This document shows positions 1 through 64,000 of a DNA stretch of 64,000 nucleotides, piece after piece. The position numbers and the translations under genes were made by a program. Positions within the stretch are counted from its first letter, which is position 1. Each line of letters starts with the position of its first letter. The notes below the pieces were generated by a model. That model was not told the DNA's origin, did not search any database, and was given only the letters and a program-made list of their open reading frames with translations. Origin of the DNA: Psychrobacter sp. PG1. Its GTDB lineage: Bacteria > Pseudomonadota > Gammaproteobacteria > Pseudomonadales > Moraxellaceae. Where the stretch lies: positions 1 to 64,000 of the forward strand of contig NZ_JABUZG010000061.1 of the NCBI RefSeq assembly GCF_014897815.1, written 5' to 3'.

Positions 1-1148
1 AGCAAGTTATCCATTGCTGAGCCATCCTGACGGGTAATGTCAGGTACATATCGGCTATACACTCGAAACAGCATTTCCGTACTACTGTGACCCATCTGCC
101 GAGCTATCCACTCAGGATTCTCCCCAGCAGCGAGCCAAAGCGTCGCTGCTGTATGCCGAGTCTGATAAGCACGCCGATGTTTCAAACCGAGTAGGGCCAG
201 TGTGGGTTTCCATACCCGTCTATTCACATTACGGTACTCCATCGGATTGCCCTGTGAGTTGCAGAATACGAACTCTGACTTACCATAGGTGCGAGCCTTC
301 TGCTCTAACAAGGCATCGTATACCAGCTGTGATATCGCAATATCACGTTGTGAGCCTAACGTCTTGGTTGGACCCATCTCACCATTGACTAATGCTCCTC
401 TGATGCTGATTTCACGGCGATCAAAGTTAATACACTCCCACTTAAGCCCGTCAATCTCACTGGTACGCATTCCCGTAAAGAAGCGGATAGCGTAGTAGGG
501 CCTATAATCAGCACGGACATGCTTTAAAAATAGCCATACCTCGCTCAATGTAAAAGGGTTTACATCTGGACGAGCTTGCTTGAGATTCTTAATATTCTTA
601 TAAGGCATCTCAAACTCATGGCGATCTGACGCTTCTTCTAGTATCATACGAAGAAGTATCATGATCTGATTGATTCGTGCTACTGACAGACTTGACTGAC
701 CATCTTTACCGTAACGAACTTTGGCGAGAGAGCTACGGAAGGTCAGCAAGTCTGGTTTTTTTATGGCATGTACCGCTTTACCACCAAACTCAGGTAAGAG
801 ATACTTATCTAGAATAATCTTTATTTTTTGCCGATAGCTCGGTCGCCATTCAATCTTCCTCTCCTCAAAAAACGTTTTCGAAAACTCCTTAAAGGTCGGA
901 TTGCGACTGATACAAGCTTCTGCTCTATCAGCCAGTGCCGTCATCTCCTGTGCTCGTTCACTTTTTGGAAAGTAAGCAGCATAGTCAAAGATGCCTAAAG
1001 TTATTTCTGCTTCCATTTTTTTCATGACTTGCGCTAATTTTTTACGATTAGCTGGGTTGTCTTCTAAACTGGTCTTTTCTCGACAGCGCTTACCTAAGTA
1101 GCGGAAGTCAACGACCAGCTTACCAAACCGTCCTCGCATAGTAGCCAT
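1..1148 (-). CDS. Tyrosine-type site-specific integrase (3' end cut by window)
   Basis: An open frame runs on the minus strand from ATG at 1146-1148 to the left edge without a stop (382 codons visible). The first ~70 residues (MATMRGRFGKLVVDFRYLGK onward) resemble the DUF3596 arm-DNA-binding domain of phage-type integrases. The catalytic domain follows. The first Arg is in TGMRTSEIDGLKW and a Lys is in GPTKT. Box II reads YQTRHTAAT, the MGHSS box follows, and the probable nucleophile is the Tyr in FRVYSRY. It would cut and join DNA at the att site, most likely the tRNA-Gly gene 1.1 kb upstream. The excisionase-like gene just upstream is co-directional with an 18-nt gap. Only the extreme C-terminus is missing. 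Confidence 0.93.
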   Translation of the reverse strand, partial: MATMRGRFGKLVVDFRYLGKRCREKTSLEDNPANRKKLAQVMKKMEAEITLGIFDYAAYFPKSERAQEMTALADRAEACISRNPTFKEFSKTFFEERKIEWRPSYRQKIKIILDKYLLPEFGGKAVHAIKKPDLLTFRSSLAKVRYGKDGQSSLSVARINQIMILLRMILEEASDRHEFEMPYKNIKNLKQARPDVNPFTLSEVWLFLKHVRADYRPYYAIRFFTGMRTSEIDGLKWECINFDRREISIRGALVNGEMGPTKTLGSQRDIAISQLVYDALLEQKARTYGKSEFVFCNSQGNPMEYRNVNRRVWKPTLALLGLKHRRAYQTRHTAATLWLAAGENPEWIARQMGHSSTEMLFRVYSRYVPDITRQDGSAMDNL

Positions 1149-1166
1149 AGTAAATCTCCTTATTTT

Positions 1167-1382
1167 TTATTGAAGTGCCATACCGTTGATAGCGCTCATA
1201 ACCGGCTTGCACATATCTTCTTCGATACGTTCCCATACATACAGAATCTTACGACCACCAAACGGGCGTATGTAGTGAATGTTTTCAATCAAAACGGTGT
1301 CTTTCATTTGATTGCGGATAGTACGTGCGTCGTACTTGATGCGTTCGGCTAACTCATCAGTTGTTAAATAAGTATTACTCAT
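1167..1382 (-). CDS. Small excisionase-like DNA-binding protein
   Basis: A 71-residue protein starting MSNTYLTTDELAERIKYDARTI. This N-terminal part is a winged-helix/MerR-like helix-turn-helix of the kind seen in phage excisionases and AlpA-like factors. The start is preceded by AAAAGAGGTAAATACT, a good ribosome site. It lies directly upstream of the integrase on the same strand, the usual xis-int order. The inferred role is to bias recombination toward excision and perhaps regulate the integrase promoter. Family assignment rests on size, HTH pattern and position. Confidence 0.7.
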   Translation of the reverse strand: MSNTYLTTDELAERIKYDARTIRNQMKDTVLIENIHYIRPFGGRKILYVWERIEEDMCKPVMSAINGMALQ

Positions 1383-1484
1383 AGTATTTACCTCTTTTCA
1401 GTTATTAAGTCATTGCATTAAGTGATAGAATAAAAATTATTTTATCAACCTGTAAAAATGCATCTTGAAGGAATCAGTTAAGAT

Positions 1485-1573
1485 TTACCCGCTTAGAGGT
1501 AATTAATAACCGATTTGTGTAATATATTACCTTTTTACTGCAATGTAAAGCATTTTTACCCGAAAAGAGGTAA
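1485..1573. promoter_or_regulatory. Repressor operators TTACC-N8-GGTAA
   Basis: Two palindromes of identical architecture lie between the divergent xis-int and xre genes: TTACC-CGCTTAGA-GGTAA at 1485-1502 and TTACC-CGAAAAGA-GGTAA at 1556-1573. Half-sites occur at 1388-1392, where one overlaps the xis ribosome site, and at 1527-1531. The placement suits binding by the small XRE protein to control both directions. Binding is inferred; the repeats are directly visible. Confidence 0.65.
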
Positions 1574-1578
1574 TTTTT

Positions 1579-1803
1579 ATGATCGTGTCTAAACTTCCTG
1601 TTATTTTGGCAGAGAAAAAATTGCGTGTAGCAGATGTTGTAAGAGCAACAGGCATGAGTAAATCAACCCTTCATAAACTATATAATGAAGAGTCATCAAG
1701 AATTGATTTCAATACTATCGACCAGTTATGTGAGTTTTTAGACGTGCAGGTGGGTGACTTGTTTATCTATAAGCCAAATAAAGATGTGGGTGACCAGTCC
1801 TGA
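1579..1803 (+). CDS. Small XRE (Cro/CI-type) transcriptional regulator
   Basis: A 74-residue protein that is almost entirely a Cro/CI-type helix-turn-helix: VADVVRATGMSKSTLHKLYN forms the recognition unit and IDQLCEFLDVQVGDLFIY is the typical last helix. It is transcribed divergently from xis-int, as expected of an element repressor. A palindrome TTACC-N8-GGTAA (1556-1573) ends six bases before the ATG, so its GAGG core is also the ribosome site. This points to autorepression. No further domain is present. Confidence 0.85.
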   Translation: MIVSKLPVILAEKKLRVADVVRATGMSKSTLHKLYNEESSRIDFNTIDQLCEFLDVQVGDLFIYKPNKDVGDQS

Positions 1804-2231
1804 AGACTTATAAAACTGGAAATACATGAGTAGAGAAACAGCTGTATAGCCTTATATACAAGGCGCTTCAAAGTATAAAATTAAGGTTGGGGTTATTTTT
1901 TATATTTACTTTTTCATGATTTGGTCACGTTTTGGTCACGCTATGAGCTAATTGTAAAAAAAGCAGTGGAAAAGGAAAAGTGATACTAAGAAAATATTTT
2001 TTAGCATCGCTTCTTATAAAGGTAGGAATAGTAAGTTGGGGTCAATTACAAAATCAGTGTTTATAGCGTGGGCACGAAATGGTCACGTTTTGGTCACGGT
2101 GCTGATTTCGAGACCTATATCTCGTTAGATTAACTTAATAATTTGATTGGGAAATAAGATATAAAAACGCTGTAACCCTTGAAAATTAGACAAAAAAAAG
2201 CCTCACTGTTAAGTGAGGCTTTTTAAGTATT
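1804..2231. other. Non-coding end of the integrated element with paired GGTCACG repeats
   Basis: No convincing gene is present in these 428 bases. The motif GGTCACG-TTTT-GGTCACG occurs twice, at 1923-1940 and 2081-2098. The stretch ends in the tRNA-Gly terminator (2192-2226). The paired repeats lie between the integrase genes and the tRNA, where arm-type integrase or excisionase sites would be expected. That function is inferred. Confidence 0.55.
2192..2226 (-). terminator. Terminator downstream of tRNA-Gly
   Basis: A 9-bp stem AGCCTCACT/AGTGAGGCT (2199-2207 with 2212-2220) has a GTTA loop. It is flanked by an A run on the left and a T run on the right, so it can act in both directions. It lies just past the 3' end of the tRNA-Gly gene. 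Confidence 0.85.
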
Positions 2232-2306
2232 TGGAGCGGGAAAAGAGATTCGAACTCTCGACCCCAACCTTGGCAAGGTTATGCTCTACCACTGAGCTAT
2301 TCCCGC
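2232..2306 (-). tRNA. tRNA-Gly(GCC)
   Basis: On the minus strand the 75-nt sequence begins GCGGGAATAGCTCAGTGGTA and ends with an encoded CCA (2232-2234). The seven-base acceptor stem is GCGGGAA/TTCCCGC. The anticodon loop CTTGCCAAG carries anticodon GCC, and the T loop GTTCGAATC is canonical. Its 3' end faces the integrase, so it is the likely attachment site of the element to the left. Confidence 0.97.
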
Positions 2307-2567
2307 TAATTATCAATTAACTATCGTCAGTTGATGAAGGCGTATTATACGCAGTTTTTTGAACGTGTCAACAGTTAGTATGAAAAAAAGTAAAAGATAG
2401 TAAATTGGCATATTATCCTAGCCTTCATCTGTGATATAACAGATTGTTGTAATCTATATTCCAAAAGCTTTGCTTTCTATAAATAGGCTGGAATACAGTT
2501 TTATAATGACTTTAACCATATTAATCATTTTCATGAGTTATAAAGATAACACTTAAGGATAAGTACT

Positions 2568-4238
2568 ATGAGTCAACAATATACCATCGCTGATTATTTG
2601 TTTGATCGTGTCGCAGAAGCAGGCGCGTCAGAGATATTTGGCGTACCTGGTGATTTCAACTTAACTTTTTTAGACAATATTATCGCCTCTGATAAGCTGC
2701 GCTGGGTGGGTAACACCAATGAGTTAAATGCAGGTTACGCAGCTGACGGCTATGCACGTGAGCGTGGCTTTGCGGCGATGGTGACGACCTTTGGGGTGGG
2801 AGAATTGTCAGCGATTAACGCGACCGCAGGCTCTTTTGCTGAGTATGCACCAGTGCTACATATCGTGGGCGCGCCAAGTACGGCTCTACAAGATTCAAAG
2901 CGCCGCATCCATCACTCACTTGGTGATGGCGTGTTCAATCATTTTATTAAAATGGTAGAGCCGGTCACGGTAGCACGAGCGCAGCTTACCCCTGAAAATG
3001 CTGCCTCAGAAATCGACCGTGTGATTCGTTTAATTCTTAAAAAACATCGCCCAGGCTATCTGTTACTATCGCCTGACGTTGCTCGTCAACCTATTTATCC
3101 ACCGACTACAAAGCTTGTTGATAGCCAAGAAGACATCACCAGTCAAGCAGCATTGGCAGACTTTAAGCAAGCGCTCATAGAATTTCTGCCAAACAAAACC
3201 ACGACGCTGATGGCAGATTTGATGGTGCATCGTTTAGGGCTGCAAAATCAGCTTAAGGCATTGATTGCCGATACGGATATTCCTTATACGACGTTGTCAT
3301 GGGGCAAAACCTTACTTGACGAAAATAGTGAGCGCTGGGCAGGGACTTATGCTGGCGTGGCATCACGTCCCGTGGTCAAGGATGCAGTCGAAAACTGTGA
3401 GTGCTTAATAAAAATCGGTGTGCAATATACCGATACTACGACGGCAGGTTTTAGCCAAGATATTGATGAAAGTACAGTGGTTGATTTGCATTATGAGCGC
3501 GCGAGCATTGCTGGCAAAAACTTTGCGCCCATTGCCCTAAAAGACGCCCTAAAAACGCTACATGAAGTCTTGACCTCAGATATTAATATTGTGCCAAAGC
3601 AGTTCTGTAAAGAAGTCAAGCCGCATGAGCAGCAGGGTAAGGACAGCGAGGCTATTCTTCAAGATGATCTATGGCATATCATTGCCGATCATCTAGACCA
3701 TAATAATTTGGTGTTTGCAGAACAGGGAACGGCGTATTTTGGCATCAGTGATGTGCGTTTACCAGAAGGCGTGACTTGTTATGGACAACCAATGTGGGGT
3801 TCGATTGGTTATACGCTACCGGCAAGTTTGGGTGCGGCTATTGCATCGCCAAACAAGCGCAGTGTTTTATTAATTGGTGATGGCTCAGCATTATTGACCA
3901 TTCAAGAAATCGCGGTGATGATTCAAGAGCATATCAATCCAGTGATTGTACTGATTAATAATGATGGCTATACCGTGGAGCGGGCGATTCATGGTGAAAA
4001 CCAGCGCTATAATGACATTCCTAAGTGTAACTGGCAGATGATGCCAAAAGCTTTTGGTGCTACCGATGATAATAGTCTGCTGCTAAAAGCAGAAACAGCA
4101 GGCGAGTTAAAAGCGGCTCTTACGCAAGCGGCAGCTGTAAAAGACAAGTTGGTTATGTTGGAGGTCATCGCTGATAAGCATGATATCCCGCCACTACTCG
4201 CCGATATCAGTGCCGCACTGAAGCCAAAAAACGATTGA
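2568..4238 (+). CDS. TPP-dependent 2-oxo acid decarboxylase (indolepyruvate/phenylpyruvate/pyruvate decarboxylase family)
   Basis: A 556-residue cytoplasmic enzyme of the pyruvate decarboxylase family, full length. The N-terminal PYR domain has the cofactor-activating Glu52 in NTNELNAGYAADGYAR. The paired catalytic histidines are H115-H116 in RIHHSLGDG, a hallmark of true non-oxidative decarboxylases. The C-terminal TPP motif runs from GDGS to NN (about 436-463). The start has AAGGA ten bases upstream. It converts a 2-oxo acid to an aldehyde plus CO2. Whether indolepyruvate, phenylpyruvate, branched-chain oxo acids or pyruvate is the substrate cannot be read from sequence; length and style are closest to IpdC/KdcA enzymes. 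It is a single-gene unit ending in a strong terminator. Confidence 0.9.
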   Translation: MSQQYTIADYLFDRVAEAGASEIFGVPGDFNLTFLDNIIASDKLRWVGNTNELNAGYAADGYARERGFAAMVTTFGVGELSAINATAGSFAEYAPVLHIVGAPSTALQDSKRRIHHSLGDGVFNHFIKMVEPVTVARAQLTPENAASEIDRVIRLILKKHRPGYLLLSPDVARQPIYPPTTKLVDSQEDITSQAALADFKQALIEFLPNKTTTLMADLMVHRLGLQNQLKALIADTDIPYTTLSWGKTLLDENSERWAGTYAGVASRPVVKDAVENCECLIKIGVQYTDTTTAGFSQDIDESTVVDLHYERASIAGKNFAPIALKDALKTLHEVLTSDINIVPKQFCKEVKPHEQQGKDSEAILQDDLWHIIADHLDHNNLVFAEQGTAYFGISDVRLPEGVTCYGQPMWGSIGYTLPASLGAAIASPNKRSVLLIGDGSALLTIQEIAVMIQEHINPVIVLINNDGYTVERAIHGENQRYNDIPKCNWQMMPKAFGATDDNSLLLKAETAGELKAALTQAAAVKDKLVMLEVIADKHDIPPLLADISAALKPKND

Positions 4239-4275
4239 GTGAGTAATAAAAAACTCGCTTCATAAAAATGAATAG

Positions 4276-4309
4276 CCCCATTTAGCACCATTGCTAGATG
4301 GGGTTTTTT
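4276..4309 (+). terminator. Rho-independent terminator after the decarboxylase
   Basis: A 12-bp stem beginning CCCCATTTAGCA (4276-4287) pairs with 4292-4303 with one mismatch and a four-base loop. It is followed by TTTTTT. Confidence 0.9.
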
Positions 4310-4431
4310 GCACTTTTTTATCATATAGATTAATTAATCAGCTATTGCTCTTATGTCGGTTTGCAGACTTTAGTATCATGGTGGATTGGGCTATTTCCAG
4401 CCCTTATCATTCCATAGGAGATGACCCCGTC

Positions 4432-4767
4432 GTGATTTGGTTAAAAATGCTTATTGGTGCTCTAATGGTATTGGCGATTCAATTATTCGCGCAAACCAGA
4501 TTTTTTTATTTGGCAGCACTCGCGCCACTGTTCCCCACATTTACGTTAATCAGTCACTTTATTGTTGGTACTGAGCGTAGCCCCGCTGATTTAAAAGTCG
4601 CATTAATATTTAGTATGCTCGGTGTCATACCGCATCTTATTTATACCTTTGTGGTGTTTTTTAGCATCGGTTACGTCAGCTTATATAAGGCATTACTGTT
4701 CGGCGTTGTCGCTTGGACAATAGCCGCAGCGATTTTGGTCCTTACATGGCAGTACATTCAGGCTTAG
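4432..4767 (+). CDS. GlpM-family inner-membrane protein
   Basis: A small hydrophobic protein of about 111 residues with four predicted membrane helices. Segments such as AALAPLFPTFTLISHFIVG and SMLGVIPHLIYTFVVFFSIG match the GlpM family, whose molecular role is unclear. The open frame extends upstream to 4291, but that part overlaps the preceding terminator. I chose GTG at 4432 because TAGGAG lies about 11 bases before it and the length then matches the family; ATG 4450 is the alternative. It has no operon partner. Confidence 0.8.
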   Translation: MIWLKMLIGALMVLAIQLFAQTRFFYLAALAPLFPTFTLISHFIVGTERSPADLKVALIFSMLGVIPHLIYTFVVFFSIGYVSLYKALLFGVVAWTIAAAILVLTWQYIQA

Positions 4768-4981
4768 TTGTGGTTAGAAAAAAACGTAAACTCTGTCAAA
4801 GGGCAATATATCAAAGGTATATATGAAATTCAGTACATATTTCTACAGATAATTTTTATAGATTCGGTCGTAGATGTTATTCTTAAGAGCGATTTTATGG
4901 TGTGACCTGTAGCAAACTAAAACTAAAATTATCGCGATAACTCCATTCATTACAATTTATAAAAATAGGGCTTAAAAAAAG

Positions 4982-6757
4982 ATGGATACCTTAAATATCA
5001 TCTATCTCGTAGGGGCATTGTTAATTTTCGCCAGTATTATGGCAAGTACGTTATCGGCGCGCTTGGGCGTTCCGCTATTGCTGTTGTTTTTGATCGTAGG
5101 GATGTTGGCAGGCGAAGATGGTATTTTAGGTATCGAGTTTGCCCAATACGGGCTTGCTAATTTCGTTGGGCAGGCGGCTCTTGCTTGTATCTTGTTGGAT
5201 GGTGGGCTACGCACGTCTTTTAAGTCATTTCGAGTGGGTCTCAAGCCTGCTATTACCTTAGCCACTTGGGGCGTACTTGCGACGGTAATAATACTGGGTA
5301 TATTCGTCACTTGGCTACTCGATGTTGATTGGCGTCTTGGTTTGTTGATGGCGGCCATTGTTGGTTCAACCGATGCAGCAGCGGTGTTTTCGCTATTGCG
5401 TAATGGCGGCGTCAAACTTAACGATCGTGTGCAAGCCACATTGGAGCTAGAATCGGGCGCGAACGATCCTTTGGCTATTTTGCTGGTGACAGGATTAATC
5501 GCTTTAAATGTTGATCCCGCTGGACAGACAATACTGGGCTTTTTAGGGTTGTTATTACAGCAGCTTGGCTTTGGTTTGGGCATGGGCTTACTGTTTGGTT
5601 ATTTATTGGCAAGGCTATTACCAAAAATACACTTGGCAGAGGGTATGTATGCCATTTTGATCATGTCTGCGGGCCTGGCAGTTTTTGCCGCGACTAATCT
5701 GATTGGCGGTAGCGGATTTCTGGCAATTTATCTCACTGGTGTGCTAATTGGCAACCATAAAGTGCGCTCAACTGAGCATGTGATGCGGGTGATGGATAGC
5801 TTTGCGTGGTTGTCACAAGCGGTATTGTTTGTGGTACTAGGGTTATTGGTGACGCCATCGCATGTGATTGATGTTTGGTATTACTCCGTCGCGATTGCCG
5901 CTTTTATGATTTTTATTGCTCGCCCTATTGCGGTCTATATCAGTGTGAAACCCTTTAAATTTAAAGATAGAGAAATTGGCTTTATTTCTTGGGTTGGCTT
6001 GCGCGGTGCGGTTCCTATTACGCTTGCCATATTACCGGTGATGGCGGGAATAGATGGCGCTTTTATGTTGTTTGATATTGCTTTTGGCGTGGTGGTTTTG
6101 TCTTTGGTTTTACAAGGCACAACCATTCCTTTTATGGCAAATTTATTCAAAGTGCGTATTCCTAGTAATAAAGACCCAGAAGAAGAGCATGAGGTTTGGG
6201 TATCTGACAAAGCAAGCATTACTTTATATGAGTTTGAAGTAAAGTCAGGGGCATTTGCGATTGATCGTCATCCAATGGCCATCTCTAAGCGCATAAGCCC
6301 TAATGAAATAAGTGTCTTTGCCTTGGTACGCAGGCAGCATATTATCGTTGTTGATGAAAATACCAAGCTCAAATGCGGTGATAGGGTGTGGTATGCGATG
6401 ACAGGGAACCACGCCACCCAAATTGCTAAGATTTTCAATGACACGACCCTTGACCATAAAGCCATGGATGATTTTTATGGCGATTGGCTGCTATCCCCAA
6501 GTGTGAAGCTTGGAGATTTACCGTTTTTTACCAGTATTATGGCGTCTGAGTCGCTTGTCGATAAACTCAAATCCAAATCTGAAGACAGCGCCAAAAGCAT
6601 GTGGGATCAAACAGTCGCTGAATATATCAATGATAGCTTAGAGATAAAGCCAGTATCGGGTGATACGGTCGATATCAATGACGAATGGTCGTTGGTCATA
6701 AAAGAAGTGGATGATAAAGGAAAGCTTAGAACGATTGGTTTAAAGCATCTAAAGTGA
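4982..6757 (+). CDS. nhaP2: Potassium/proton antiporter NhaP2 (CvrA)
   Basis: A 591-residue CPA1-family inner-membrane antiporter, about the length of E. coli CvrA. The first ~400 residues form a dozen membrane helices. They contain the conserved IVGSTDAAAVFSLLR and LELESGANDPLAILL motifs; the acidic ND pair lines the ion path. A cytoplasmic TrkA_C (RCK_C) domain follows, roughly 403-485 (SITLYEFEVKSGAFAIDRHP onward). Last is a CorC/HlyC-type domain at about 490-591. The expected job is K+ extrusion in exchange for protons, regulated by ligand binding to the C-terminal domains. It is monocistronic. Confidence 0.95.
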   Translation: MDTLNIIYLVGALLIFASIMASTLSARLGVPLLLLFLIVGMLAGEDGILGIEFAQYGLANFVGQAALACILLDGGLRTSFKSFRVGLKPAITLATWGVLATVIILGIFVTWLLDVDWRLGLLMAAIVGSTDAAAVFSLLRNGGVKLNDRVQATLELESGANDPLAILLVTGLIALNVDPAGQTILGFLGLLLQQLGFGLGMGLLFGYLLARLLPKIHLAEGMYAILIMSAGLAVFAATNLIGGSGFLAIYLTGVLIGNHKVRSTEHVMRVMDSFAWLSQAVLFVVLGLLVTPSHVIDVWYYSVAIAAFMIFIARPIAVYISVKPFKFKDREIGFISWVGLRGAVPITLAILPVMAGIDGAFMLFDIAFGVVVLSLVLQGTTIPFMANLFKVRIPSNKDPEEEHEVWVSDKASITLYEFEVKSGAFAIDRHPMAISKRISPNEISVFALVRRQHIIVVDENTKLKCGDRVWYAMTGNHATQIAKIFNDTTLDHKAMDDFYGDWLLSPSVKLGDLPFFTSIMASESLVDKLKSKSEDSAKSMWDQTVAEYINDSLEIKPVSGDTVDINDEWSLVIKEVDDKGKLRTIGLKHLK

Positions 6758-6797
6758 TTAACAGTAGGGTAGCTATGTAGCTATTTGCCGTCATTAT

Positions 6798-7697
6798 TCA
6801 CAAAAGACGCGTCATTTGACTTAAGAATTCGGCGACTTGTTTGTGTAAGTTTTCTCGATAAGCCCAATGATGCTTGACCTCGTAACTGGCCTCATTGGGC
6901 AGTAGTATTTTCATCAGCCCCATTTCTTCATAACGCTTGGCTAAATCATTGGGCAAGTAACCAACATGATGACCCGCCAGAATGAGCTGCGCAGTTGCCT
7001 CCATGTGATAAGTGGTGGCACTCAAAGTTTTTGGGCGGACATGATTGATACTCAAATCGGTAATATAGCCTCGTTTTATCCATGGATAGTTTTGTTCCAA
7101 ATCCTCAAATGTTAACCCTTCTGATTCATAAAACAATCGATGCTCGCGCCCACAGCACACCACTTGTTTTTCAATAAACGCTGGTTGAAAAGTGAGTAGT
7201 GGTGGAAAACTGCCAAAATATCCCACACCAATATCACTCTCGTTGCTTAGCAGCTTCTCTAGCATGCTTTCAGGGCTTTGCACATCGATAGAAAAGTGAA
7301 TAAGGGGATTGTCACGATAGCTAGCAGCCAAGCATTGGCGCAAGGCGTCATAAAAAAACGTCGGCATCTGGTCAATGAGACACAGTCGGATATGACCGCC
7401 ACGCACCGAATCCAATTGGCGAATATAGTGCAGTTGATGCTGAAAACTGGCAACCGCTTCGGTAAAACTCAAGCAAGCTTCATATACTGCTGCACCATCT
7501 TCTGTGAGCTTAAAACCCGCGCGTCCGCGATGACAAAGCGTCATGCCTAAGCGATCTTCTAAATGGGTCAAATGACCACTAATGACAGAGGTCGTCACAT
7601 TTAAGCGAGACTGTGCGGCTGTCACGCCCTGACATTCTACGATTGCCATAAAGCTACGCAAGGTTTTGATGTCTATTTTTATCAATTCATCTAGCAT
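6798..7697 (-). CDS. LysR-family transcriptional regulator
   Basis: A 299-residue regulator. The N-terminal winged HTH occupies about residues 8-66 (IKTLRSFMAIVECQGVTAAQ, then SVISGHLTHLEDRLGMTLCHR). A type-2 periplasmic-binding-like effector domain spans about 95-295. It is transcribed divergently from the guanidino-acid catabolic cluster at 7931, with a 233-base shared promoter region, so it is the likely activator of that cluster. The inducer would be a pathway substrate or intermediate, but this is inference. Confidence 0.9.
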   Translation of the reverse strand: MLDELIKIDIKTLRSFMAIVECQGVTAAQSRLNVTTSVISGHLTHLEDRLGMTLCHRGRAGFKLTEDGAAVYEACLSFTEAVASFQHQLHYIRQLDSVRGGHIRLCLIDQMPTFFYDALRQCLAASYRDNPLIHFSIDVQSPESMLEKLLSNESDIGVGYFGSFPPLLTFQPAFIEKQVVCCGREHRLFYESEGLTFEDLEQNYPWIKRGYITDLSINHVRPKTLSATTYHMEATAQLILAGHHVGYLPNDLAKRYEEMGLMKILLPNEASYEVKHHWAYRENLHKQVAEFLSQMTRLL

Positions 7698-7822
7698 CGG
7701 TCATTATTCCTCAGTACCTCTGATGTCCATCAAAATGCATCTTCTATTTATCACTTTTCTAACATCAAATTTATATCAAACTTCTGATAATAACGGTTAA
7801 ATCTAAATTACTACGAAAAATC

Positions 7823-7836
7823 AGAAGTTTACTTCT
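7823..7836. promoter_or_regulatory. Candidate LysR operator AGAAGTTTACTTCT
   Basis: A perfect inverted repeat AGAAGT-TT-ACTTCT lies in the LysR/ureohydrolase intergenic region. The half-site ACTTC recurs nearby in AAACTTCTGATAA (about 7779-7791) and TGACTTCAAAT (about 7852-7862). Repeated half-sites in a divergent promoter are typical of LysR regulation, although the palindrome is not a strict T-N11-A box. Confidence 0.5.
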
Positions 7837-7930
7837 AAATTTTACCATGGTCTGACTTCAAATATTTAGGTATTGTCAAAGCATATAAAAAATTGCCTAT
7901 TTTAAACAAACTGAAACAAGGATGTGATTT

Positions 7931-8899
7931 ATGAAATTCAATCAACCATTAAGCGGCAACGATATGCCAAGATTTGGCGGCTTTGCTTCTATGATGCGCT
8001 TGCCGACTCAGGCCGATGCAGAAGGGTTAGATGTGGCGTTTGTGGGTGTGCCTTTAGATATCGGTGCGTCAAACCGTAGTGGTGCGAGATTGGGCCCACG
8101 ACAAATTCGTGATGAATCACGCATGATTCGTCCTTATAATGTCGCCACTCGTGCAGCGCCTTTTGAGTCTTTACAAGTTGCTGATATCGGCGACGTGCCT
8201 ATCAATACCTTTAATCTCTTAAAAAGTATTGATATCATCGAAAAATTCTATACCGATAAAATCGTGAATCATGGTGCTATTCCATTGACTTTGGGCGGCG
8301 ATCATACCATTGCCTTGCCTATCTTGCGTGCGCTTGCCAAAAAACACGGCCCTGTCGGCATGGTGCATATCGATGCGCATGCAGATATCAACGATGAGAT
8401 GTTTGGCGAAAAAATCGCTCATGGTACACCGTTCCGCCGTGCTGTCGAAGAGAACTTAATCGATGGCAACCGCGTGGTACAGATTGGCTTACGTGGTACA
8501 GGCTATAGCGCCGAAGAGTTTGATTGGTCAACCCAACAAGGCTTTCGTGTTGTCCCTGCCGAGGAATGCTGGTACAAGTCTCTGACGCCATTGATGGCAG
8601 AAGTACGCGAAAAGCTCGGTGATGGCCCCGTCTATTTAAGTTTCGATATCGATGGTATTGATCCTGCGTTTGCACCGGGTACGGGCACTGCTGAAATCGG
8701 TGGCTTGACCTCAACGCAAGCGATAGAAATCATTCGCGGTATGCGCGGACTTGATGTGGTGGGTGGCGATTTAGTAGAAGTGTCTCCTCCTTATGACCCC
8801 TTTGGTAACACCTCAGTATTGGCGGCAAACTTACTGTTTGAGATGTTATGTATCTTACCGGGTGTGCGCTATGACGATAAGGTAAAGGCGGTGTATTAA
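7931..8899 (+). CDS. gbuA: Ureohydrolase, agmatinase/4-guanidinobutyrase type
   Basis: A 322-residue manganese ureohydrolase that releases urea from a guanidino compound. Metal ligands are visible in GGDHTIALP (about 121-129), HIDAHADIND (about 146-155) and SFDIDGIDPAFAPGTGT (about 237-253). Full length for the family. The ATG follows AAGGATGTGATTT. The next gene is an AruI-type 2-ketoarginine decarboxylase and an aldehyde dehydrogenase lies downstream, so 4-guanidinobutyrate (yielding GABA and urea) is a better guess than agmatine. Sequence alone does not separate the two; the symbol rests on context. Confidence 0.82.
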   Translation: MKFNQPLSGNDMPRFGGFASMMRLPTQADAEGLDVAFVGVPLDIGASNRSGARLGPRQIRDESRMIRPYNVATRAAPFESLQVADIGDVPINTFNLLKSIDIIEKFYTDKIVNHGAIPLTLGGDHTIALPILRALAKKHGPVGMVHIDAHADINDEMFGEKIAHGTPFRRAVEENLIDGNRVVQIGLRGTGYSAEEFDWSTQQGFRVVPAEECWYKSLTPLMAEVREKLGDGPVYLSFDIDGIDPAFAPGTGTAEIGGLTSTQAIEIIRGMRGLDVVGGDLVEVSPPYDPFGNTSVLAANLLFEMLCILPGVRYDDKVKAVY

Positions 8900-9023
8900 G
8901 AATGATTTGTAATCGCAAACTGCTTTTATCAAGCTGCTTTTTATAATGGATTAAAGGGCAGCTTGGGTTTTGACACTGAACAACTTATTTAAACGCGATT
9001 GAACTTTTTAGGATGATTAACTC

Positions 9024-10757
9024 ATGACGCAAACGCTTCAAACATCTTCTTCAGCGCCCGCCACGCCGTCTCTGACATGTGGTGAGCTGCTCGTACAGTG
9101 GCTAGAGTATTATGGGGTAGAGACCGTATTTGGTATTCCGGGTGTGCATACGGTCGAGCTATATCGTGGTCTGCCAAACACCAACATTCGCCACGTGACA
9201 CCGCGTCATGAACAAGGTGCGGGGTTTATGGCTGATGGCTATTACCGCGCGTCTGCCAAAGTTGGCGTGTGTTTTATCATCACAGGTCCGGGTATGACGA
9301 ATATCATGACGGCCATGGCGCAGGCGTTGGCTGACTCCATCCCGATGTTAGTGATTTCTAGTGTTAATAAAGTGGCAGATACGGGCAGCGGTGAAGGGCA
9401 CTTGCATGAATTGCACGATCAGCAAGGTATGGTCAGCAAGGTAGCGCTCACGAGCAAAACTATTTGGCAGCCTGAATCGTTACCCAAGGTCATCGCTGAA
9501 GCGTTTGCATTATTTAATGGCGCACGTCCAGGGCCAGTGCATATCCAGCTGCCCATTGATGTGATTACCGCCGATGCCAGTCATGTCGCAAAGCCCTCTG
9601 ATTTAACTCCTTATTTAAATAACTTTGCAAAAAATTCGACTGATGCACATGGTTTAACGTCACCTCAAGTAATGAGACCGCTGCCCAATCCTGCGCAATT
9701 AGATTTGATCGTTGAATCTCTAAAAGCGGCAAAAAATCCAGTGATACTTTATGGTGGTGGCTGCGTCGATGTCGATCATGACGCGCAGACTCTAGCAGAG
9801 ATTATCGATGCACCGACGTTTTTGACCATCAATGCCAAAGGTTTGCTGCCACCTAGCCACCCATTAAGTTTGGGTAGCAATCAGTCATTAGAGGCAGGTC
9901 GCGCCGTTATTGCTGAGGCTGATTGGGTGTTGGCGATTGGTACTGAGCTGGGTGAAACTGATTATGATGTGTTCTTTAACGGCCAGTTCAAAATCAATGG
10001 CACGCTGATTCGTATCGACTGCGATGCCCAGCAATTACAGCGTCCTTTTAGAGCCGATATCGCGGTATTGTCCGATGCGCAAATGGCGGTAAGTGGTCTA
10101 TGTAGTCGTTTAAAGGGTCAGGTGTTAAATCATCAAGCGGTATCACGAGTAAATGAGGCAAAACAAGCACTATTAGCAGGAATGACACCAGACTTTGCGG
10201 GTCAAAATGCGCTACTTCAATTGATTCGAGATGAAGTGAAAGACGTCATCTTCGTTGGTGATTCAACGCAGCCTGTCTATAGCGGCAATCTTGGTTTTGA
10301 GGCATTGGCGACGCGTCGATGGTTTAATTCATCGACTGGATTTGGCACGTTAGGTTATGGTTTGCCTGCTGCCATTGGCGCCATGATTGGTTCCAACAGT
10401 CCAGTGGTCAGCTTGATTGGCGACGGCGGTATTCAGTTTACGATTGCAGAACTTATCTGCGCCGCCGAGCTTGAGCTGCCATTGATTGTGCTGCTGTGGA
10501 ACAATCAAGGCTATGGCGAGATTCGTCGTTATATGGAAGAGGGCGGATTGCCACTAATCGGGGTTAATATTAAGACGCCAAACTTTGAGCCGCTGGCAGC
10601 AGGATTTGGTGCAGGTTATCGCAGAATTACCGATAAGCAGCAATTACTAGACGCCTTGCAAAAGGATATCAACGGCAAGCAGCCTTTCATTTATGAAGTT
10701 GATGAAGCCGATGACTTTTTGATTGAAATGGGTAAAACGTTCATCTGCTTTAGCTAA
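9024..10757 (+). CDS. aruI: 5-guanidino-2-oxopentanoate decarboxylase (AruI type)
   Basis: A 577-residue enzyme of the TPP-dependent acetolactate-synthase fold. The N-terminal signature VFGIPGVHTVELYRGL followed by RHEQGAGFMADGYYR (cofactor Glu63) and FIITGPGMTNIMTAM is characteristic of the AruI group. The TPP-binding motif GDGG to NN is at about 466-493. In Pseudomonas, AruI decarboxylates 2-ketoarginine to 4-guanidinobutyraldehyde in the arginine transaminase pathway. The ureohydrolase is 124 bases upstream and the Dld-like gene 50 bases downstream, all co-directional. Glyoxylate carboligase-like activity is the main alternative, but the neighbours argue against it. Confidence 0.88.
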   Translation: MTQTLQTSSSAPATPSLTCGELLVQWLEYYGVETVFGIPGVHTVELYRGLPNTNIRHVTPRHEQGAGFMADGYYRASAKVGVCFIITGPGMTNIMTAMAQALADSIPMLVISSVNKVADTGSGEGHLHELHDQQGMVSKVALTSKTIWQPESLPKVIAEAFALFNGARPGPVHIQLPIDVITADASHVAKPSDLTPYLNNFAKNSTDAHGLTSPQVMRPLPNPAQLDLIVESLKAAKNPVILYGGGCVDVDHDAQTLAEIIDAPTFLTINAKGLLPPSHPLSLGSNQSLEAGRAVIAEADWVLAIGTELGETDYDVFFNGQFKINGTLIRIDCDAQQLQRPFRADIAVLSDAQMAVSGLCSRLKGQVLNHQAVSRVNEAKQALLAGMTPDFAGQNALLQLIRDEVKDVIFVGDSTQPVYSGNLGFEALATRRWFNSSTGFGTLGYGLPAAIGAMIGSNSPVVSLIGDGGIQFTIAELICAAELELPLIVLLWNNQGYGEIRRYMEEGGLPLIGVNIKTPNFEPLAAGFGAGYRRITDKQQLLDALQKDINGKQPFIYEVDEADDFLIEMGKTFICFS

Positions 10758-10807
10758 TGTTAATACGTCAAATATAATAAAGGCTGGTCGCTCAAGGAAG
10801 AACGTCT

Positions 10808-12619
10808 ATGATGCCACATGCTAACCGCTCGTCTGGTCGCTTGAGCACCTCGCTGGCAAGCTTATTAACGGATTTATCCGCCGTTGTTGGCGCGACCAAT
10901 GTATTGACCAAGTCAAGCCAGCAGCAGTCGTATACACAAGGGGCTATTGCTTCTATCACGGATGCTGTCGCGGCAGTTGTGATACCAGACTCTCTTGTGG
11001 CACTATGGCGCGTCATTAATCTCTGTGCGGCGGTTGATGTGATTATTATTGCACAGGCTGCTAACACAGGGTTGACCGGAGGCTCGACACCGTACGGAGA
11101 GTACGATCGAGCAGTCGTTGTGATTTCTATGCAACGATTGGGCGGTGTTCATCTGCTCAATGACGCAGCAGAGCTAGTTGCTTTGCCAGCGGCTAGCCTC
11201 CAGCAGTTGGAGTCTCAGCTTGCGCCATTAGGGCGTGAGCCGCATTCAGTGCTGGGCTCTAGTTGTGTTGGTGCTTCAGTGATTGGCGGTATTTGCAACA
11301 GCTCTGGCGGTATGTTGGTGCAGCGTGGTCCGGCGTATACCGAGATGTCGCTATTTGCCAAACGTAATGCCATGGGTGAGTTTGAATTAATCAATCACTT
11401 GGGCATTGATTTAGGTGCGGATCCAGAAGAGATGCTTAGAAACTTACAAACTGGCACATTTAATAAAAATCCAAATAGTATCAGCAGTAAATCCTGTACA
11501 AACCACCATTATCAACATAAAGTTCGCGATTGCGAAGCAGACACGCCTGCCAGATTCAATAATGATCCTAACGGATTATATGAAGCTTCGGGTTCAGCAG
11601 GCAAAGTCATCGTCTTTGCGGTTCGAGTCGCGACATTTGCCAAACCGACACAAGAGCAAACATTCTATATCTCGACCAATGACGCCGATACTTTGACCAC
11701 ACTCAGGCAACAGTGGTTAAAAAGCGAGCTAAACCTGCCTATTTTGGCAGAATATATGCACAAAAATTACAACGATATTACCATGCGCTATGGCCGTGAT
11801 ACTTGTTTGAGTATGCGAAAATTGCCTGCTGGTAAGATAGGTGGATTGTATCGGCTACAAGCTAAAATTGGCTATTATTTAAATAAATGGCGATTGCCTC
11901 AGACTTTACCAGATCGGCTGCTACAAATGACTGGTATTTTCATGCCGCCGTCATTACCCAATTCTTTGGCTGAGCAGGCGTGTTCCTATCGTTATCATTT
12001 AATCATTAAAGTCGCGGATGGCAATAATACGTACGATGATAATAGCGATGATAACGGCAGTCATGGTCATATTGCCGCCGCTCAAGCATTTCTACAGTCC
12101 CATATGCAGCAACATAAAGGCGTCGTACATCTCTGTACAGCAGCAGAATCCCAAGCATTATTGGTGTTTCGCAGTGCAGCAACCGCTGCCATGTTTCGTT
12201 ATCACAATCTTAACCACACAACGTTTGGCGAGCTATTATCTACCGACATTGCCTTACCAAGGAATGCCGTAGATTGGGATGAAGTGCTACCTATTAACTT
12301 ACAAAAGCAAGTCAGTAAAACCTTTTATTTGGGACATTTTTTCTGCCATGTCATGCATCAAGATTATCTGTTATACCCTGAAGTGGATGCAAAAAAATTC
12401 AAGGATGAGCTATTGGCGTTTTATGATCGACGTCGTATAGAGTACCCTGCTGAACACAACGTGGGTCATGTCTATACCGCAAAGCCTGCACTACATACTT
12501 TTTATAAAAAATTAGATCCGACCAATTCACTGAACCCAGGCATTGGTCAGACAGCAAAATGGAAAAATTGGCGATCGTCGCCCATCAAGGAGGAATTAAA
12601 TGACGAATTATCTCGATAA
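10808..12619 (+). CDS. dld: Quinone-dependent D-lactate dehydrogenase (Dld) family flavoprotein
   Basis: A 603-residue membrane-associated FAD enzyme. The N-terminal FAD_binding_4 half has AANTGLTGGSTP and GGICNSSGGMLVQRGPAYTE. The C-terminal membrane-binding half ends with the family signature AEHNVGHVYTAKPALHTF and DPTNSLNPGIGQTAKWKNW, closely like E. coli Dld. Family members oxidise D-lactate (or another D-2-hydroxy acid) and pass electrons to quinone. Its place between aruI and yjiH is unusual. It may make pyruvate, or convert 2-hydroxy-5-guanidinopentanoate to 2-ketoarginine for AruI. The stop overlaps the yjiH start by 20 nt, implying coupled translation. Confidence 0.88.
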   Translation: MMPHANRSSGRLSTSLASLLTDLSAVVGATNVLTKSSQQQSYTQGAIASITDAVAAVVIPDSLVALWRVINLCAAVDVIIIAQAANTGLTGGSTPYGEYDRAVVVISMQRLGGVHLLNDAAELVALPAASLQQLESQLAPLGREPHSVLGSSCVGASVIGGICNSSGGMLVQRGPAYTEMSLFAKRNAMGEFELINHLGIDLGADPEEMLRNLQTGTFNKNPNSISSKSCTNHHYQHKVRDCEADTPARFNNDPNGLYEASGSAGKVIVFAVRVATFAKPTQEQTFYISTNDADTLTTLRQQWLKSELNLPILAEYMHKNYNDITMRYGRDTCLSMRKLPAGKIGGLYRLQAKIGYYLNKWRLPQTLPDRLLQMTGIFMPPSLPNSLAEQACSYRYHLIIKVADGNNTYDDNSDDNGSHGHIAAAQAFLQSHMQQHKGVVHLCTAAESQALLVFRSAATAAMFRYHNLNHTTFGELLSTDIALPRNAVDWDEVLPINLQKQVSKTFYLGHFFCHVMHQDYLLYPEVDAKKFKDELLAFYDRRRIEYPAEHNVGHVYTAKPALHTFYKKLDPTNSLNPGIGQTAKWKNWRSSPIKEELNDELSR

Positions 12620-14006
12620 GTCGCAGCAACCGATATTAGGAAATGATGTTGTCGATTCAGAAACGCCGCAAGGAGAGCAGTGGCGTGCGTCAATGTGGAA
12701 GTTTTTATTGTTTTCAGCATTGGGCATTGCACTATTTATTATTCCGTTTCAATGGGACGGAAAGGTTACGATTTTATTGGGTGTGTTAACGGACGCTTTG
12801 CAAGCTTTGTTGGGCGGTTCTGTCGTTTATGTGGCAATGGCAATCGTGACGACATCCTTTCTTGGGGCATTGGCTGTGAAGGTGTTAAAACCCAACCTGC
12901 ATGAAGACTCTATGGTCAAAAAACTCTTCGATGTTGATTGGTTTTGGCTCACTGCCCGATTGTTAGGGATGGTGTTTGTCTGGATGATTTATCTGCAAGT
13001 CGGCCCTGAGTTTATTATTAATCGTAATACCGGCGGCGTCATTTTCGAAGATTTGATTCCAATTTTGATTCCTTTGTTTTTCTTCGCCATTTTATCGTTA
13101 CCGTTTTTGACAGATTTTGGTTTGATGGAGTTTTTGGGCACACTGGCGAGCAAAATATTTGTCAAGCTGTTTAAGTTGCCAGGACGCTCAGCGGTAGATG
13201 CCATGTCCTCTTGGTTTGGCGCAGCTTCTATCGGTTTACTCGTGACCATGCAGGAGTATGATAAAAGCTACTATAGCCAGCGTGAAGCGGCGATTATCGC
13301 GACGACTTTTTCGGTGACTTCGATCGCTTTTACTTATGTCGTCGCCAAAACCATCGGCGTGGACGATAACTTTGTTTATTTTTATCTGACCATTGCTTTA
13401 ACAGGCTTTATCGCCGCGATTATTATGCCGCGTATACCGCCACTCTCCTTAAAGCCTGACACCTATCATTCTGGCAAAAGCATGCTTGATGAAGGGATTC
13501 CTGCTCAGTACACGACCTACCAATGGGCGGTCAATCGTGCTGTGACGCGCGCGCACTCAATGCCAAGTCTGGGTCAAGTGTTCAAACGTAGTGTAAAGAA
13601 TTTATTCGATATCTATTTTGGGCTAATCCCCGTGATTTTCGCAATTGGTACGATTGGTCTGGGCTTAGCCGAATATACGCCTGTGTTTAAATGGTTGTCT
13701 ACACCGTTGGTACCGCTGCTTGATTTGTTACAGATTCCAGAGGCAGCAGAGGCGGCTCCAGCGATGATTATGGGCTTTGCGGATATGTATTTGCCAGCCT
13801 TGGTCGGCAAAAGTATTGAGAGTGAGATGACAAGATTCATCGTTGGTGCATGTTCTATTACTCAGATTATTTATATGTCTGAAGTAGGCGCGCTGATTTT
13901 GAAATCAAACATCAAGCTTAATGTGTTAGAGCTGTTTATGATTTTTATTCTTCGTACGCTGATCAGTTTGGTGGTGATTACCTCAGTGGCGCATCTACTG
14001 TATTAG
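12600..14006 (+). CDS. yjiH: YjiH-family Gate-domain membrane protein (putative transporter)
   Basis: A 468-residue protein with about ten hydrophobic segments, of the YjiH/nucleoside-recognition (Gate domain) family. Conserved stretches include LPGRSAVDAMSSWFGAASIG and GFADMYLPALVGKSI. No substrate is firmly established for the family. Its position inside the guanidino-acid cluster suggests uptake or efflux of a pathway compound. It has a near-perfect ribosome site (AAGGAGGAATTAA before ATG 12600) although it starts within the dld coding region. A hairpin without a T run follows at 14057-14091. Confidence 0.85.
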   Translation: MTNYLDKSQQPILGNDVVDSETPQGEQWRASMWKFLLFSALGIALFIIPFQWDGKVTILLGVLTDALQALLGGSVVYVAMAIVTTSFLGALAVKVLKPNLHEDSMVKKLFDVDWFWLTARLLGMVFVWMIYLQVGPEFIINRNTGGVIFEDLIPILIPLFFFAILSLPFLTDFGLMEFLGTLASKIFVKLFKLPGRSAVDAMSSWFGAASIGLLVTMQEYDKSYYSQREAAIIATTFSVTSIAFTYVVAKTIGVDDNFVYFYLTIALTGFIAAIIMPRIPPLSLKPDTYHSGKSMLDEGIPAQYTTYQWAVNRAVTRAHSMPSLGQVFKRSVKNLFDIYFGLIPVIFAIGTIGLGLAEYTPVFKWLSTPLVPLLDLLQIPEAAEAAPAMIMGFADMYLPALVGKSIESEMTRFIVGACSITQIIYMSEVGALILKSNIKLNVLELFMIFILRTLISLVVITSVAHLLY

Positions 14007-14056
14007 CCATGTAGCCAATATCAACCCAGCCTCTAGCATCACGATAATGTGCCAAA

Positions 14057-14091
14057 TAATCGGTTTATTCTTTAGTTAGATAAACCGATTA
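14057..14091. other. Hairpin between yjiH and the aldehyde dehydrogenase
   Basis: A perfect 12-bp inverted repeat, TAATCGGTTTAT with ATAAACCGATTA, has an 11-base loop. No T run follows, so it may be an RNA-stability element or a weak attenuator rather than a terminator. Confidence 0.45.
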
Positions 14092-14184
14092 CTTAGCGAA
14101 TGATTGATAGAGACACTTATAAATGAAATTAAAGACAATAGGTATAAAACAATTATATCAAACCATATAAGGTGATTGACCATC

Positions 14185-15708
14185 ATGGAAATGACGAATG
14201 CTAACAGTTTAACGAGAGAAAGCGCCATCCAAACGGTTCACGATGAAGTGATGTTAAATGCAGCTTATATAGATGGCAAATGGATGACTATTGAAGCGCC
14301 TGCTACCGATACTGCTGACGCTGATAGCTATGATTCGAATTATGATTTATATGATTCAAATTCGGGAACAATCATCGCTACCACTCGATTGTGTACCAAG
14401 GTACAGGTAGAAATGGCAGTCAATGCGGCTTCTGCGGCGTATCCATCTTGGTCGCGAACCGCCGTAAGCACGCGTGCATCGTATCTCAATGCCATTGCCG
14501 AGAAGATGGAGGAGCAGTTTGACAAATTGGTGGGATTGTCTGTGTTAAATAATGGTAAGCCCATTGAAGAGGCAAAAATAGACGTGAGTGATGCCATTGC
14601 CTGCTATCGCTATTATGCCAATCTCATCACAGAACAAGCGACGTGGTCGGAGGTATCCACCAGCGAGTCAGGCATACGCTTGCTAAAAACGTATGCACCT
14701 GTTGGTATTTGCGCCCTTATTGTCCCGTGGAATTTTCCAATGGTCACTACTGCTTGGAAGTTAGCCCCTGCATTGGCTGCAGGCTGTACGGTGCTATTAA
14801 AGCCCTCCGAGGTGACATTATTGCCAGAGTTGATGCTGGGCAATATGTTGTCTGCTATTAAACTACCGAAAGGAGTCGTTAATATTTTGCCGGGTGCAGC
14901 TGAAGTGGGCGCTGCCATGACCTGCCATCCATTAATCGACAAAATTTCTTTTACTGGTAGCAACGCCGTTGGTGAAAAGGTAATGAGCCAAGCGGCAAAA
15001 GGTATTAAGGATATCAGTCTAGAGCTGGGCGGTAAGTCAGCCATCGTCGTATGTGCAGATGCTGATATCGACCACGCTTGTGATTTGATTATCGGTGGTA
15101 TATTTACCAATGCCGGTCAGATCTGTTCAGCCACCTCAAGACTGCTTGTTCATGAAAGCATTGCTCAGTCGTTGTTCGATACATTAAAAGTTAATACAGA
15201 AAGTTTGCAAATTGGTGATGGCTTTGACACTGACACGCAAATGGGTCCACTGGTTAGTGAGCAGCAACTAAATCAAGTAAAAAAATATTTCGACCTTGCT
15301 GCTGCCGAAAACCTGACTTGTCTCACAGGTGGTGAGATCTTAAATCGGCAAGGGTATTTTGCGATGCCGACGATTTATACCAATGTTCTAGTGACCAGTC
15401 AGTTATGGACAGAAGAGGTTTTTGGGCCGATACTAGTGAGTCAAACGTTTACCGACCATGCCGAGGCGATTGCTTTAGCCAATGATAGCCAGTTTGCTTT
15501 GGCCGCGAGCATTGTCAGCGCTGATGAAACGGCGGCCGTAGAGATGGCGCTACAGATTCAAGCGGGTCATATCTGGATCAATGAACAGCAAATTGTACTG
15601 CCAGAATCAGGGTGGGGCGGATTTAAGCAAAGCGGTATCGGTCGTGAGCTGGGCGTAGACGGCTTGTCTGCGTATCAAAAAAGCAAGCACGTGCTGTTGA
15701 GTCATTAA
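14185..15708 (+). CDS. NAD(P)-dependent aldehyde dehydrogenase, probable 4-guanidinobutyraldehyde dehydrogenase
   Basis: A full-length ALDH of 507 residues from ATG 14185, chosen because AAGGTGA sits nine bases before it; TTG at 14176 is too close to that site. Catalytic Glu280 is in LELGGKSA and Cys314 in NAGQICSATSR, with the usual 34-residue spacing. WNFPMVTTAWKLAPALAAG is the cofactor region. It is the last gene of the cluster after a 178-base gap containing a hairpin. By context it should oxidise the aldehyde made by AruI to 4-guanidinobutyrate, the step done by KauB in Pseudomonas. Betaine aldehyde-type specificity cannot be excluded. Confidence 0.85.
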   Translation: MEMTNANSLTRESAIQTVHDEVMLNAAYIDGKWMTIEAPATDTADADSYDSNYDLYDSNSGTIIATTRLCTKVQVEMAVNAASAAYPSWSRTAVSTRASYLNAIAEKMEEQFDKLVGLSVLNNGKPIEEAKIDVSDAIACYRYYANLITEQATWSEVSTSESGIRLLKTYAPVGICALIVPWNFPMVTTAWKLAPALAAGCTVLLKPSEVTLLPELMLGNMLSAIKLPKGVVNILPGAAEVGAAMTCHPLIDKISFTGSNAVGEKVMSQAAKGIKDISLELGGKSAIVVCADADIDHACDLIIGGIFTNAGQICSATSRLLVHESIAQSLFDTLKVNTESLQIGDGFDTDTQMGPLVSEQQLNQVKKYFDLAAAENLTCLTGGEILNRQGYFAMPTIYTNVLVTSQLWTEEVFGPILVSQTFTDHAEAIALANDSQFALAASIVSADETAAVEMALQIQAGHIWINEQQIVLPESGWGGFKQSGIGRELGVDGLSAYQKSKHVLLSH

Positions 15709-15723
15709 ACGTTGGGCGCTTTC

Positions 15724-15779
15724 ATATCTTATTTAGCCATTAATATTGCTACCAATGGCTAAATAAGATATTTGCTTTG
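15724..15779 (+). terminator. Terminator after the aldehyde dehydrogenase
   Basis: A perfect 18-bp inverted repeat (15724-15741 with 15754-15771) with a 12-base loop is followed by TTGCTTTGT. It closes the catabolic cluster. Confidence 0.75.
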
Positions 15780-15821
15780 TAAATTAACTTTACTGGACTA
15801 AGAATGCCATTCGATATAAAA

Positions 15822-15837
15822 TTGAGCAATCATTCAA
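15822..15837. promoter_or_regulatory. TetR operator TTGAGCAATCATTCAA upstream of tetR
   Basis: A 16-bp imperfect palindrome, 57 bases before the tetR start. It matches four further copies at 18014, 18086, 18109 and 26574. This supports autoregulation by the TetR protein. Confidence 0.7.
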
Positions 15838-15893
15838 ATTTTATCGCTGTGCTTATTTTTATATGAGATTACAGCTTTTGAGATGGAAAAACT

Positions 15894-16505
15894 ATGTCAC
15901 GTACCGCACTTTATAACCGTCAGGATGCCTTAGAACGCGCGTTACAGCTTTTTTGGCAAAAAGGCTTTCATGCTACTTCGTTAAAAGACATAGAAGAGGC
16001 GCTCGATATGCGTCCAGGAAGCATTTATGCTGCGTTTGGCAGTAAAGATGGATTATTTCAAGAAGCGTTAGACTACTATGCTCGCCTAGGTTTGAGTGAG
16101 CTTGAGCGGGTAATGGGCGCTTATCAATCGCCGCTGTTGGGGTTAGCCGCTTTCGTGCGTCAGCTGGGCGGTATTCGTGATAAAGGGCTGCCGAGTCAGG
16201 CTTGCATGTTGGTCAAAAGCTTACTGGAGCTTGGTGCTCGTGAGCAGACAGCGCTACAAAAAGTTGAAATGCTGCTGGCAGGTATGGAGCTGCGTTTTAT
16301 AAATTACTTTACCGAAGCACAGCGGCTGGGTGAGCTTGATAGTAAGTTGGATCCGACTAGGTTAGGTCGTCGCTTGCAGGCTGAAGTGATGGGATTGCGT
16401 GCTTTTGCGCAGCGTGATGTCGAGAGTGCAGCGGTGCAAGCGTTGGCTGAAGATATGGCACTCTCTATAGAAGGGCTGCGTATTGATAAGCCTGTTGGCG
16501 TGTAG
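15894..16505 (+). CDS. TetR/AcrR-family transcriptional regulator
   Basis: A 203-residue protein. The N-terminal HTH is about residues 8-55: ALERALQLFWQKGFHATSLK, then LDMRPGSIYAAFGSKDGLFQ. The rest is an all-helical ligand domain with a Cys in GLPSQACMLVKSLLEL. It is separated from the AhpD- and FrnE-like genes by a convergent arrangement. The same palindrome precedes tetR and those genes, so it probably represses itself and them. The ligand is unknown; the target functions hint at an oxidative or electrophile signal. Confidence 0.9.
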   Translation: MSRTALYNRQDALERALQLFWQKGFHATSLKDIEEALDMRPGSIYAAFGSKDGLFQEALDYYARLGLSELERVMGAYQSPLLGLAAFVRQLGGIRDKGLPSQACMLVKSLLELGAREQTALQKVEMLLAGMELRFINYFTEAQRLGELDSKLDPTRLGRRLQAEVMGLRAFAQRDVESAAVQALAEDMALSIEGLRIDKPVGV

Positions 16506-16593
16506 TTCATGTTGACTATTTGCAAATAAGCACTGCTAAAGGGTTATTGCCGATTAAGTAAGGCTGATTGCTAAGATATTTTTGGTATGAAAA

Positions 16594-16648
16594 AAGGGTT
16601 TTAGAGTTACTGTATAGTCTCGGGCTATACAGTAACTCTAAAACCCTT
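16594..16648. terminator. Long perfect hairpin, convergent tetR/frnE terminator
   Basis: Arms of 24 bases (16594-16617 and 16625-16648) are perfectly complementary around a seven-base loop. It lies between the converging tetR and frnE genes. An A run precedes the left arm, giving a T run for minus-strand transcripts, so a bidirectional terminator is likely. Confidence 0.7.
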
Positions 16649-16674
16649 AGCTTTTCTAAAACTCTCAGCTTTGA

Positions 16675-16704
16675 AGACTAAACCATGACTTCATGGTTTA
16701 GTCT
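16675..16704 (-). terminator. Hairpin overlapping the frnE stop
   Basis: A 13-bp perfect stem, AGACTAAACCATG with CATGGTTTAGTCT and a four-base loop, spans the frnE stop codon (16698-16700). It has no clear T run and may protect the mRNA 3' end ahead of the stronger hairpin at 16594. Confidence 0.45.
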
Positions 16705-17351
16705 GGCATGTCAGCTAACTGCTGCAAAATGCTTTTATAATTTTCAATACCTTGTGCGCCGCTAATTAAATGACGCTCATTGAAAACCATAGAAGGCACA
16801 CTTTGAATGCCTTGTTGCTGCCAATGCTGCTTTTCTTTTTCTACCGCTGCAGCAAATCGCTGATCTTTTAAGACCGCTAGTGCTTCGCTACGATCCAGTC
16901 CAACATCGGCCGCAACATCGGCAAGCACACTATGATCTGATACATTTTGATTATCGACGAAATGTGCGACCAACAATGCTTGCTTTAGCTCGTGCATACG
17001 CCCTTGTTGATCGGCCCAATGCAGCAACTGATGCGCATTAAAAGTATTGTAAGTACGAAAGTCATCGGTAAACTGAAAATTAAATCCAGCTTCAGCACCT
17101 ACTTCTGTCATTCTAGCTCGGTTCTCTTGAACGTCCTCAGCAGTCGTACCGTACTTCTCCATGATATGCTCACGATAGTTTCGTCCTTCGTGCGGTGTAT
17201 TAGGATTTAACTCAAATGGATGCCAGTGAATCTCGTGTGGAGTGTTGGTTTGTTTTAATGCCTCGGCTAGTTGACTATAGCCGATAGCGCACCAAGGGCA
17301 GACCACGTCTGACACGATATCTATTCGTAATGGCTTTTTTAAATTACTCAT
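16698..17351 (-). CDS. frnE: DsbA-family oxidoreductase, FrnE-like
   Basis: A 217-residue cytoplasmic thioredoxin-fold protein without signal peptide. The active-site motif is CPWC in SDVVCPWCAIGYSQL. The FrnE/HCCA-isomerase type helical insert follows (YNTFNAHQLLHWADQQGR), and QGIQSVPSMVFN carries the cis-Pro loop. FrnE proteins act in disulfide exchange and oxidative-stress tolerance. It sits 28 bases after the AhpD-like gene with a strong AAGGAG ribosome site, so the two form an operon. That operon is probably controlled by the TetR protein through three upstream palindromes. Confidence 0.9.
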   Translation of the reverse strand: MSNLKKPLRIDIVSDVVCPWCAIGYSQLAEALKQTNTPHEIHWHPFELNPNTPHEGRNYREHIMEKYGTTAEDVQENRARMTEVGAEAGFNFQFTDDFRTYNTFNAHQLLHWADQQGRMHELKQALLVAHFVDNQNVSDHSVLADVAADVGLDRSEALAVLKDQRFAAAVEKEKQHWQQQGIQSVPSMVFNERHLISGAQGIENYKSILQQLADMPD

Positions 17352-17379
17352 GGTGGCTCCTTATTTGGTTCTTATATAA

Positions 17380-17934
17380 TTAGACAGCTTTATGCCATTC
17401 AAACTTTTGGAAAGGCTTGTCGATTGGCGTGTTGGCCAAATGGTTGGTGTAGTTGCTCATCACTTTTTGAGCCGCTGCAAGAACCACTTCTAAAATCTGA
17501 CGTTTAGTAAAGCCTGCATCTAAGAACGCTTGCACTGCGTCATCATTTACATTACCACGATCACGAACGACCGATAGCGTAAAGTCGCGTAATGCTTCTA
17601 GTTTTTCAGTTGGTAGTGGTGTCTCATTACGTAATGCATCAGTAATGGCGTCATCTACTTTCATGCTTTTGGCGATGCCAGTATGAGCGGGTACACAGTA
17701 ATGGCACTCATGCTCGACGTTGATGGTTTGCCATACGACCGTGACTTCCTCATCATCGAAACTGCTGTCTAAAAACAACTGATGCAGGCGTTGATAGCCT
17801 TCTAATAGCCCAGGTGCTTCAGCCATGACGGCATGTAGGTTAGGTACCATGCCAAACGCTTTGATAGAAACATCAAGCAAGTCTTTGCTTGCTGCTGGGG
17901 CTGTGTCTTTGTCGTGTAGAGTAAATTCAGTCAT
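17380..17934 (-). CDS. Carboxymuconolactone decarboxylase/AhpD-family protein
   Basis: A 184-residue protein of the AhpD fold. The redox motif CHYC is in EHECHYCVPAHTGIAKSM: a CxxC followed by the conserved His typical of AhpD-like peroxidatic or thiol-disulfide proteins. VSIKAFGMVPNLHAVMAEAP is the family N-terminal region. It is the first gene of an operon with frnE, starting after AAGGACTTTCAC. It could reduce peroxides or pass electrons to a partner. Not the same subtype as E. coli YnjA, despite the ynj genes nearby. Confidence 0.87.
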   Translation of the reverse strand: MTEFTLHDKDTAPAASKDLLDVSIKAFGMVPNLHAVMAEAPGLLEGYQRLHQLFLDSSFDDEEVTVVWQTINVEHECHYCVPAHTGIAKSMKVDDAITDALRNETPLPTEKLEALRDFTLSVVRDRGNVNDDAVQAFLDAGFTKRQILEVVLAAAQKVMSNYTNHLANTPIDKPFQKFEWHKAV

Positions 17935-18013
17935 GTGAAAGTCCTTCGGATAATTATTAGTGAATTGTTGTAAAAGTAAGTGTGTAGAAACGACTTGAGA
18001 ACCTATTATATAG

Positions 18014-18124
18014 TTGAGTGAATACTCAATTTTATAAGTGAGATTTTCGTGAGTCGCTCAACAACTGCAGCCACTATAATTCATTTTGAGCAATCGTTCA
18101 AATAATATTTGAGTGAATGCTCAA
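18014..18124. promoter_or_regulatory. Three TetR-type operators upstream of the AhpD-frnE operon
   Basis: Three 16-bp palindromes precede the AhpD-like gene: TTGAGTGAATACTCAA (18014-18029), TTGAGCAATCGTTCAA (18086-18101) and TTGAGTGAATGCTCAA (18109-18124). The last two start 23 bases apart, about two helical turns. All share the form of the site before tetR. Confidence 0.75.
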
Positions 18125-18173
18125 GTTTTTTGTAACTTTGACTTACATTCGAAGCTAGGCGACATCACGACAG

Positions 18174-18983
18174 TTATTTGTTTTTCTTAACCAAGTTATT
18201 GCTAAATGGCATTGTTAACAATCCCCATAGCGAGGCATTTTGTTTGGCTGCTGGGTATTCTTTTAGTCCAATATCTAGCTCATTATCAGACTGCTTTGCT
18301 TTACCCTTATAACTACCAAAAATCCAATCCCACCAGATGATACTAAAGCCATAGTTTGAGTTGGTCTCACTGACGCGTTGGCTATGGTGAATACGGTGCA
18401 AAATCTGGGTCATGAATATTAAGCGTAGCGGTTTTTCAAGCGCAGGTGGCAGGCGAATATTGGCATGGTTAAATATTGCTAAGCCATTTAACGCAATCTC
18501 AAATATCAATACGGCGATGGCAGGAACGCCCAACAAGCTGACGGCAACGAGCTTTACTAGAATGCTTAAAATGATTTCAATGGGATGAAATCTAAGCCCT
18601 GTACTGGCATCGACATGTGCATCAGCGTGATGGACTTTATGCAAACGCCATAGCATAGGTACGCGGTGAAATAGTCGATGTTGCCAGTAAATGATGATGT
18701 CGAGCAATATCAAGCTTAGTATGATGACTAGGATACTTGGCAAATTGATGATATTAAATAAGCCAATCCCATGCTGCTGATTATACAGCGCCACAGCCGT
18801 TAGACCGACAGGCACCGCTAGACGAGCAATAACTGACGAGATAAAAACCAAGCCAAAGTTAGCGAACCAGCGTTTGCTGCTTTTGATCGGTGCTTGACGT
18901 GCAGGCATGCGCCATTCTATCAGCATCATAATCACTAAAATGCTTAAAAAGAACCCAAGCCGCCACCATACTTCGTTAGTCAT
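18174..18983 (-). CDS. Sterol desaturase/fatty acid hydroxylase-family membrane protein
   Basis: A 269-residue membrane di-iron protein. Histidine clusters are HRLFH, HKVHHADAH and HRIHHS, with FNHANIRLP between them, the standard eight-histidine set of the fatty acid hydroxylase superfamily. Four or more membrane segments surround them. The substrate is unknown. It is the last gene of a minus-strand operon, 24 bases after the CDP-alcohol phosphatidyltransferase. A role in modifying a membrane lipid made by that enzyme is a reasonable inference. Confidence 0.87.
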   Translation of the reverse strand: MTNEVWWRLGFFLSILVIMMLIEWRMPARQAPIKSSKRWFANFGLVFISSVIARLAVPVGLTAVALYNQQHGIGLFNIINLPSILVIILSLILLDIIIYWQHRLFHRVPMLWRLHKVHHADAHVDASTGLRFHPIEIILSILVKLVAVSLLGVPAIAVLIFEIALNGLAIFNHANIRLPPALEKPLRLIFMTQILHRIHHSQRVSETNSNYGFSIIWWDWIFGSYKGKAKQSDNELDIGLKEYPAAKQNASLWGLLTMPFSNNLVKKNK

Positions 18984-19007
18984 TAGCTGCCCCTTAACTT
19001 AGTCTAC

Positions 19008-19643
19008 TTATATACTGTTTTTATCTATTTCTAGCTGTTTAAGGGTATGGTAGCCGCCATGGATACGGGTAAAAATCGTAATCGCGCAGGCAGTGGCAAA
19101 AATGCTGGCGAGTAATACAAAGTGCTGTGGCCACAGGCAAAAAGCGACAAACAGTGCGATGGTTTCGGTGCCTTCCGTCAAACCATTTAAATAATAAAAA
19201 CTCTTATATTTAAACTGTGGTTTATCCAGTGTAAACTTTTCCGCAGCAATGGCAAACGCTAAGAAGCTAGAGCCTGTGCCAATAAAGGTCGCGAGTAATA
19301 AAGCGCCAGCAATGGCATTCTGTTCAGGGTTTGCCAATATAAATCCCAGCGGGATGGCGGCATAAAATAAAAAGTCGAGCGTAATATCTAAATAGCCGCC
19401 TGCGCTAGAGCTTTGCTTTGCATAACGGGCTAAAGCGCCATCAAGACCATCAAAAATACGATTTAATGCAATGGCTGCCAGTGCGCCATACCAAAGCTCA
19501 AACGCCAGTAATGGCACCGCTAACATACCGATTAAAAAGCCTGCCACCGTGAGTTGATCAGCCGTAATACCGCGTTTGTGCAAGACAACGACGACAGGGC
19601 TTAGTATCGGCTTAATCATGGGCGTAAGAAATTTATCTAGCAT
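19008..19643 (-). CDS. ynjF: CDP-alcohol phosphatidyltransferase family protein, YnjF-like
   Basis: A 211-residue integral membrane enzyme. The catalytic signature DG(x)2AR(x)8G(x)3D(x)3D is intact in DGALARYAKQSSSAGGYLDI and the Asp four residues on. This family moves a phosphatidyl group from CDP-diacylglycerol to an alcohol, but the acceptor for YnjF is not known. In E. coli ynjF also lies in the ynjBCD cluster. Here it follows ynjD after 71 bases and precedes the hydroxylase-family gene. Confidence 0.87.
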   Translation of the reverse strand: MLDKFLTPMIKPILSPVVVVLHKRGITADQLTVAGFLIGMLAVPLLAFELWYGALAAIALNRIFDGLDGALARYAKQSSSAGGYLDITLDFLFYAAIPLGFILANPEQNAIAGALLLATFIGTGSSFLAFAIAAEKFTLDKPQFKYKSFYYLNGLTEGTETIALFVAFCLWPQHFVLLASIFATACAITIFTRIHGGYHTLKQLEIDKNSI

Positions 19644-19714
19644 GCGCTTGCCTTTTGTATTTCGCTTTGATGTTTAGAATTTAGATCTACAAGTCTAAAA
19701 GTATAAGCCTAAAA

Positions 19715-20362
19715 CTACAGGTCTAAATGAATAACTTTACCGTTTGCGGCCTCAGCATCGCTATAATCGTGCGTGACCATGATGGCGGGAAGTTTATGAG
19801 TGCGGATTTGCTCAAACACCAGTTGCCGCGTATCTACTCGAAGTTGGGTATCAAGCTTGCTAAAAGGCTCATCAAGTAGTATCGCTTTTGGTGCGCTGAG
19901 CAAGGTGCGCAGTAGCGCCACTCTTGCTTGTTGTCCGCCCGATAAATTATCAGGATGGCGATCTCCCATGCCTGCTAGCCCCACTTGTGCCAGCGCTTGT
20001 TCTATTTTTTCACGGCGCTGTTTTTTATTGCTGTTTTTATTACTTTTAGGCATCGCAAACGCAATATTACCCGCGACTGATAAATGCGAAAACAGTAGGG
20101 CATCTTGATACAGTACCCCAATATGCCGCAGATGCGTCGGCAGATGGCTTACATTTTCATCATTTAACCAGACCTCACCAATAGCGGTAAAACCATTTGG
20201 TAAAGTGCCTGTCAGCCAGTTCAATAAGCTTGATTTGCCACTACCAGATGGGCCCATGACAGTCAATATTTCACCACCAGCAATCTGCTCATCTAGGCTG
20301 AGTAGTAGCTCGCCTTGTCGATATAACTGCAAGTTTTTTATCTGTAAAGAGGATTGCATCAA
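19715..20362 (-). CDS. ynjD: ABC importer ATP-binding protein, YnjD-like
   Basis: A 215-residue ABC ATPase. Walker A is GPSGSGKSS (about 36-44), the signature is LSGGQQARVALLR, Walker B is AILLDEP and the switch His is in VTHDYSD. A short Lys/Asn-rich insert (PKSNKNSNKKQRREKIE) follows the Q-loop region. It powers the transporter with the YnjC permease and YnjB binding protein encoded upstream. Confidence 0.9.
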   Translation of the reverse strand: MMQSSLQIKNLQLYRQGELLLSLDEQIAGGEILTVMGPSGSGKSSLLNWLTGTLPNGFTAIGEVWLNDENVSHLPTHLRHIGVLYQDALLFSHLSVAGNIAFAMPKSNKNSNKKQRREKIEQALAQVGLAGMGDRHPDNLSGGQQARVALLRTLLSAPKAILLDEPFSKLDTQLRVDTRQLVFEQIRTHKLPAIMVTHDYSDAEAANGKVIHLDL

Positions 20363-20458
20363 GAGCCCTTTATCTGCGTTTTTATAGTGAGTTGTTTTTC
20401 AAAATCAGTGCTATTTAAAGTCAGTGCTTTTCAAAACGAATGTATTTCAAAAAACGTT

Positions 20459-22246
20459 TTAACAGCTGCTATTTTTACCACTTTTAAAGAAGTACTTGGG
20501 CAATACCCACGCCAATATAAAACCAATTAATGGTAGCGCCATTTGGATGATGGCATACACCGCACTGGTGCGTCTACTGGCACCATTGGCGAGGGTTACG
20601 GCTTCTGTGGTGATGGTGGCGATACGTCCGCCACCTGCCAATAATGTCGGCAAGTATTGGCCAAAGCTAATGGCTAAACCAAGGGCGATAGCAATTAACA
20701 GTGGCGCAAACAGTTGTGGTAATTTGACCTGCAAAAACACTTTAGCAGGAGTTGCACCAAGGCTCGCGGCTACATAAGCAAAACGAGGGTCTAGACGCCG
20801 ATAACTACTGGCAAGCGATAAAAACACATAGGGCAGCACAAAAAGTAGATGGGTAAAAGCCACATTAAAAAACGCCGTTTGATTATTCACCAGTTGCTGT
20901 AGCCATACTAAGCCAAATAAAAAAGCAATACTGGGCACTAATAGCGGCAAATAGATAATTAAACTGGTAAATGTTGAAAGTGGCTTTTTACTTAATTGCT
21001 CAGCTTCTAAACACAATAAAGTCAGCACAATGGCAAATATAGTACTCACGATACCGATTGTAATGGTATTAAATAGCGGCGTACCCATTTGCGTAAAGGC
21101 GCTTTGAAAATGTAATAACACTAACTGCTCTGGCAATACGGCGGGAAAGCGCCAAAAACCAGCCACTGACCACATTACCAGCCCAATGAGCGCTAGCAAG
21201 ATAAAGCCAATCACCACAGCGGTCAACGCTGCGGTGATTTTTTGCCATAGTGCATCGGCATAGCTGCGCTTGCCATTGACCAACGTACCATTAAAACAAG
21301 TTTTTATGATTCTCTCAGCACCAAGCCACAAGGCGATTAAACTGCCCGTCAACGCCAGCTGTAATAATGCGCCCGCCGAGGCTTTTATACGTAAGTTTAA
21401 ATCCACATCGTTAAACCATTGCATGATAGTAACCGCGAGCGTTGGCGGCGTGTTTGGACCCAATATCAATGGCATCTCTACGCTGGCACTGGCATAGGCC
21501 AGCACGGCTAAGATAGGCAAACGTAAAAAAGGATAGAGGATAGGGAGTACCGCTTTAAAAAAGGCAGTAATGGGGTAATAGCCGAGATTTAGCGCGACTT
21601 TATACTGCTGACGTAGCTTTTTACCAAGCTCTGGTTGTGCCAAAGCACCTAGCGCCATTAATAATAAAAACGGCAGCTCTTTTAAGGTTAAACCCAAGGT
21701 AATGCTGATGCCGTAGGGGTCATGTGGAAATATACCGTCTGGAGCTAATTCCCAGCCACTTAGCCATGGTGATATAAGGCGTGAAAACATACCAGAAGGC
21801 GCAATTAAAAAACCAACCGCAATGGCTGCTGCTGCATGAGGAATGACCAAGATTGGACTAAGCAAACGCTCAATACGGGTCAGCCAAACGCTATTAAAAA
21901 ACGCCGCCAATATCATCAAGGTCATGACAAAAGCGAGTAACGTGCTGATTAATCCAGTAGCGATGCTTAAAGCGACCATTTGAGTAAGACCAGGCGTCTG
22001 CCAGAGATCATGAAAGCCTTGTAGACTAACAGTCGTTTGCTCAAGTGCAGGCACCCAGCTAAAGGCAGGTAACAGCACGCACACCAAACCACCTAGTACC
22101 GGTAATATCAGTAGCAGCAGTAAAAATGTCGGACTCAAGGAGACGATACGCGTAAATAGATCTGTTTTATAAGGCGCGGTTATGCCAGTAATTGTTGCAG
22201 AATGGACTTTTTCCTTTGCCGTTTTATTATTAGTATTTTTACTCAT
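20459..22246 (-). CDS. ynjC: ABC importer permease with two fused permease modules, YnjC-like
   Basis: A 595-residue membrane protein with about 12 helices. It has two binding-protein-dependent permease modules: one with the EAA-like loop near ALNLGYYPITAFFKAVLPI (about 215-240), the other near AASLGATPAKVFLQVKLPQL (about 500-520). The arrangement resembles ThiP/FbpB-type fused permeases. The start overlaps the ynjB stop by four bases, so translation is coupled. Substrate unknown. Confidence 0.9.
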   Translation of the reverse strand: MSKNTNNKTAKEKVHSATITGITAPYKTDLFTRIVSLSPTFLLLLLILPVLGGLVCVLLPAFSWVPALEQTTVSLQGFHDLWQTPGLTQMVALSIATGLISTLLAFVMTLMILAAFFNSVWLTRIERLLSPILVIPHAAAAIAVGFLIAPSGMFSRLISPWLSGWELAPDGIFPHDPYGISITLGLTLKELPFLLLMALGALAQPELGKKLRQQYKVALNLGYYPITAFFKAVLPILYPFLRLPILAVLAYASASVEMPLILGPNTPPTLAVTIMQWFNDVDLNLRIKASAGALLQLALTGSLIALWLGAERIIKTCFNGTLVNGKRSYADALWQKITAALTAVVIGFILLALIGLVMWSVAGFWRFPAVLPEQLVLLHFQSAFTQMGTPLFNTITIGIVSTIFAIVLTLLCLEAEQLSKKPLSTFTSLIIYLPLLVPSIAFLFGLVWLQQLVNNQTAFFNVAFTHLLFVLPYVFLSLASSYRRLDPRFAYVAASLGATPAKVFLQVKLPQLFAPLLIAIALGLAISFGQYLPTLLAGGGRIATITTEAVTLANGASRRTSAVYAIIQMALPLIGFILAWVLPKYFFKSGKNSSC

Positions 22247-23550
22247 GGGCTAACCCCATAACGCGCTTGCCAGCCTTGCATAATGGCATCAACCCAGCTT
22301 GGATGTGGTTCACTCACGGTACGTTTGATGCTATCAAAAGGCAGGGCGCTAGGGTGTGGTTTATTGTCTTTGAATAGCGCTTGTTGTTCAGGATTGAGCG
22401 TAGAGAGAACAAGTACGGTTTTATCACCCCATATATCAGGGGTTTGCTTTTTGGCCTGTGCTTCTGGGCTCATCAAAAAGTTTGCCACTAGCTGTGCGGC
22501 TTGCGGATGGCTGGCGTTATAAGGAATGGCCACAAAATGGGTGTTACTTAAGCTGCCATCACTCATGGCATAGCTACGAATGCTCTCGGGTAAATCATAA
22601 CGCTGCACGGCCGCTGGTACTTCAGGTGCAGAAAAAGTAAAGGCCAGACTCAGCTCGGTATCATCGACCAAGCGCCGCATGTGTGCGCCCGTTTGCACAA
22701 ATTGCTCACCCTTACGCCATAGAGTGGGATGTAAGTCATCTAAAAATGCCCATAAAGGGGCTAATACCATATCTGTATTTTGCTCAGTGGCTGGCAGGTT
22801 GAGCTGTGCCTTGATGTTTTTGCCTATCTTAGCATCCTGATTTTCGTGCAGCATGACTAAGGCATACTTTAAAAAGCTCATTCCTAAAAAGTCAGGTGGC
22901 TTTGGATAGCTAAAACGCCCGGGGTTTTGCGCTGTCCAATTGACTAGCTCATTTAAAGTGGTTGGTGGCTTGTCAGTTGATAAGCTGTCGTAATAAAAGG
23001 TCAACGCAGCTTGTCCCCATGGCGCTTCCATGCCGTTGGTCGGCACACCAAAATCAAAGTTAACCGCAGGATTGTTCTCTGGATCGGTCAAGGCAAAGTT
23101 AGGGAGCTTATTCGCCCATTGTTTGAGTAATAATGAATTCTCACTCATGGTGGCAAAGTTTGCGCCATTTATCCAGATGAGATCAACGCTGCCTTTATCG
23201 TTGTTATTGGCAGATTTTTCTGCAAGTACACGGCTAACGGCTTCACTGGTGTCGCTCAATTTCACATGAACCAAGTTAATATTATATTTATCATCGACTT
23301 GCTTGGCAGCCCACTGTAGATAGGCGTTGATCTGTGGATCACCGCCCCATGCATAAAAGTAGACGTCTTGGTTTTCCCCTTGCGCCTCTATTTGCTGCCA
23401 AGATGATAAATTTTGATTAAGGTTACCAGTAGTGGGTGAGGCAGTGCTTGCTGATATACCAACACAAATGCTAAGCACCATAGCATAGGCGCTATAGCGG
23501 CTTAGGTTTTTTAACGCGGTCAAAGCGGGCAGAGATTTGATAACGTACAT
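22243..23550 (-). CDS. ynjB: ABC importer substrate-binding protein, YnjB-like
   Basis: A 435-residue periplasmic binding protein with an N-terminal signal peptide (YSAYAMVLSICVGISASTAS). The mature part opens with VYFYAWGGDPQINAYLQWAA, matching YnjB proteins. The fold is that of the thiamine/Fe-type binding proteins. No ligand is established for YnjB. It is the second gene of the operon, 51 bases after the TVP38-FAD fusion gene. Confidence 0.88.
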   Translation of the reverse strand: MYVIKSLPALTALKNLSRYSAYAMVLSICVGISASTASPTTGNLNQNLSSWQQIEAQGENQDVYFYAWGGDPQINAYLQWAAKQVDDKYNINLVHVKLSDTSEAVSRVLAEKSANNNDKGSVDLIWINGANFATMSENSLLLKQWANKLPNFALTDPENNPAVNFDFGVPTNGMEAPWGQAALTFYYDSLSTDKPPTTLNELVNWTAQNPGRFSYPKPPDFLGMSFLKYALVMLHENQDAKIGKNIKAQLNLPATEQNTDMVLAPLWAFLDDLHPTLWRKGEQFVQTGAHMRRLVDDTELSLAFTFSAPEVPAAVQRYDLPESIRSYAMSDGSLSNTHFVAIPYNASHPQAAQLVANFLMSPEAQAKKQTPDIWGDKTVLVLSTLNPEQQALFKDNKPHPSALPFDSIKRTVSEPHPSWVDAIMQGWQARYGVSP

Positions 23551-23601
23551 TTAAGTTTCCGTTATGATGATATGTTTTTAGCGCAGTGAATAAAAACCCA
23601 G

Positions 23602-25788
23602 CTAACCTCGACGCCATGTATGGTATTTCTCAAGCCAGTTTAATATCGTTTCGGGCGCATGATTACGTTTCCATTCACCAGCCGCGTATTTATTAGCCTC
23701 TGCCCACGTTGGATACATATGGATAGTGCCAAGTATTTTATTCAGCCCTAAACCGTGCTTCATCGCCAGTATGAATTCTGGCATTAAATCCCCAGCATGT
23801 TCAGCGACGATGGTCACGCCAAGTATTTTATCTTTGCCTTTAGGGGTAATGACTTTGATAAAACCATGATTGGCACTTTCCGTCACCGCGCGATCTAAAT
23901 CTTTAAAGTCGTAGCGGGTAATTTCAAAATCGATGCCTTTTTCAATAGCTTCTTGCTCATTTAAGCCCACGCGTGCGACTTCTGGATCGATAAAGGTCGT
24001 CCACGGAATCACGCGGTAATCTACTTTAAATTTCTTTAGATGTCCAAATAAACCATTTACGGCAGCGTACCATGCCTGATGGGAGGCCACATGGGTAAAT
24101 TGATAAGGACCAGCGACATCACCAGCGGCGTAGATATTAGGGTAAAGGGTTTCTAAATAGTCATCGGTATCAATCGTACGCTCCGTTTCGATGCCCAAAT
24201 CTTCAAGACCATATCCTTCTAAGCGGGCACTACGTCCAACGGCACAAAGCAATTCGTCATATTCAATAGCGATTTCTTGCTTGTTCTGACGGTCTTGCTT
24301 AACGGTACTGTCGCCTTGCACTTCAACGATAATGAACTTTTTACCATCGCGAGTTTCACAGCGAATCGCTTGATGCGAGGTTAAAACGTTTACGCCGCTC
24401 TCAATGAGGACTTTCTGCGCAAATTCTGAGACTTCCACGTCTTCTTTTTTCATGAGACGCGCGCTTCTTTCGATCTGGGTGACATTTGAGCCTAAGCGTG
24501 CAAAAGCTTGTGCCAGCTCAGAGCCGATTGGTCCGCCGCCAAGGACGACCAGCTTTTTCGGCGCTTCTTCTAATTCGGAAAATTTATTCCATATGGTATC
24601 GCTGGTCACGTAGCCCGTTTCTTCCAAACCCGGCAAATCTGGGATAAATGGGCGCGCACCAGTAGCGATAACGATGGAACGTGCGGTTAGAGTTTGCGTG
24701 CCGCCATCGTTTAGCGCAATCTCTACCGTCCACGGGTCGATGAATTTGGCATAACCTTTTAATACTTCGACACCCAAGTCCGTATAACGCTCGACGCTGT
24801 CGTTTGGGGCGATGTCAGCGATGACTTTATGGATGCGGGTCATGACGTTCTTAAATGAAAATTCTGGTGGGGTATTTTCCAAGCCATAACGCTCACCATT
24901 GCGCATTTGTTCTGCCACTTTTGCGCTTTTAATCAGTGCTTTACTGGGTACACAGCCATAGTTTAAGCAGTCACCGCCCATCTCGCCCGCTTCGATTAAG
25001 GTTACTTTTGCTCGGACGGTCGCCGCGATATAGCTAGTGACTAGCCCGCCAGCACCTGCGCCAATCACGATCATGTTCCGATCGAATTTTTTAGGTTTGC
25101 TATAGTTTTTATAGACGCGGCGTTTTTTTAGCATATTTAATATGCCTTTTGCTATTAATGGGAAGAAACCTAACAACGCAAATGAGACAATCAAATTAAA
25201 CGATAAAATCCCCGACAAACTGTCAATTTGCGCCAATTGCGTACCAGCATTGACATATACGAAGGTGCCAGCGAGCATACCGATTTGGCTTACCCAGTAG
25301 AATGTCCTCGCTTTAATCGCGGTGACACCCATCAATAGGTTAATCAAAAAGAAAGGAAATATCGGCACTAAGCGTAGGGTAAATAAGTAAAATCCGCCTT
25401 CTTTTTCGACGCCAGCATCAATGGCTGCTAAGCGCTCAGGAAAGCGCTGTTTAATCGTATCACGCAGTAAATAACGTGAGGTTAGAAAGGCGAGTGTCGC
25501 ACCAATACTTGAGGCAAATGAGGCGACCAGTAACCCTTGCCATAAACCAAATAATGCACCAGCTGCCAGAGTCAAAATAGCGGCACCCGGTAAGGATAGG
25601 GCGGTGACGACGACATAAAGTAAAAAGAATCCACCGATAATCAATAATGGTGATTGCGCTTTGTAGTCGTTAAATTGCGTCATCGACCCTTTTAAACCGT
25701 CAAGCGTCAATAATTGATTGAGGTCAAAGTAGAAAAAGCTTGCTGCTAATATTAATATTAACAGTATTAACAATATTCTTTTAATCAT
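23602..25788 (-). CDS. Bifunctional TVP38/TMEM64 membrane protein fused to FAD-dependent disulfide oxidoreductase
   Basis: A 728-residue fusion. Residues 1-230 form a TVP38/TMEM64 (DedA-like) membrane domain (LAAGALFGLWQGLLVASFAS, FPFFLINLLMGVTAIKARTF). Residues ~236-728 are a pyridine-nucleotide disulfide oxidoreductase: FAD site VIGAGAGGL, redox-active CLNYGC in GGDCLNYGCVPSKALIKSA, NAD site VVLGGGPIGSELAQAF, and C-terminal HMYPTWAEA. This places it near mercuric reductase/dihydrolipoamide dehydrogenase, but without a metal-binding N-domain. Fusions of this kind are annotated in several proteobacteria. The substrate is unknown. It heads the ynj operon. Confidence 0.92.
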   Translation of the reverse strand: MIKRILLILLILILAASFFYFDLNQLLTLDGLKGSMTQFNDYKAQSPLLIIGGFFLLYVVVTALSLPGAAILTLAAGALFGLWQGLLVASFASSIGATLAFLTSRYLLRDTIKQRFPERLAAIDAGVEKEGGFYLFTLRLVPIFPFFLINLLMGVTAIKARTFYWVSQIGMLAGTFVYVNAGTQLAQIDSLSGILSFNLIVSFALLGFFPLIAKGILNMLKKRRVYKNYSKPKKFDRNMIVIGAGAGGLVTSYIAATVRAKVTLIEAGEMGGDCLNYGCVPSKALIKSAKVAEQMRNGERYGLENTPPEFSFKNVMTRIHKVIADIAPNDSVERYTDLGVEVLKGYAKFIDPWTVEIALNDGGTQTLTARSIVIATGARPFIPDLPGLEETGYVTSDTIWNKFSELEEAPKKLVVLGGGPIGSELAQAFARLGSNVTQIERSARLMKKEDVEVSEFAQKVLIESGVNVLTSHQAIRCETRDGKKFIIVEVQGDSTVKQDRQNKQEIAIEYDELLCAVGRSARLEGYGLEDLGIETERTIDTDDYLETLYPNIYAAGDVAGPYQFTHVASHQAWYAAVNGLFGHLKKFKVDYRVIPWTTFIDPEVARVGLNEQEAIEKGIDFEITRYDFKDLDRAVTESANHGFIKVITPKGKDKILGVTIVAEHAGDLMPEFILAMKHGLGLNKILGTIHMYPTWAEANKYAAGEWKRNHAPETILNWLEKYHTWRRG

Positions 25789-25862
25789 AAAATATCCGGC
25801 TAATTAGTAGAGCGAAGGCTAAAGTCATCGTCATTCTTTTATGATTAAGAACCTTGACCATG

Positions 25863-25896
25863 TTAGTGGTAATGACAAGTTAGTGGTAACGACAAT
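25863..25896. repeat. 17-bp tandem duplication upstream of the ynj operon
   Basis: TTAGTGGTAATGACAAG (25863-25879) is followed directly by TTAGTGGTAACGACAAT (25880-25896). It lies 75 bases before the first gene of the operon and may be a regulator site or a slippage duplication. Confidence 0.6.
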
Positions 25897-26048
25897 TGCG
25901 TTAAGTTTTTTGCATGGTTTGTGCATTTATATACAATAAAACAGCTCACTCAGTAGTCTTCATAGTATAGAGCTTGAGTTTCGTAGGCTAGTATTTATAT
26001 TCTTGCATGTTCAATCCAGCCCAATCTAACGACAAACATGACTGATGT

Positions 26049-26453
26049 TTAGGCTAAAGAAACTTTTTTGCCCAAGGTTAAGGTATCCCAATCTCTCATT
26101 AAGAAAAGCGCCAAACACGCAGCCAACATCGGCCATGCTGCAAAGAACAACAAGTTATCAAAAGGCTTGAGGTATAAGCCGAAGGTTGAGAACGTCGAAA
26201 TCGCATGAAGTAGCAAGATGATGGCGTAAGTCCAAGTTTTGAATAATCCTGTGACAAACAATAGAATGAGGATGAATTGAGCCGCGCCAATGACATAAAA
26301 CACGGTGTCGCCTATACTTTCAAAACCATAAAAACTAGAAAAAACGCCTGCGGCATGATCAGGATTAATCAGCTTATCTAAAGTCCAGACTAAAAAAACA
26401 ATGAAAATACCCAGTCGAAGCAATAACAGTGAAAGAGGGAGATGTTTTGGCAT
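26049..26453 (-). CDS. DoxX-family membrane protein
   Basis: A 134-residue protein with four hydrophobic helices. LLLLRLGIFIVFLVWTLDKL opens the DoxX-like domain; GAAQFILILLFVTGLFKTWT and AWPMLAACLALFLMRD are later helices. DoxX proteins are often linked to thiosulfate or oxidative-stress functions, but the biochemical role is unsettled. A TetR-type palindrome lies at 26574-26589, 121 bases upstream, so it probably belongs to the regulon of the AhpD-frnE operon. Confidence 0.82.
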   Translation of the reverse strand: MPKHLPLSLLLLRLGIFIVFLVWTLDKLINPDHAAGVFSSFYGFESIGDTVFYVIGAAQFILILLFVTGLFKTWTYAIILLLHAISTFSTFGLYLKPFDNLLFFAAWPMLAACLALFLMRDWDTLTLGKKVSLA

Positions 26454-26573
26454 AAGTTATTTCTTCTTAATAAGCGTTAAAAGTGAGTGCAAAAGAGCTT
26501 AGCAAGTCTAATTAATGAAATATATGGCAATGACTACTATTGTCAGGCAGTAAGCATGAATAAAGTGTTTATT

Positions 26574-26589
26574 TTGAGTGATTACTCAA
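26574..26589. promoter_or_regulatory. TetR-type operator TTGAGTGATTACTCAA upstream of the DoxX gene
   Basis: A perfect 6-bp-arm palindrome that differs at one base from the site at 18014. It is 121 bases before the DoxX-family start, over 10 kb from tetR. Confidence 0.68.
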
Positions 26590-26756
26590 AATTAGATAAA
26601 ATACTAACGCTCAGTAGGTCAATAAACCGCATTGTAGTTGTTATTGAATGGTTGTTCGAGTTCGTAGCCTCAAGCATGCTACTGTTCGAGAGTATCGTTA
26701 CGTTTTTCAACCAAAGCAGCAATGCTAGGTTAAAGGTGGTCGCTTTTCGTACAATA

Positions 26757-26797
26757 AAAAGCCCTTCATAGACTGATATAGTTCATGAAAGGCTTTT
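26757..26797 (-). terminator. Terminator after the DUF2058 gene
   Basis: AAAAGCCCTTCAT (26757-26769) pairs with ATGAAAGGCTTTT (26785-26797) with one mismatch. The minus-strand transcript ends in a T run. Confidence 0.75.
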
Positions 26798-26830
26798 GGC
26801 TGACATCATAAGTGTGGTGAAATTGAACGG

Positions 26831-27364
26831 TTACCACATCAAGTCGTCTGGAATCACATAGGCGGCATAAGGATCATCTTCTGCTAGTACTTCTTCTGAT
26901 GTATCGTTAGACACGACCATGAAGCCCTCCATTTTTGCATCGATGCGATCTGCCAACGGACGAGGAAGTAGGGCATAGCCTTCTTCTAGTCGTGCAATCA
27001 CCACATGACCGGCGACGATTTGGTCATATAGTTTTTGAGTGACAAAGATTTTTTTAACCTTAGCATTATCGACAAATTGATAATTAAAATCGCCATTGGT
27101 ATCGGCAATCTGATGCTGCTTAATCATCTGTACGATATTGGCCTTGAGCATCTTCTCTTCTAAAATACGTTGCTTTTCTTGATTGAGCTTTTGATCTTTC
27201 TCTAGTTTTTTCGCTTGGGCTTCTGCCAACGCTTTTTTCGCTTGCATGCTTTCTGAGTCACCAGTACGCTTGGCATGCTGAGTCTGCTTGCTGATTTTCT
27301 TGGCTTTTTTGCTATCCACCAATCCCGCTTTTAACAACTGAGCCTGTAGGGCATTTTTTGCCAT
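26831..27364 (-). CDS. DUF2058 (YaiL-like) protein
   Basis: A 177-residue cytoplasmic protein. The N-terminal half (about 1-85) is Lys/Gln/Glu-rich and likely coiled coil. The C-terminal half has the family core, NYQFVDNAKVKKIFVTQKLY and VIARLEEGYALLPRPLADRI. DUF2058 proteins such as E. coli YaiL are described as nucleoprotein/polynucleotide-associated, without a defined reaction. It is a single-gene unit with its own terminator. Confidence 0.88.
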   Translation of the reverse strand: MAKNALQAQLLKAGLVDSKKAKKISKQTQHAKRTGDSESMQAKKALAEAQAKKLEKDQKLNQEKQRILEEKMLKANIVQMIKQHQIADTNGDFNYQFVDNAKVKKIFVTQKLYDQIVAGHVVIARLEEGYALLPRPLADRIDAKMEGFMVVSNDTSEEVLAEDDPYAAYVIPDDLMW

Positions 27365-27560
27365 AATTCCATCACCTAGATAAGGATACTTAAATCATAA
27401 ATGCTAAAAAACCATTGTAGCAAAATTCGCTACGGCATGTTGTTAGACGATGACAAGACTTTTTTTAATTATGGTAGAAGTGGGCACACATCGCTGGCTG
27501 AAGCCGTTTAAATTGGTTATTATCAAGGCAATGGATACGCTTTTTTTGCCGTTACATTTT

Positions 27561-27624
27561 TTGGTAACTATGTTCATTGGTAACTATGTTCATTGGTAAC
27601 CATGTTTTTCGGTGACCATATTTA
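27561..27624. repeat. Four tandem 16-bp repeats upstream of the usp gene
   Basis: Four consecutive copies: TTGGTAACTATGTTCA (27561), the same again (27577), TTGGTAACCATGTTTT (27593) and TCGGTGACCATATTTA (27609). The array ends 53 bases before the universal stress protein start. It sits in a 312-base gap that holds no other recognisable element. Confidence 0.8.
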
Positions 27625-27677
27625 TAGTGGGTATAGAAAGCTGTATAGGGTTAAATCGTTAAATTTAAGGACGGAAT

Positions 27678-28541
27678 ATGACAACATCACAGCACATTTT
27701 AGCCTGTATAGACGGCTCGGCAGTGACTGAATCGGTTTGTGACTATGCAGCATGGTATGCCAGTAAGTTAAATTTACCCGTAGCGTTGTTGCATGTGAGT
27801 GAGGTTCCAGCCTCGACCAGACGCGATTTGTCAGGCGCAATAGGAGTCAATAGCCGCCAGTTTTTATTGGAGGAATTGACACAGTTAGACGAGCAAAGAG
27901 CGAAGGTGGTGAACAGTTATAGCAATGCTTTGGTACAAGATGCAAAAAGCCATATTCAAGGTAACTTTACTCAGGTCGATATTCGTATCTATCAACGTCG
28001 CGGCAAGCTGTTACCTGCCATTGAGCATTTTAAAGCAGAAAATCGTGCCATCGTCATGGGACGCCGAGGTGAAGATCACAAAAGCAGCCGTATTAATATC
28101 GGTAGCCAAATCGAAACCGTTGCCCGCGCATCTGACGTTCCTATATTGATTTGCTCAGAGACGTTCAAAGAGCCTAGCTCATATATGATAGCTTTTGATG
28201 GTAGTAAAACGGCTATTAAAGCAGCATGGATGGTTGCGAGGAGTCCTGTATTAAAAGGATTACAAGGTCATATCGTCATGATAGGCAATCATAACGACGC
28301 GTCAAAACAAAGCTTAAGCGCCGCAGCGGCACAATTGGAGGACGCAGGTTTTAGCGTCGCGGCACATCATTTATCTGCCTCCGATGCCGTCGACGGCTTG
28401 TTAAGGTTTCAGATAGAAAACAACATTGATATCATGGTAGTGGGTGCTTATGGACATTCGAAATTGCAACAATTATTTCTTGGTAGTACCACGACAGAAA
28501 TTATCGCCAGCACGCTATCTCCTGTGATTTTATTACGTTGA
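27678..28541 (+). CDS. Universal stress protein with two UspA domains
   Basis: A 287-residue cytoplasmic protein made of two UspA domains (about 1-150 and 155-287). The second has a good ATP-type loop G-2X-G-9X-G-S/T, read as GAYGHSKLQQLFLGSTT. The first has a looser version, GRRGEDHKSSRINIGSQ. Tandem Usp proteins take part in stress survival; a particular trigger cannot be inferred. It starts after AAGGACGGAAT and is preceded by a 16-bp tandem repeat array that may be regulatory. Confidence 0.93.
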   Translation: MTTSQHILACIDGSAVTESVCDYAAWYASKLNLPVALLHVSEVPASTRRDLSGAIGVNSRQFLLEELTQLDEQRAKVVNSYSNALVQDAKSHIQGNFTQVDIRIYQRRGKLLPAIEHFKAENRAIVMGRRGEDHKSSRINIGSQIETVARASDVPILICSETFKEPSSYMIAFDGSKTAIKAAWMVARSPVLKGLQGHIVMIGNHNDASKQSLSAAAAQLEDAGFSVAAHHLSASDAVDGLLRFQIENNIDIMVVGAYGHSKLQQLFLGSTTTEIIASTLSPVILLR

Positions 28542-28665
28542 AAACTCGGTAAGGTTTATAATAGCGAGGTGCAATCATTGCGCCTTTAGCTGTCGATAAC
28601 GTTCAGTGAGCATATCTGACGTTTGCTAAAGGATCATCTCATCATACTATTTTTGGACATGGTTT

Positions 28666-29334
28666 ATGCTTATTAATGCAGACTTTACTCGCCGCGCTGC
28701 CCTTATACCTGAGCAACACCAGTGGATTAAGTCACCACAAAATGGGGTAGAGCGCGTGATGCTTGACCGTGTGGGTGCAGAAAAAGCACGTGCCACTAGC
28801 CTTGTACGCTATGCGCCCAATTCTTATTTTCCGCATCATCTACATCCGGGTGGTGAAGAGATTTTAGTATTGTCAGGTACTTTTTCTGCAGATGACAAAC
28901 ATTACCCAGCAGGTTGGTATTTGCGCAATCCACCGACCTCAGGACACAAGCCCTATAGTGATGAAGGCGCAGTGATTTTCGTCAAGCTACGCCAAATGCC
29001 AACTGATGAACCTCATTATGTGGCTATCGATACTAAAGATAAGGCTCATTGGCAACAGCAGGGCAGCCGTGATGTTTGTCCTCTATTCTCAGGTGATAAT
29101 GAGCAAGTGAGTTTGCAGCGTATCAAGGCAGGCGAGTTACTGTTTAATGAGGCAGTCTGTGGCGGTGCAGAAATACTGGTATTAGCAGGCGAGTTGATAG
29201 ATGAGGGTCAAGTTTATCAGCGCGGCGGCTGGATACGTCTGCCAGCAGGTGAGCATGCGCAAATACAGGCAGGATCTGAAGGAGCTACAGTGTATCTCAA
29301 GACAGGGCATTTAATGCAAGTGATAGGGTTGTAA
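28666..29334 (+). CDS. Cupin-domain protein (ChrR-like cupin)
   Basis: A 222-residue protein with a clear metal-binding cupin in the first half: FPHHLHPGGEEILVLSGTFS supplies the His/Glu ligands and LRNPPTSGHKPYSDEGAVIF the second motif. The second half is another cupin-like repeat (AEILVLAGELIDEGQ) lacking most ligands. It resembles the ChrR-type cupin domain, but has no zinc anti-sigma domain and no sigma factor gene beside it. Function unknown. Downstream is a 10-bp hairpin at 29353-29376. Confidence 0.82.
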   Translation: MLINADFTRRAALIPEQHQWIKSPQNGVERVMLDRVGAEKARATSLVRYAPNSYFPHHLHPGGEEILVLSGTFSADDKHYPAGWYLRNPPTSGHKPYSDEGAVIFVKLRQMPTDEPHYVAIDTKDKAHWQQQGSRDVCPLFSGDNEQVSLQRIKAGELLFNEAVCGGAEILVLAGELIDEGQVYQRGGWIRLPAGEHAQIQAGSEGATVYLKTGHLMQVIGL

Positions 29335-29352
29335 GGGTAGTGATCACATTTT

Positions 29353-29376
29353 ATGAGCAGCTCACCAGCTGCTCAT
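29353..29376 (+). terminator. Hairpin after the cupin gene
   Basis: ATGAGCAGCT/AGCTGCTCAT forms a 10-bp perfect stem with a CACC loop, 19 bases past the stop. The T run is poor, so termination strength is uncertain. Confidence 0.5.
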
Positions 29377-29527
29377 ATTCTACAATGTCACTATATTTTG
29401 TCACCATACTTTTATTTAGCCAACAAAAGTATATAAGCAGTGGGGTAATGATTAGTAATGCAAAATTTATCAATCATTATTTAAACCGCTTTCAAAATAG
29501 TTCAAAAATACAAAACGTCATTGCTCA

Positions 29528-30271
29528 TCATTCTATACTTTGCGCATCCTCTCGTTTGACAATTTTATGCTGGTCTTCTGTACTATCGACTTTCCAATAG
29601 CTAGATATGTACAAATGCGTTTTTGGTATTGGGCGATCTACCTTAAAATAATGGCGTAGGGCGCGCATACTATGGAACTCGCAAGCTGCCCAAACAGCAG
29701 GTTGTCCTATTAGCCACGTAAGCGTTTTAATGCGATCAAGTAATGGGCTGCTTTGTTCATTTGGATGTGCGTTTATCACCCAATGAATGTCAACGTTGTC
29801 TGGCTTCTTGAGTAGTTGCTTATCTGCTTCAGTGGTAATCTCAAGGACTGCATAGCCGTGTGCGTCAGCAGGTAGCTGGGCAAGATTGACGGTAATCGCC
29901 GGCAGCGCTGTCATATCACCGATCAATAAAAACCAATCAGCCTCATTGTTAATCAGCTTCTTTGGTCCAGGGCCGCCTACCAATATTTGCTCGCCCACTT
30001 GGGCGTTACGTGCCCATGCTGAAGCAGGGCCTTCTGTCTCGTGCAACGCAAAATCGACATCTATTTCGTCATCACGTTGAAGGCTGACGGTATAGGTGCG
30101 CATCAATGGTCGAGTGTCATCGCCTTGAGGGAATATCAGCTTAATGTACGCGCTTTCTTGATCTGCCGGAAAATCAGTCAGTCCAGCACCGCCAAGCGTG
30201 ACACGGCACATATGTGGGGTGAGGTATTTACTGCCAATTACATCTAGCATTCTTGGGGTAGGTTTTGCCAT
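29528..30271 (-). CDS. Siderophore-interacting protein (ferric-siderophore reductase, ViuB/SIP family)
   Basis: A 247-residue flavin reductase from ATG 30271, which has GAAGGAAAG nine bases ahead; the upstream in-frame ATG at 30289 is part of that site. FAD motif RPLMRTYTVS; NAD(P)H region WFLLIGDMTALPAI; SIP C-terminal part VWAACEFHSMRALRHYF and SYWK. It would reduce Fe(III)-siderophore in the cytoplasm to release iron. It lies after the TonB receptor gene, probably in the same Fur-controlled operon. Confidence 0.93.
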   Translation of the reverse strand: MAKPTPRMLDVIGSKYLTPHMCRVTLGGAGLTDFPADQESAYIKLIFPQGDDTRPLMRTYTVSLQRDDEIDVDFALHETEGPASAWARNAQVGEQILVGGPGPKKLINNEADWFLLIGDMTALPAITVNLAQLPADAHGYAVLEITTEADKQLLKKPDNVDIHWVINAHPNEQSSPLLDRIKTLTWLIGQPAVWAACEFHSMRALRHYFKVDRPIPKTHLYISSYWKVDSTEDQHKIVKREDAQSIE

Positions 30272-30376
30272 ATTAATACTTTCCTTCATTTAACTATTCG
30301 ATAGTTTAGGTCATCATTTGAGATGAGACCACTCTATAAGATTGATATTCTCTAGTAATGGTAAGTTCTACATTGC

Positions 30377-32602
30377 CTAAAAATTGGCTTTTAGGCTGAC
30401 GGACATTTGGCGCTCAGGTCCCATCCAGCAATTGTTAATATCATAACAAGCGCCGACATAGGTCTTATCAAAGAGATTGTTGATACTCGCGCCGACAGTG
30501 AGCATCGGATTGATTTGATAATTACCGCCAATATCTACCAAAGTCACGCTTGGTAATTCGTCTGAGTTTTGCTTATCAAGTTGCATACCGCCTTCATAGC
30601 GCACGCCAGCGTTGAGACTGAGCTTGTCAGTAGCGTAATAATCTGCCCACAATGTTGCCTTGTGCTTAGCCGTTTGCGCAGGGGTATTGCCAACCAAATC
30701 AGGGTTGAATTCATCTTCTGTAATTTCAGCATCGGTATAGCTATAACTGGCGGCAATATCTACCCAGTCGTTAAGCATGTGGCTGCCTGAGACTTCAAAG
30801 CCTTTGGAGGTAATTTCACCCGTTTGTGTTTGACTTCTATAGTTAATTTCGTCAGCCACCACGACGTTTTTTTGAGTGATATCAAATACTGCTAATGTTC
30901 CTTGCGTGGCGCGATTGGCAGAGAGATATTTGACACCAGCCTCTAGCTGATCGGCAGTCGTTGGCTTAAATGGCGCATTGGTAATAAAGTTACTACCGAC
31001 CACTGGCTGAAACGACTGAGAATAACTAGCATAAGGAGATAGCCCATTATCAAAGTCATAGATAGCTGCGAGACGACCACTGGTTTTCGAGGCATCATTG
31101 TCAATGGTTCTATCACTATAGATGGCACCTTCAGAAGCCTTGGTTTGCTTAGTGATACTATCAAAGTTATCATGACGTAAGCCTGCTACTACTATCAAAT
31201 CTTGCCATTTCATTTCATCTTGTATATAAAAACCAAGCTGGCTTTGTTCAATGTTTTCATTTTGACGATAAGCCTCTAAAGGCAACGTATCGGCATTTAT
31301 TTGTGAGTAATCTGGATTGGATAAGTCAAGATTTGGCGTGCCATTTGCGCCAGCATCATAATAAGTGGCGGTACTGTCTGTCTCTTGATACTCAATACCA
31401 AATAATAAATTGTGCGAGGTACTGGTAGTATCTAACTGATAAGCAAGCTGGTTGTCCGTGGTCCAGTTGTTCATACTTTCATCGGTGGTGTAGGCCACGC
31501 GATTTAGTATCTTATCACTACCACTTACAAACCCGCTGTTGTACATATTACGCTGCTGCGCGTCGGCGTCGGTATAGCGCAGAATGTGCTTGAACGTCAA
31601 CTTATCATTGATGTCCCAGTTTATGGTAACACTTGGCATGAGTACTTCTTTGCTGAAGTGATTCCACTCATCGCCGGCATAGGCATCACTGCCCAGTTTG
31701 CCATAGCTGGCATGGTAGACAGTGCCAACGGCAGGCAGTGGGGTGGAAGGCACCATTTCCGGATCATCTTGATAAAACAGATTGGCAAGAACGGACACAT
31801 CTTCTGTCGGTTGCCATTGCAGTGACGGATTGATCAGTGTGCGCTCTTCTTCTGTGGTCTGCATCTGCCCGTCTTTTTGTCGTTTTAACGCCACCAAACG
31901 ATAATTGAGCGTATCTGTGATAGGTCCTGTCGTATCGACCGCCACTTCTTTTAGGTTTTGATTACCCACTCGCAACTGTACCTCAGATGCTTGAGTGCTT
32001 TTTGGGGTTTTGGCGACTTGATTGACCATGCCACCTGGAGATGCATAGCCATAGAGTGAGGATGCGGGCCCTTTGACCACTTCGACTGCTTCTGTTGCGT
32101 AGATATCGACTTGCGGCATCAGATTCCAAGCCCCATCGTAGGGCAGTCTTAATCCATCGTAAAAATTGGAGTAAGTTTTAAAACCGCGAATATTGTATTC
32201 ATCAAAGATGGATACGGTACCGCGACTCTCAGTACTCACCCCTGGCTCATAACGTAACGCTGCATTGACACTGTCTGCTTGACGTTTTTGTAACAGCGCT
32301 TGATCGATTCTCGTATAGCTCATGGGTGCATCATTGGGATCTAACGCTGTTTTGGTGCCTGTACTACGATAGTTGTCGGCATAGACAGTAATGGTATCCA
32401 AGGTGGTCGATGGTGTCACAGTCTCATTATTATTAACATCACTACCAACATCATTATCGACGTCGTTCTCAACACTGTTTTCGATGTTATTCGGCATCGT
32501 CTCAGCATAAGCTGCGTGGCTCAAACCCATTGCCAATCCCAATTGCACCGCGAGAGTTAAACGTTTTTGACGAATGGATGTAGACGTTGAGATAAAACGC
32601 AT
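30377..32602 (-). CDS. TonB-dependent siderophore receptor (A)
   Basis: An outer-membrane receptor of about 741 residues. The open frame continues upstream to 32677, but that part lies inside a Fur box. The ATGs at 32605 and 32602 follow AAGGAA and are preferred. Signal peptide ends near SHAAYAETM. The plug domain has DTITVYADNYR and later VEVVKGPASSLYGYASPGGMVNQ; a 22-strand barrel follows and ends in the C-terminal Phe (SVSLKANF). The class is FhuA/FpvA-like hydroxamate or mixed siderophore receptors; the exact ligand is unknown. Asn/Asp-rich linker VENDVDNDVGSDVNN precedes the plug. Confidence 0.92.
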   Translation of the reverse strand: MRFISTSTSIRQKRLTLAVQLGLAMGLSHAAYAETMPNNIENSVENDVDNDVGSDVNNNETVTPSTTLDTITVYADNYRSTGTKTALDPNDAPMSYTRIDQALLQKRQADSVNAALRYEPGVSTESRGTVSIFDEYNIRGFKTYSNFYDGLRLPYDGAWNLMPQVDIYATEAVEVVKGPASSLYGYASPGGMVNQVAKTPKSTQASEVQLRVGNQNLKEVAVDTTGPITDTLNYRLVALKRQKDGQMQTTEEERTLINPSLQWQPTEDVSVLANLFYQDDPEMVPSTPLPAVGTVYHASYGKLGSDAYAGDEWNHFSKEVLMPSVTINWDINDKLTFKHILRYTDADAQQRNMYNSGFVSGSDKILNRVAYTTDESMNNWTTDNQLAYQLDTTSTSHNLLFGIEYQETDSTATYYDAGANGTPNLDLSNPDYSQINADTLPLEAYRQNENIEQSQLGFYIQDEMKWQDLIVVAGLRHDNFDSITKQTKASEGAIYSDRTIDNDASKTSGRLAAIYDFDNGLSPYASYSQSFQPVVGSNFITNAPFKPTTADQLEAGVKYLSANRATQGTLAVFDITQKNVVVADEINYRSQTQTGEITSKGFEVSGSHMLNDWVDIAASYSYTDAEITEDEFNPDLVGNTPAQTAKHKATLWADYYATDKLSLNAGVRYEGGMQLDKQNSDELPSVTLVDIGGNYQINPMLTVGASINNLFDKTYVGACYDINNCWMGPERQMSVSLKANF

Positions 32603-32659
32603 CATATTTCCTTGTAAGTTATCAAATGCCGAAAGCGAAAGAAAAGGAATAATAACATT

Positions 32660-32678
32660 AATGATTATCATTATCATT
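32660..32678. promoter_or_regulatory. Fur box between receptor A and the PepSY gene
   Basis: The minus strand reads AATGATAATGATAATCATT, nearly identical to the core of the Fur consensus. It is about 58 bases before the receptor start and 280 bases before the divergent PepSY gene. Confidence 0.88.
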
Positions 32679-32957
32679 AAAAATTTACAAACAAAGCGTT
32701 CTTAGTAAGATGTCGAGTGAAGTAGCCTCATTTTTAGCCATTAAGATGACTATGATGCAAACATGAAAATTGAAGAAACGCCTTAATATGACGATAATTT
32801 TTGACTATAAGCAATGGTGTTTACAAGGCTTTTCTCGTATGATGCAGCCGTCTATTTGGAATCAACTTTTAGATCAACAGACAGACAGGATTTATTACTA
32901 CTATTAATAGGTCTAGGTCGTTCATTGAGCAACCAAAGATTGTTAAAGGTCATATTT
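32679..32957. other. Receptor A / PepSY intergenic region
   Basis: With the Fur box and the leader to 32602, about 355 bases here lack a gene. An in-frame extension of the PepSY gene to 32814 exists but has no ribosome site. Nothing else is recognisable. Confidence 0.5.
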
Positions 32958-34472
32958 ATGAACAGACATACAAGTCAATCAACCAATACTCAACGCTATT
33001 TTACGGTATGGCGTTGGCATTTTTATGCGGGAATGTTTATAGCACCTTTCCTAATTATCCTAGCTTGCAGCGCACTTGGCATGCTGTTGATGTCTAACAT
33101 AGCAGGTCGTGATGACGATCGCCTCACCATTACCACCCCAGAGTCGGCGATGACGGCATTAATTACTGCCCCTATTTCTACGCAAGCTAAAAACGCGTTG
33201 AACACTTTATCTAACAGCACGCTGGTGAAATATATCGCGCCTCGTGATACGGGCACCGTTGCCTTGTTTCAAGTTAAGTCAGCCAGTCATGAGAATATGG
33301 TGGCGGTGAATCCTTATACGGCTGATATCGTCAAAAGCACACCGACTAATAGTGGTCTGTACTATACCTTTAATGATATTCATGCTGATTTACTATTGGG
33401 CAAAGTCGGTGATTATATCCAAGAAACCACTGCCTCATTAACCATCTTAATGATTCTAACGGGTTGGTATTTGTGGTGGCAAAAACGCAAATCACTCAAA
33501 GCCATGCTTATACCCAATGATGCTGTAAATAATAAGAAAAAACGCTCATTCATACGTACCATTCATGCGACATTGGGCAGTTGGATATCTGTGTTGCTAC
33601 TGTTTTTCTGTATTTCAGGAATGGCATGGGCAGGCATCTGGGGCGAGCGAGTCGTGCAGGCATGGAGTCAGTTTCCTGCGGGCAAATGGGGCGTTGCGCC
33701 AATGCCGCTTTCTATTGATCACAGTCAACATCATGTTGGTATGGATATGAATAACGCTGAAGCCACGCCGCACGTTCATGGAGCAACACCAGCCACAGCA
33801 CCCACCCATGGTGATGCACTAAATACGGGTAGTACCAAAGATGTGCCTTGGGTGCTTGAATTGACACCAATGCCAACATCTGGCACTGTCGCTGGCAAGG
33901 ATGGTATCGCGTCCAATATACCGATTATGATCGATACTGTAGATCGATTTGCCCGTGAGATTGGTATTGTCGGACGTTACCAATTAAATCTGCCACAGGG
34001 TAATACGGGCGTCTGGACGATTAGCCAAGACTCAATGAGCTATGATATGAAAAATCCAATGGCTGATCGTACGGTACATATCGATCGTTATTCGGGCAAT
34101 ATTTTGGCAGATATCCGCTTTGATGATTATAATGCTTTTGGTAAATTTATGGCGGCGGGCATTGCTATTCATATGGGGACGCTTGGATGGTGGAGCGTAT
34201 TGGTCAATGTCCTATTTTGCTTATCGGTTATTGCTATTTGTGTGAGCGGTTACATTATGTGGTGGCAACGCCGTCCACGTCATGCCAGTGAAAAGGTTGG
34301 ACTAAATCCACCAGCGCGTGGTCTCAGTTTTTCTATATGGTGGCCGTTTGCCATTCCTTTGTTAGCAGTGGCAATCATATTCCCGACCGCCATCATCGCG
34401 ATTGTCGCTATCGGATTACTAGATTTCTTAGTCATTTCACGGGTTGGTTTTTTACAGAAATTATTATTTTAA
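32958..34472 (+). CDS. PepSY-associated membrane protein (iron-uptake type reductase-like)
   Basis: A 504-residue inner-membrane protein of the PepSY_TM family, with start ATG 32958 after AAAGGTCATATTT. Helix 1 is in VWRWHFYAGMFIAPFLIILA, with the conserved WHFYAG; others are at TASLTILMILTGWYLWWQ, ISVLLLFFCISGMAWAGIWG and near the C-terminus. The periplasmic segment is His/Met-rich (HSQHHVGMDMNNAEATPHVH), which could bind metal or heme. Relatives near siderophore receptors (FoxB/PiuB-like) are thought to reduce ferric siderophores in the periplasm or membrane. It is divergent from receptor A across a Fur box. Confidence 0.87.
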   Translation: MNRHTSQSTNTQRYFTVWRWHFYAGMFIAPFLIILACSALGMLLMSNIAGRDDDRLTITTPESAMTALITAPISTQAKNALNTLSNSTLVKYIAPRDTGTVALFQVKSASHENMVAVNPYTADIVKSTPTNSGLYYTFNDIHADLLLGKVGDYIQETTASLTILMILTGWYLWWQKRKSLKAMLIPNDAVNNKKKRSFIRTIHATLGSWISVLLLFFCISGMAWAGIWGERVVQAWSQFPAGKWGVAPMPLSIDHSQHHVGMDMNNAEATPHVHGATPATAPTHGDALNTGSTKDVPWVLELTPMPTSGTVAGKDGIASNIPIMIDTVDRFAREIGIVGRYQLNLPQGNTGVWTISQDSMSYDMKNPMADRTVHIDRYSGNILADIRFDDYNAFGKFMAAGIAIHMGTLGWWSVLVNVLFCLSVIAICVSGYIMWWQRRPRHASEKVGLNPPARGLSFSIWWPFAIPLLAVAIIFPTAIIAIVAIGLLDFLVISRVGFLQKLLF

Positions 34473-34520
34473 AATTAAATAAAATAAGAGAGCCATTCAA
34501 AAAGTCATTCTTATTTACAC

Positions 34521-34557
34521 AAAATCAGGGCAACTTTCTAAAAGATGCCCTGATTTT
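34521..34557. terminator. Bidirectional terminator between the PepSY gene and the ABC exporter
   Basis: AAAATCAGGGCA (34521-34532) pairs perfectly with TGCCCTGATTTT (34546-34557), followed by T on the plus strand and preceded by A. It serves two converging genes. Confidence 0.85.
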
Positions 34558-34593
34558 TTATTGCTCGCCATTAACTTTTTACTAAGCCAGTAT

Positions 34594-36306
34594 TTACGCC
34601 AACATAGCAATGGCATCGGCACTAGCACGTTGACGCTCTTCAGCATTTAACTCAATCAATCGGCCTTCTTTCATCAGTAATAATCGATCTGCATGCTCAA
34701 AGTAACCGTCATCATGACTGATGATAAACAGCGTTTTACCCAAGGCTTTGAGTTCAGGTATCAGTGTTTGATAAAACACTCGGCGAAAGGCAGGATCTTG
34801 GTCAGCCGCCCATTCATCGAGTAGCAGTATGTCTTTTTGTTCAGCCACGGCAATGAGCATGGCCAAGCGCTTGCGTTGTCCTTGTGATAGCTTGTCGGTC
34901 GATAATTGGTTGTCAGTCACGCTGACTTTATCTTGTAAATTCAATTTATGCAGCCATGTATTTACGAGCGCTTCATCGGGTTGCTGTCTCTCTCTACCAA
35001 TCAGCTGTTTAAAAAGATGCTGATCGCTAAAAATGGCAGAAAAAAGCTGTCGGTAATCGGCGTTGTTTTCTGAGTCAACGAGCTGGCTGTCTATTTTTAC
35101 AGCACCGATGCTAGGGGTGAAAATGCCTGTAATAATCTTGGCAAGCGTAGATTTACCGCTACCATTCGCCCCGATTAAAAACACCACATCGCCACGTTGC
35201 AAAGTCAGATTAACCGATTTTAGGATATCGCTAGCATGCTCATTTTCTTTGACCACTAGCTCATTTGCATCGGTATTAATACTTGCATAGCGATAGCCAA
35301 TATCATTGAACGATATGGACTGCCAGTTGTTGACCACAATATCCGTTGTAAAGGTTGATTGGTACTCCGCCAATTCTAAAGATTGTATTTTATCCAGCGC
35401 CACTTGTGCCGTTTGTAAGGTCGGATACGCGCCGACGGCATGGAGGATGGGTGATTGCATGAATAGAATGGTTAAAGAGAAAGTGGTGGCAATACCCATT
35501 GGAATAGTAAGATAATTTGACACGGCAAACACCACACCAATGGCTGCGAACATCATAATATTCGACCAATTCACGGCGGATAAATGATACGTATCCGATT
35601 TAATCACTCGATTTTGATAAGACTTGGCATGATTTAAAAAATCATGTTTGTAGAGTTTTTCAGCGCGGTGTTGATTAAGCGCCAGCTCTTTGCGACCATC
35701 TATAATGGATTGATAGTCCTCATATAAAAGATCATTGATCTCTCTGAGCTCTCTTAAATGAGTATAGACATGCTTCACTAAAATGGTGCTTATCCAAATC
35801 GTCATCGCAATCCAAAACATGACAATCAATAATAATGGCAGCGACAACCAGCCTAAATAAAGGGCGACACCAACCGATAAAATAACGCCTTGCACCAGTT
35901 CTGGCATACGCACAAAGGCGACGGTAATCGATTGAATATCTGAGGATAAGCTGGCGAGTAACCGTGCGCTACCCAAATGATCTATTTGCGGAACTTTGGT
36001 ATCGATGATTTGTTTGACCAGCTTGGTTCTAAGCTCGTAGACGAACTGATGCCCCAAACGGGTCAGTGCATATTGTGATACGAAGGTCGTGACTAATAGC
36101 AGCAGCACCAAAGCTGAAAATTGACCCAAGCTTGCCCACGATAAGGTATTAAAAACAGGCTGACTGATAAAGGTGTGATTGATATAGGCAATGATGCCCA
36201 CACTGACCGCCGCATTCACCAAATTAAGGAAAATAACTTTAAGAAAGGGCAGGCGATAGTGTGCCCAAATCATCTGATATAAAGAAACGGTGGCGTGAGA
36301 GGACAT
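34594..36306 (-). CDS. Cyclic-peptide-export type ABC transporter (YojI/PvdE family)
   Basis: A 570-residue half-transporter fused to its ATPase. Six membrane helices lie in residues 1-330. The ATPase has Walker A GANGSGKSTLAK, signature LSQGQRKRLAML and the family-specific Walker B region ILLLDEWAADQDPAFRRVFY. This WAADQDP pattern is typical of PvdE, YojI and SyrD exporters, which move peptide siderophores or microcin-like peptides to the periplasm. It is 112 bases downstream of TonB receptor B and probably co-transcribed. No peptide synthetase is present in the window. Confidence 0.9.
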   Translation of the reverse strand: MSSHATVSLYQMIWAHYRLPFLKVIFLNLVNAAVSVGIIAYINHTFISQPVFNTLSWASLGQFSALVLLLLVTTFVSQYALTRLGHQFVYELRTKLVKQIIDTKVPQIDHLGSARLLASLSSDIQSITVAFVRMPELVQGVILSVGVALYLGWLSLPLLLIVMFWIAMTIWISTILVKHVYTHLRELREINDLLYEDYQSIIDGRKELALNQHRAEKLYKHDFLNHAKSYQNRVIKSDTYHLSAVNWSNIMMFAAIGVVFAVSNYLTIPMGIATTFSLTILFMQSPILHAVGAYPTLQTAQVALDKIQSLELAEYQSTFTTDIVVNNWQSISFNDIGYRYASINTDANELVVKENEHASDILKSVNLTLQRGDVVFLIGANGSGKSTLAKIITGIFTPSIGAVKIDSQLVDSENNADYRQLFSAIFSDQHLFKQLIGRERQQPDEALVNTWLHKLNLQDKVSVTDNQLSTDKLSQGQRKRLAMLIAVAEQKDILLLDEWAADQDPAFRRVFYQTLIPELKALGKTLFIISHDDGYFEHADRLLLMKEGRLIELNAEERQRASADAIAMLA

Positions 36307-36350
36307 AATGGCTCAATAATAGAATGGTTTTTTGCGTATTTTTGATAACA

Positions 36351-36383
36351 TAAAAGGGAGTAGGTGGTGCCTAATCCCTTTTA
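36351..36383 (-). other. Hairpin between receptor B and the ABC exporter
   Basis: TAAAAGGGA-g-TAGG pairs with CCTA-a-TCCCTTTTA around a five-base loop (36351-36383). No T run follows on the minus strand, so it may lower, rather than stop, expression of the exporter. Confidence 0.5.
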
Positions 36384-36418
36384 TCTAAGTCTTATAAACG
36401 TGGTTTAATGGGCATGTC

Positions 36419-38707
36419 TTAAAAGTCGAAAGTCGCTGATACTTTTAGGGCAGTAGGCTCACCGGCATTTAAATACCCAGCACCCGCATAACCACCCACT
36501 GATTGCCAATAGTCTTCACCAGTAATATTAGTAACTACTCCTTTTAGCGTCACGTCTTGTCCAGCGAGCATGGTTTTGTAGCGAGCACCTAGATCTAGCG
36601 TGGTATAACCGTCAACTTTTAGGCTGTTGGCAGCATCAGCATAACGTGCGCCTGTGTGAATGATATCGCCGGTCACCGTCAATCCTTCAACTGCTGCTAA
36701 ATCATATTCTAGGTTGACGTTGCTTTGTAGCGTGGGCAGTCCGATGACTCGGTTGCCGTCGAACGTCACATCGCCCGTATCTTTTTGCTCAGCATTTAAG
36801 TAAGTAACACCAGCATTGAAACGCATGTTTTCGCTTGGGCTACCAAATACAGTCAATTCCACCCCTTGATGGCGATTTTCTCCAGCAGCGGTAAACGTAT
36901 TTGAGTCATTGATATAAGCACGCGGCTCATCGGTGCGGAATACCGCCAAACTACTGCCAATCAGACCATTGTCATACTTAACGCCAACCTCAGTCTGCTC
37001 ACTCACATAAGGGTCTAAATTTTGACCACCATTGGTGACAGCACCACCATTATTAGTCAGAGGTGCTCTTGCGCCTGGCGCTAGACTTTCGATATAGTTA
37101 CCATAAACAGACCAGTCCATGCTTGGTTGATAGACAATTCCAACGCTTGGTGTCCACTCGCTTTTATCGTAATCAGCCGTTTTAGCCTGAGTGTTAGGAT
37201 CATAGCTGGTGGTTTTTAAATTCTGATGACGCACACCTAAAGTAGTTTTTAGTTTGTCATCGAACAGTGATATGGTATCGGCTAGCGCAAAGCTTTGGAA
37301 TTGCTTCTCGTTGGTTAGCTTCGGATCGTCTAAGTTACCACCGAAGATTGCTGTGCTTGTAAAAGGGACCTCAGCGTAGTCGGTGGGATGGTACAAATTG
37401 GTCACGGGTTGATTACCAAAATCATAGGCGAAGGCCCCTTTTTCTTCTTGGTCATAGAAATCCGCTGCTAGTACCCAATTATGAGCCACTTCACCTGTTT
37501 GCCATTTACCACGCAGACCGAGCTCAGCACTTTGTACCAAATCTTTTCTAGAGTTATCAAAGCGATAAAACGTACCTGCACCATCAACATTGTTGACGGT
37601 TAGATTGGCCAGTGAGTTTTCTTCCTCACCACTTCGCACACCGTAAGCACCATAAGCGGTAATATTATCAGTAAAATCATATTCTCCTCGAATGGTACCA
37701 AAGACATCTTCTTCATCTGAATACGTCCAAGGCTGCGCCCAATTCTTTGAGCCGTCTGGTGCTTTTGGTACTCTAGAAACACCAGCAAGTGTGACACTAG
37801 GGCGGGTCTCTTTGAGTTTGTTGTCTTGCCAGCCCAAATCAGCTGATAATCGATACTGATCGCCTCTATAATCTAGTCCTAACGCTGCCAGACCCAGTGT
37901 TGAAGATTCATCATCAATCGCGCTGTCGCCATCTTGATAAGCAGCATTAAAGCGAATGCCAAACGCATCATCAGTACCAAAGCGATCACTGACGTCTACG
38001 GCAACTTTGCCTTGATCACCTTGACCATAACCAAGCGTTAGTTGACGTAGTGGGTCATTACTGGCGCGCTTAGGTAATAGGTTAATCGTACCACCGGCAT
38101 TGCCACCACTGGGCGCTGCGCCATTGAGCATGGCAGATGCCCCGCGCTGAACCTCGACACGCTCGAACAATTCCGTTGCGATATACTGCCTTGGCAATAT
38201 GCCGTATAGACCGTTATACATGGTGTCATCAGAGGTTGTGACAAAGCCGCGCATAAAGTACGCTTCTTGAAAGTTGCCAAAGCCTCTAGCGACACGAACA
38301 GTCGGGTCTTTTTTGAGCAGGTCGCCCACACTTTGGGCTTGTTGATTGCCGATATACTCATTGGTATATGAGGTAGTGGAGAACGGCGTGTCCATGATGT
38401 CTTGATTGCCCAAGATTCCGACACGGCTTCCTGTCGCTACTTGACCACCTTCATAGGCATCTGGCAACCCATCGGCTGATGCATCAGCACTACTGGTCAC
38501 GACAATCTCATCGAGTACCACGCTTGGGGTATCGGATTGAGCGTCAGCACTTAAATCTGCTTGTGCCCACGCGATTTGGCTTGCACCCAGTAGTATTACC
38601 GATGTGGACAGACAAGATGAGCACAGTGATTTTAATGACAAGGGATGGCGAGACATATTCAATAGAGTAGGGCGAAATAAAGCAGAGTATAAGCGAGACA
38701 GTTGCAT
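36419..38707 (-). CDS. TonB-dependent siderophore receptor (B)
   Basis: An outer-membrane receptor of 762 residues from ATG 38707; the longer frame to 38788 crosses a Fur box and is unlikely. Signal region CLSTSVILLGASQIAWAQA. The plug domain has VVLDEIVVTSSADAS as TonB-box-like region, then VGDLLKKDPTVRVARGFGNF and MLNGAAPSGGNAGGTINLLP. The barrel ends with KVSATFDF. The features fit the FhuE/FcuA-like siderophore receptor class. Its operon partner is the cyclic-peptide ABC exporter. Confidence 0.92.
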   Translation of the reverse strand: MQLSRLYSALFRPTLLNMSRHPLSLKSLCSSCLSTSVILLGASQIAWAQADLSADAQSDTPSVVLDEIVVTSSADASADGLPDAYEGGQVATGSRVGILGNQDIMDTPFSTTSYTNEYIGNQQAQSVGDLLKKDPTVRVARGFGNFQEAYFMRGFVTTSDDTMYNGLYGILPRQYIATELFERVEVQRGASAMLNGAAPSGGNAGGTINLLPKRASNDPLRQLTLGYGQGDQGKVAVDVSDRFGTDDAFGIRFNAAYQDGDSAIDDESSTLGLAALGLDYRGDQYRLSADLGWQDNKLKETRPSVTLAGVSRVPKAPDGSKNWAQPWTYSDEEDVFGTIRGEYDFTDNITAYGAYGVRSGEEENSLANLTVNNVDGAGTFYRFDNSRKDLVQSAELGLRGKWQTGEVAHNWVLAADFYDQEEKGAFAYDFGNQPVTNLYHPTDYAEVPFTSTAIFGGNLDDPKLTNEKQFQSFALADTISLFDDKLKTTLGVRHQNLKTTSYDPNTQAKTADYDKSEWTPSVGIVYQPSMDWSVYGNYIESLAPGARAPLTNNGGAVTNGGQNLDPYVSEQTEVGVKYDNGLIGSSLAVFRTDEPRAYINDSNTFTAAGENRHQGVELTVFGSPSENMRFNAGVTYLNAEQKDTGDVTFDGNRVIGLPTLQSNVNLEYDLAAVEGLTVTGDIIHTGARYADAANSLKVDGYTTLDLGARYKTMLAGQDVTLKGVVTNITGEDYWQSVGGYAGAGYLNAGEPTALKVSATFDF

Positions 38708-39010
38708 GAATATTTCCAGCACATAGATTAAATGCTTATTATAATGATAATCATTTTCATTACAATATATTACTGGATTAAATCTCAATATATTTTTATC
38801 GTGTTAAGTGTACGTTTTTGTTAGGAAAAACAGTAAGTCGTCTAAAGTTGATTAATTACACTACGTTGATTAGTCGCGCTACACCAGCAGCAACGATTGT
38901 TATTAGCTCAATTTAGAAGTCAGCACAAGTGGTTAGTAAGTGGCTAAATGCCTATTATTTATTAAATGCTTGCTGTTTATAGAAAATACCATTTACAAAA
39001 AACATAATGC
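38708..39010. other. Receptor B promoter region with Fur box
   Basis: No gene in 303 bases. It contains the Fur box and otherwise AT-rich sequence in which I see no further element. Confidence 0.6.
38743..38761. promoter_or_regulatory. Fur box upstream of receptor B
   Basis: AATGATAATCATTTTCATT lies 36 bases before the receptor start and closely matches the Fur consensus. Confidence 0.87.
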
Positions 39011-40150
39011 TTATTGCGCACGCCAATAGACTTTAATGACCATATCCTGACGTGATAGCCCAAGGTTTGTTTTTAGTTGCTGTCGTAATGATTTGATATC
39101 CGCTGCTTCCAGCGCGCCCCATACTTTGTCAATTTTGACAGGCAGTCGCGCAAATTGTGTATTTAATAATGTCATTATTTGCTCAGTAATATCAGTTGTT
39201 GGGGCATTAACCAGCTGGCACACATTATCTTGCAAAAAATGCGCCTCATGGCGTAGTTGATTACTAAGCGTTAGGGTGTGTAGATAACTGATATCCTCTG
39301 GATCATTAGTGATGGCAATGACGAGGGGCGGCAATGGATTCTGCCAGTTTTCCAATAGATTGGCCACCGTAGGCAAGGAGGTTTCATCACAGATGAGTAA
39401 GCACTGACCAGTGCTGAGATGTTCTATTTTCTCTGGATATTCACGTACTGTTTTGATTTTACTGCCACAGTCAAGTGCGCGTGCCCAATTGCCTCCTGCC
39501 GTGTCGCCATGAATATAAACGTCTATCCACGCTTGGACGGACGAGCTGCTCGAATCTCGCCATGCTTTTCGTAAGGTATAGTAGCGCTGCAAAGGTTTGT
39601 CGCTATCTCTTGAATGGTCTTTTGACTGGTGTTTTGTAGCAGATAGACCGTCCGCATCTAGCTCAAACAGATACGCGTAGCCCGGATGAGTGAGTGGTGT
39701 ACTATCGGGTGCGGTTACCAGCAGTCGATACATATTGGGGCTGGCATAATAGCCATTAATGACCGTAAAACCCTGTTCTTGAAGCTTGATCGTGCGCTTG
39801 CCAAGCTTATTGGCAGAGGTTTGCAATAGCGTTATATATTGCTCTTGTAGCGTCATAGAGTCACTAATAGGAACTGTAAAATCGATAAAATATTGACGGC
39901 TGAGCTTGCTGCTGTTTGTTAAGGTATCGTTGTCATGATGGGCGGTTGTGACATCCATTAGTATCCCATCAGTATACAGCTCTGTTATCGAGACGATCTC
40001 GTGCTCACTCACTGCTGTGGTAGTAAAGGCATTGATAAACATCGCGAGTTCATCTTGATGCTCTTCATTGACATGACTCATAAACTGGGCTTTGTCAGCC
40101 ATGTCGAGCAGTGTTTTATCGAAATCGTACTGAGTAAGTGGTTGAGCCAT
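39011..40150 (-). CDS. DUF2470-siderophore-interacting protein fusion
   Basis: A 379-residue protein combining two modules. Residues ~15-75 look like DUF2470, the heme-utilisation helper domain (FMSHVNEEHQDELAMFINAF, then a D-G-I-L strand). Residues ~120-379 look like a SIP-type flavin reductase: RYYTLRKAW for FAD, DVYIHGDTAGGNWARALDCG, LLICDETSLPTVANLLENW and the C-terminal VWGALEAADIKSLRQQL and VYWRAQ. It probably reduces a ferric chelate or heme-derived iron in the cytoplasm. It has its own Fur-like box and lies next to the heme receptor/HmuY operon. The SIP part is divergent from the protein at 29528. Confidence 0.82.
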   Translation of the reverse strand: MAQPLTQYDFDKTLLDMADKAQFMSHVNEEHQDELAMFINAFTTTAVSEHEIVSITELYTDGILMDVTTAHHDNDTLTNSSKLSRQYFIDFTVPISDSMTLQEQYITLLQTSANKLGKRTIKLQEQGFTVINGYYASPNMYRLLVTAPDSTPLTHPGYAYLFELDADGLSATKHQSKDHSRDSDKPLQRYYTLRKAWRDSSSSSVQAWIDVYIHGDTAGGNWARALDCGSKIKTVREYPEKIEHLSTGQCLLICDETSLPTVANLLENWQNPLPPLVIAITNDPEDISYLHTLTLSNQLRHEAHFLQDNVCQLVNAPTTDITEQIMTLLNTQFARLPVKIDKVWGALEAADIKSLRQQLKTNLGLSRQDMVIKVYWRAQ

Positions 40151-40274
40151 AAGATGTCGTCCAAGCCAGAATTCAAATAATTATTCAGCAAAATTTTTAT
40201 TAATAAATGATTGGCTGCTGATTAAGGGCAAGATGGAAATGTAATAGTTAATAAGCATGAAACATGAAAATGTT

Positions 40275-40293
40275 AATGATTATTAATATCATC
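40275..40293. promoter_or_regulatory. Fur-like box upstream of the DUF2470-SIP gene
   Basis: AATGATTATTAATATCATC is a palindrome with ATGAT/ATCAT arms, 125 bases before the start. It is a weaker match to the Fur consensus than the boxes at 32660 and 38743. Confidence 0.6.
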
Positions 40294-40424
40294 TATATTT
40301 TTATTACGATAATATACCATAGGTTAATTTATTTACAATCATAAAAGGACTGGTGTTATCGAATGACTAATAGCTTTCTTGTAATGATTGGCAGTGGTGA
40401 CTCTTAGACTGTGTATAAACGTTA

Positions 40425-40477
40425 TCGCCCAACCCGTTTTTGCAAGGTTTGATAGCTTACAAAAATGGATTGGGCGA
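40425..40477 (-). terminator. Terminator-like long hairpin after hmuY
   Basis: TCGCCCAA (40425-40432) pairs with TTGGGCGA (40470-40477), and the stem continues inward through wobble pairs and a run of A/T pairs. It lies 23-75 bases past the hmuY stop. Confidence 0.6.
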
Positions 40478-40499
40478 GCTAAAGTCGAACAGTAGAGTG

Positions 40500-41765
40500 T
40501 TAAGGAGCAGGCTGAATGTCTATTTTAAATTCCCATGAGGTCGCAGTCGTCGTTGAGCTATCAGGGTAATTGATTTTATCCAAACGCACTCGGGCATAGC
40601 TATTGCCTTCAGCAGATCTAATGAGCGCGCCTTGAGCGCTGTCAACCGCTTTGGCATTTAGTTGATGGGTCATGCCATTGTAGGTATACCAGCCAAAGTC
40701 TAGGTTCGGGAAATTACCCGTATAAGCAGGATTGAGATCCGAGCCTTTACTATCAATGACCCAGCTTCTGGCACTCATCGGTTTATCGTACACAGCGGTG
40801 TTGGTAAGGTCGGTTAAAGTCGCCGCACTACCATCGGTTATAAACTTGCTGACAATGGGCTCACCTTTATCATCATAATACCCTATTGGTGTTTTTGATA
40901 AGAAGCCACCAACTTTGCCTTTATTAGTGCCGATAGCAGAATCGCCACCATTTAAAATGACGCTATTACGCTTAAAGCCAATATGCCAAGTGCTGTTTTT
41001 ATCGGCGCTACTTTGTCCCGTGGTTAGATCAAAATAGACCCAGTTATCATTGTTTGAGGCATCGATGGTTTGCGTCTGCACCTTGTTCGGTAGCGCCGTA
41101 TCAATCCAGCGCAGAGTAGGGTAGCCGGAGGTTCCAGCATTATTATAGTAGTTGGTAATCTGCATGGCATAAATAGGCTGCTGGACGCTGCTGTCTGTCA
41201 TGGCACTGCTATTATCTGTGGTGACAAGGTAGACACGATTGTTCGGGTAGAGCTGATGGTTGTCTTTTAAATTGTATTCAAACCAAGGCTGCGCATCAAA
41301 AATACCGCCACTATGGTCTTCATTGTAGTGCATGGTAATATCACGACTGGTATCAGGATCTTGAGTTGCATTGCTATAACGGCTCAAATCTGACCAATCG
41401 ATTAAACCAAAAACGCCGCCTTTACCTGCGCCAGAATCACCGCTATTTGACCAAAGCTTGACCGAACGCGCTTGATTATCAAACTTGATATCCCACTTAT
41501 CCTCAGCACACGAGCTTTCAGCTTTGGCATCAAAGTCATAACAGGTTGCAGTATCAGGCGCTAGATTGGTGACTTGCCAAGTAGCCGTTTCGCTAAAGCT
41601 GGCACTGCTCACAGGCGGGGTAGTGCCGCCATTTCCGGTATTGCCACTACTCGAGTCATCACTGCCGCCACCGCAGCCAGTCATGCTGAGTGCTAAAATA
41701 CTGCCACTAAACAGTAATGCCAATTTGGTCGGCTTGGTGTGAACTGCTGGGAGAATGGGGGTCAT
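40500..41765 (-). CDS. hmuY: HmuY-family heme-binding lipoprotein with two tandem HmuY-like domains
   Basis: A 421-residue lipoprotein from ATG 41765 (AAGGAAGCTGAT precedes it). Lipobox ALSMTGC is followed by a Gly/Ser linker. Two copies of one domain follow. The first has CYDFDAKAESS, KWDIKFDNQARSVKLWSNSG and later WFEYNLKDNHQLYPNN. The second has WVYFDLTTGQSS, TWHIGFKRNSVILNGGDS and WYTYNGMTHQL. HmuY proteins bind heme outside the cell and hand it to a TonB receptor; classic ones have a single domain. It is 103 bases after the heme receptor gene on the same strand. Confidence 0.85.
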   Translation of the reverse strand: MTPILPAVHTKPTKLALLFSGSILALSMTGCGGGSDDSSSGNTGNGGTTPPVSSASFSETATWQVTNLAPDTATCYDFDAKAESSCAEDKWDIKFDNQARSVKLWSNSGDSGAGKGGVFGLIDWSDLSRYSNATQDPDTSRDITMHYNEDHSGGIFDAQPWFEYNLKDNHQLYPNNRVYLVTTDNSSAMTDSSVQQPIYAMQITNYYNNAGTSGYPTLRWIDTALPNKVQTQTIDASNNDNWVYFDLTTGQSSADKNSTWHIGFKRNSVILNGGDSAIGTNKGKVGGFLSKTPIGYYDDKGEPIVSKFITDGSAATLTDLTNTAVYDKPMSARSWVIDSKGSDLNPAYTGNFPNLDFGWYTYNGMTHQLNAKAVDSAQGALIRSAEGNSYARVRLDKINYPDSSTTTATSWEFKIDIQPAP

Positions 41766-41867
41766 ATCAGCTTCCTTGAAGGTTGTGGTTTCAGATAGAG
41801 GGTACAAAATAAGGGTAAAAATAGCGGTACAAATACACTTGCTTTAGAATGATTGTGAATCAAAGGC

Positions 41868-44060
41868 TTACCAATGGTAGCTGGCGCCAAGTAACCACTC
41901 GCGACTATCAATGGGACGGTAGTCACTGGTATCGGTGACATCACGCTGCACATCAAAGATATTATTAATCGCCGCATACAAGCTCAGGTTTGTGGTGGCG
42001 TCATAATTGAGCTTGCTATCGAGTGTCCACCAAGACGGTGAATACGCCTGCTCGCTGGTACTAATCAGCTGTTTGGATTCATAATTGAGGCGCGGGATTA
42101 GCTGTAATTTATCATTGATTTGATAATCTAGTGCTAGCATCGCTTTGTGATTGGGCTTATAGGTCAGCTCGGTATCGGTCACATTATTATGCGTTTTTAA
42201 ATAAGCATAGCTGGCTTGCAGTTTGGCGCGCTCGTCCACTTGCCAGTCAATGCCAATATCGCCGCCATAGGTTTTGGCACTATCGACGTTCATATATTTA
42301 TAAATGGCGATGTTACCGTCGAAGGTAGCGTTGTCCTCGTCGGTCTGAATCAGGTCATCTATCTCGTTATAAAAACCATTAACCGTCAAATTCATGGTGT
42401 CGCTCAGCTGACCTTGATAGCCGATCTGGTAACTGGTTGAGGTTTCAGGCTGCAAGTCGGGGTTGCCCATGACTTTATAACCCAAATTGCTATGGTCAAA
42501 GACGTAGTAGCGTTCTTTCAGGTTGGGCACGCGATAACCACCGCCAATACTGCTACGAAAGACATGGTCACGACCGCTGGCATCCAAATGGTTGTATTTA
42601 AGTGATACTTTCGGCGCCGTATGACCACCAAAGTCTTCATCGTTTTGATAGCGAATACCGCTCAACACTTCCCAGTTATCGCCAATCAGCCAATCATCTT
42701 GTAGATACAGCTCACCGACATTACGGCTGACGTCATCGCTGATAAGCTCGCTGACTTGGTTTTTCGTTTGGCTTAACTTGTCTTGCTGAACCTGACCGCC
42801 GACTTGGATAAGATGAAGGTGCTTATCGGATAGCAATAGCTCAGGTAAGTCGAGCTGGGCTTGTGCCAACGTCGTACTAATGTCTGTATCACGGGCACTA
42901 GTGATGGCTTGCTGCGTTTTAGTATTGGATTCGCTTTGATATTCCTCATGCAGTGCTTGTGCGGACAATCGATAAGTCCTGCTGCGATCATCGACATGCG
43001 GCGCGATATCAGCGCGCGCACCGATACTAAAGCGCTGCTTGCTGATGTGTTCATCTCTTTGCTGTGCCAAATAGCGCGGCGCGACATAATAATTAAAACG
43101 GCTAATATCGTCTTCTTTATAGTGGCTGGCTTCTAGCCAATATTGAGAATTTTTGACTAGTCGGCTATCGTTATTACTATTGTCGTCCGATATACCTTTA
43201 CCGTCAGGGCGGTAGCTGAGGCGAGCACTGACTTGTGATTGCTCGCTGGCATCTTTTAATCTGGGCCATGCTTCATGGTCTAAGCTCAAACCATCATTGT
43301 CCAGATACGAGCCTGATAGACGCGCGTGAAAGCGCTGGTTTTTATCCAATGCCCCTTCCACGCTGGCTTCTACATAGCGCTTATTGGCATCTAGCTTTTT
43401 ACCAGATGGATTTTGCTGCCCATTGCTGGCAATCTCGGTGGTGATATGTCCTGTTGCCTCACCAATGGGTTTGGTGATGATATTAATGACGCCGCCCATC
43501 GCCGCGCTACCAAACTGCGCTGACGCCGCTCCTTGCACCACCTCTATCTGTTCGATATCCATATTCATATATTGATTCAAGTTTACTGTCGAGCCAGTGC
43601 TGGCTGTGATCGGTAAACCATCAATCAACACCAATACTTGATCACCTGTGAAGCCTTGCATGCTGACTTCGTAACCTGTCTTGCCGTGGACTTCACGTAA
43701 GTAGACATTGGGCAACAAGGCCAGCGCTTCTTTTAAAGTATGCGCATGGTTGTCATCAAGCTGTTGGCGACTAAGTACTTGCAGGGCAACTGGCGCATCA
43801 CTCAAGGCGCGCTCAGAGCGAGTCGCCGTTACCACGATAGGGTCTAAACGTGTGCTCGGCATGGCTGCATCGTCGGTCATATCACCGTTAGTCTCTGCGA
43901 AAATTGGTGCTGCTTGGACTGAAACTGACGTAAATGCAAACAATGCTAATGCCACACTTATGGCTAATGGGCTACGACGCAGTAGTGAGGGATGGGTGTT
44001 TAGTCCCGTATGAGTCAACGATAAATCAAACGCTAAAATTGACATAAATAAAACAGCCAT
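41868..44060 (-). CDS. hmuR: TonB-dependent heme/hemoglobin-type receptor
   Basis: A 730-residue outer-membrane receptor. Signal region RRSPLAISVALALFAFTSVSVQA. TonB-box/plug: LDPIVVTATRSERALSDAPV and QMNMDIEQ-type plug end, read as IEVVQGAASAQFGSAAMGG. The barrel contains YRVPNLKERYYVFDHSNLGY with a canonical NPDLQPETS, the FRAP/NPNL-like region of heme receptors. It ends LLGASYHW. The start is uncertain (44060 or ATG 44045; neither has a clear ribosome site). Divergent hmuSTUV and downstream hmuY support heme as ligand. Confidence 0.9.
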   Translation of the reverse strand: MAVLFMSILAFDLSLTHTGLNTHPSLLRRSPLAISVALALFAFTSVSVQAAPIFAETNGDMTDDAAMPSTRLDPIVVTATRSERALSDAPVALQVLSRQQLDDNHAHTLKEALALLPNVYLREVHGKTGYEVSMQGFTGDQVLVLIDGLPITASTGSTVNLNQYMNMDIEQIEVVQGAASAQFGSAAMGGVINIITKPIGEATGHITTEIASNGQQNPSGKKLDANKRYVEASVEGALDKNQRFHARLSGSYLDNDGLSLDHEAWPRLKDASEQSQVSARLSYRPDGKGISDDNSNNDSRLVKNSQYWLEASHYKEDDISRFNYYVAPRYLAQQRDEHISKQRFSIGARADIAPHVDDRSRTYRLSAQALHEEYQSESNTKTQQAITSARDTDISTTLAQAQLDLPELLLSDKHLHLIQVGGQVQQDKLSQTKNQVSELISDDVSRNVGELYLQDDWLIGDNWEVLSGIRYQNDEDFGGHTAPKVSLKYNHLDASGRDHVFRSSIGGGYRVPNLKERYYVFDHSNLGYKVMGNPDLQPETSTSYQIGYQGQLSDTMNLTVNGFYNEIDDLIQTDEDNATFDGNIAIYKYMNVDSAKTYGGDIGIDWQVDERAKLQASYAYLKTHNNVTDTELTYKPNHKAMLALDYQINDKLQLIPRLNYESKQLISTSEQAYSPSWWTLDSKLNYDATTNLSLYAAINNIFDVQRDVTDTSDYRPIDSREWLLGASYHW

Positions 44061-44214
44061 CGTAAAAAGAGAAAGTAAGAAAGTCGCGTTGCTTAAAGAC
44101 CTTTTGCTACAAAAAGAGCGATCTAAAGCGACCTTTTCATAGTATTAATTATTAAAGGTTTGGTTACTTGATTCACTAGATTAAGCAACAAAGACTAGAC
44201 ATAGTATTTCAAAC

Positions 44215-44254
44215 GATAATAATTATCAAGATGTAAATGATAATTATTATTATT
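44215..44254. promoter_or_regulatory. Two Fur boxes between hmuR and hmuS
   Basis: GATAATAATTATC (44215-44227) and AATGATAATTATTATTATT (44236-44254) lie in the 454-base divergent region between hmuR and hmuS. They can serve both directions. The rest of this gap is AT-rich with nothing else recognised. Confidence 0.82.
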
Positions 44255-44514
44255 TACAAAGTGGAAAAATGTTGCCATAATGATTTCGCCCGAAGCCTAG
44301 AGACAAAATTATAAATGATGAATTAAAAGCGATAATTGCTAAAAGTCTGTTTGATAAATACATCATTGCAAGCATTGTAGTACAGCAGGCATTATTTTTA
44401 TCAAATATCAATCATAGTCATCGTCGCTGCTATTTTCTAAAGATATTCATATCTCAATACTATATAGCCAAGATCATTGGCTTTTTTACTGCTATTCATT
44501 TTATGGAGACCATC

Positions 44515-45648
44515 ATGAGTCAACCGTTATCATTAACCAAAAAAAATACTGAGCTGTGGCAACAGTACCAAGCATTAAAAGCAAAAACACCGATGCTATT
44601 TCCCACAGAAGGAGCAGCTGCATTAGGTATCAGCGAGTTTGAACTGATGTTAGCATCCCCTTATAGTCAGTATATGGGTGATCAGTGCAAAGCTGTATTA
44701 AAGCAATTTGAGAACTTTGGTGACATGGAAAGCATCGTCAGAAACGAGTTGGCCGTGCATGAAAAAACCGCGCCATATCATAATCTTAAGCTTGGCGAAA
44801 AGATGGGATTGGCACTCAATGTGGGTGGTCTAGATTTGCGATTCTTTATGTGGCAATGGCAGCATATGTTAGCGGTAACGGATACCAGCCGCGCCGATAA
44901 GCCCTCTTATAGTATTCAGTTTTATAACGCGCAAGGCGGTGCGATTGATAAAGTATATCTACGAGAGTTAAGTGCTGAAACTATCGCGCGTTGGCAAGCG
45001 ATGATTCAGGAGCAGCAGCAAACGGTGAATAATGAGACGCTGACGTTAGAGGCACAAGAACCACTGAATGACTGGCGTTACAAGGCATTAAGTGAAGAGG
45101 AGCGCGCGAAGCTACAACAAGGCTGGCAGGCGATGACAGATGTGCATCAATTCCATTCATTATTAAAAAATCTCGATATCGATCGTGCTAGCAGCTACCG
45201 TCAAGCACCAGAGCAGATGACGCAGCAGCTTGATATTAGCGCGGTCGAAGCGGTATTTGAGCAAGCGCGTGATGCCAAATGTCCGATTATGATATTTGTC
45301 GGTAATAGTGGTCTGGTGCAGATTCAGACTGGCACCGTGCAGACGCTCAAGCGCATGGGCGATTGGTTTAATATTTTAGATAAAGACCATAATGACTTTA
45401 CGCTGCATTTAAAAGACAAAGCATTGGCGCAAGTGTGGAGCGTTAAGCGCCCAACCAAAGACGGTATCGTGACTTGCATCGAAGGTTTTGATGGTCACGG
45501 CGTCAGTATCTTTAGTGTGTTCGGTCAGCGTATTGAAGGCACGCCTGAGCTTGAAGCATGGCAGCAAATTGTATCAAAGGTCATCGAAGCGCATTCATAT
45601 GCAGAAGCCTTAGCACCAGTGGTTATGGCTGAAGAAGAGAGCGTGTAA
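44515..45648 (+). CDS. hmuS: Hemin-degrading factor HmuS/ChuS family
   Basis: A 377-residue cytoplasmic protein from ATG 44515, six bases after TGGAG; the frame extends four codons further but without a site. It has the two structurally repeated halves of the HemS/ChuS family: the N-terminal half has RNELAVHEKTAPYHNLKLGE, the C-terminal half KCPIMIFVGNSGLVQIQTG and WFNILDKDHNDFTLHL. Family members bind heme and degrade it or pass it on. First gene of hmuSTUV. Confidence 0.93.
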   Translation: MSQPLSLTKKNTELWQQYQALKAKTPMLFPTEGAAALGISEFELMLASPYSQYMGDQCKAVLKQFENFGDMESIVRNELAVHEKTAPYHNLKLGEKMGLALNVGGLDLRFFMWQWQHMLAVTDTSRADKPSYSIQFYNAQGGAIDKVYLRELSAETIARWQAMIQEQQQTVNNETLTLEAQEPLNDWRYKALSEEERAKLQQGWQAMTDVHQFHSLLKNLDIDRASSYRQAPEQMTQQLDISAVEAVFEQARDAKCPIMIFVGNSGLVQIQTGTVQTLKRMGDWFNILDKDHNDFTLHLKDKALAQVWSVKRPTKDGIVTCIEGFDGHGVSIFSVFGQRIEGTPELEAWQQIVSKVIEAHSYAEALAPVVMAEEESV

Positions 45649-45798
45649 ATCCGCCATAAAAAATCAGCAAATTTTGCGATATTGACACTCACATAACGGA
45701 TAAGCCATAGCTGTTGTGTGAGTTATTTGGGATGCTTAATACACGTTAATGGTTCTGTTAATAGTGTCATTTTTTACGTTAGCAAATTAGGAATGCTT

Positions 45799-46656
45799 AT
45801 GTCTTCTGCATTATCAAAAACAGTAATAACTCACGCAGTGATAAATAAAAAATTGATGAGTCGTGCTATCAGTACTGCGGCTATTATTGGCGCATTTGCC
45901 GTGCCCTCACTTTCTGCCCAAGCTTATGATCGTATTGTCGCCATGAGTCCAGATGTTGCAGACGTCGTGGTGGCACTAGGAGCGATTAATAAGCTGGTTG
46001 GTAAAGATGCAACCAATCATAATCCAGCGTTAAAGAATGTACCAGCCGTGGGTATGCACCGTAATATCACTGCCGAGTCAGTGTTGGCGGTCAAGCCAGA
46101 TTTGGTGCTCGGTAGTTATATGGTGCAGCCTGCGAGTATTTATCAGCGCTTAAATGGTCTAAAGATTAAAGCCGTCAATGTCGCGCCCAAAGAAGAAATA
46201 AACACCTTTGCCAATAGTATTAAATCTATCGGCAGTTACGTTGATAAAAAAGCTGAAGGGTCGCAGCTTGCGAAGCGTTGGAATACAGGGATGAGTCCAA
46301 TGGCAAAGACGGGTAAGCGTTATTTATTAAGTTACGATGGTCGTATCGTTGCAGGTAAAGGCACGGTAGGCGACGAGTTGATTCGCCGAGCTGGTGGGAT
46401 TAACGCTGCAAACGTATCGGGGTTAAAACCTATGTCCCGTGAAGGCTGGCTGGCCGCCAAGCCCGATGTGATTATTATTGCCGATCATAATCAGGCAGTG
46501 GTTGGCGGGGTCAGTAAATTTAGTAAACGTCCAGAGATTGCAGCAAGTGACGCAGGCAAGAAGGGCGGCGTACATTTTTGGCCAGCAGATGATTTTCTGC
46601 GCTATGGCTTGCATTCGCCTGACGTCTTAAAAAAGCTGAACGCTGTAGCAAAATAG
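45799..46656 (+). CDS. hmuT: Hemin ABC importer substrate-binding protein HmuT
   Basis: A 285-residue periplasmic protein from ATG 45799 (AGGA six bases upstream; ATG 45793 overlaps that site). Signal peptide with AISTAAIIGAFAVPSLSAQA. The class III binding-protein fold starts YDRIVAMSPDVADVVVALGA. AVGMHRNITAESVLAVKPDL is the typical central part and the Tyr-containing loop is near LLSYDGRIVAGKGTVGDELI. It carries heme across the periplasm to HmuUV. Confidence 0.92.
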   Translation: MSSALSKTVITHAVINKKLMSRAISTAAIIGAFAVPSLSAQAYDRIVAMSPDVADVVVALGAINKLVGKDATNHNPALKNVPAVGMHRNITAESVLAVKPDLVLGSYMVQPASIYQRLNGLKIKAVNVAPKEEINTFANSIKSIGSYVDKKAEGSQLAKRWNTGMSPMAKTGKRYLLSYDGRIVAGKGTVGDELIRRAGGINAANVSGLKPMSREGWLAAKPDVIIIADHNQAVVGGVSKFSKRPEIAASDAGKKGGVHFWPADDFLRYGLHSPDVLKKLNAVAK

Positions 46657-46691
46657 CCTAAGCAAAAATAATTTATCTCATATTCAACAAA

Positions 46692-47690
46692 ATGACATCT
46701 CACATGGCAAATACGATTTCTGCTTCTATCCCTACACAAACTAGAAAACATAAACATAGCCTCTACTATATTGCTGCCGCTGTCGCATCTGTATTGCTAA
46801 TTTGGTTGGCGCTTGGTATTGGCTTTGGTGAATGGTCAATTCCCAATTATCTTGATGACACCATTTGGCAGCTGCGTTATCCGCGTGTGGTGACGGCATT
46901 ACTGGTTGGTATGGCGTTGTCAGTTAGTGGTGCAGCATTACAGGCTTTATTTGAGAATCCTTTAGCAGACCCAAGTTTAATCGGTACGTCAGGTGGCGCA
47001 GCGCTTGGTGTTGTTTTGGTTCTGGCATTGGGCTTTGGTGGCATTGGGATACCGCTTGCAGCGTTTACCGGAAGCGTATTGGTGTGCTTGTTTATTCTCG
47101 CTTGTCATCGATTTTTGGGCGGTGGGCAGATGGGCTTGCTGATATTGGGATTTGTCATCAGTGCTTTTTGTGCGGCGGTGGTCAGCCTGATTTTATTCAT
47201 GTCTGATGACATGGTGCTGCGTTCCGCGACCAATTGGCTGTCAGGCAGTATGGCGGAAGCGGGCTTTGTACCGCTGCGTTATTCGATTGTCTCTATGTTA
47301 TTGGGGTTGGCGATTTTATTACCGTTAGGTCGCCAGTTGGACGGGTTGATGCTCGGTGAGGCAGCCGCTAAGTCCTTGGGTATCAAGGTGGGTGTGGTTC
47401 GTTGTTTGGTCGTGATTGCCTCGGCATTATTAACAGGGGCAGCGGTGTCTTTAGCAGGCGTCATAGGTTTTATTGGCATGATGGTGCCAAACCTGTTGGC
47501 TATTCTATTTGGCGGCGGACGTATGCGTCTCATGATTTGGTCTGGCTGGCTTGGCGCGATATTATTACTCGTCATTGATGGCGCGGCACGGCATGTTGCT
47601 TATCCAGTGGATGTGCCTGTTGGCATCGTTTTAGCGTTGCTTGGTGGTCCATTCTTTATTTGGCTGTTTGTACGTAGTAGCCGCCGTTAA
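46692..47690 (+). CDS. hmuU: Hemin ABC importer permease HmuU (FecCD family)
   Basis: A 332-residue FecCD-type permease with about nine to ten helices. Family signatures: LRYPRVVTALLVGMALSVSG followed by ALFENPLADPSLIGTSGGAA, and VSLAGVIGFIGMMVPNL near the coupling region. It starts 36 bases after hmuT and ends just before hmuV, so it is co-translated within the hmu operon. Confidence 0.94.
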   Translation: MTSHMANTISASIPTQTRKHKHSLYYIAAAVASVLLIWLALGIGFGEWSIPNYLDDTIWQLRYPRVVTALLVGMALSVSGAALQALFENPLADPSLIGTSGGAALGVVLVLALGFGGIGIPLAAFTGSVLVCLFILACHRFLGGGQMGLLILGFVISAFCAAVVSLILFMSDDMVLRSATNWLSGSMAEAGFVPLRYSIVSMLLGLAILLPLGRQLDGLMLGEAAAKSLGIKVGVVRCLVVIASALLTGAAVSLAGVIGFIGMMVPNLLAILFGGGRMRLMIWSGWLGAILLLVIDGAARHVAYPVDVPVGIVLALLGGPFFIWLFVRSSRR

Positions 47691-47705
47691 TTGGAGAGAG
47701 TGTTT

Positions 47706-48563
47706 ATGTTTCATTCATTTTTTACGGCTACATCAAAGACATCATTAGCGAGTCGAGACAGTCGTATAAATAGTAGTGATATCAAGAGTAGTGATGCAGG
47801 CGAGTTGTTGTCGATGCAAGATATTCATATCTCGCATGGTCATAAAACATTGTTAAAGATAGACAAACTAACCGTGCCAAGCCAAAAGCTGGTCGCCTTT
47901 ATCGGACCAAATGGCGCGGGTAAAAGCACGTTGCTGCATACGGTTTTAGGTCAGCATACGGGAGCCGCGCTTAAAACAGATGGTCACATTACGATTTACG
48001 GTCAGGCGATCAACGAGGTCATGAATGATGGTCATATCGCTTGGGTTGGACAACATGAGCGTTTTGAGCTGCCGTTAACGGTATTGGATTATGCGCTGTT
48101 AGGAGTCTCGCCAAATCTTGCATGGTATCAGCGCCCAAATAGCTATCATGTTGAGCGCGCGCAACGTTTACTACAGGATTTTGAGTTATCAAGTTTGGTC
48201 AGTGCCCGCGTGCAAACCTTATCAGGCGGTGAAAAACAGCGCTTGGCTATCGTAAGGGCACTGATGCAAGACACTAAAATCATGATGTTTGATGAGCCGA
48301 CCAATCATCTTGATATTCGCCATCAGCGTTTCTTACTTAATTACTTGCATAATTTGGTACGACAGCAGCGCAAAAGTATCTTGGTTGTGTTGCATGATTT
48401 GACCCATGCGCATTGCTATACTGATGAAGTGGTGCTATTAAGCGGTGGACAAATTGTTGCACAAGGAACGCCTAGTGAAGTGATGACACGCTCGCAATTA
48501 AGCGATGTTTATGATGTTGATATTAAGGTGCATCAAACTGAAGATGGTTTGGTGTTTATATGA
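47706..48563 (+). CDS. hmuV: Hemin ABC importer ATP-binding protein HmuV
   Basis: A 285-residue ATPase from ATG 47706 with GGAGAG seven bases before it; the frame extends five codons to TTG 47691, which is inside that site. Walker A GPNGAGKSTLLH, signature LSGGEKQRLAIVRAL, Walker B IMMFDEPTNHLD, switch His VLHDLTHAH. About 40 residues precede the usual HmuV start (LLSMQDIHISHGHKTL) and look unstructured. Followed by a strong terminator. Confidence 0.93.
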   Translation: MFHSFFTATSKTSLASRDSRINSSDIKSSDAGELLSMQDIHISHGHKTLLKIDKLTVPSQKLVAFIGPNGAGKSTLLHTVLGQHTGAALKTDGHITIYGQAINEVMNDGHIAWVGQHERFELPLTVLDYALLGVSPNLAWYQRPNSYHVERAQRLLQDFELSSLVSARVQTLSGGEKQRLAIVRALMQDTKIMMFDEPTNHLDIRHQRFLLNYLHNLVRQQRKSILVVLHDLTHAHCYTDEVVLLSGGQIVAQGTPSEVMTRSQLSDVYDVDIKVHQTEDGLVFI

Positions 48564-48896
48564 TTCTGAGCACTTGAACGATTATTTTGACTTTACAATA
48601 GGCATTTGATGATCAACTTGGCTTTTTAATTTGTATATATCGCACTGATTTATTCGGCAGTAAAAACCCCTTCATGCTATATAAATAATAGCATGAAGGG
48701 GTTTTTTTACATCTTAACTATTGTAGTGAATCAAATACTCTTAATATAACCATGCAAAATATAACTATACTAACAGGATGATTTTCAGTTAATAAATGAT
48801 TTTAAACCTAAAAAATGTTGCAGTAAACTCGCATAACGATCGGATTTAGTAGAAACTGTAAACCACTAGGTATTTGTTCTGAACGGGAGAAACTCA
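48564..48896. other. hmuV / exporter intergenic region
   Basis: 333 bases without a gene. It contains the hmu terminator; beyond it only AT-rich sequence and the GGGAGA ribosome site of the next gene. Confidence 0.6.
48662..48706 (+). terminator. Terminator of the hmuSTUV operon
   Basis: A 19-bp perfect stem (48662-48680 with 48688-48706) with core CCCCTTCATGCTAT and a seven-base loop, ending in a T run. Confidence 0.93.
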
Positions 48897-50138
48897 TTGC
48901 GCGCTATTCCTTATAAACTGATTGTTAGCGCACTACTGATCATCATTGTTGCGGGCTTTTTTGCCTTTCGCTGGTGGCAAGGACCACTATTACCAAGCTA
49001 TAGAATATCTTCGATGCCTTTGGTGCAGACGGTCGTAGCGACTGGACGGGTCGTTGCCGTATCGAATACTGACATTGGTAGCGAGATATCAGGTGTCGTA
49101 TTAGAACGACGGGTAGCAGAAGGCGAACAAGTCGCTGCAGGAGATTTATTGTTGGTACTAAGCTCCGATGACGTTGCAGCCCAAGTGCGGCAAGCAGAAG
49201 CCGAGTTGGCGGAATTGATTAGTAGCACTCGTCCACAGGCAGCAGTAGATTTGGCAAATGCCGAAGTAGCGTTGGCGCAAGCTGACCGTAATGTCGAGCG
49301 TAGGCGCGAATTGGCTGCTATCTCGGCCATCTCTGATGAGGAAATGGAGCAAGCGATTCAAGCCCAAGCCCAAGCACGCAATGACCTTGAAAATGCACGC
49401 CTGAGAGCGAATGCACTCTCCTCTGGTGGTGTTGAAGAAGATTTATTACGTGCTCGTATCGCAGCATTGCAGGCTCAGCTCAATAAAGCGCAAGTACGTA
49501 GCAAAGTATCAGGCACTATTCTAACCCGAAATGTAGAAATAGGCGATTTGGTACAGCCAGGTCAGAGCTTGTTTACTATTGCCCTCGATGGTAAGACTGA
49601 AATAAGAGTACCGCTTGATGAACGTAATTTATCTCGGTTGGCTTTGCAGCAACCAGCTGTCGCTATTGCCGATGCCTATCCAGATAAACCGTTCCCCGTA
49701 CGTATTAGTTTCATTGCACCAAGTATAGATCCGCAACGCGGTACGGTAGAAGTGAGATTGTCCGTCGATCCTGTACCTGATTTTTTGCGTCAAGACATGA
49801 CAGTATCAGTGAATATCGAAACGGATCAACGCGCAAAAGCCTTAGTCATTCCTAATGATGCACTAGCCAATGTTAAAGAAGACAGCGCCGAAGTATTATT
49901 ATTGCGTGATGGTCAAGTCCAGCGCCAGCGAGTAAGATTGGGATTGCGCGGGCTATCAGCTTCAGAGGTGCTCTCAGGACTGAGCGCAGGTGATGAGATA
50001 TTGGTTGATGCGACAGTCTCACTGGCTGATGGAAAAAGAGTGAGAACCGCGCTTCAAGCAGCACCTTTTGCCGCTCCTGATGCTGACAAGATAACGACGG
50101 TAAGTGATAAGAGCCAAGCAGCGGAGACAGTCAATTGA
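48897..50138 (+). CDS. Periplasmic adaptor (HlyD/MacA/DevB-like) of an ABC exporter
   Basis: A 413-residue membrane fusion protein with an N-terminal anchor (LIVSALLIIIVAGFFAF). A biotinyl-lipoyl half (DIGSEISGVVLERRVAEGEQ) comes next. A long Ala/Gln/Glu-rich coiled coil spans about 95-200, and the second half-motif is KVSGTILTRNVEIGDLVQPG. It starts with TTG; GGGAGA seven bases ahead supports this. It overlaps the permease gene by four bases. It would link an inner-membrane ABC pump to an outer-membrane channel, which is not encoded here. Confidence 0.9.
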   Translation: MRAIPYKLIVSALLIIIVAGFFAFRWWQGPLLPSYRISSMPLVQTVVATGRVVAVSNTDIGSEISGVVLERRVAEGEQVAAGDLLLVLSSDDVAAQVRQAEAELAELISSTRPQAAVDLANAEVALAQADRNVERRRELAAISAISDEEMEQAIQAQAQARNDLENARLRANALSSGGVEEDLLRARIAALQAQLNKAQVRSKVSGTILTRNVEIGDLVQPGQSLFTIALDGKTEIRVPLDERNLSRLALQQPAVAIADAYPDKPFPVRISFIAPSIDPQRGTVEVRLSVDPVPDFLRQDMTVSVNIETDQRAKALVIPNDALANVKEDSAEVLLLRDGQVQRQRVRLGLRGLSASEVLSGLSAGDEILVDATVSLADGKRVRTALQAAPFAAPDADKITTVSDKSQAAETVN

Positions 50139-51418
50139 CGGCTTTTTTCGGTAGACTATGGATTGATGCCACTATTGCCATCAGTTTTTTACGCGAGGGA
50201 CGCATACAGTCGTTGATGATTACTCTGGGAGTAGCGATAGGTGTTGCCGTTATTATATTTATCACCGCACTCATCCAAGGATTACAGACTAACCTTATTG
50301 AAAGCACCCTTGGCAGTCAGGCACATATTCGCTTAGTAGCGCCAGATGAAGTCAACCTAATAGTGCCGTATGCTGATGATAAGCTGCAACTGATACAAGA
50401 AGACAAGCGTCCACAGCGGCTACGTTCTATTAATAATTGGCAGCAAATCACTAACACGCTAGATCAACTGCCCTTATTGACTTCTGTATCGCCAAACGTG
50501 TCTGGTCCAGGGTTCGTCCGGCGTGGTGAGGCATTAGAGTCGGTAATACTAGTAGGTACTGACTTGGCACGCTATCAGAACATTATTCCACTTGATGAAT
50601 ACTTAATCAGTGGTGAGCTGCGAGTGGGCGCAGATAATGTATTGATTGGTAGTGAACTGGCTAAAGATTTGGGTGTAGAGGTCGGCAGCAAATTACGTTT
50701 GGATACGGGTCAAGACGATGGCGATAGTATTCCCAGTAATAATCTGAGCAACAACCTTGGTAGCAACCTTAGTAACAACAGCGCTGTAGTCAATATCGCT
50801 GGTATATTTGAGCTCGGCGTACGAGAGCTTGATGCACGCTACGTCTATCTAGACTTAAAACAAGCACAGTCATTACTCAACCTACCGGGCGGTATCACAG
50901 TCATTGATTTGACGGTTGAAGATATCTTTGAGGCGGAGGAAATCGCTGCACAAGTGGGTCGTTTGACCTCATTGCAAGCAGAAAGCTGGATTGAAACCAA
51001 CGCCCAACTGTTGAGTGGTCTCACCGCTCAAAGTTTATCTAGCAATATGATTGTTGTTTTTGTGGCGATCTCAGTAGCTTTTGGCATTGCCAGTGTGCTG
51101 TCGGTCAGTGTGGTTCAGCGTACGCGCGAGATTGGTATCTTACGAGCCATGGGTGCAACTCGTCAGCAGATTTTACGCATATTCTTAATTCAAGGGGCTA
51201 TATTTGGCTTGCTAGGCTCGATTGTCGGTAGTGGTGTCAGCTATGTATTGGTCTGGTCTTTTAATACTTTTGGGCCCGACATATTTACAATTCCCATATC
51301 GATAAACCTGATCTTAGTGACTATGTCGTTAGCCACGCTCACCGGTGTGATAGCAGCTGCTATTCCAGCGCGGCGCGCAGCAGCACTTGATCCAGTAGTG
51401 GCTATTCGTTATGTCTAA
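50135..51418 (+). CDS. ABC exporter permease, FtsX/MacB/DevC-like
   Basis: A 427-residue permease with four helices: one N-terminal (LMITLGVAIGVAVIIFITAL) and three C-terminal (VVFVAISVAFGIASVLSVSV and two more), enclosing a large periplasmic domain. This is the MacB_PCD/FtsX layout. The domain carries an Asn/Ser-rich insert, NNLSNNLGSNLSNN. It starts with TTG in an overlap with the adaptor stop. Gene order adaptor-permease-ATPase matches devBCA clusters. Confidence 0.9.
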   Translation: MTAFFGRLWIDATIAISFLREGRIQSLMITLGVAIGVAVIIFITALIQGLQTNLIESTLGSQAHIRLVAPDEVNLIVPYADDKLQLIQEDKRPQRLRSINNWQQITNTLDQLPLLTSVSPNVSGPGFVRRGEALESVILVGTDLARYQNIIPLDEYLISGELRVGADNVLIGSELAKDLGVEVGSKLRLDTGQDDGDSIPSNNLSNNLGSNLSNNSAVVNIAGIFELGVRELDARYVYLDLKQAQSLLNLPGGITVIDLTVEDIFEAEEIAAQVGRLTSLQAESWIETNAQLLSGLTAQSLSSNMIVVFVAISVAFGIASVLSVSVVQRTREIGILRAMGATRQQILRIFLIQGAIFGLLGSIVGSGVSYVLVWSFNTFGPDIFTIPISINLILVTMSLATLTGVIAAAIPARRAAALDPVVAIRYV

Positions 51419-52226
51419 TCATGATTCTAGCGACACTTTTAATAATGACTTTAACAGTGACTTTAACAATGTTTCTGCCAATCCTTTTAATAAGACGTCA
51501 ACTCCTATGTCCAGTCAATCTCACGAAGTTCTGCGTTTAGAGGCACTAAAAAAGTCTTATAACATCGGTCAACCTAATGAGATTGAGGTGCTTCACGGTA
51601 TTGACTTAACCATCAGCACTAACGACTTTGCCGCCCTGATTGGTCCTTCTGGTTCAGGTAAAAGCACTTTGCTAAATGTACTAGGGTTACTAGATCAGCC
51701 AACCAGCGGTGAGCTATATCTGTTGGGTCAAGCGACCAGTGCTATGAATGATGCTAGTCGCACCGCTTTACGTGGCAGTAGTATTGGCTTTGTCTTTCAG
51801 TTTCATCATCTGATTCAAGCGTTTAGCGCATTAGACAATATCTTAATGCCGCTGACATTGACAAGGGGTCGTCCAAATAAGCTTGCTATCCAAAAAGCGC
51901 GCGAGCTACTGGCAGCGGTTGGGTTAGAGCGCTTTGCTGACAGTAAACCTAACGAGCTATCAGGTGGCCAGCAACAGCGTGTTGCGATTGCACGTGCCTT
52001 GATAACTGAACCGGCATTGCTATTGGCTGATGAACCTACAGGTAATCTGGATACCGTGACGGCTGGAGAAGTGTTTGAGCTGTTCCGCAAAGTCAATCAG
52101 GAACGTGATTGCGCGGTATTGTTGGTTACCCATGATCCACGCTTGTCAGCATCTTGTGATCGAACGATTAATTTGGTTGATGGTCGTATTGATAGTGATA
52201 GTTTAAATAATCAAAAAATATCGTAG
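51411..52226 (+). CDS. ABC exporter ATP-binding protein (LolD/MacB/DevA-like)
   Basis: A 271-residue ATPase: Walker A GPSGSGKSTLLN, signature LSGGQQQRVAIARAL, Walker B LLLADEPTGNLD, switch His VTHDPRL. The first ~32 residues are an Asn/Asp/Phe-rich tail (FNNDFNSDFNNVSANPFN) absent from usual LolD/DevA proteins. Translation might instead start at an ATG near 51507 (MSSQSHEVL). The 51411 start overlaps the permease by eight bases. It drives the exporter formed with the two upstream genes. Confidence 0.9.
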   Translation: MSNHDSSDTFNNDFNSDFNNVSANPFNKTSTPMSSQSHEVLRLEALKKSYNIGQPNEIEVLHGIDLTISTNDFAALIGPSGSGKSTLLNVLGLLDQPTSGELYLLGQATSAMNDASRTALRGSSIGFVFQFHHLIQAFSALDNILMPLTLTRGRPNKLAIQKARELLAAVGLERFADSKPNELSGGQQQRVAIARALITEPALLLADEPTGNLDTVTAGEVFELFRKVNQERDCAVLLVTHDPRLSASCDRTINLVDGRIDSDSLNNQKIS

Positions 52227-52679
52227 TGATAATAAAAGTCATATTGGCGGATTACTTATCTGCTTAACAAAGATTTCTATCAATACCGCCGTCAATATAG
52301 TCATTCCACTATAAAAGCATTACAGCGTTAGCCTCGCTTGAAGTATTTAATATACATCTACACTCGGTTGCCTTGTACTACTTTTAAATTGAATCGACTA
52401 TAGTGACATCAATAAAGGTAGCGGCTTCGATTGTATGAAATCTCATGTAAAACAACCGATAATCACAAACCCTTTTTTATAAAAAATTAAGGTAAAAGCT
52501 AAATATATCTATATTTCTAGGTCAATGTATCCGTGTCATCACCTTTAGAGCCATATTCATTCAAAATGATTTTGTTATCTATTGTTAAATACCAGTAGAT
52601 GCTATGTATAATGCAGCACTAGCATAGCTTTCACTCAGTATGGCTTTCACTCATATGCCTTTAATAAGAAGATTACATT
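52227..52679. other. Exporter / maeA intergenic region with probable maeA promoter
   Basis: 453 bases without a gene. TTGTTA (52582-52587) and TATAAT (52607-52612), 19 bases apart, form a plausible promoter for maeA. An imperfect GGCGG/CCGCC inverted repeat just after the exporter genes may stop transcription weakly. Nothing else is seen. Confidence 0.45.
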
Positions 52680-54362
52680 ATGTCAAACAAGCGTCCTTTA
52701 TATATTCCCGTTGCAGGCCCCGCTCTTTTAGAGACTCCTTTACTAAATAAAGGCAGTGCTTTTTCATCAGAAGAGCGTGATAGCTTTAATTTAACTGGGC
52801 TATTACCTCATAATATTGAGACAATTGAAGAGCAGTCACTACGCGCTTATCATCAATTGCGCTCATTCACTAATGATATGGATAAGCATATTTACTTGCG
52901 TAACATCCAAGATACCAATGAAACCTTATTTCACCATCTAATTGAGCAGCATATTGAGGAAGTCATGCCGCTCATTTATACGCCAACTGTGGGTCAAGCA
53001 TGTGAAAAATTCTCGCAAATTTATCGCCGTAAACGCGGTTTGTTTATCTCATATCCTGAGCGCCATAAAATCGATGACATGCTGCAAAATGCCACCAAGC
53101 AAAACGTCAAAGTGATCGTTGTCACTGACGGCGAACGTATATTAGGTCTAGGGGATCAAGGCATTGGTGGTATGGGAATTCCCATTGGTAAATTGGCTTT
53201 GTATACCGCTTGTGGTGGTATTAGCCCTGCTTATTGCTTACCAATTTTGTTGGATGTTGGTACCAATAATCAACAGCTACTTGACGATCCTATGTACATG
53301 GGCTGGAGAAACCCACGCATTTCTGGTGATGAGTATAATGAGTTTGTCGACTTGTTTATTCAAGCCGTTAAACGTCGTTGGCCAGAGGCATTATTACAAT
53401 TTGAAGATTTTGCCCAAGAGAATGCGACACCATTATTGAATAAATATCGTGACCAATTATGCTGCTTCAATGATGACATTCAGGGTACTGCTGCGGTTTC
53501 AGTCGGTACCTTGATTGCAGCGTGCTTGAATAAAGGTCAGAAGCTTAGCCAACAAAAAATAGCATTTTTAGGCGCAGGGTCTGCTGGTTGCGGTATTGCT
53601 GAGCATATTATTCGCCAAATGCAGCGTGAAGGGTTAACGGAGTCGCAGGCTCGCAGCCAAGTATTTATGGTTGACCGCTATGGCCTGCTTACTGATAACA
53701 TGACGGAGCTACAAAAATTCCAAGAACCGTTAGTACAAAAAGAATCTGCTATTGAAAGCTGGGATAAAAGTAAAAAGCTCGGTTTAGCGCAAGTGGTTAA
53801 ACAAGCAAAAATAACTGTATTGTTTGGTGTCAGTGGGCAAAAAGGTCTGTTCACCCAAGAGGTGATCGAATCCTTGTGTGTTAATACTGAGCATCCTATT
53901 GTATTACCACTTTCAAACCCCACGTCTCGTGTGGAAGCAACACCGCAAGAAGTGACTAATTGGAGCAAGGGTAAGGCAATTGTTGCAACAGGTAGCCCTT
54001 TCTCTCATACCACTTTTGAAGGTCAGTCTTTCGAGGTTTCTCAGTGTAATAACAGCTATATTTTCCCCGGTATTGGTCTGGGTGTTTTAGCAGCACGGGC
54101 GACGGGTATCAGCGATAATATGCTCATGGCGGCAAGCCAAGCCCTTGCAGATATATCAATGGAATACGAAAAAGCACCTGGTGCCATACTACCGCCGATT
54201 AAAGTTATCAGAGAGATCAGTGAAAAAATAGCGTATGCAGTGGCATTGCAAGCGGCTCAAGATAAGCTCGCACTACCTATCACAGCGGAGAATTTACAAC
54301 GTCGATTAAAAGCGAATTTTTGGTTGCCTGAATATCGTAATTATCGCCGTACTTCTTTCTAA
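52680..54362 (+). CDS. maeA: NAD-dependent malic enzyme (malate dehydrogenase, oxaloacetate-decarboxylating) MaeA
   Basis: A 560-residue enzyme, about the size of E. coli MaeA (SfcA). The malic N-domain contains [20 protein letters not shown], with the substrate Tyr in [26 protein letters not shown] is the family signature. [20 protein letters not shown] includes the metal-binding Asp pair. The NAD-domain fingerprint is [15 protein letters not shown]. It converts malate to pyruvate, CO2 and NADH. It is single, with its own terminator. The NADP-type enzyme maeB lies 2 kb away on the other strand. Confidence 0.95.
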
Positions 54363-54425
54363 TGTTAGAAATTAGATATAACAAATTCTAATATTAGGCA
54401 CATTATCTAAGTAAAATATTAAATG

Positions 54426-54474
54426 AAAAAAGGTTGCTAACGCTATATTACATATAGTGTTGGCAACCTTTTTT
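54426..54474 (+). terminator. Terminator of maeA
   Basis: A 17-bp stem containing GGTTGCTAACGCTATAT paired with ATATAGTGTTGGCAACC (two wobble pairs) and a three-base loop, flanked by an A run and followed by TTTTTT. Confidence 0.88.
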
Positions 54475-54567
54475 ACTGCTATGCAATCTATTAGTTTAGC
54501 AAGTTTACTTTTACCGGTTTTTCAGCACAGCTCAATGATTGTTTTTTATTAAATTCTAGACAACAAA

Positions 54568-54599
54568 AAACCCTTACAAGCAAATGCCTGTAAGGGTTT
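54568..54599 (-). terminator. Terminator of tRNA-Ile
   Basis: AAACCCTTACAAGC pairs with GCCTGTAAGGGTTT with one mismatch. The minus-strand transcript ends in a T run. It is 6 bases past the tRNA 3' end. Confidence 0.85.
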
Positions 54600-54604
54600 G
54601 AATT

Positions 54605-54681
54605 TGGTGGGCCCAGTAGGACTTGAACCTACGACCAAAGGATTATGAGTCCTCTGCTCTAACCAACTGAGCTATGGGCCC
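54605..54681 (-). tRNA. tRNA-Ile(CAU), lysidine type
   Basis: A 77-nt tRNA with encoded CCA (54605-54607), acceptor stem GGGCCCA/TGGGCCC and anticodon CAT in GGACTCATAATCC. A CAT anticodon could be methionine. The acceptor stem and the TTGGTCGTAGGTTCAAGTCC part resemble the isoleucine-2 species read as AUA after lysidine modification, not elongator tRNA-Met. The type call is from memory of consensus sequences. Confidence 0.88.
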
Positions 54682-54776
54682 TAACGCTAGACGGACAATG
54701 ATACCTGAATTTTTTAATTTTTCAAGTAAAAGATAGATAGTAATCAAGATATTTTTTATGATGCTCTACTTTTCTA

Positions 54777-54962
54777 TCAAATATGACCATCAGCCAATGT
54801 CAGGCTGCGACCACCATCAACAGTAATAATCTCAGCAGTAATATAATTGGCCTGTACGAGGTACAACACATGATGGGCAATCTCGTCAGGTCGACCTATA
54901 CGCTGCATAGGAATTGAGTCAATGATATCGCGCTGCTGCATCTTTTTAAATTTTCTTAACAT
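54777..54962 (-). pseudogene. C-terminal remnant of a short-chain dehydrogenase (pteridine reductase-like)
   Basis: A 61-codon frame ends with the classic SDR C-terminal region: PMQRIGRPDEIAHHVLYLVQ and ITAEIITVDGGRSL. The Rossmann fold, YxxxK active site and everything upstream are missing, because the coding sequence before it is the end of cca. It starts seven bases inside the cca stop region. The pattern GRPDEIA...VDGGRSL is like FolM/pteridine reductases. Probably a deletion relic, but translation coupled to cca is possible. Confidence 0.7.
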
Positions 54963-56143
54963 TGGTTTCGTACTTGCAAGTGCTCAATTCTGGCTTGTCG
55001 TAATGCCGCACCAATCGCAGGGCCTGTTAGTGCTGAGTCAATATCCTGCATACTAATGGCATGAAAGCTATTCAATGCTATCATCATCTGACGGTGCTGT
55101 GTTGCCAATTGCAACACGTGACTGGTCACTAATAGCTGCGATAACTTATCAGGCTCTTTATGAGCGCCGCAAGTTTGTGTGAGGTCAATTTTTTCAGCCG
55201 CGCTTAAATGGTTTATTGTGCTTAGCTTTGTGGCTTGCTGAGTGAAGAGAGTCGAAAATTGAGTGTGTGCCTTTGGTACCTTAGCGGCGTTGCCTATATC
55301 ATTGATACCTTTTGTATTGGCTGCTTTATTCACGTTTTCATTTGTATGTTCTGAGGTAAATAAAAATGAATTAAGGCTACTCATTAATAGTGCCCAGCGC
55401 TGTGATAGATTCAATTGCATTTGCCCTGCGAAATATAGCGCAGTCTGTACCGTTTCACGTATCTGAGTATTAGCCCAAGCTTCATGTAGTGGGGCAAAAT
55501 ATTCTATGAGCGCACCAATCTCAAACAGTTGTTGCCAGTATACCTGCGGCGATAGCTGCATGGTTGCACGGCTAGATTCTTGCCAAATGCGCTCTGCACT
55601 TAAATGCGCAAGCTCTCCAGAGTCAACCAATTGGCGCATCAACGTCAAAGTTTCATCAGCAATGACAAAACCTAGATCATAATAACGGCTATAGAAGCGA
55701 GCGGTCCGAAGCACTCGTAGAGGGTCTTCGCTAAATGCACCTGATACATGACGCAAGGTTTTGCTTTCTATATCAGCCATGCCACCATAATAGTCAATGA
55801 CGTCACCGTTGATTGGCGTATCATCAGTTAAGCTGGTGACTTCTATCGCCATGGCATTAATCGTCAAGTCTCGACGTTGTAGATCCTCTTTTAAGCTGAC
55901 ATCAGGACTGGCATGTACGCTAAAGCCTTTATACCCCAAGCCTTCTTTGCGTTCAGTGCGTGCCAATGCGTATTCTTCATGGCTACTAGGATGCAAAAAT
56001 ACAGGGAAATCTGCACCCACTTGCTGGAACCCTGCATCAAGCATTTCTGCAACAGTTGCACCAACGACGACAAAATCTTTATCTTTAATAGGACGTGCTA
56101 ACAGTTGATCGCGTACCGCGCCGCCGACAAGGTAAATTTGCAT
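54956..56143 (-). CDS. cca: CCA tRNA nucleotidyltransferase
   Basis: A 395-residue class II CCA-adding enzyme. N-terminal nucleotidyltransferase: MQIYLVGGAVRDQLL, the metal-binding KDKDFVVVG, then RRDLTINAMAIE and EDPLRVLRTARFYSRY. It finishes or repairs tRNA 3' ends. In E. coli the C-terminal half carries an HD phosphohydrolase. Here the equivalent of the CHDLGK motif reads LMSSLNS and a low-complexity stretch rich in Asn, Lys and Thr (about 270-325) follows, so phosphatase activity is probably lost. It is upstream of the SDR remnant. Confidence 0.92.
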   Translation of the reverse strand: MQIYLVGGAVRDQLLARPIKDKDFVVVGATVAEMLDAGFQQVGADFPVFLHPSSHEEYALARTERKEGLGYKGFSVHASPDVSLKEDLQRRDLTINAMAIEVTSLTDDTPINGDVIDYYGGMADIESKTLRHVSGAFSEDPLRVLRTARFYSRYYDLGFVIADETLTLMRQLVDSGELAHLSAERIWQESSRATMQLSPQVYWQQLFEIGALIEYFAPLHEAWANTQIRETVQTALYFAGQMQLNLSQRWALLMSSLNSFLFTSEHTNENVNKAANTKGINDIGNAAKVPKAHTQFSTLFTQQATKLSTINHLSAAEKIDLTQTCGAHKEPDKLSQLLVTSHVLQLATQHRQMMIALNSFHAISMQDIDSALTGPAIGAALRQARIEHLQVRNQC

Positions 56144-56230
56144 GAATGCCTCTATCTTTTATTTTTATTGAGCAAGTGATGACTGATACTGAATAAGGCT
56201 ACGTTGCGTCTTAGCCAATGTATAACAAGC

Positions 56231-56273
56231 AAAAAAAACCAGACAACGCTGTTTAATAGCATTGACTGGTTTT
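56231..56273 (-). terminator. Terminator of maeB
   Basis: On the minus strand AAACCAGTCAATGCT pairs with AGCGTTGTCTGGTTT (one mismatch, one wobble), followed by eight T. A second stem, GGTCTCT/AGAGACC (56286-56292 with 56306-56312), lies between it and the gene. Confidence 0.82.
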
Positions 56274-56350
56274 AGTATAGCAGACGGTCTCTATAAATGA
56301 ATAACAGAGACCATCTCGATAACACATACTACTAGGTAGCGCAGGATATA

Positions 56351-58684
56351 TTACTGATTTTCGCTCGCCAAATCTTGAGCTTCAGTAACGGAAAGAGCAG
56401 TCATATTGACGATACCACGTGCAGTTGCTGATGGTGTGAGAATATGTACCGGTTTGCTAGTACCTAATAAAATAGGACCAATAGAGGCGCTACCAGTTGC
56501 TGTCTTGAGTAAGTTAAAGGCAATATTTGAGGCGTCAAGTGTTGGTAAGATGAGCAGATTTGCAGCACCTTTTAATGGACTTGATGGCATGTTGTTTAAA
56601 CGAATATGTTCATTCAACGCGGCGTCACCTTGCATCTCGCCGTCGAATTCAAAGTCTACATTCATATCTGTCAGCAGTTCATATACCTTGCGCATCTTGA
56701 CAGCACTGGTGCGATTTGAAGCGCCAAAGTTAGAATGAGAAACTAGTGCGACACGTGGTGTAATACCAAAGCGACGTAATTGATCAACTGCCAAGACAGT
56801 CATTTCAGCCAATTGTTCAGCCGTTGGATCTTCGTGGATATAAGTATCAGCGATGAAAATATTACGATCTTGCATGAGTACTGCATTCATAGCATAGAAG
56901 TCGTTCACACCTTCTTTTTTGCCAATAACGCTTTGTACATATTTTAAGTGCAACTGATAATGGCTAAACGTACCACATACCATGCCATCTGCAGCGCCAT
57001 TTTCGACCAATAGTGAGCCGATCAATGTGGTCTTACGACGAACATCACGGCGAGCAAGTTCAATACTTACACCAAGACGTTTGTTCTTCTCGTAGTAACC
57101 CTGCCAGTAGTCTTTATAACGAGGATCGTCATCGATATTGACGATAGAGATGTTCACACCATCTTTTAGACGTAACCCTAGTTTTTCGATATTGGCTTCG
57201 ATGACTGAAGGACGACCAATTAAAATAGGTTGGGCTAGCTTTTCATCAACGACCACTTGCACAGCAAGTAAGATATTATTGTCTTCACCTTCACAGTAAA
57301 CGATACGTTTTGGATCGGCTTTAGCGCGAGCAAAGATTGGTTTCATCACGAATGCAGAGTTATAGACAAACTCAGACAGACGCTGACGATAAGCTTGCAT
57401 ATCAGCGATAGGTAAGGTTGCAACGCCTGAGTCCATCGCAGCTTGAGCGACCGCAGACGCGATCTCGATGATTAGGTTTGGCTCTAAAGGTCCTGGAATC
57501 AGGTAATCACGACCGAAACTTTGCATTTTTTCAATGTTTCTAGCGCTGGTGGTTGGCGTTGCTTCAACGTGTGCCATCGCAGCGATAGCTCTTACACAAG
57601 CGACTTTCATCTCTTCGTTAACAGTCGTGGCACCAACATCTAATGCGCCGCGGAAGATGTAAGGGAAGCATAAAGCGTTGTTTACTTGGTTTGGATAGTC
57701 TGAGCGACCCGTTGCCATGATGACATCTGGACGTACGGCGTGCGCCAATTCTGGCATGATCTCAGGTGTTGGGTTGGCAAGGGCAAAGACGATAGGGTCT
57801 TTTGCCATACGGCGAACCATATCTTCAGATAACGTACCAGGCATCGATAGACCAAGGAACATATCGACATCATCCATCACTTCGTCGATAGTGGTCGCAG
57901 TCGTCTCACGCGCATAGCGCTGTTTGGTTTCGTCAAGATTTTCACGGATAGTCGTAATGATACCGCGTGAATCTGAAACGAAGATATTGTTTTTGTTTAC
58001 ACCAAGTGCGCAAATAATATCTAAACAAGAAATGGCGGCGGCACCAGCACCTGAGCAGACGATTTTAATCTCTTCGATTTTTTTGCCAGTAATCAATAGC
58101 GCGTTGAGCATCGCTGCTGCAACAATGATTGACGTACCATGTTGGTCATCGTGGAATACTGGAATGTTCATGCGCTTACGTAATTCACGCTCAATTTTGA
58201 AACATTCTGGTGCTTTGATGTCTTCTAGATTGATACCACCGAAAGTAGGCTCAAGAGAAGCAACTGCCTCGATGAATTTGTCTGGATCATTTTGTGCAAT
58301 TTCAATATCAAAAACGTCGATACCTGCGAATTTTTTGAATAAAACCCCTTTACCTTCCATCACAGGCTTCGATGCCAATGGCCCGATATTACCTAGACCC
58401 AGTACCGCAGTACCGTTGGTGATAACACCAACCAAGTTGCTACGGGCGGTATATTTAGCCGCTAACGTCGGATCTCTTTGAATCTCAAGACAAGGAACTG
58501 CCACACCTGGTGAATAGGCAAGTGCTAAGTCACGTTGGTTTGCCAACTGCTTAATAGGGGTGACAGAGATTTTGCCTGGACGTGGGAACTCATGATAATG
58601 TAAGGCAGCTTGTTCAAACTGCTCTTTTTCTGTACTAAGGTTATCCGTATTCAAAGTGGTATCGTCATTCATAATAATTGCCAT
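56351..58684 (-). CDS. maeB: NADP-dependent malic enzyme MaeB with phosphotransacetylase-like C-terminal domain
   Basis: A 777-residue two-part protein. The malic enzyme part covers about 1-440: [60 protein letters not shown] and the NADP site [16 protein letters not shown]. The PTA-like part covers about 445-770 ([40 protein letters not shown]). In E. coli the latter senses acetyl-CoA and acyl-CoAs rather than catalysing. It gives NADPH and pyruvate from malate. A second ATG four codons on (58672) is possible. A Fur-like sequence lies at 58918-58935. Confidence 0.95.
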
Positions 58685-59031
58685 GGTTAGAATAAATTGG
58701 AATAAAGTAAATGGAGATAAAAATAACGTTTTACCCTCAAAAAATCATGGAATAATAATCCTCTAAGGGCAACGTGACGCTAAACAGTTAATAATTTAAA
58801 GTGTCAGGATTAGCGATTAAGCATTGAGCCAAAAAAGTAATCTAGTGGAATAGTTATTCTAGCACTATTGCCAATTCACTGCCTAGTCAGCTGCCGTGAA
58901 CGGCGAGAATAATATAGTAAAATGATATTCATTATTTAGCCAATTAATAATGCCAAAAAATAGGGTTAAATATCAACCTTAATCTCATAATGTTTCAAAA
59001 TATTACAGAATAGCATTTTAATAACATATCA
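58685..59031. other. maeB upstream region with Fur-like site
   Basis: 347 bases without a gene. The only recognisable element is TAAAATGATATTCATTAT at 58918-58935, similar to a Fur box, about 235 bases before maeB. Confidence 0.4.
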
Positions 59032-60498
59032 TTAAGACGAGCAACTAATCGGCATTTGCGGCGCATGTGGGGTAGGCGGCATCGTATCGAGAAGGGTAGC
59101 GATTGCTTGTACCTGATAAGGATTAGCCAGTAAATCGAATACTCGACTCACTTCTTCGAACTGTCCTTGTTCTGCTGCCGTAATGGCACGCTGCGCCATA
59201 CTATTGCGCAGTACATAAACAGGATTGTTGGCTGTCATATCATCGATAACTTGCTCAAGTGGCAGCTGCTGTATTTGCGCCATATAACGAGTCGACCAAT
59301 CTTGCCAGACTTGCTGGGCATCATCGCTAAGCTCATTCGTCATGATTGACAATAGGTGCTCTTCATAATGGTGCTCATTCGGCGCGACCAAACCGAGTAG
59401 CGCACGGAAGCTATTGGTATAATCCAGCAAGTTGTCTTCTAACAAGGTTAACCATTCAAAAGCCAATGTTAGACTCTCTTTTGCATGCGGCAGCCCAAGC
59501 TTACGACAAAGCCCTTGCTGATAGTGCTGCATAAATGTGGCTTCATAAGGCGCTAGACAGTCTGCTAACGCCTCACGTGTTACGCCCTCTAAGCGCATAA
59601 AATGTGGCAGCCAAGCATTGAGGTTCCAGTGACCAATAGCAGGTTGATTCTGATAAGCGTAGCGACCAGTATGATCAGAGTGGTTGTTGATCCAAGCAGG
59701 GTTGAAGCGCTCCATAAAACCAAATGGACCAAAGTCTAAGGTGCTACCAGTGATAGAGAGGTTGTCAGTATTCATCACGCCATGCGCAAAGCCAATCAGT
59801 TGCCAGTCAGCGATCATTCGTGCGGTTCGCTCAACCACCGTGGTTAAAAATGTCAGTATGGGAGCGTCACTATCACGGCACTCTGGATAATAAGTGTCGA
59901 TCATATAATCGGTGAACTCAGCGAGCAAATCGGGCGCAAAGCTGGCAATCCACTCGATATGACCTAAGCGAATATGGCTGTCAGCCACGCGCATCAATGC
60001 CGCACCTGCTTCCATGCGCTCACGGCGCACCCTCGTGTCGGAGACAACAAATCCCAAAGCATTAGAGGAGGGAACACCTAATTGTGTAAGGGCATGACCA
60101 CATAAATACTCGCGAATAGTGCTGCGCAAGACAGCGCGACCATCACCCATCCGCGAATAAGGCGTCAGACCAACGCCCTTAAGGTGCAAGTCTTGCAATT
60201 GATTATTGTTATCGAGCACTTGTGCCATCAGCAAGCCGCGCCCATCACCCAATTGACCTGCCCATTGCCCAAATTGGTGACCCGCATAAACCATGGCCAA
60301 TGGCTTAAAATCCGCTGGCACGTATTGACCACTGAGTATCTCTACCCAATGTGTCATCAGATCTTCATCATCTGTCCAGCCTAACTGCTGCGCAACTTGC
60401 ATGTTGAAGTGTCCAGCACGTGGATTGTCCAGAGGCGTTGGCGGTTGCTCATGATAAAGGCGAGTGTCTAGATTGACATAGGTATTTTGATAGCGCAT
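59032..60498 (-). CDS. selO: Protein adenylyltransferase SelO (YdiU)
   Basis: A 488-residue pseudokinase-fold protein that transfers AMP to protein Ser/Thr/Tyr. The start ATG 60498 is preceded by AGCAGGAACGG; the longer frame to 60552 is not needed. Motifs: MVYAGHQFGQWAGQLGDGRG, LKGVGLTPYSRMGDGRAVLR and the catalytic-loop-like HGVMNTDNLSITG. DFGPFGFMERFNP carries the metal-binding DFG. The C-terminus ISCSS carries the conserved Cys that is selenocysteine in animal SelO. It is not in an operon. The role is tied to oxidative-stress modification of metabolic enzymes. Confidence 0.95.
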   Translation of the reverse strand: MRYQNTYVNLDTRLYHEQPPTPLDNPRAGHFNMQVAQQLGWTDDEDLMTHWVEILSGQYVPADFKPLAMVYAGHQFGQWAGQLGDGRGLLMAQVLDNNNQLQDLHLKGVGLTPYSRMGDGRAVLRSTIREYLCGHALTQLGVPSSNALGFVVSDTRVRRERMEAGAALMRVADSHIRLGHIEWIASFAPDLLAEFTDYMIDTYYPECRDSDAPILTFLTTVVERTARMIADWQLIGFAHGVMNTDNLSITGSTLDFGPFGFMERFNPAWINNHSDHTGRYAYQNQPAIGHWNLNAWLPHFMRLEGVTREALADCLAPYEATFMQHYQQGLCRKLGLPHAKESLTLAFEWLTLLEDNLLDYTNSFRALLGLVAPNEHHYEEHLLSIMTNELSDDAQQVWQDWSTRYMAQIQQLPLEQVIDDMTANNPVYVLRNSMAQRAITAAEQGQFEEVSRVFDLLANPYQVQAIATLLDTMPPTPHAPQMPISCSS

Positions 60499-60731
60499 AC
60501 AAGCCGTTCCTGCTTTTGAAGTATAAGTAAAGTGTAGGGGCGATAAAAGCACTATAGCATAGCCTTGATATTACATCGTTTCACTCTGTCCATCTCTTGT
60601 AATAGCGCAGCCAAAAACCATGAGTAATATTGAATGCATTTAGCCTATCAAACAAAGATATTGCTTCCACTTGTCCTTTTTATTTCTATAAATCAATGTT
60701 CGATACGATCTATAAAGGATGAGCAAAAAAA

Positions 60732-60758
60732 TCCCTCTATCTGTAGCAGATAGAGGGA
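60732..60758 (-). terminator. Terminator of the acyl desaturase
   Basis: TCCCTCTATCTG and CAGATAGAGGGA form a perfect 12-bp stem with a TAG loop. The minus-strand transcript continues into seven T. Confidence 0.93.
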
Positions 60759-60821
60759 AGGAGAAGCTTTACAATTATCGTTCATCACAAAGGTAATAAA
60801 ATACAGTTTAATAATCAGCGA

Positions 60822-62225
60822 TTATGCCGCTTTTTTACTGATTCCGATAGAGCGAAACGCGGTTTTTAAGTTGCTGTTATGCTCAAGGATTTTCTGTTCA
60901 ATTTTGGCATAGTCATGCTTTAGCTCATCTTCCACTTCATACAAGCGATCGGCATATTCTGTCTTTTTCAGCTCAATCGTTTTGGCTTTGAGTGCTTGCC
61001 ATTCTTCAACAGTCTGCATAAAGGCATCATATTCAAACTTAATACGGTCTTGGAAGCTCTTCATCGCATGAGGAAGATCAATGCCGCTTACTGCTGCTGT
61101 ATCGATTTGCTGCTGAGCCGCTTTAAATTGCATTTGTACTTCTGCATGCTTGATAGTGGTGTCATCAACGGTACGTAGCTCACTGGTTAAGCCCAGCTTT
61201 GATAGGCCAGCAATCAACCATTTAGTAGGATCATACTGCCACCATTTTACACCGTTACGATAATCGTATTGGAAGAAGTGATGGTAGTTATGATAACCCT
61301 CACCCCACGTAAAGATAGCTAAGAAGAAGTTATCGCGAGCAGTATTGGTATCCGTATAAGGACGCGTGCCAAACATATGACATAGCGAGTTAATAAAGAA
61401 GGTAAAGTGGTGCGTCAGTACCAGACGTAGTAAGCCTACGATGACCAAAGTACCCCAAACATCACCCAATAACCAACCGATCGCAGCGACTGCACCGATG
61501 TTCAATGCCGCAACCCAGAGACCGTAATATTTATGCTGAATCTGTAAGGTTCTATCTTTGGTTAGGTCAGGGATATTTTTATAGTCAAATTTACCGCTAG
61601 GATAATTGCGTAGCATCCAGCCCATATGACTAAAGAAAAAGCCACGCTTTGCTGAGTACGGGTCTTCTAAGCGGTCATCGACATGACGATGATGCGTACG
61701 GTGACCAGAAACCCAATCAAATGCTGAACCTTGTACGGCAAAGGTGGAACCTAGCAATAAAAAGTTTTTGACGATTGGATGCGCTTTATAAGCACGATGC
61801 GATAGCAGGCGATGATAACCAGCGGTAATACTAATGCCTGTCCATACCATAAAGGCACCAAATACGCCCCAAACTGGCGCGCTAACATCATGAGTAAACA
61901 AATACCATGGTGTAATGATCGCAGCAGCAATAGGTGTGGCTACCAAGATAGTCGCTGGAATCCAGTTGATCGGCGCTTTTGTAAACTCAAACTCGCGCAT
62001 ATCAATGCTGTCTTCTTTAGTAGAGACATCTTGCTCTCCCGCAGCATGGGCGTAGTTGCGTTTGGCAACAGGCTGCTCATTAAGTGAGCTTGCAGTTTTA
62101 CTCTCGTCAAAACGTGTCTTAAAACGTGTGGCTTGAGTGCTGGCGGCTTTGATAAGCGTATCACCAGATTTGATAGCGAAACGTAAGCCTTTAAGCGGTA
62201 AGCCAAGTGCTTTTTTTGCAATCAT
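60822..62225 (-). CDS. Acyl-CoA/acyl-lipid delta-9 type fatty acid desaturase
   Basis: A 467-residue membrane di-iron desaturase. The three histidine boxes are HRLLSHR, HRTHHRHVDD and HNYHH, in the order and spacing of stearoyl-CoA desaturase-like enzymes. Helices flank them (TILVATPIAAAIITPWYLFT and others). It would introduce a double bond into membrane fatty acids, useful in cold adaptation. An ~85-residue polar N-terminal extension precedes the core. A ~100-residue C-terminal segment (EEWQALKAKTIELKKTEYAD and onward) is likely coiled coil; both are longer than usual. Start supported by TAGGGATATTAT. Confidence 0.93.
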   Translation of the reverse strand: MIAKKALGLPLKGLRFAIKSGDTLIKAASTQATRFKTRFDESKTASSLNEQPVAKRNYAHAAGEQDVSTKEDSIDMREFEFTKAPINWIPATILVATPIAAAIITPWYLFTHDVSAPVWGVFGAFMVWTGISITAGYHRLLSHRAYKAHPIVKNFLLLGSTFAVQGSAFDWVSGHRTHHRHVDDRLEDPYSAKRGFFFSHMGWMLRNYPSGKFDYKNIPDLTKDRTLQIQHKYYGLWVAALNIGAVAAIGWLLGDVWGTLVIVGLLRLVLTHHFTFFINSLCHMFGTRPYTDTNTARDNFFLAIFTWGEGYHNYHHFFQYDYRNGVKWWQYDPTKWLIAGLSKLGLTSELRTVDDTTIKHAEVQMQFKAAQQQIDTAAVSGIDLPHAMKSFQDRIKFEYDAFMQTVEEWQALKAKTIELKKTEYADRLYEVEDELKHDYAKIEQKILEHNSNLKTAFRSIGISKKAA

Positions 62226-62449
62226 ATAATATCCCTAGCGGTATTAATTTAAGCCTATATGATACCTTAAAAAATCAATAAAGTGAACAGTTATACACTG
62301 TAAAAATATTGCTAAATAACAATAACTTGTATTGATTATGGAATGTATTAACGAAAATAATGGATGACTTATCAGGCATTGAGGAGAAGTGTAAGTAACA
62401 CCGTAGATATGTAGATGATTTTAAATAAATCAAATAAAGGCGATGCTTA

Positions 62450-63178
62450 TTAACCCAGCAGTAAATGACTTGGATAATCAGTGATGATAACGTCAGCTTG
62501 CCATGCGATCAGCTGTTTAATCGTGTCAATATCATTGACCGTCCACGCACTCACTGGCAAGCCATGACAGTGGCTATGTTTAATGACTGCTCGACTAATC
62601 AGCGGATAGTGGATACCTAGCTGAATACAGCCAAGTTGCAAGGCGGTATTCGGTGCAGTCATTAAGACTTCAGGTGTGCGAATGAGCAAGCCGCGAGAGA
62701 TATGCTTTAGTAATGGATGACGTTGTAAGCGAACATGTAGCTCTACATCGAAACTGGTCAGCACAATGGGTAGTTTGGCAAGTGGGCTATCGATGAGGTT
62801 GTGTGTCAATGCTTTTACCAATTTAGCATAATCAGTACGGTCATGCGTTTTAATCTCCAGTTCAATATCAGTAAAGCCCTTTAGCAACGGCACTACCTGC
62901 CCTAATGTCATAATCTGATGACCAAACTGCGAATGGCGTTGAATCTCAGTAAGATTCAACTGATCAACACGTGCTTGCTGACCACACATGCGTTGCAGCG
63001 TGTCATCATGAAACACGATTAAATGACCATCCGCACTCAGTTGTACATCAAACTCAACCCCTGCCAAACCCTGAGTGTTGAGACGTTGAGCGTACTCAAA
63101 GCCTGAAAAGGTATTTTCTAATGCTTCGCCGCGCGCACCGCGATGACCCAATAAAAGCGTGTTTTCAAAATTTATCAT
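62450..63178 (-). CDS. ugpQ: Glycerophosphodiester phosphodiesterase
   Basis: A 242-residue cytoplasmic TIM-barrel enzyme without signal peptide, UgpQ-like. Catalytic and metal motifs: LLGHRGARGEALENTFSGFE, GVEFDVQLSADGHLIVFHDD, and ELEIKTHDRTDY. It ends with the usual SAWTVNDIDTIKQLIAWQAD and DVIITDYPSHLL. It splits deacylated phospholipids to glycerol-3-phosphate and an alcohol. It is a single gene. Confidence 0.93.
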   Translation of the reverse strand: MINFENTLLLGHRGARGEALENTFSGFEYAQRLNTQGLAGVEFDVQLSADGHLIVFHDDTLQRMCGQQARVDQLNLTEIQRHSQFGHQIMTLGQVVPLLKGFTDIELEIKTHDRTDYAKLVKALTHNLIDSPLAKLPIVLTSFDVELHVRLQRHPLLKHISRGLLIRTPEVLMTAPNTALQLGCIQLGIHYPLISRAVIKHSHCHGLPVSAWTVNDIDTIKQLIAWQADVIITDYPSHLLLG

Positions 63179-63616
63179 AATTTATATGGTTGGTTAGTGA
63201 TACGCGCAATCATATAGTGCTAAAACAACAGCGTCTAATAAAATTTGCTCGATAGAGCAATATTACTATGTGGTTCCTTTTATCCAAAAACCTTATAGAT
63301 ATGAGCTGAGCGAAATCTTAGAATATGTTTACTGTCTGTCAAACATTCAACAGACCCTAGTTGATCGCGGTAGTCTAAAAGCGTATTTACAGCGAATTCA
63401 TAAGTATGTATTTGTTATGTTTTTGCAACTAAATACAGGTTTTACCTATAATGAGGGACGTTATTTGTATATCCATGGGCTACACTAATGAACATTTTAT
63501 TTAAACACCGTATAATAATCTGGTTTTCAAACCTAGGGCAGCTAGGGTTGCGGTTTGAACATCAATCACTGTCCATCAGTGGCGGTACGTATTAGTAAAT
63601 TGGGAGCAAAAGAAAT
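63179..63616. other. Intergenic region before the lipoprotein gene
   Basis: 438 bases with no convincing gene. A 72-codon frame (63270-63488) lacks a good ribosome site and family features. TTCAAACC and GGTTTGAA form a small inverted repeat near 63526-63562, 55 bases before the next gene, with no assigned role. Confidence 0.45.
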
Positions 63617-64000
63617 ATGAGCGTAGCAAATAAAAACGTGAGCAAGTGGTATAAAGTGGCTGGTATTGGCATGGTATGTGGTTTAGCGCTTGCTGGCTGT
63701 GATCGCTCAGAGAAGGAAGATACCACCGAGACGGCAGAGCTCACAGAGCAAGAGTCTGCATCTACTGAAAATACTGCAGCTACTGCGGTGAGCTGTGATG
63801 ACCCCATGGTACAAGATCGTCTCAAAACGGCTTTAAAAAACACGCTCAATCAACAAGCACAAACGCTGGCTGCCAACTACGCAAATGATGCAGAGATCAG
63901 TCTCGCTAGCGGCGCTATCACTAATAAAACCAACGGCATTGTGATTGATGTACAAAATGCTGCAGTCTTACAAGCAGCCAATGACAATGGTATGACGACT
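63617..64000 (+). CDS. Putative lipoprotein (3' end cut by window)
   Basis: 128 codons are visible from ATG 63617, with GGGAG ten bases before it. The N-terminus is a lipoprotein signal: basic start, then VAGIGMVCGLALAGC with lipobox Cys. A Glu/Thr-rich linker (EKEDTTETAELTEQESASTE) follows. After that comes a domain opening VSCDDPMVQDRLKTALKNTL, which I do not recognise beyond similar lipoproteins expected in Psychrobacter. It continues past the window. Confidence 0.8.
   Translation, partial: MSVANKNVSKWYKVAGIGMVCGLALAGCDRSEKEDTTETAELTEQESASTENTAATAVSCDDPMVQDRLKTALKNTLNQQAQTLAANYANDAEISLASGAITNKTNGIVIDVQNAAVLQAANDNGMTT

Follow-up and report, generated by a model that had tools for sequence, protein, structure and literature searches.

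A predicted D-2-hydroxy acid dehydrogenase of the Dld family in a 2-ketoarginine gene cluster of Psychrobacter

In the arginine transaminase pathway of Pseudomonas, AruH acts as the transaminase and KauB oxidizes the aldehyde. A cluster found in a window of 64,000 nucleotides from Psychrobacter sp. PG1 shares with the AruH/AruI/KauB/GbuA pathway of P. aeruginosa an AruI-type decarboxylase, a guanidinobutyrase-like ureohydrolase and, between these two in the pathway, an aldehyde dehydrogenase. However, it carries no aminotransferase and contains in addition a Dld-family FAD dehydrogenase, here called DldC, and a YjiH-type membrane protein. What is the role of a relative of D-lactate dehydrogenase at this place? 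An earlier note on this DNA proposed that it oxidizes argininic acid to 2-ketoarginine in place of the transaminase.

The cluster and its regulatory region

The gene content and positions given in the earlier note agree with the open reading frames and with family profile searches (Table 1). The order is lysR on the minus strand, followed by the genes for guanidinobutyrase, the AruI-type decarboxylase, DldC, the Gate/YjiH membrane protein and the aldehyde dehydrogenase.

Table 1. Features of the Psychrobacter cluster (positions in the window)
Feature	Position	Strand	Basis
LysR-type regulator, divergent	6798..7697	-	PF00126 and PF03466
Operator-like element, lysR-ureohydrolase intergenic	7778..7835	.	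Inverted repeat AAACTTCTGAT/ATCAGAAGTTT, 31 nt apart
Ureohydrolase, guanidinobutyrase (GbuA-type)	7931..8899	+	PF00491; 3NIO closest
AruI-type ThDP decarboxylase (5-guanidino-2-oxopentanoate decarboxylase)	9024..10757	+	NF005712
DldC, Dld-family FAD dehydrogenase, predicted D-2-hydroxyacid (argininate-type) dehydrogenase	10808..12619	+	NF008387, PF09330
3′ end of dld including the yjiH Shine-Dalgarno; scar where dld is deleted	12528..12619	+	Overlap and scar counts
Gate/YjiH-family membrane protein	12600..14006	+	PF07670
Aldehyde dehydrogenase, probable 4-guanidinobutanal dehydrogenase	14176..15708	+	PF00171

The decarboxylase matches NF005712 with 812 bits (cut-off 500), the next NCBIfam family reaching 335 bits, and is thus of the 2-ketoarginine type known from the arginine transaminase pathway; the benzoylformate decarboxylase model NF005485 does not appear in the top 25 of its 51 NCBIfam models. 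Judged by sequence alone, the ureohydrolase is the guanidinobutyrase of that pathway: among solved proteins, guanidinobutyrase 3NIO ranks first (522 bits) and guanidinopropionase 3NIP second (328 bits), while NCBIfam names it agmatinase, since TIGR01230 also passes (203 bits, cut-off 174). The best NCBIfam matches of the aldehyde dehydrogenase (among 25 models) are betaine aldehyde and aminobutyraldehyde dehydrogenases, below cut-off, and its role is probably the oxidation of 4-guanidinobutanal. For YjiH, no solved relative was found up to an E value of 1; its gene context suggests that it probably imports a guanidino acid or a hydroxy acid. No model among the best 25 from NCBIfam passes its cut-off for the LysR protein, which probably controls the cluster.

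Together, these proteins would form a core route. AruI would convert 2-ketoarginine into 4-guanidinobutanal, the aldehyde dehydrogenase would produce 4-guanidinobutyrate, and guanidinobutyrase would release GABA and urea, YjiH being the likely importer for the pathway. Four Psychrobacter aruI loci also encode GabT and GabD (at locus L183 the pair is over cut-off), which is consistent with GABA as the product. The core is well kept across 69 aruI loci: guanidinobutyrase occurs in 68, the single miss being a short contig, yjiH in 67, lysR in 66 (at least 95% covered) and the aldehyde dehydrogenase in 57 (more than 30% covered), part of the remainder being cut by contig ends.

The inverted repeat between lysR and the ureohydrolase gene is operator-like and may be a putative operator. 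Its second arm is overlapped by AAGTTTACTTC at 7825-7835. As raw counts without a control, AAGTTTACTTC is found on either strand in 60/66 of the corresponding intergenic regions, and some inverted repeat with arms of at least 8 is also found in 60/66. Scans of positions 7600-16000 gave no clear signal for promoters (23 promoter-like sites observed, 15.9 expected) or terminators (7 observed, 8.5 expected), with none within the aruI-dld gap. The genes of the cluster are presumably co-regulated.

DldC and the lactate-operon Dld

DldC matches PF09330 and scores 692 bits against NF008387 (cut-off 391). With E. coli Dld (1F0X) it shares the family, the fold and the metal and base residues, but it is only 43% identical to this enzyme, lies outside a lactate operon, and differs by its phylogenetic position and by 40 switched residues, as described below. 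The search for a second dld suggested by the earlier note was positive: another Dld is encoded elsewhere in the same genome, between an LctP-family lactate permease and LldD, and it is 57% identical to E. coli Dld. In a Dld tree, DldC forms a separate clade of 30 rows with a support of 100/100 and a long stem; the tree and the residue counts cover 30 of the 50 DldC genomes, those with an open frame of at least 500 amino acids, the window protein included. Because a second Dld accompanies the lactate permease and LldD, and because DldC has its own long-stemmed clade, DldC is probably not the D-lactate enzyme of the cell. A dedicated D-lactate role by default is made unlikely by the second Dld. 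This clade, tied to aruI, and the residue pattern also uphold the idea that the Dld of the cluster is specialized away from lactate. The dN/dS ratio of dld is 0.07-0.17 in 6/8 comparisons, dS being saturated in the other two. At least 33/50 DldC genomes contain a further Dld match with an E value of 1e-100 or lower; none was found in 17/50, where a lactate role of DldC is therefore conceivable. Outside Psychrobacter, an LldD relative lies near 1/48 Dlds and an LctP relative near 0/48 in the flanks examined. Hence, gene context alone does not make the Dlds of other genera lactate enzymes either.

The metal and base residues, assigned by spacing, are unchanged in 30/30 DldC and in 16/16 lactate-type Dlds. 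The equivalents of subsite A (R434, H489, H496, E528 and H529, E. coli numbering) are invariant in 30/30 DldC. Between the two groups, 40 group-specific positions are switched, and two of these lie in the predicted pocket: A438 is replaced by Thr and Y487 by Leu (E. coli numbering; T459 and L508 in the window protein) in 30/30 DldC versus 16/16 lactate-type enzymes. The pocket of DldC was mapped by motif spacing, with a helix and strands of a structural model as support; a sequence profile did not bring DldC into register with LDHD, D2HGDH and PdG-D-LDH around the metal site. In these three enzymes, positions equivalent by spacing line the side-chain pocket, according to excerpts of the corresponding papers (PMC10589216, PMC12724367, PMC7801405). 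The DldC model is of moderate confidence (pLDDT 68, pTM 0.67) and has 1F0X as its top structural match (E 9.7e-44). The combination of conserved and switched residues would fit another D-2-hydroxy acid.

Linkage and loss of dld, and the source of 2-ketoarginine

Among 348 Moraxellaceae genomes, DldC occurs in 50, all of them Psychrobacter and all within the 69 aruI-positive genomes. In 50/50 it sits in the gap between aruI and yjiH, an order that was re-checked in 49. Together with the dN/dS ratio of dld, this constant placement speaks against a chance arrangement. The aruI-dld-yjiH order, whose conservation across Moraxellaceae was a check raised in the earlier note, was found in a single genus of 16, Psychrobacter. 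A scan of 84,980 species gave 153 relatives, of which 80 loci were kept (32 DldC and 48 other Dlds). The 32/32 DldC loci are from Psychrobacter with aruI and yjiH adjoining, whereas an AruI or YjiH relative was found near 0/48 other Dlds in the flanks examined.

Despite this linkage, Dld is absent from 19/69 aruI loci, 17 of which have guanidinobutyrase and YjiH. The overlap of the dld stop with the yjiH start, already noticed in the earlier note, measures 20 nt, and such an overlap occurs in 49/49 scored dld loci (locus L192, with broken genes, was dropped). A scar of the dld 3′ end is present in 17/17 dld-minus loci that keep yjiH, which indicates that dld was lost while the core stayed. On a core tree built by a quick method (row L176, with one gene only, was dropped), the presence and absence of dld require at least five changes, with loss in several lines. 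At loci L069 and L189, dld has a lower dS than aruI and yjiH; the pattern could include regain by recombination. NCS1, nitrilase and MBL genes were considered as partners of Dld and rejected, all four combinations being found; the NCS1 module is present in 17/50 loci with Dld and in 4/19 without.

The 19 loci without dld and the scars rule out DldC as a fixed substitute for the transaminase, and this part of the earlier proposal is not retained. Since dld is dispensable at these loci, the core needs another source of 2-ketoarginine. As the earlier note had it, no aminotransferase was found among the cluster genes, using the ORF list and family searches. A genome search for AruH gave nothing close, the best match being 30% identical to one aruI-linked aminotransferase; a hidden AruH or a functional stand-in elsewhere is conceivable. 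Two candidates may be envisaged: an aminotransferase of the AspC kind, or a DadA-like protein paired with Rid. An aspartate-transaminase-type gene occurs elsewhere in the genome (NF004769, 531 bits, below the cut-off of 617), and excerpts of a study of S. meliloti describe its AspC as an arginine:pyruvate transaminase, that is, another aminotransferase performing the AruH step (PMC7268258). DadA-like and Rid genes adjoin the cluster in 7/69 aruI loci and are also present elsewhere in the genome of the window. In the D-arginine route of DauA and Rid, a flavoprotein produces 2-ketoarginine, as would DldC (cf. PMC5619798). However, DauA belongs to an unrelated flavoprotein family and has amino acid substrates.

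Possible substrates of DldC

In the mandelate route, a hydroxyacid dehydrogenase is followed by a ThDP keto-acid decarboxylase, benzoylformate decarboxylase, and by an aldehyde dehydrogenase. At the level of families only, the Psychrobacter cluster has the same three activities in one place, but its decarboxylase is AruI-type and its pathway ends with guanidinobutyrase. In another Psychrobacter genome, benzoylformate decarboxylase (NF005485, 735 bits, cut-off 493) is followed directly by a Dld relative and then by an LldD relative. By analogy, this Dld next to a ThDP decarboxylase may serve as a mandelate-type precedent for the pair of DldC and AruI. DldC would then be a lactate dehydrogenase paralogue that has shifted to a larger D-2-hydroxy acid, which it most likely oxidizes to the keto acid used by AruI. 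It is predicted to act on the D-form and to pass the electrons to the quinone pool. The substrate is plausibly D-2-hydroxy-5-guanidinopentanoate (D-argininate), which would yield 2-ketoarginine. DldC would not be the sole source of 2-ketoarginine; it would provide an accessory entry, or salvage 2-ketoarginine that had been accidentally reduced. Of the hydroxyacid route first proposed, specialization away from lactate and the mandelate-type parallel are retained, and argininic acid is a substrate that we infer. We give an even chance to the explanation as a whole, a core 2-ketoarginine route with DldC as an accessory dehydrogenase of a D-2-hydroxy acid, D-argininate in the first place.

Other functions have to be weighed against this accessory role. 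It may be imagined that DldC oxidizes D-lactate to provide pyruvate as the amino acceptor of an arginine:pyruvate aminotransferase encoded elsewhere and feeding AruI. The NF008387 score, the aspartate-transaminase-type gene, the S. meliloti AspC precedent and the 17 genomes where no second Dld was found all speak for it. Yet lactate already has its own Dld with permease and LldD, a second Dld is frequent, two predicted pocket positions are among the switched sites, and a dedicated maker of a metabolite as central as pyruvate would be hard to justify, so that we hold this function to be quite improbable. Similarly doubtful is a pure metabolite repair, in which DldC would recover D-argininate formed by stray reduction of 2-ketoarginine, argininate never being a growth substrate. 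Such a role would agree with the accessory, repeatedly changing presence of dld beside a stable core, and the literature matches listed, as far as their titles and excerpts go, name no source of argininic acid that bacteria would meet in the environment. However, the constant overlap of dld with the membrane protein gene suggests an imported substrate; yjiH is also kept without dld.

The nature of the side chain is a further question. DldC might act on another D-2-hydroxy acid whose keto acid is accepted by AruI, for instance 5-amino-2-hydroxypentanoate or a long-chain compound, guanidinobutyrase then serving another input. IlvB1 of S. meliloti, an AruI homologue, shows a sevenfold preference for 5-amino-2-oxopentanoate in the same excerpts (PMC7268258), so that the keto acid shared by DldC and AruI may not be 2-ketoarginine. 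Mouse LDHD, in excerpts of its description, is active on various hydrophobic D-2-hydroxy acids and does not take hydrophilic side chains (PMC10589216), the latter counting against a guanidino substrate, and the predicted pocket becomes more apolar through the replacement of Tyr by Leu. The only acid near this pocket is D498, also found in lactate Dlds; the switched residues, Thr and Leu, both lack an acidic group to pair with a guanidinium, which also counts against a guanidino substrate. On the other hand, AruI is well over the NF005712 cut-off and guanidinobutyrase is almost always present, which makes a guanidino substrate the simpler reading, and we consider a different hydroxy acid unlikely. 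In its fullest form, the guanidino reading would make DldC a dedicated quinone-linked D-argininate dehydrogenase derived from a D-lactate dehydrogenase. With a logic like that of mandelate degradation, it would open a further entry into the route from 2-ketoarginine through guanidinobutyrate to GABA, YjiH importing the guanidino hydroxy acid. We advance this version tentatively and with limited confidence.

No bacterial argininate dehydrogenase appears among the literature matches listed, where argininic acid occurs in metabolomics, synthesis and clinical titles. Since DldC of the window far exceeds the D-lactate dehydrogenase equivalog cut-off, the output of annotation pipelines calls for caution here, as they will probably give it and its 49 orthologues the name D-lactate dehydrogenase. 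If the proposal is true, argininic acid, mainly a metabolomics marker in these matches, would acquire both a gene and a biochemical route, and DldC would clearly exemplify the recruitment of a respiratory D-lactate dehydrogenase to a new substrate.

Cluster genes and associated modules

The window is contig C68 of a 3.49 Mb draft genome, and the five genes and divergent lysR reported in the earlier note are found exactly where it placed them. The decarboxylase is of the AruI type (NF005712, 812 bits for a cut-off of 500), the flavoprotein, hereafter DldC, belongs to the Dld family (NF008387, 692 bits for a cut-off of 391; also PF09330) and the membrane protein YjiH carries a Gate domain (PF07670). 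The last gene encodes an aldehyde dehydrogenase, above no NCBIfam cut-off among the best models listed. The solved structure nearest to the ureohydrolase is guanidinobutyrase 3NIO (522 bits), followed by guanidinopropionase 3NIP (328 bits); the protein also passes the NCBIfam agmatinase model (203 bits for a cut-off of 174). GABA as the cluster product is consistent with the GABA transaminase and succinate semialdehyde dehydrogenase genes also carried by four divergent Psychrobacter clusters. Dld is part of three of these (L182, L183, L186) and missing from the fourth (L173); the NCBIfam scoring covered the pair of L183, which exceeds the cut-offs of TIGR00700 and TIGR01780.

Several further features were noted at this and related loci (see table). 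The inverted repeat and AAGTTTACTTC are likely an operator, the AAGTTTACTTC word being common to 60 of 66 loci. An optional module accompanies 17 of the loci with dld and 4 of those without (21 of 69 in all) and may open a further route of entry, perhaps starting from an amide or cyclic guanidino compound. One genome (G030) carries aruI twice; the additional copy, about 80% identical to that of the window, lies beside a zinc-binding-dehydrogenase-family gene and an aldehyde dehydrogenase gene (L180). In another (G688, locus L192), a draft with a listed contamination of 5%, ureohydrolase, aruI, dld and yjiH are all partial or broken, possibly through assembly or sequencing error.

Location of features in and around aruI and dld loci
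Feature	Position	Context
Inverted repeat and AAGTTTACTTC (likely operator)	window 7778-7835	gap between lysR and ureohydrolase gene
NCS1-type permease, carbon-nitrogen hydrolase (nitrilase superfamily) and MBL-fold protein	L069:4495-7390 (example)	between ureohydrolase gene and aruI
Apparent mandelate-type operon	L207:6876-11416	benzoylformate decarboxylase, then Gly/Cys-type Dld, then LldD relative; genome of the same genus

Linkage of dld to aruI and yjiH, and its loss

Among 348 Moraxellaceae genomes, AruI (E 1e-110 or better) occurs in 69 and DldC (E 7.1e-177 or better; next match 46% identical, 6.8e-158) in 50, all 50 falling within the 69. Inspection of the neighbourhoods of all 69 aruI loci places dld between aruI and yjiH in 50/50 DldC genomes. 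The gene order is thus fully kept wherever DldC occurs, but within the family it is confined, like AruI itself, to a single genus, Psychrobacter, to which the window belongs. A wider scan took in 84,980 species representatives and gave 153 Dld relatives, of which 80 were analysed. Thirty-two of these 80 are DldC (at least 67% identity), all from Psychrobacter and all adjoined by aruI and yjiH; near the other Dlds (at most 48% identity), an AruI or YjiH relative was found in 0/48 cases in the flanking DNA examined. The best named match, 100% identical, is from Psychrobacter sp. WY6, in a species scan that may omit the window genome's own records, and the remaining named records of the DldC type are Psychrobacter too. 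Comparisons with other DldC genomes give dN/dS values of 0.07-0.17 for dld (six of eight comparisons, with unsaturated dS), which argues for purifying selection.

The yjiH Shine-Dalgarno sequence of the window lies inside dld, and an overlap between the end of dld and the start of yjiH is common to all 49 scored dld loci (20 nt in 34 of them). From 19 of the 69 aruI loci dld is missing. Seventeen of these retain yjiH, the other two being L176, on a short contig, and L173, which has no yjiH. With the Shine-Dalgarno region excluded, a match to the 3′ end of dld is found directly upstream of yjiH in 17/17 such loci, equalled in each by 0 of 500 base shuffles. Because this scar encodes a C-terminal NPGIGxTxKxKNW-like end, also present in E. 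coli Dld, the stretch derives from dld. On the core-protein tree, the distribution of dld takes six changes to explain, of which well-supported branches force five, and most of the basal branches have dld. Taken together, the scars and the tree indicate an early presence of dld followed by several deletions, with guanidinobutyrase, AruI and YjiH kept. In L069 and L189, dS relative to the window is far lower for dld (0.28, 0.41) than for aruI (0.73, 0.89) and yjiH (0.84, 1.37). Within-genus recombination moving dld is therefore likely, and regain is possible. The dld gene is accessory to the cluster.

DldC and the lactate-type Dlds

A second dld, which the earlier note had proposed to look for, is indeed present in the genome (contig C36), in a lactate-type context. 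On one side of it lies the gene of a lactate permease relative (TIGR00795, 339 bits, narrowly missing the cut-off of 341) and on the other that of LldD (NF033901, 783 bits for a cut-off of 550). The product of this second dld (NF008387, 912 bits) is 57% identical to E. coli Dld, whereas DldC is 43% identical to either protein. In a maximum-likelihood tree of 48 Dlds, a single branch of length 2.68 (support 100/100) splits off the 30 DldC rows. Thus, DldC is probably not the ordinary D-lactate dehydrogenase of the cell. A D-lactate role is nevertheless possible, as is a salvage role; a further Dld match at E 1e-100 or better shows up in 33 of the 50 DldC genomes, against none in the remaining 17, counting second places among the matches listed with at most three candidates scored per genome.

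Equivalents of the five subsite-A residues, which in related enzymes are metal ligands, base and carboxylate-binding arginine, are invariant (R434, H489, H496, E528 and H529, E. coli numbering). Forty further positions are conserved within the 30 DldC and, with another residue, within 16 lactate-type Dlds, a label based on context and clade (an LldD or LctP relative lies near 11 of the 15 rows besides E. coli; for Dlds of other genera, LldD and LctP relatives lie near 1/48 and 0/48 in the flanking DNA examined). Two of the forty were mapped by spacing, +4 from the arginine and -2 from the first histidine, to the side-chain pocket, lined in mouse LDHD by Trp351, in PdG-D-LDH by Tyr327 and Ile369, and in human D2HGDH by Thr390 and Tyr432 (PMC10589216, PMC12724367, PMC7801405). 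At these predicted pocket positions, 16/16 lactate-type Dlds have Ala and Tyr and 30/30 DldC have Thr and Leu; two Dlds of a further type have Gly and Cys. The top structural match of the predicted DldC model (pLDDT 68, pTM 0.67) is 1F0X (E 9.7e-44), with LDHD and other VAO-type folds next. R455 and T459 share a helix in this model, and two adjacent strands carry L508, H510 and H517 (window-protein numbers).

Putative substrate and other possible sources of 2-ketoarginine

The Gly/Cys type occurs at L207 behind a benzoylformate decarboxylase (NF005485, 735 bits for a cut-off of 493), in an apparent mandelate-type operon whose Dld would be a D-mandelate dehydrogenase. This Dld type has another copy at L206, a locus without a matched AruI-like ThDP gene. 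Like the DldC cluster, L207 associates a Dld with a neighbouring ThDP keto-acid decarboxylase; in this genus, Dld has therefore twice come to lie beside such an enzyme, with altered pocket residues. The simplest reading is that, in both cases, Dld makes the keto acid that its neighbour decarboxylates. For DldC, this keto acid would most likely be 2-ketoarginine, and the substrate would therefore be D-argininate; argininic acid had been proposed in the earlier note.

Several observations count against this substrate. Mouse LDHD does not take substrates with hydrophilic side chains (PMC10589216), neither switched pocket residue is negatively charged, and Asp498, near the pocket, is also present in lactate Dlds. 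Moreover, the AruI homologue of S. meliloti favours 5-amino-2-oxopentanoate (PMC7268258), which counts against 2-ketoarginine. Among the open-licence papers listed, judged by listings rather than full texts, none is on a bacterial argininate dehydrogenase; argininic acid turns up there in titles on metabolomics, synthesis or clinical work, and in the portion of one review consulted it appears only in uremic solute tables (PMC8745165).

Since dld was repeatedly deleted while the core genes stayed, the latter must have a source of 2-ketoarginine other than DldC. With one aruI-linked aminotransferase as query, no close AruH-like gene was found in the window's genome (best 30%). However, an aspartate-transaminase-type gene is present (NF004769, 531 bits for a cut-off of 617) and is a candidate stand-in, because S. 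meliloti AspC, whose gene adjoins that of the AruI homologue, is an arginine:pyruvate transaminase (PMC7268258). Another candidate source, possibly a D-arginine branch, is a DadA-like FAD oxidoreductase with a Rid protein. Four loci with dld and three without have this pair beside the cluster, near its lysR (7 of 69: L166, L172, L179, L186, L187, L191, L195), and it also occurs elsewhere in the window's genome (L108); Rid is PF01042 in L108 and L195.

Outside Psychrobacter, an aminotransferase lies within 1.5 kb of aruI in five loci of the wider order or class (L087, L246, L254, L255, L257), and the aruI cluster L086 includes a DadA-type dehydrogenase (NF001933, 447 bits for a cut-off of 383). 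The neighbourhoods inspected there (15 regions, and 1.5 kb to either side in 24 loci) show no Dld relative next to aruI. In L085, aruI stands with YjiH, an NCS1 permease and an MBL-fold protein and has no visible 2-ketoarginine maker. This type, together with the Psychrobacter loci without Dld, shows that the entry enzyme is optional in aruI clusters.

The hydroxyacid route of the earlier note is thus partly supported: a Dld-derived hydroxyacid entry distinct from the lactate Dld is probable, but not as a needed entry, 19 of 69 loci being without dld. The 2-ketoarginine route itself is known; what would be new is a lineage-specific, Dld-derived hydroxyacid entry into it, with D-argininate as its presumed substrate.
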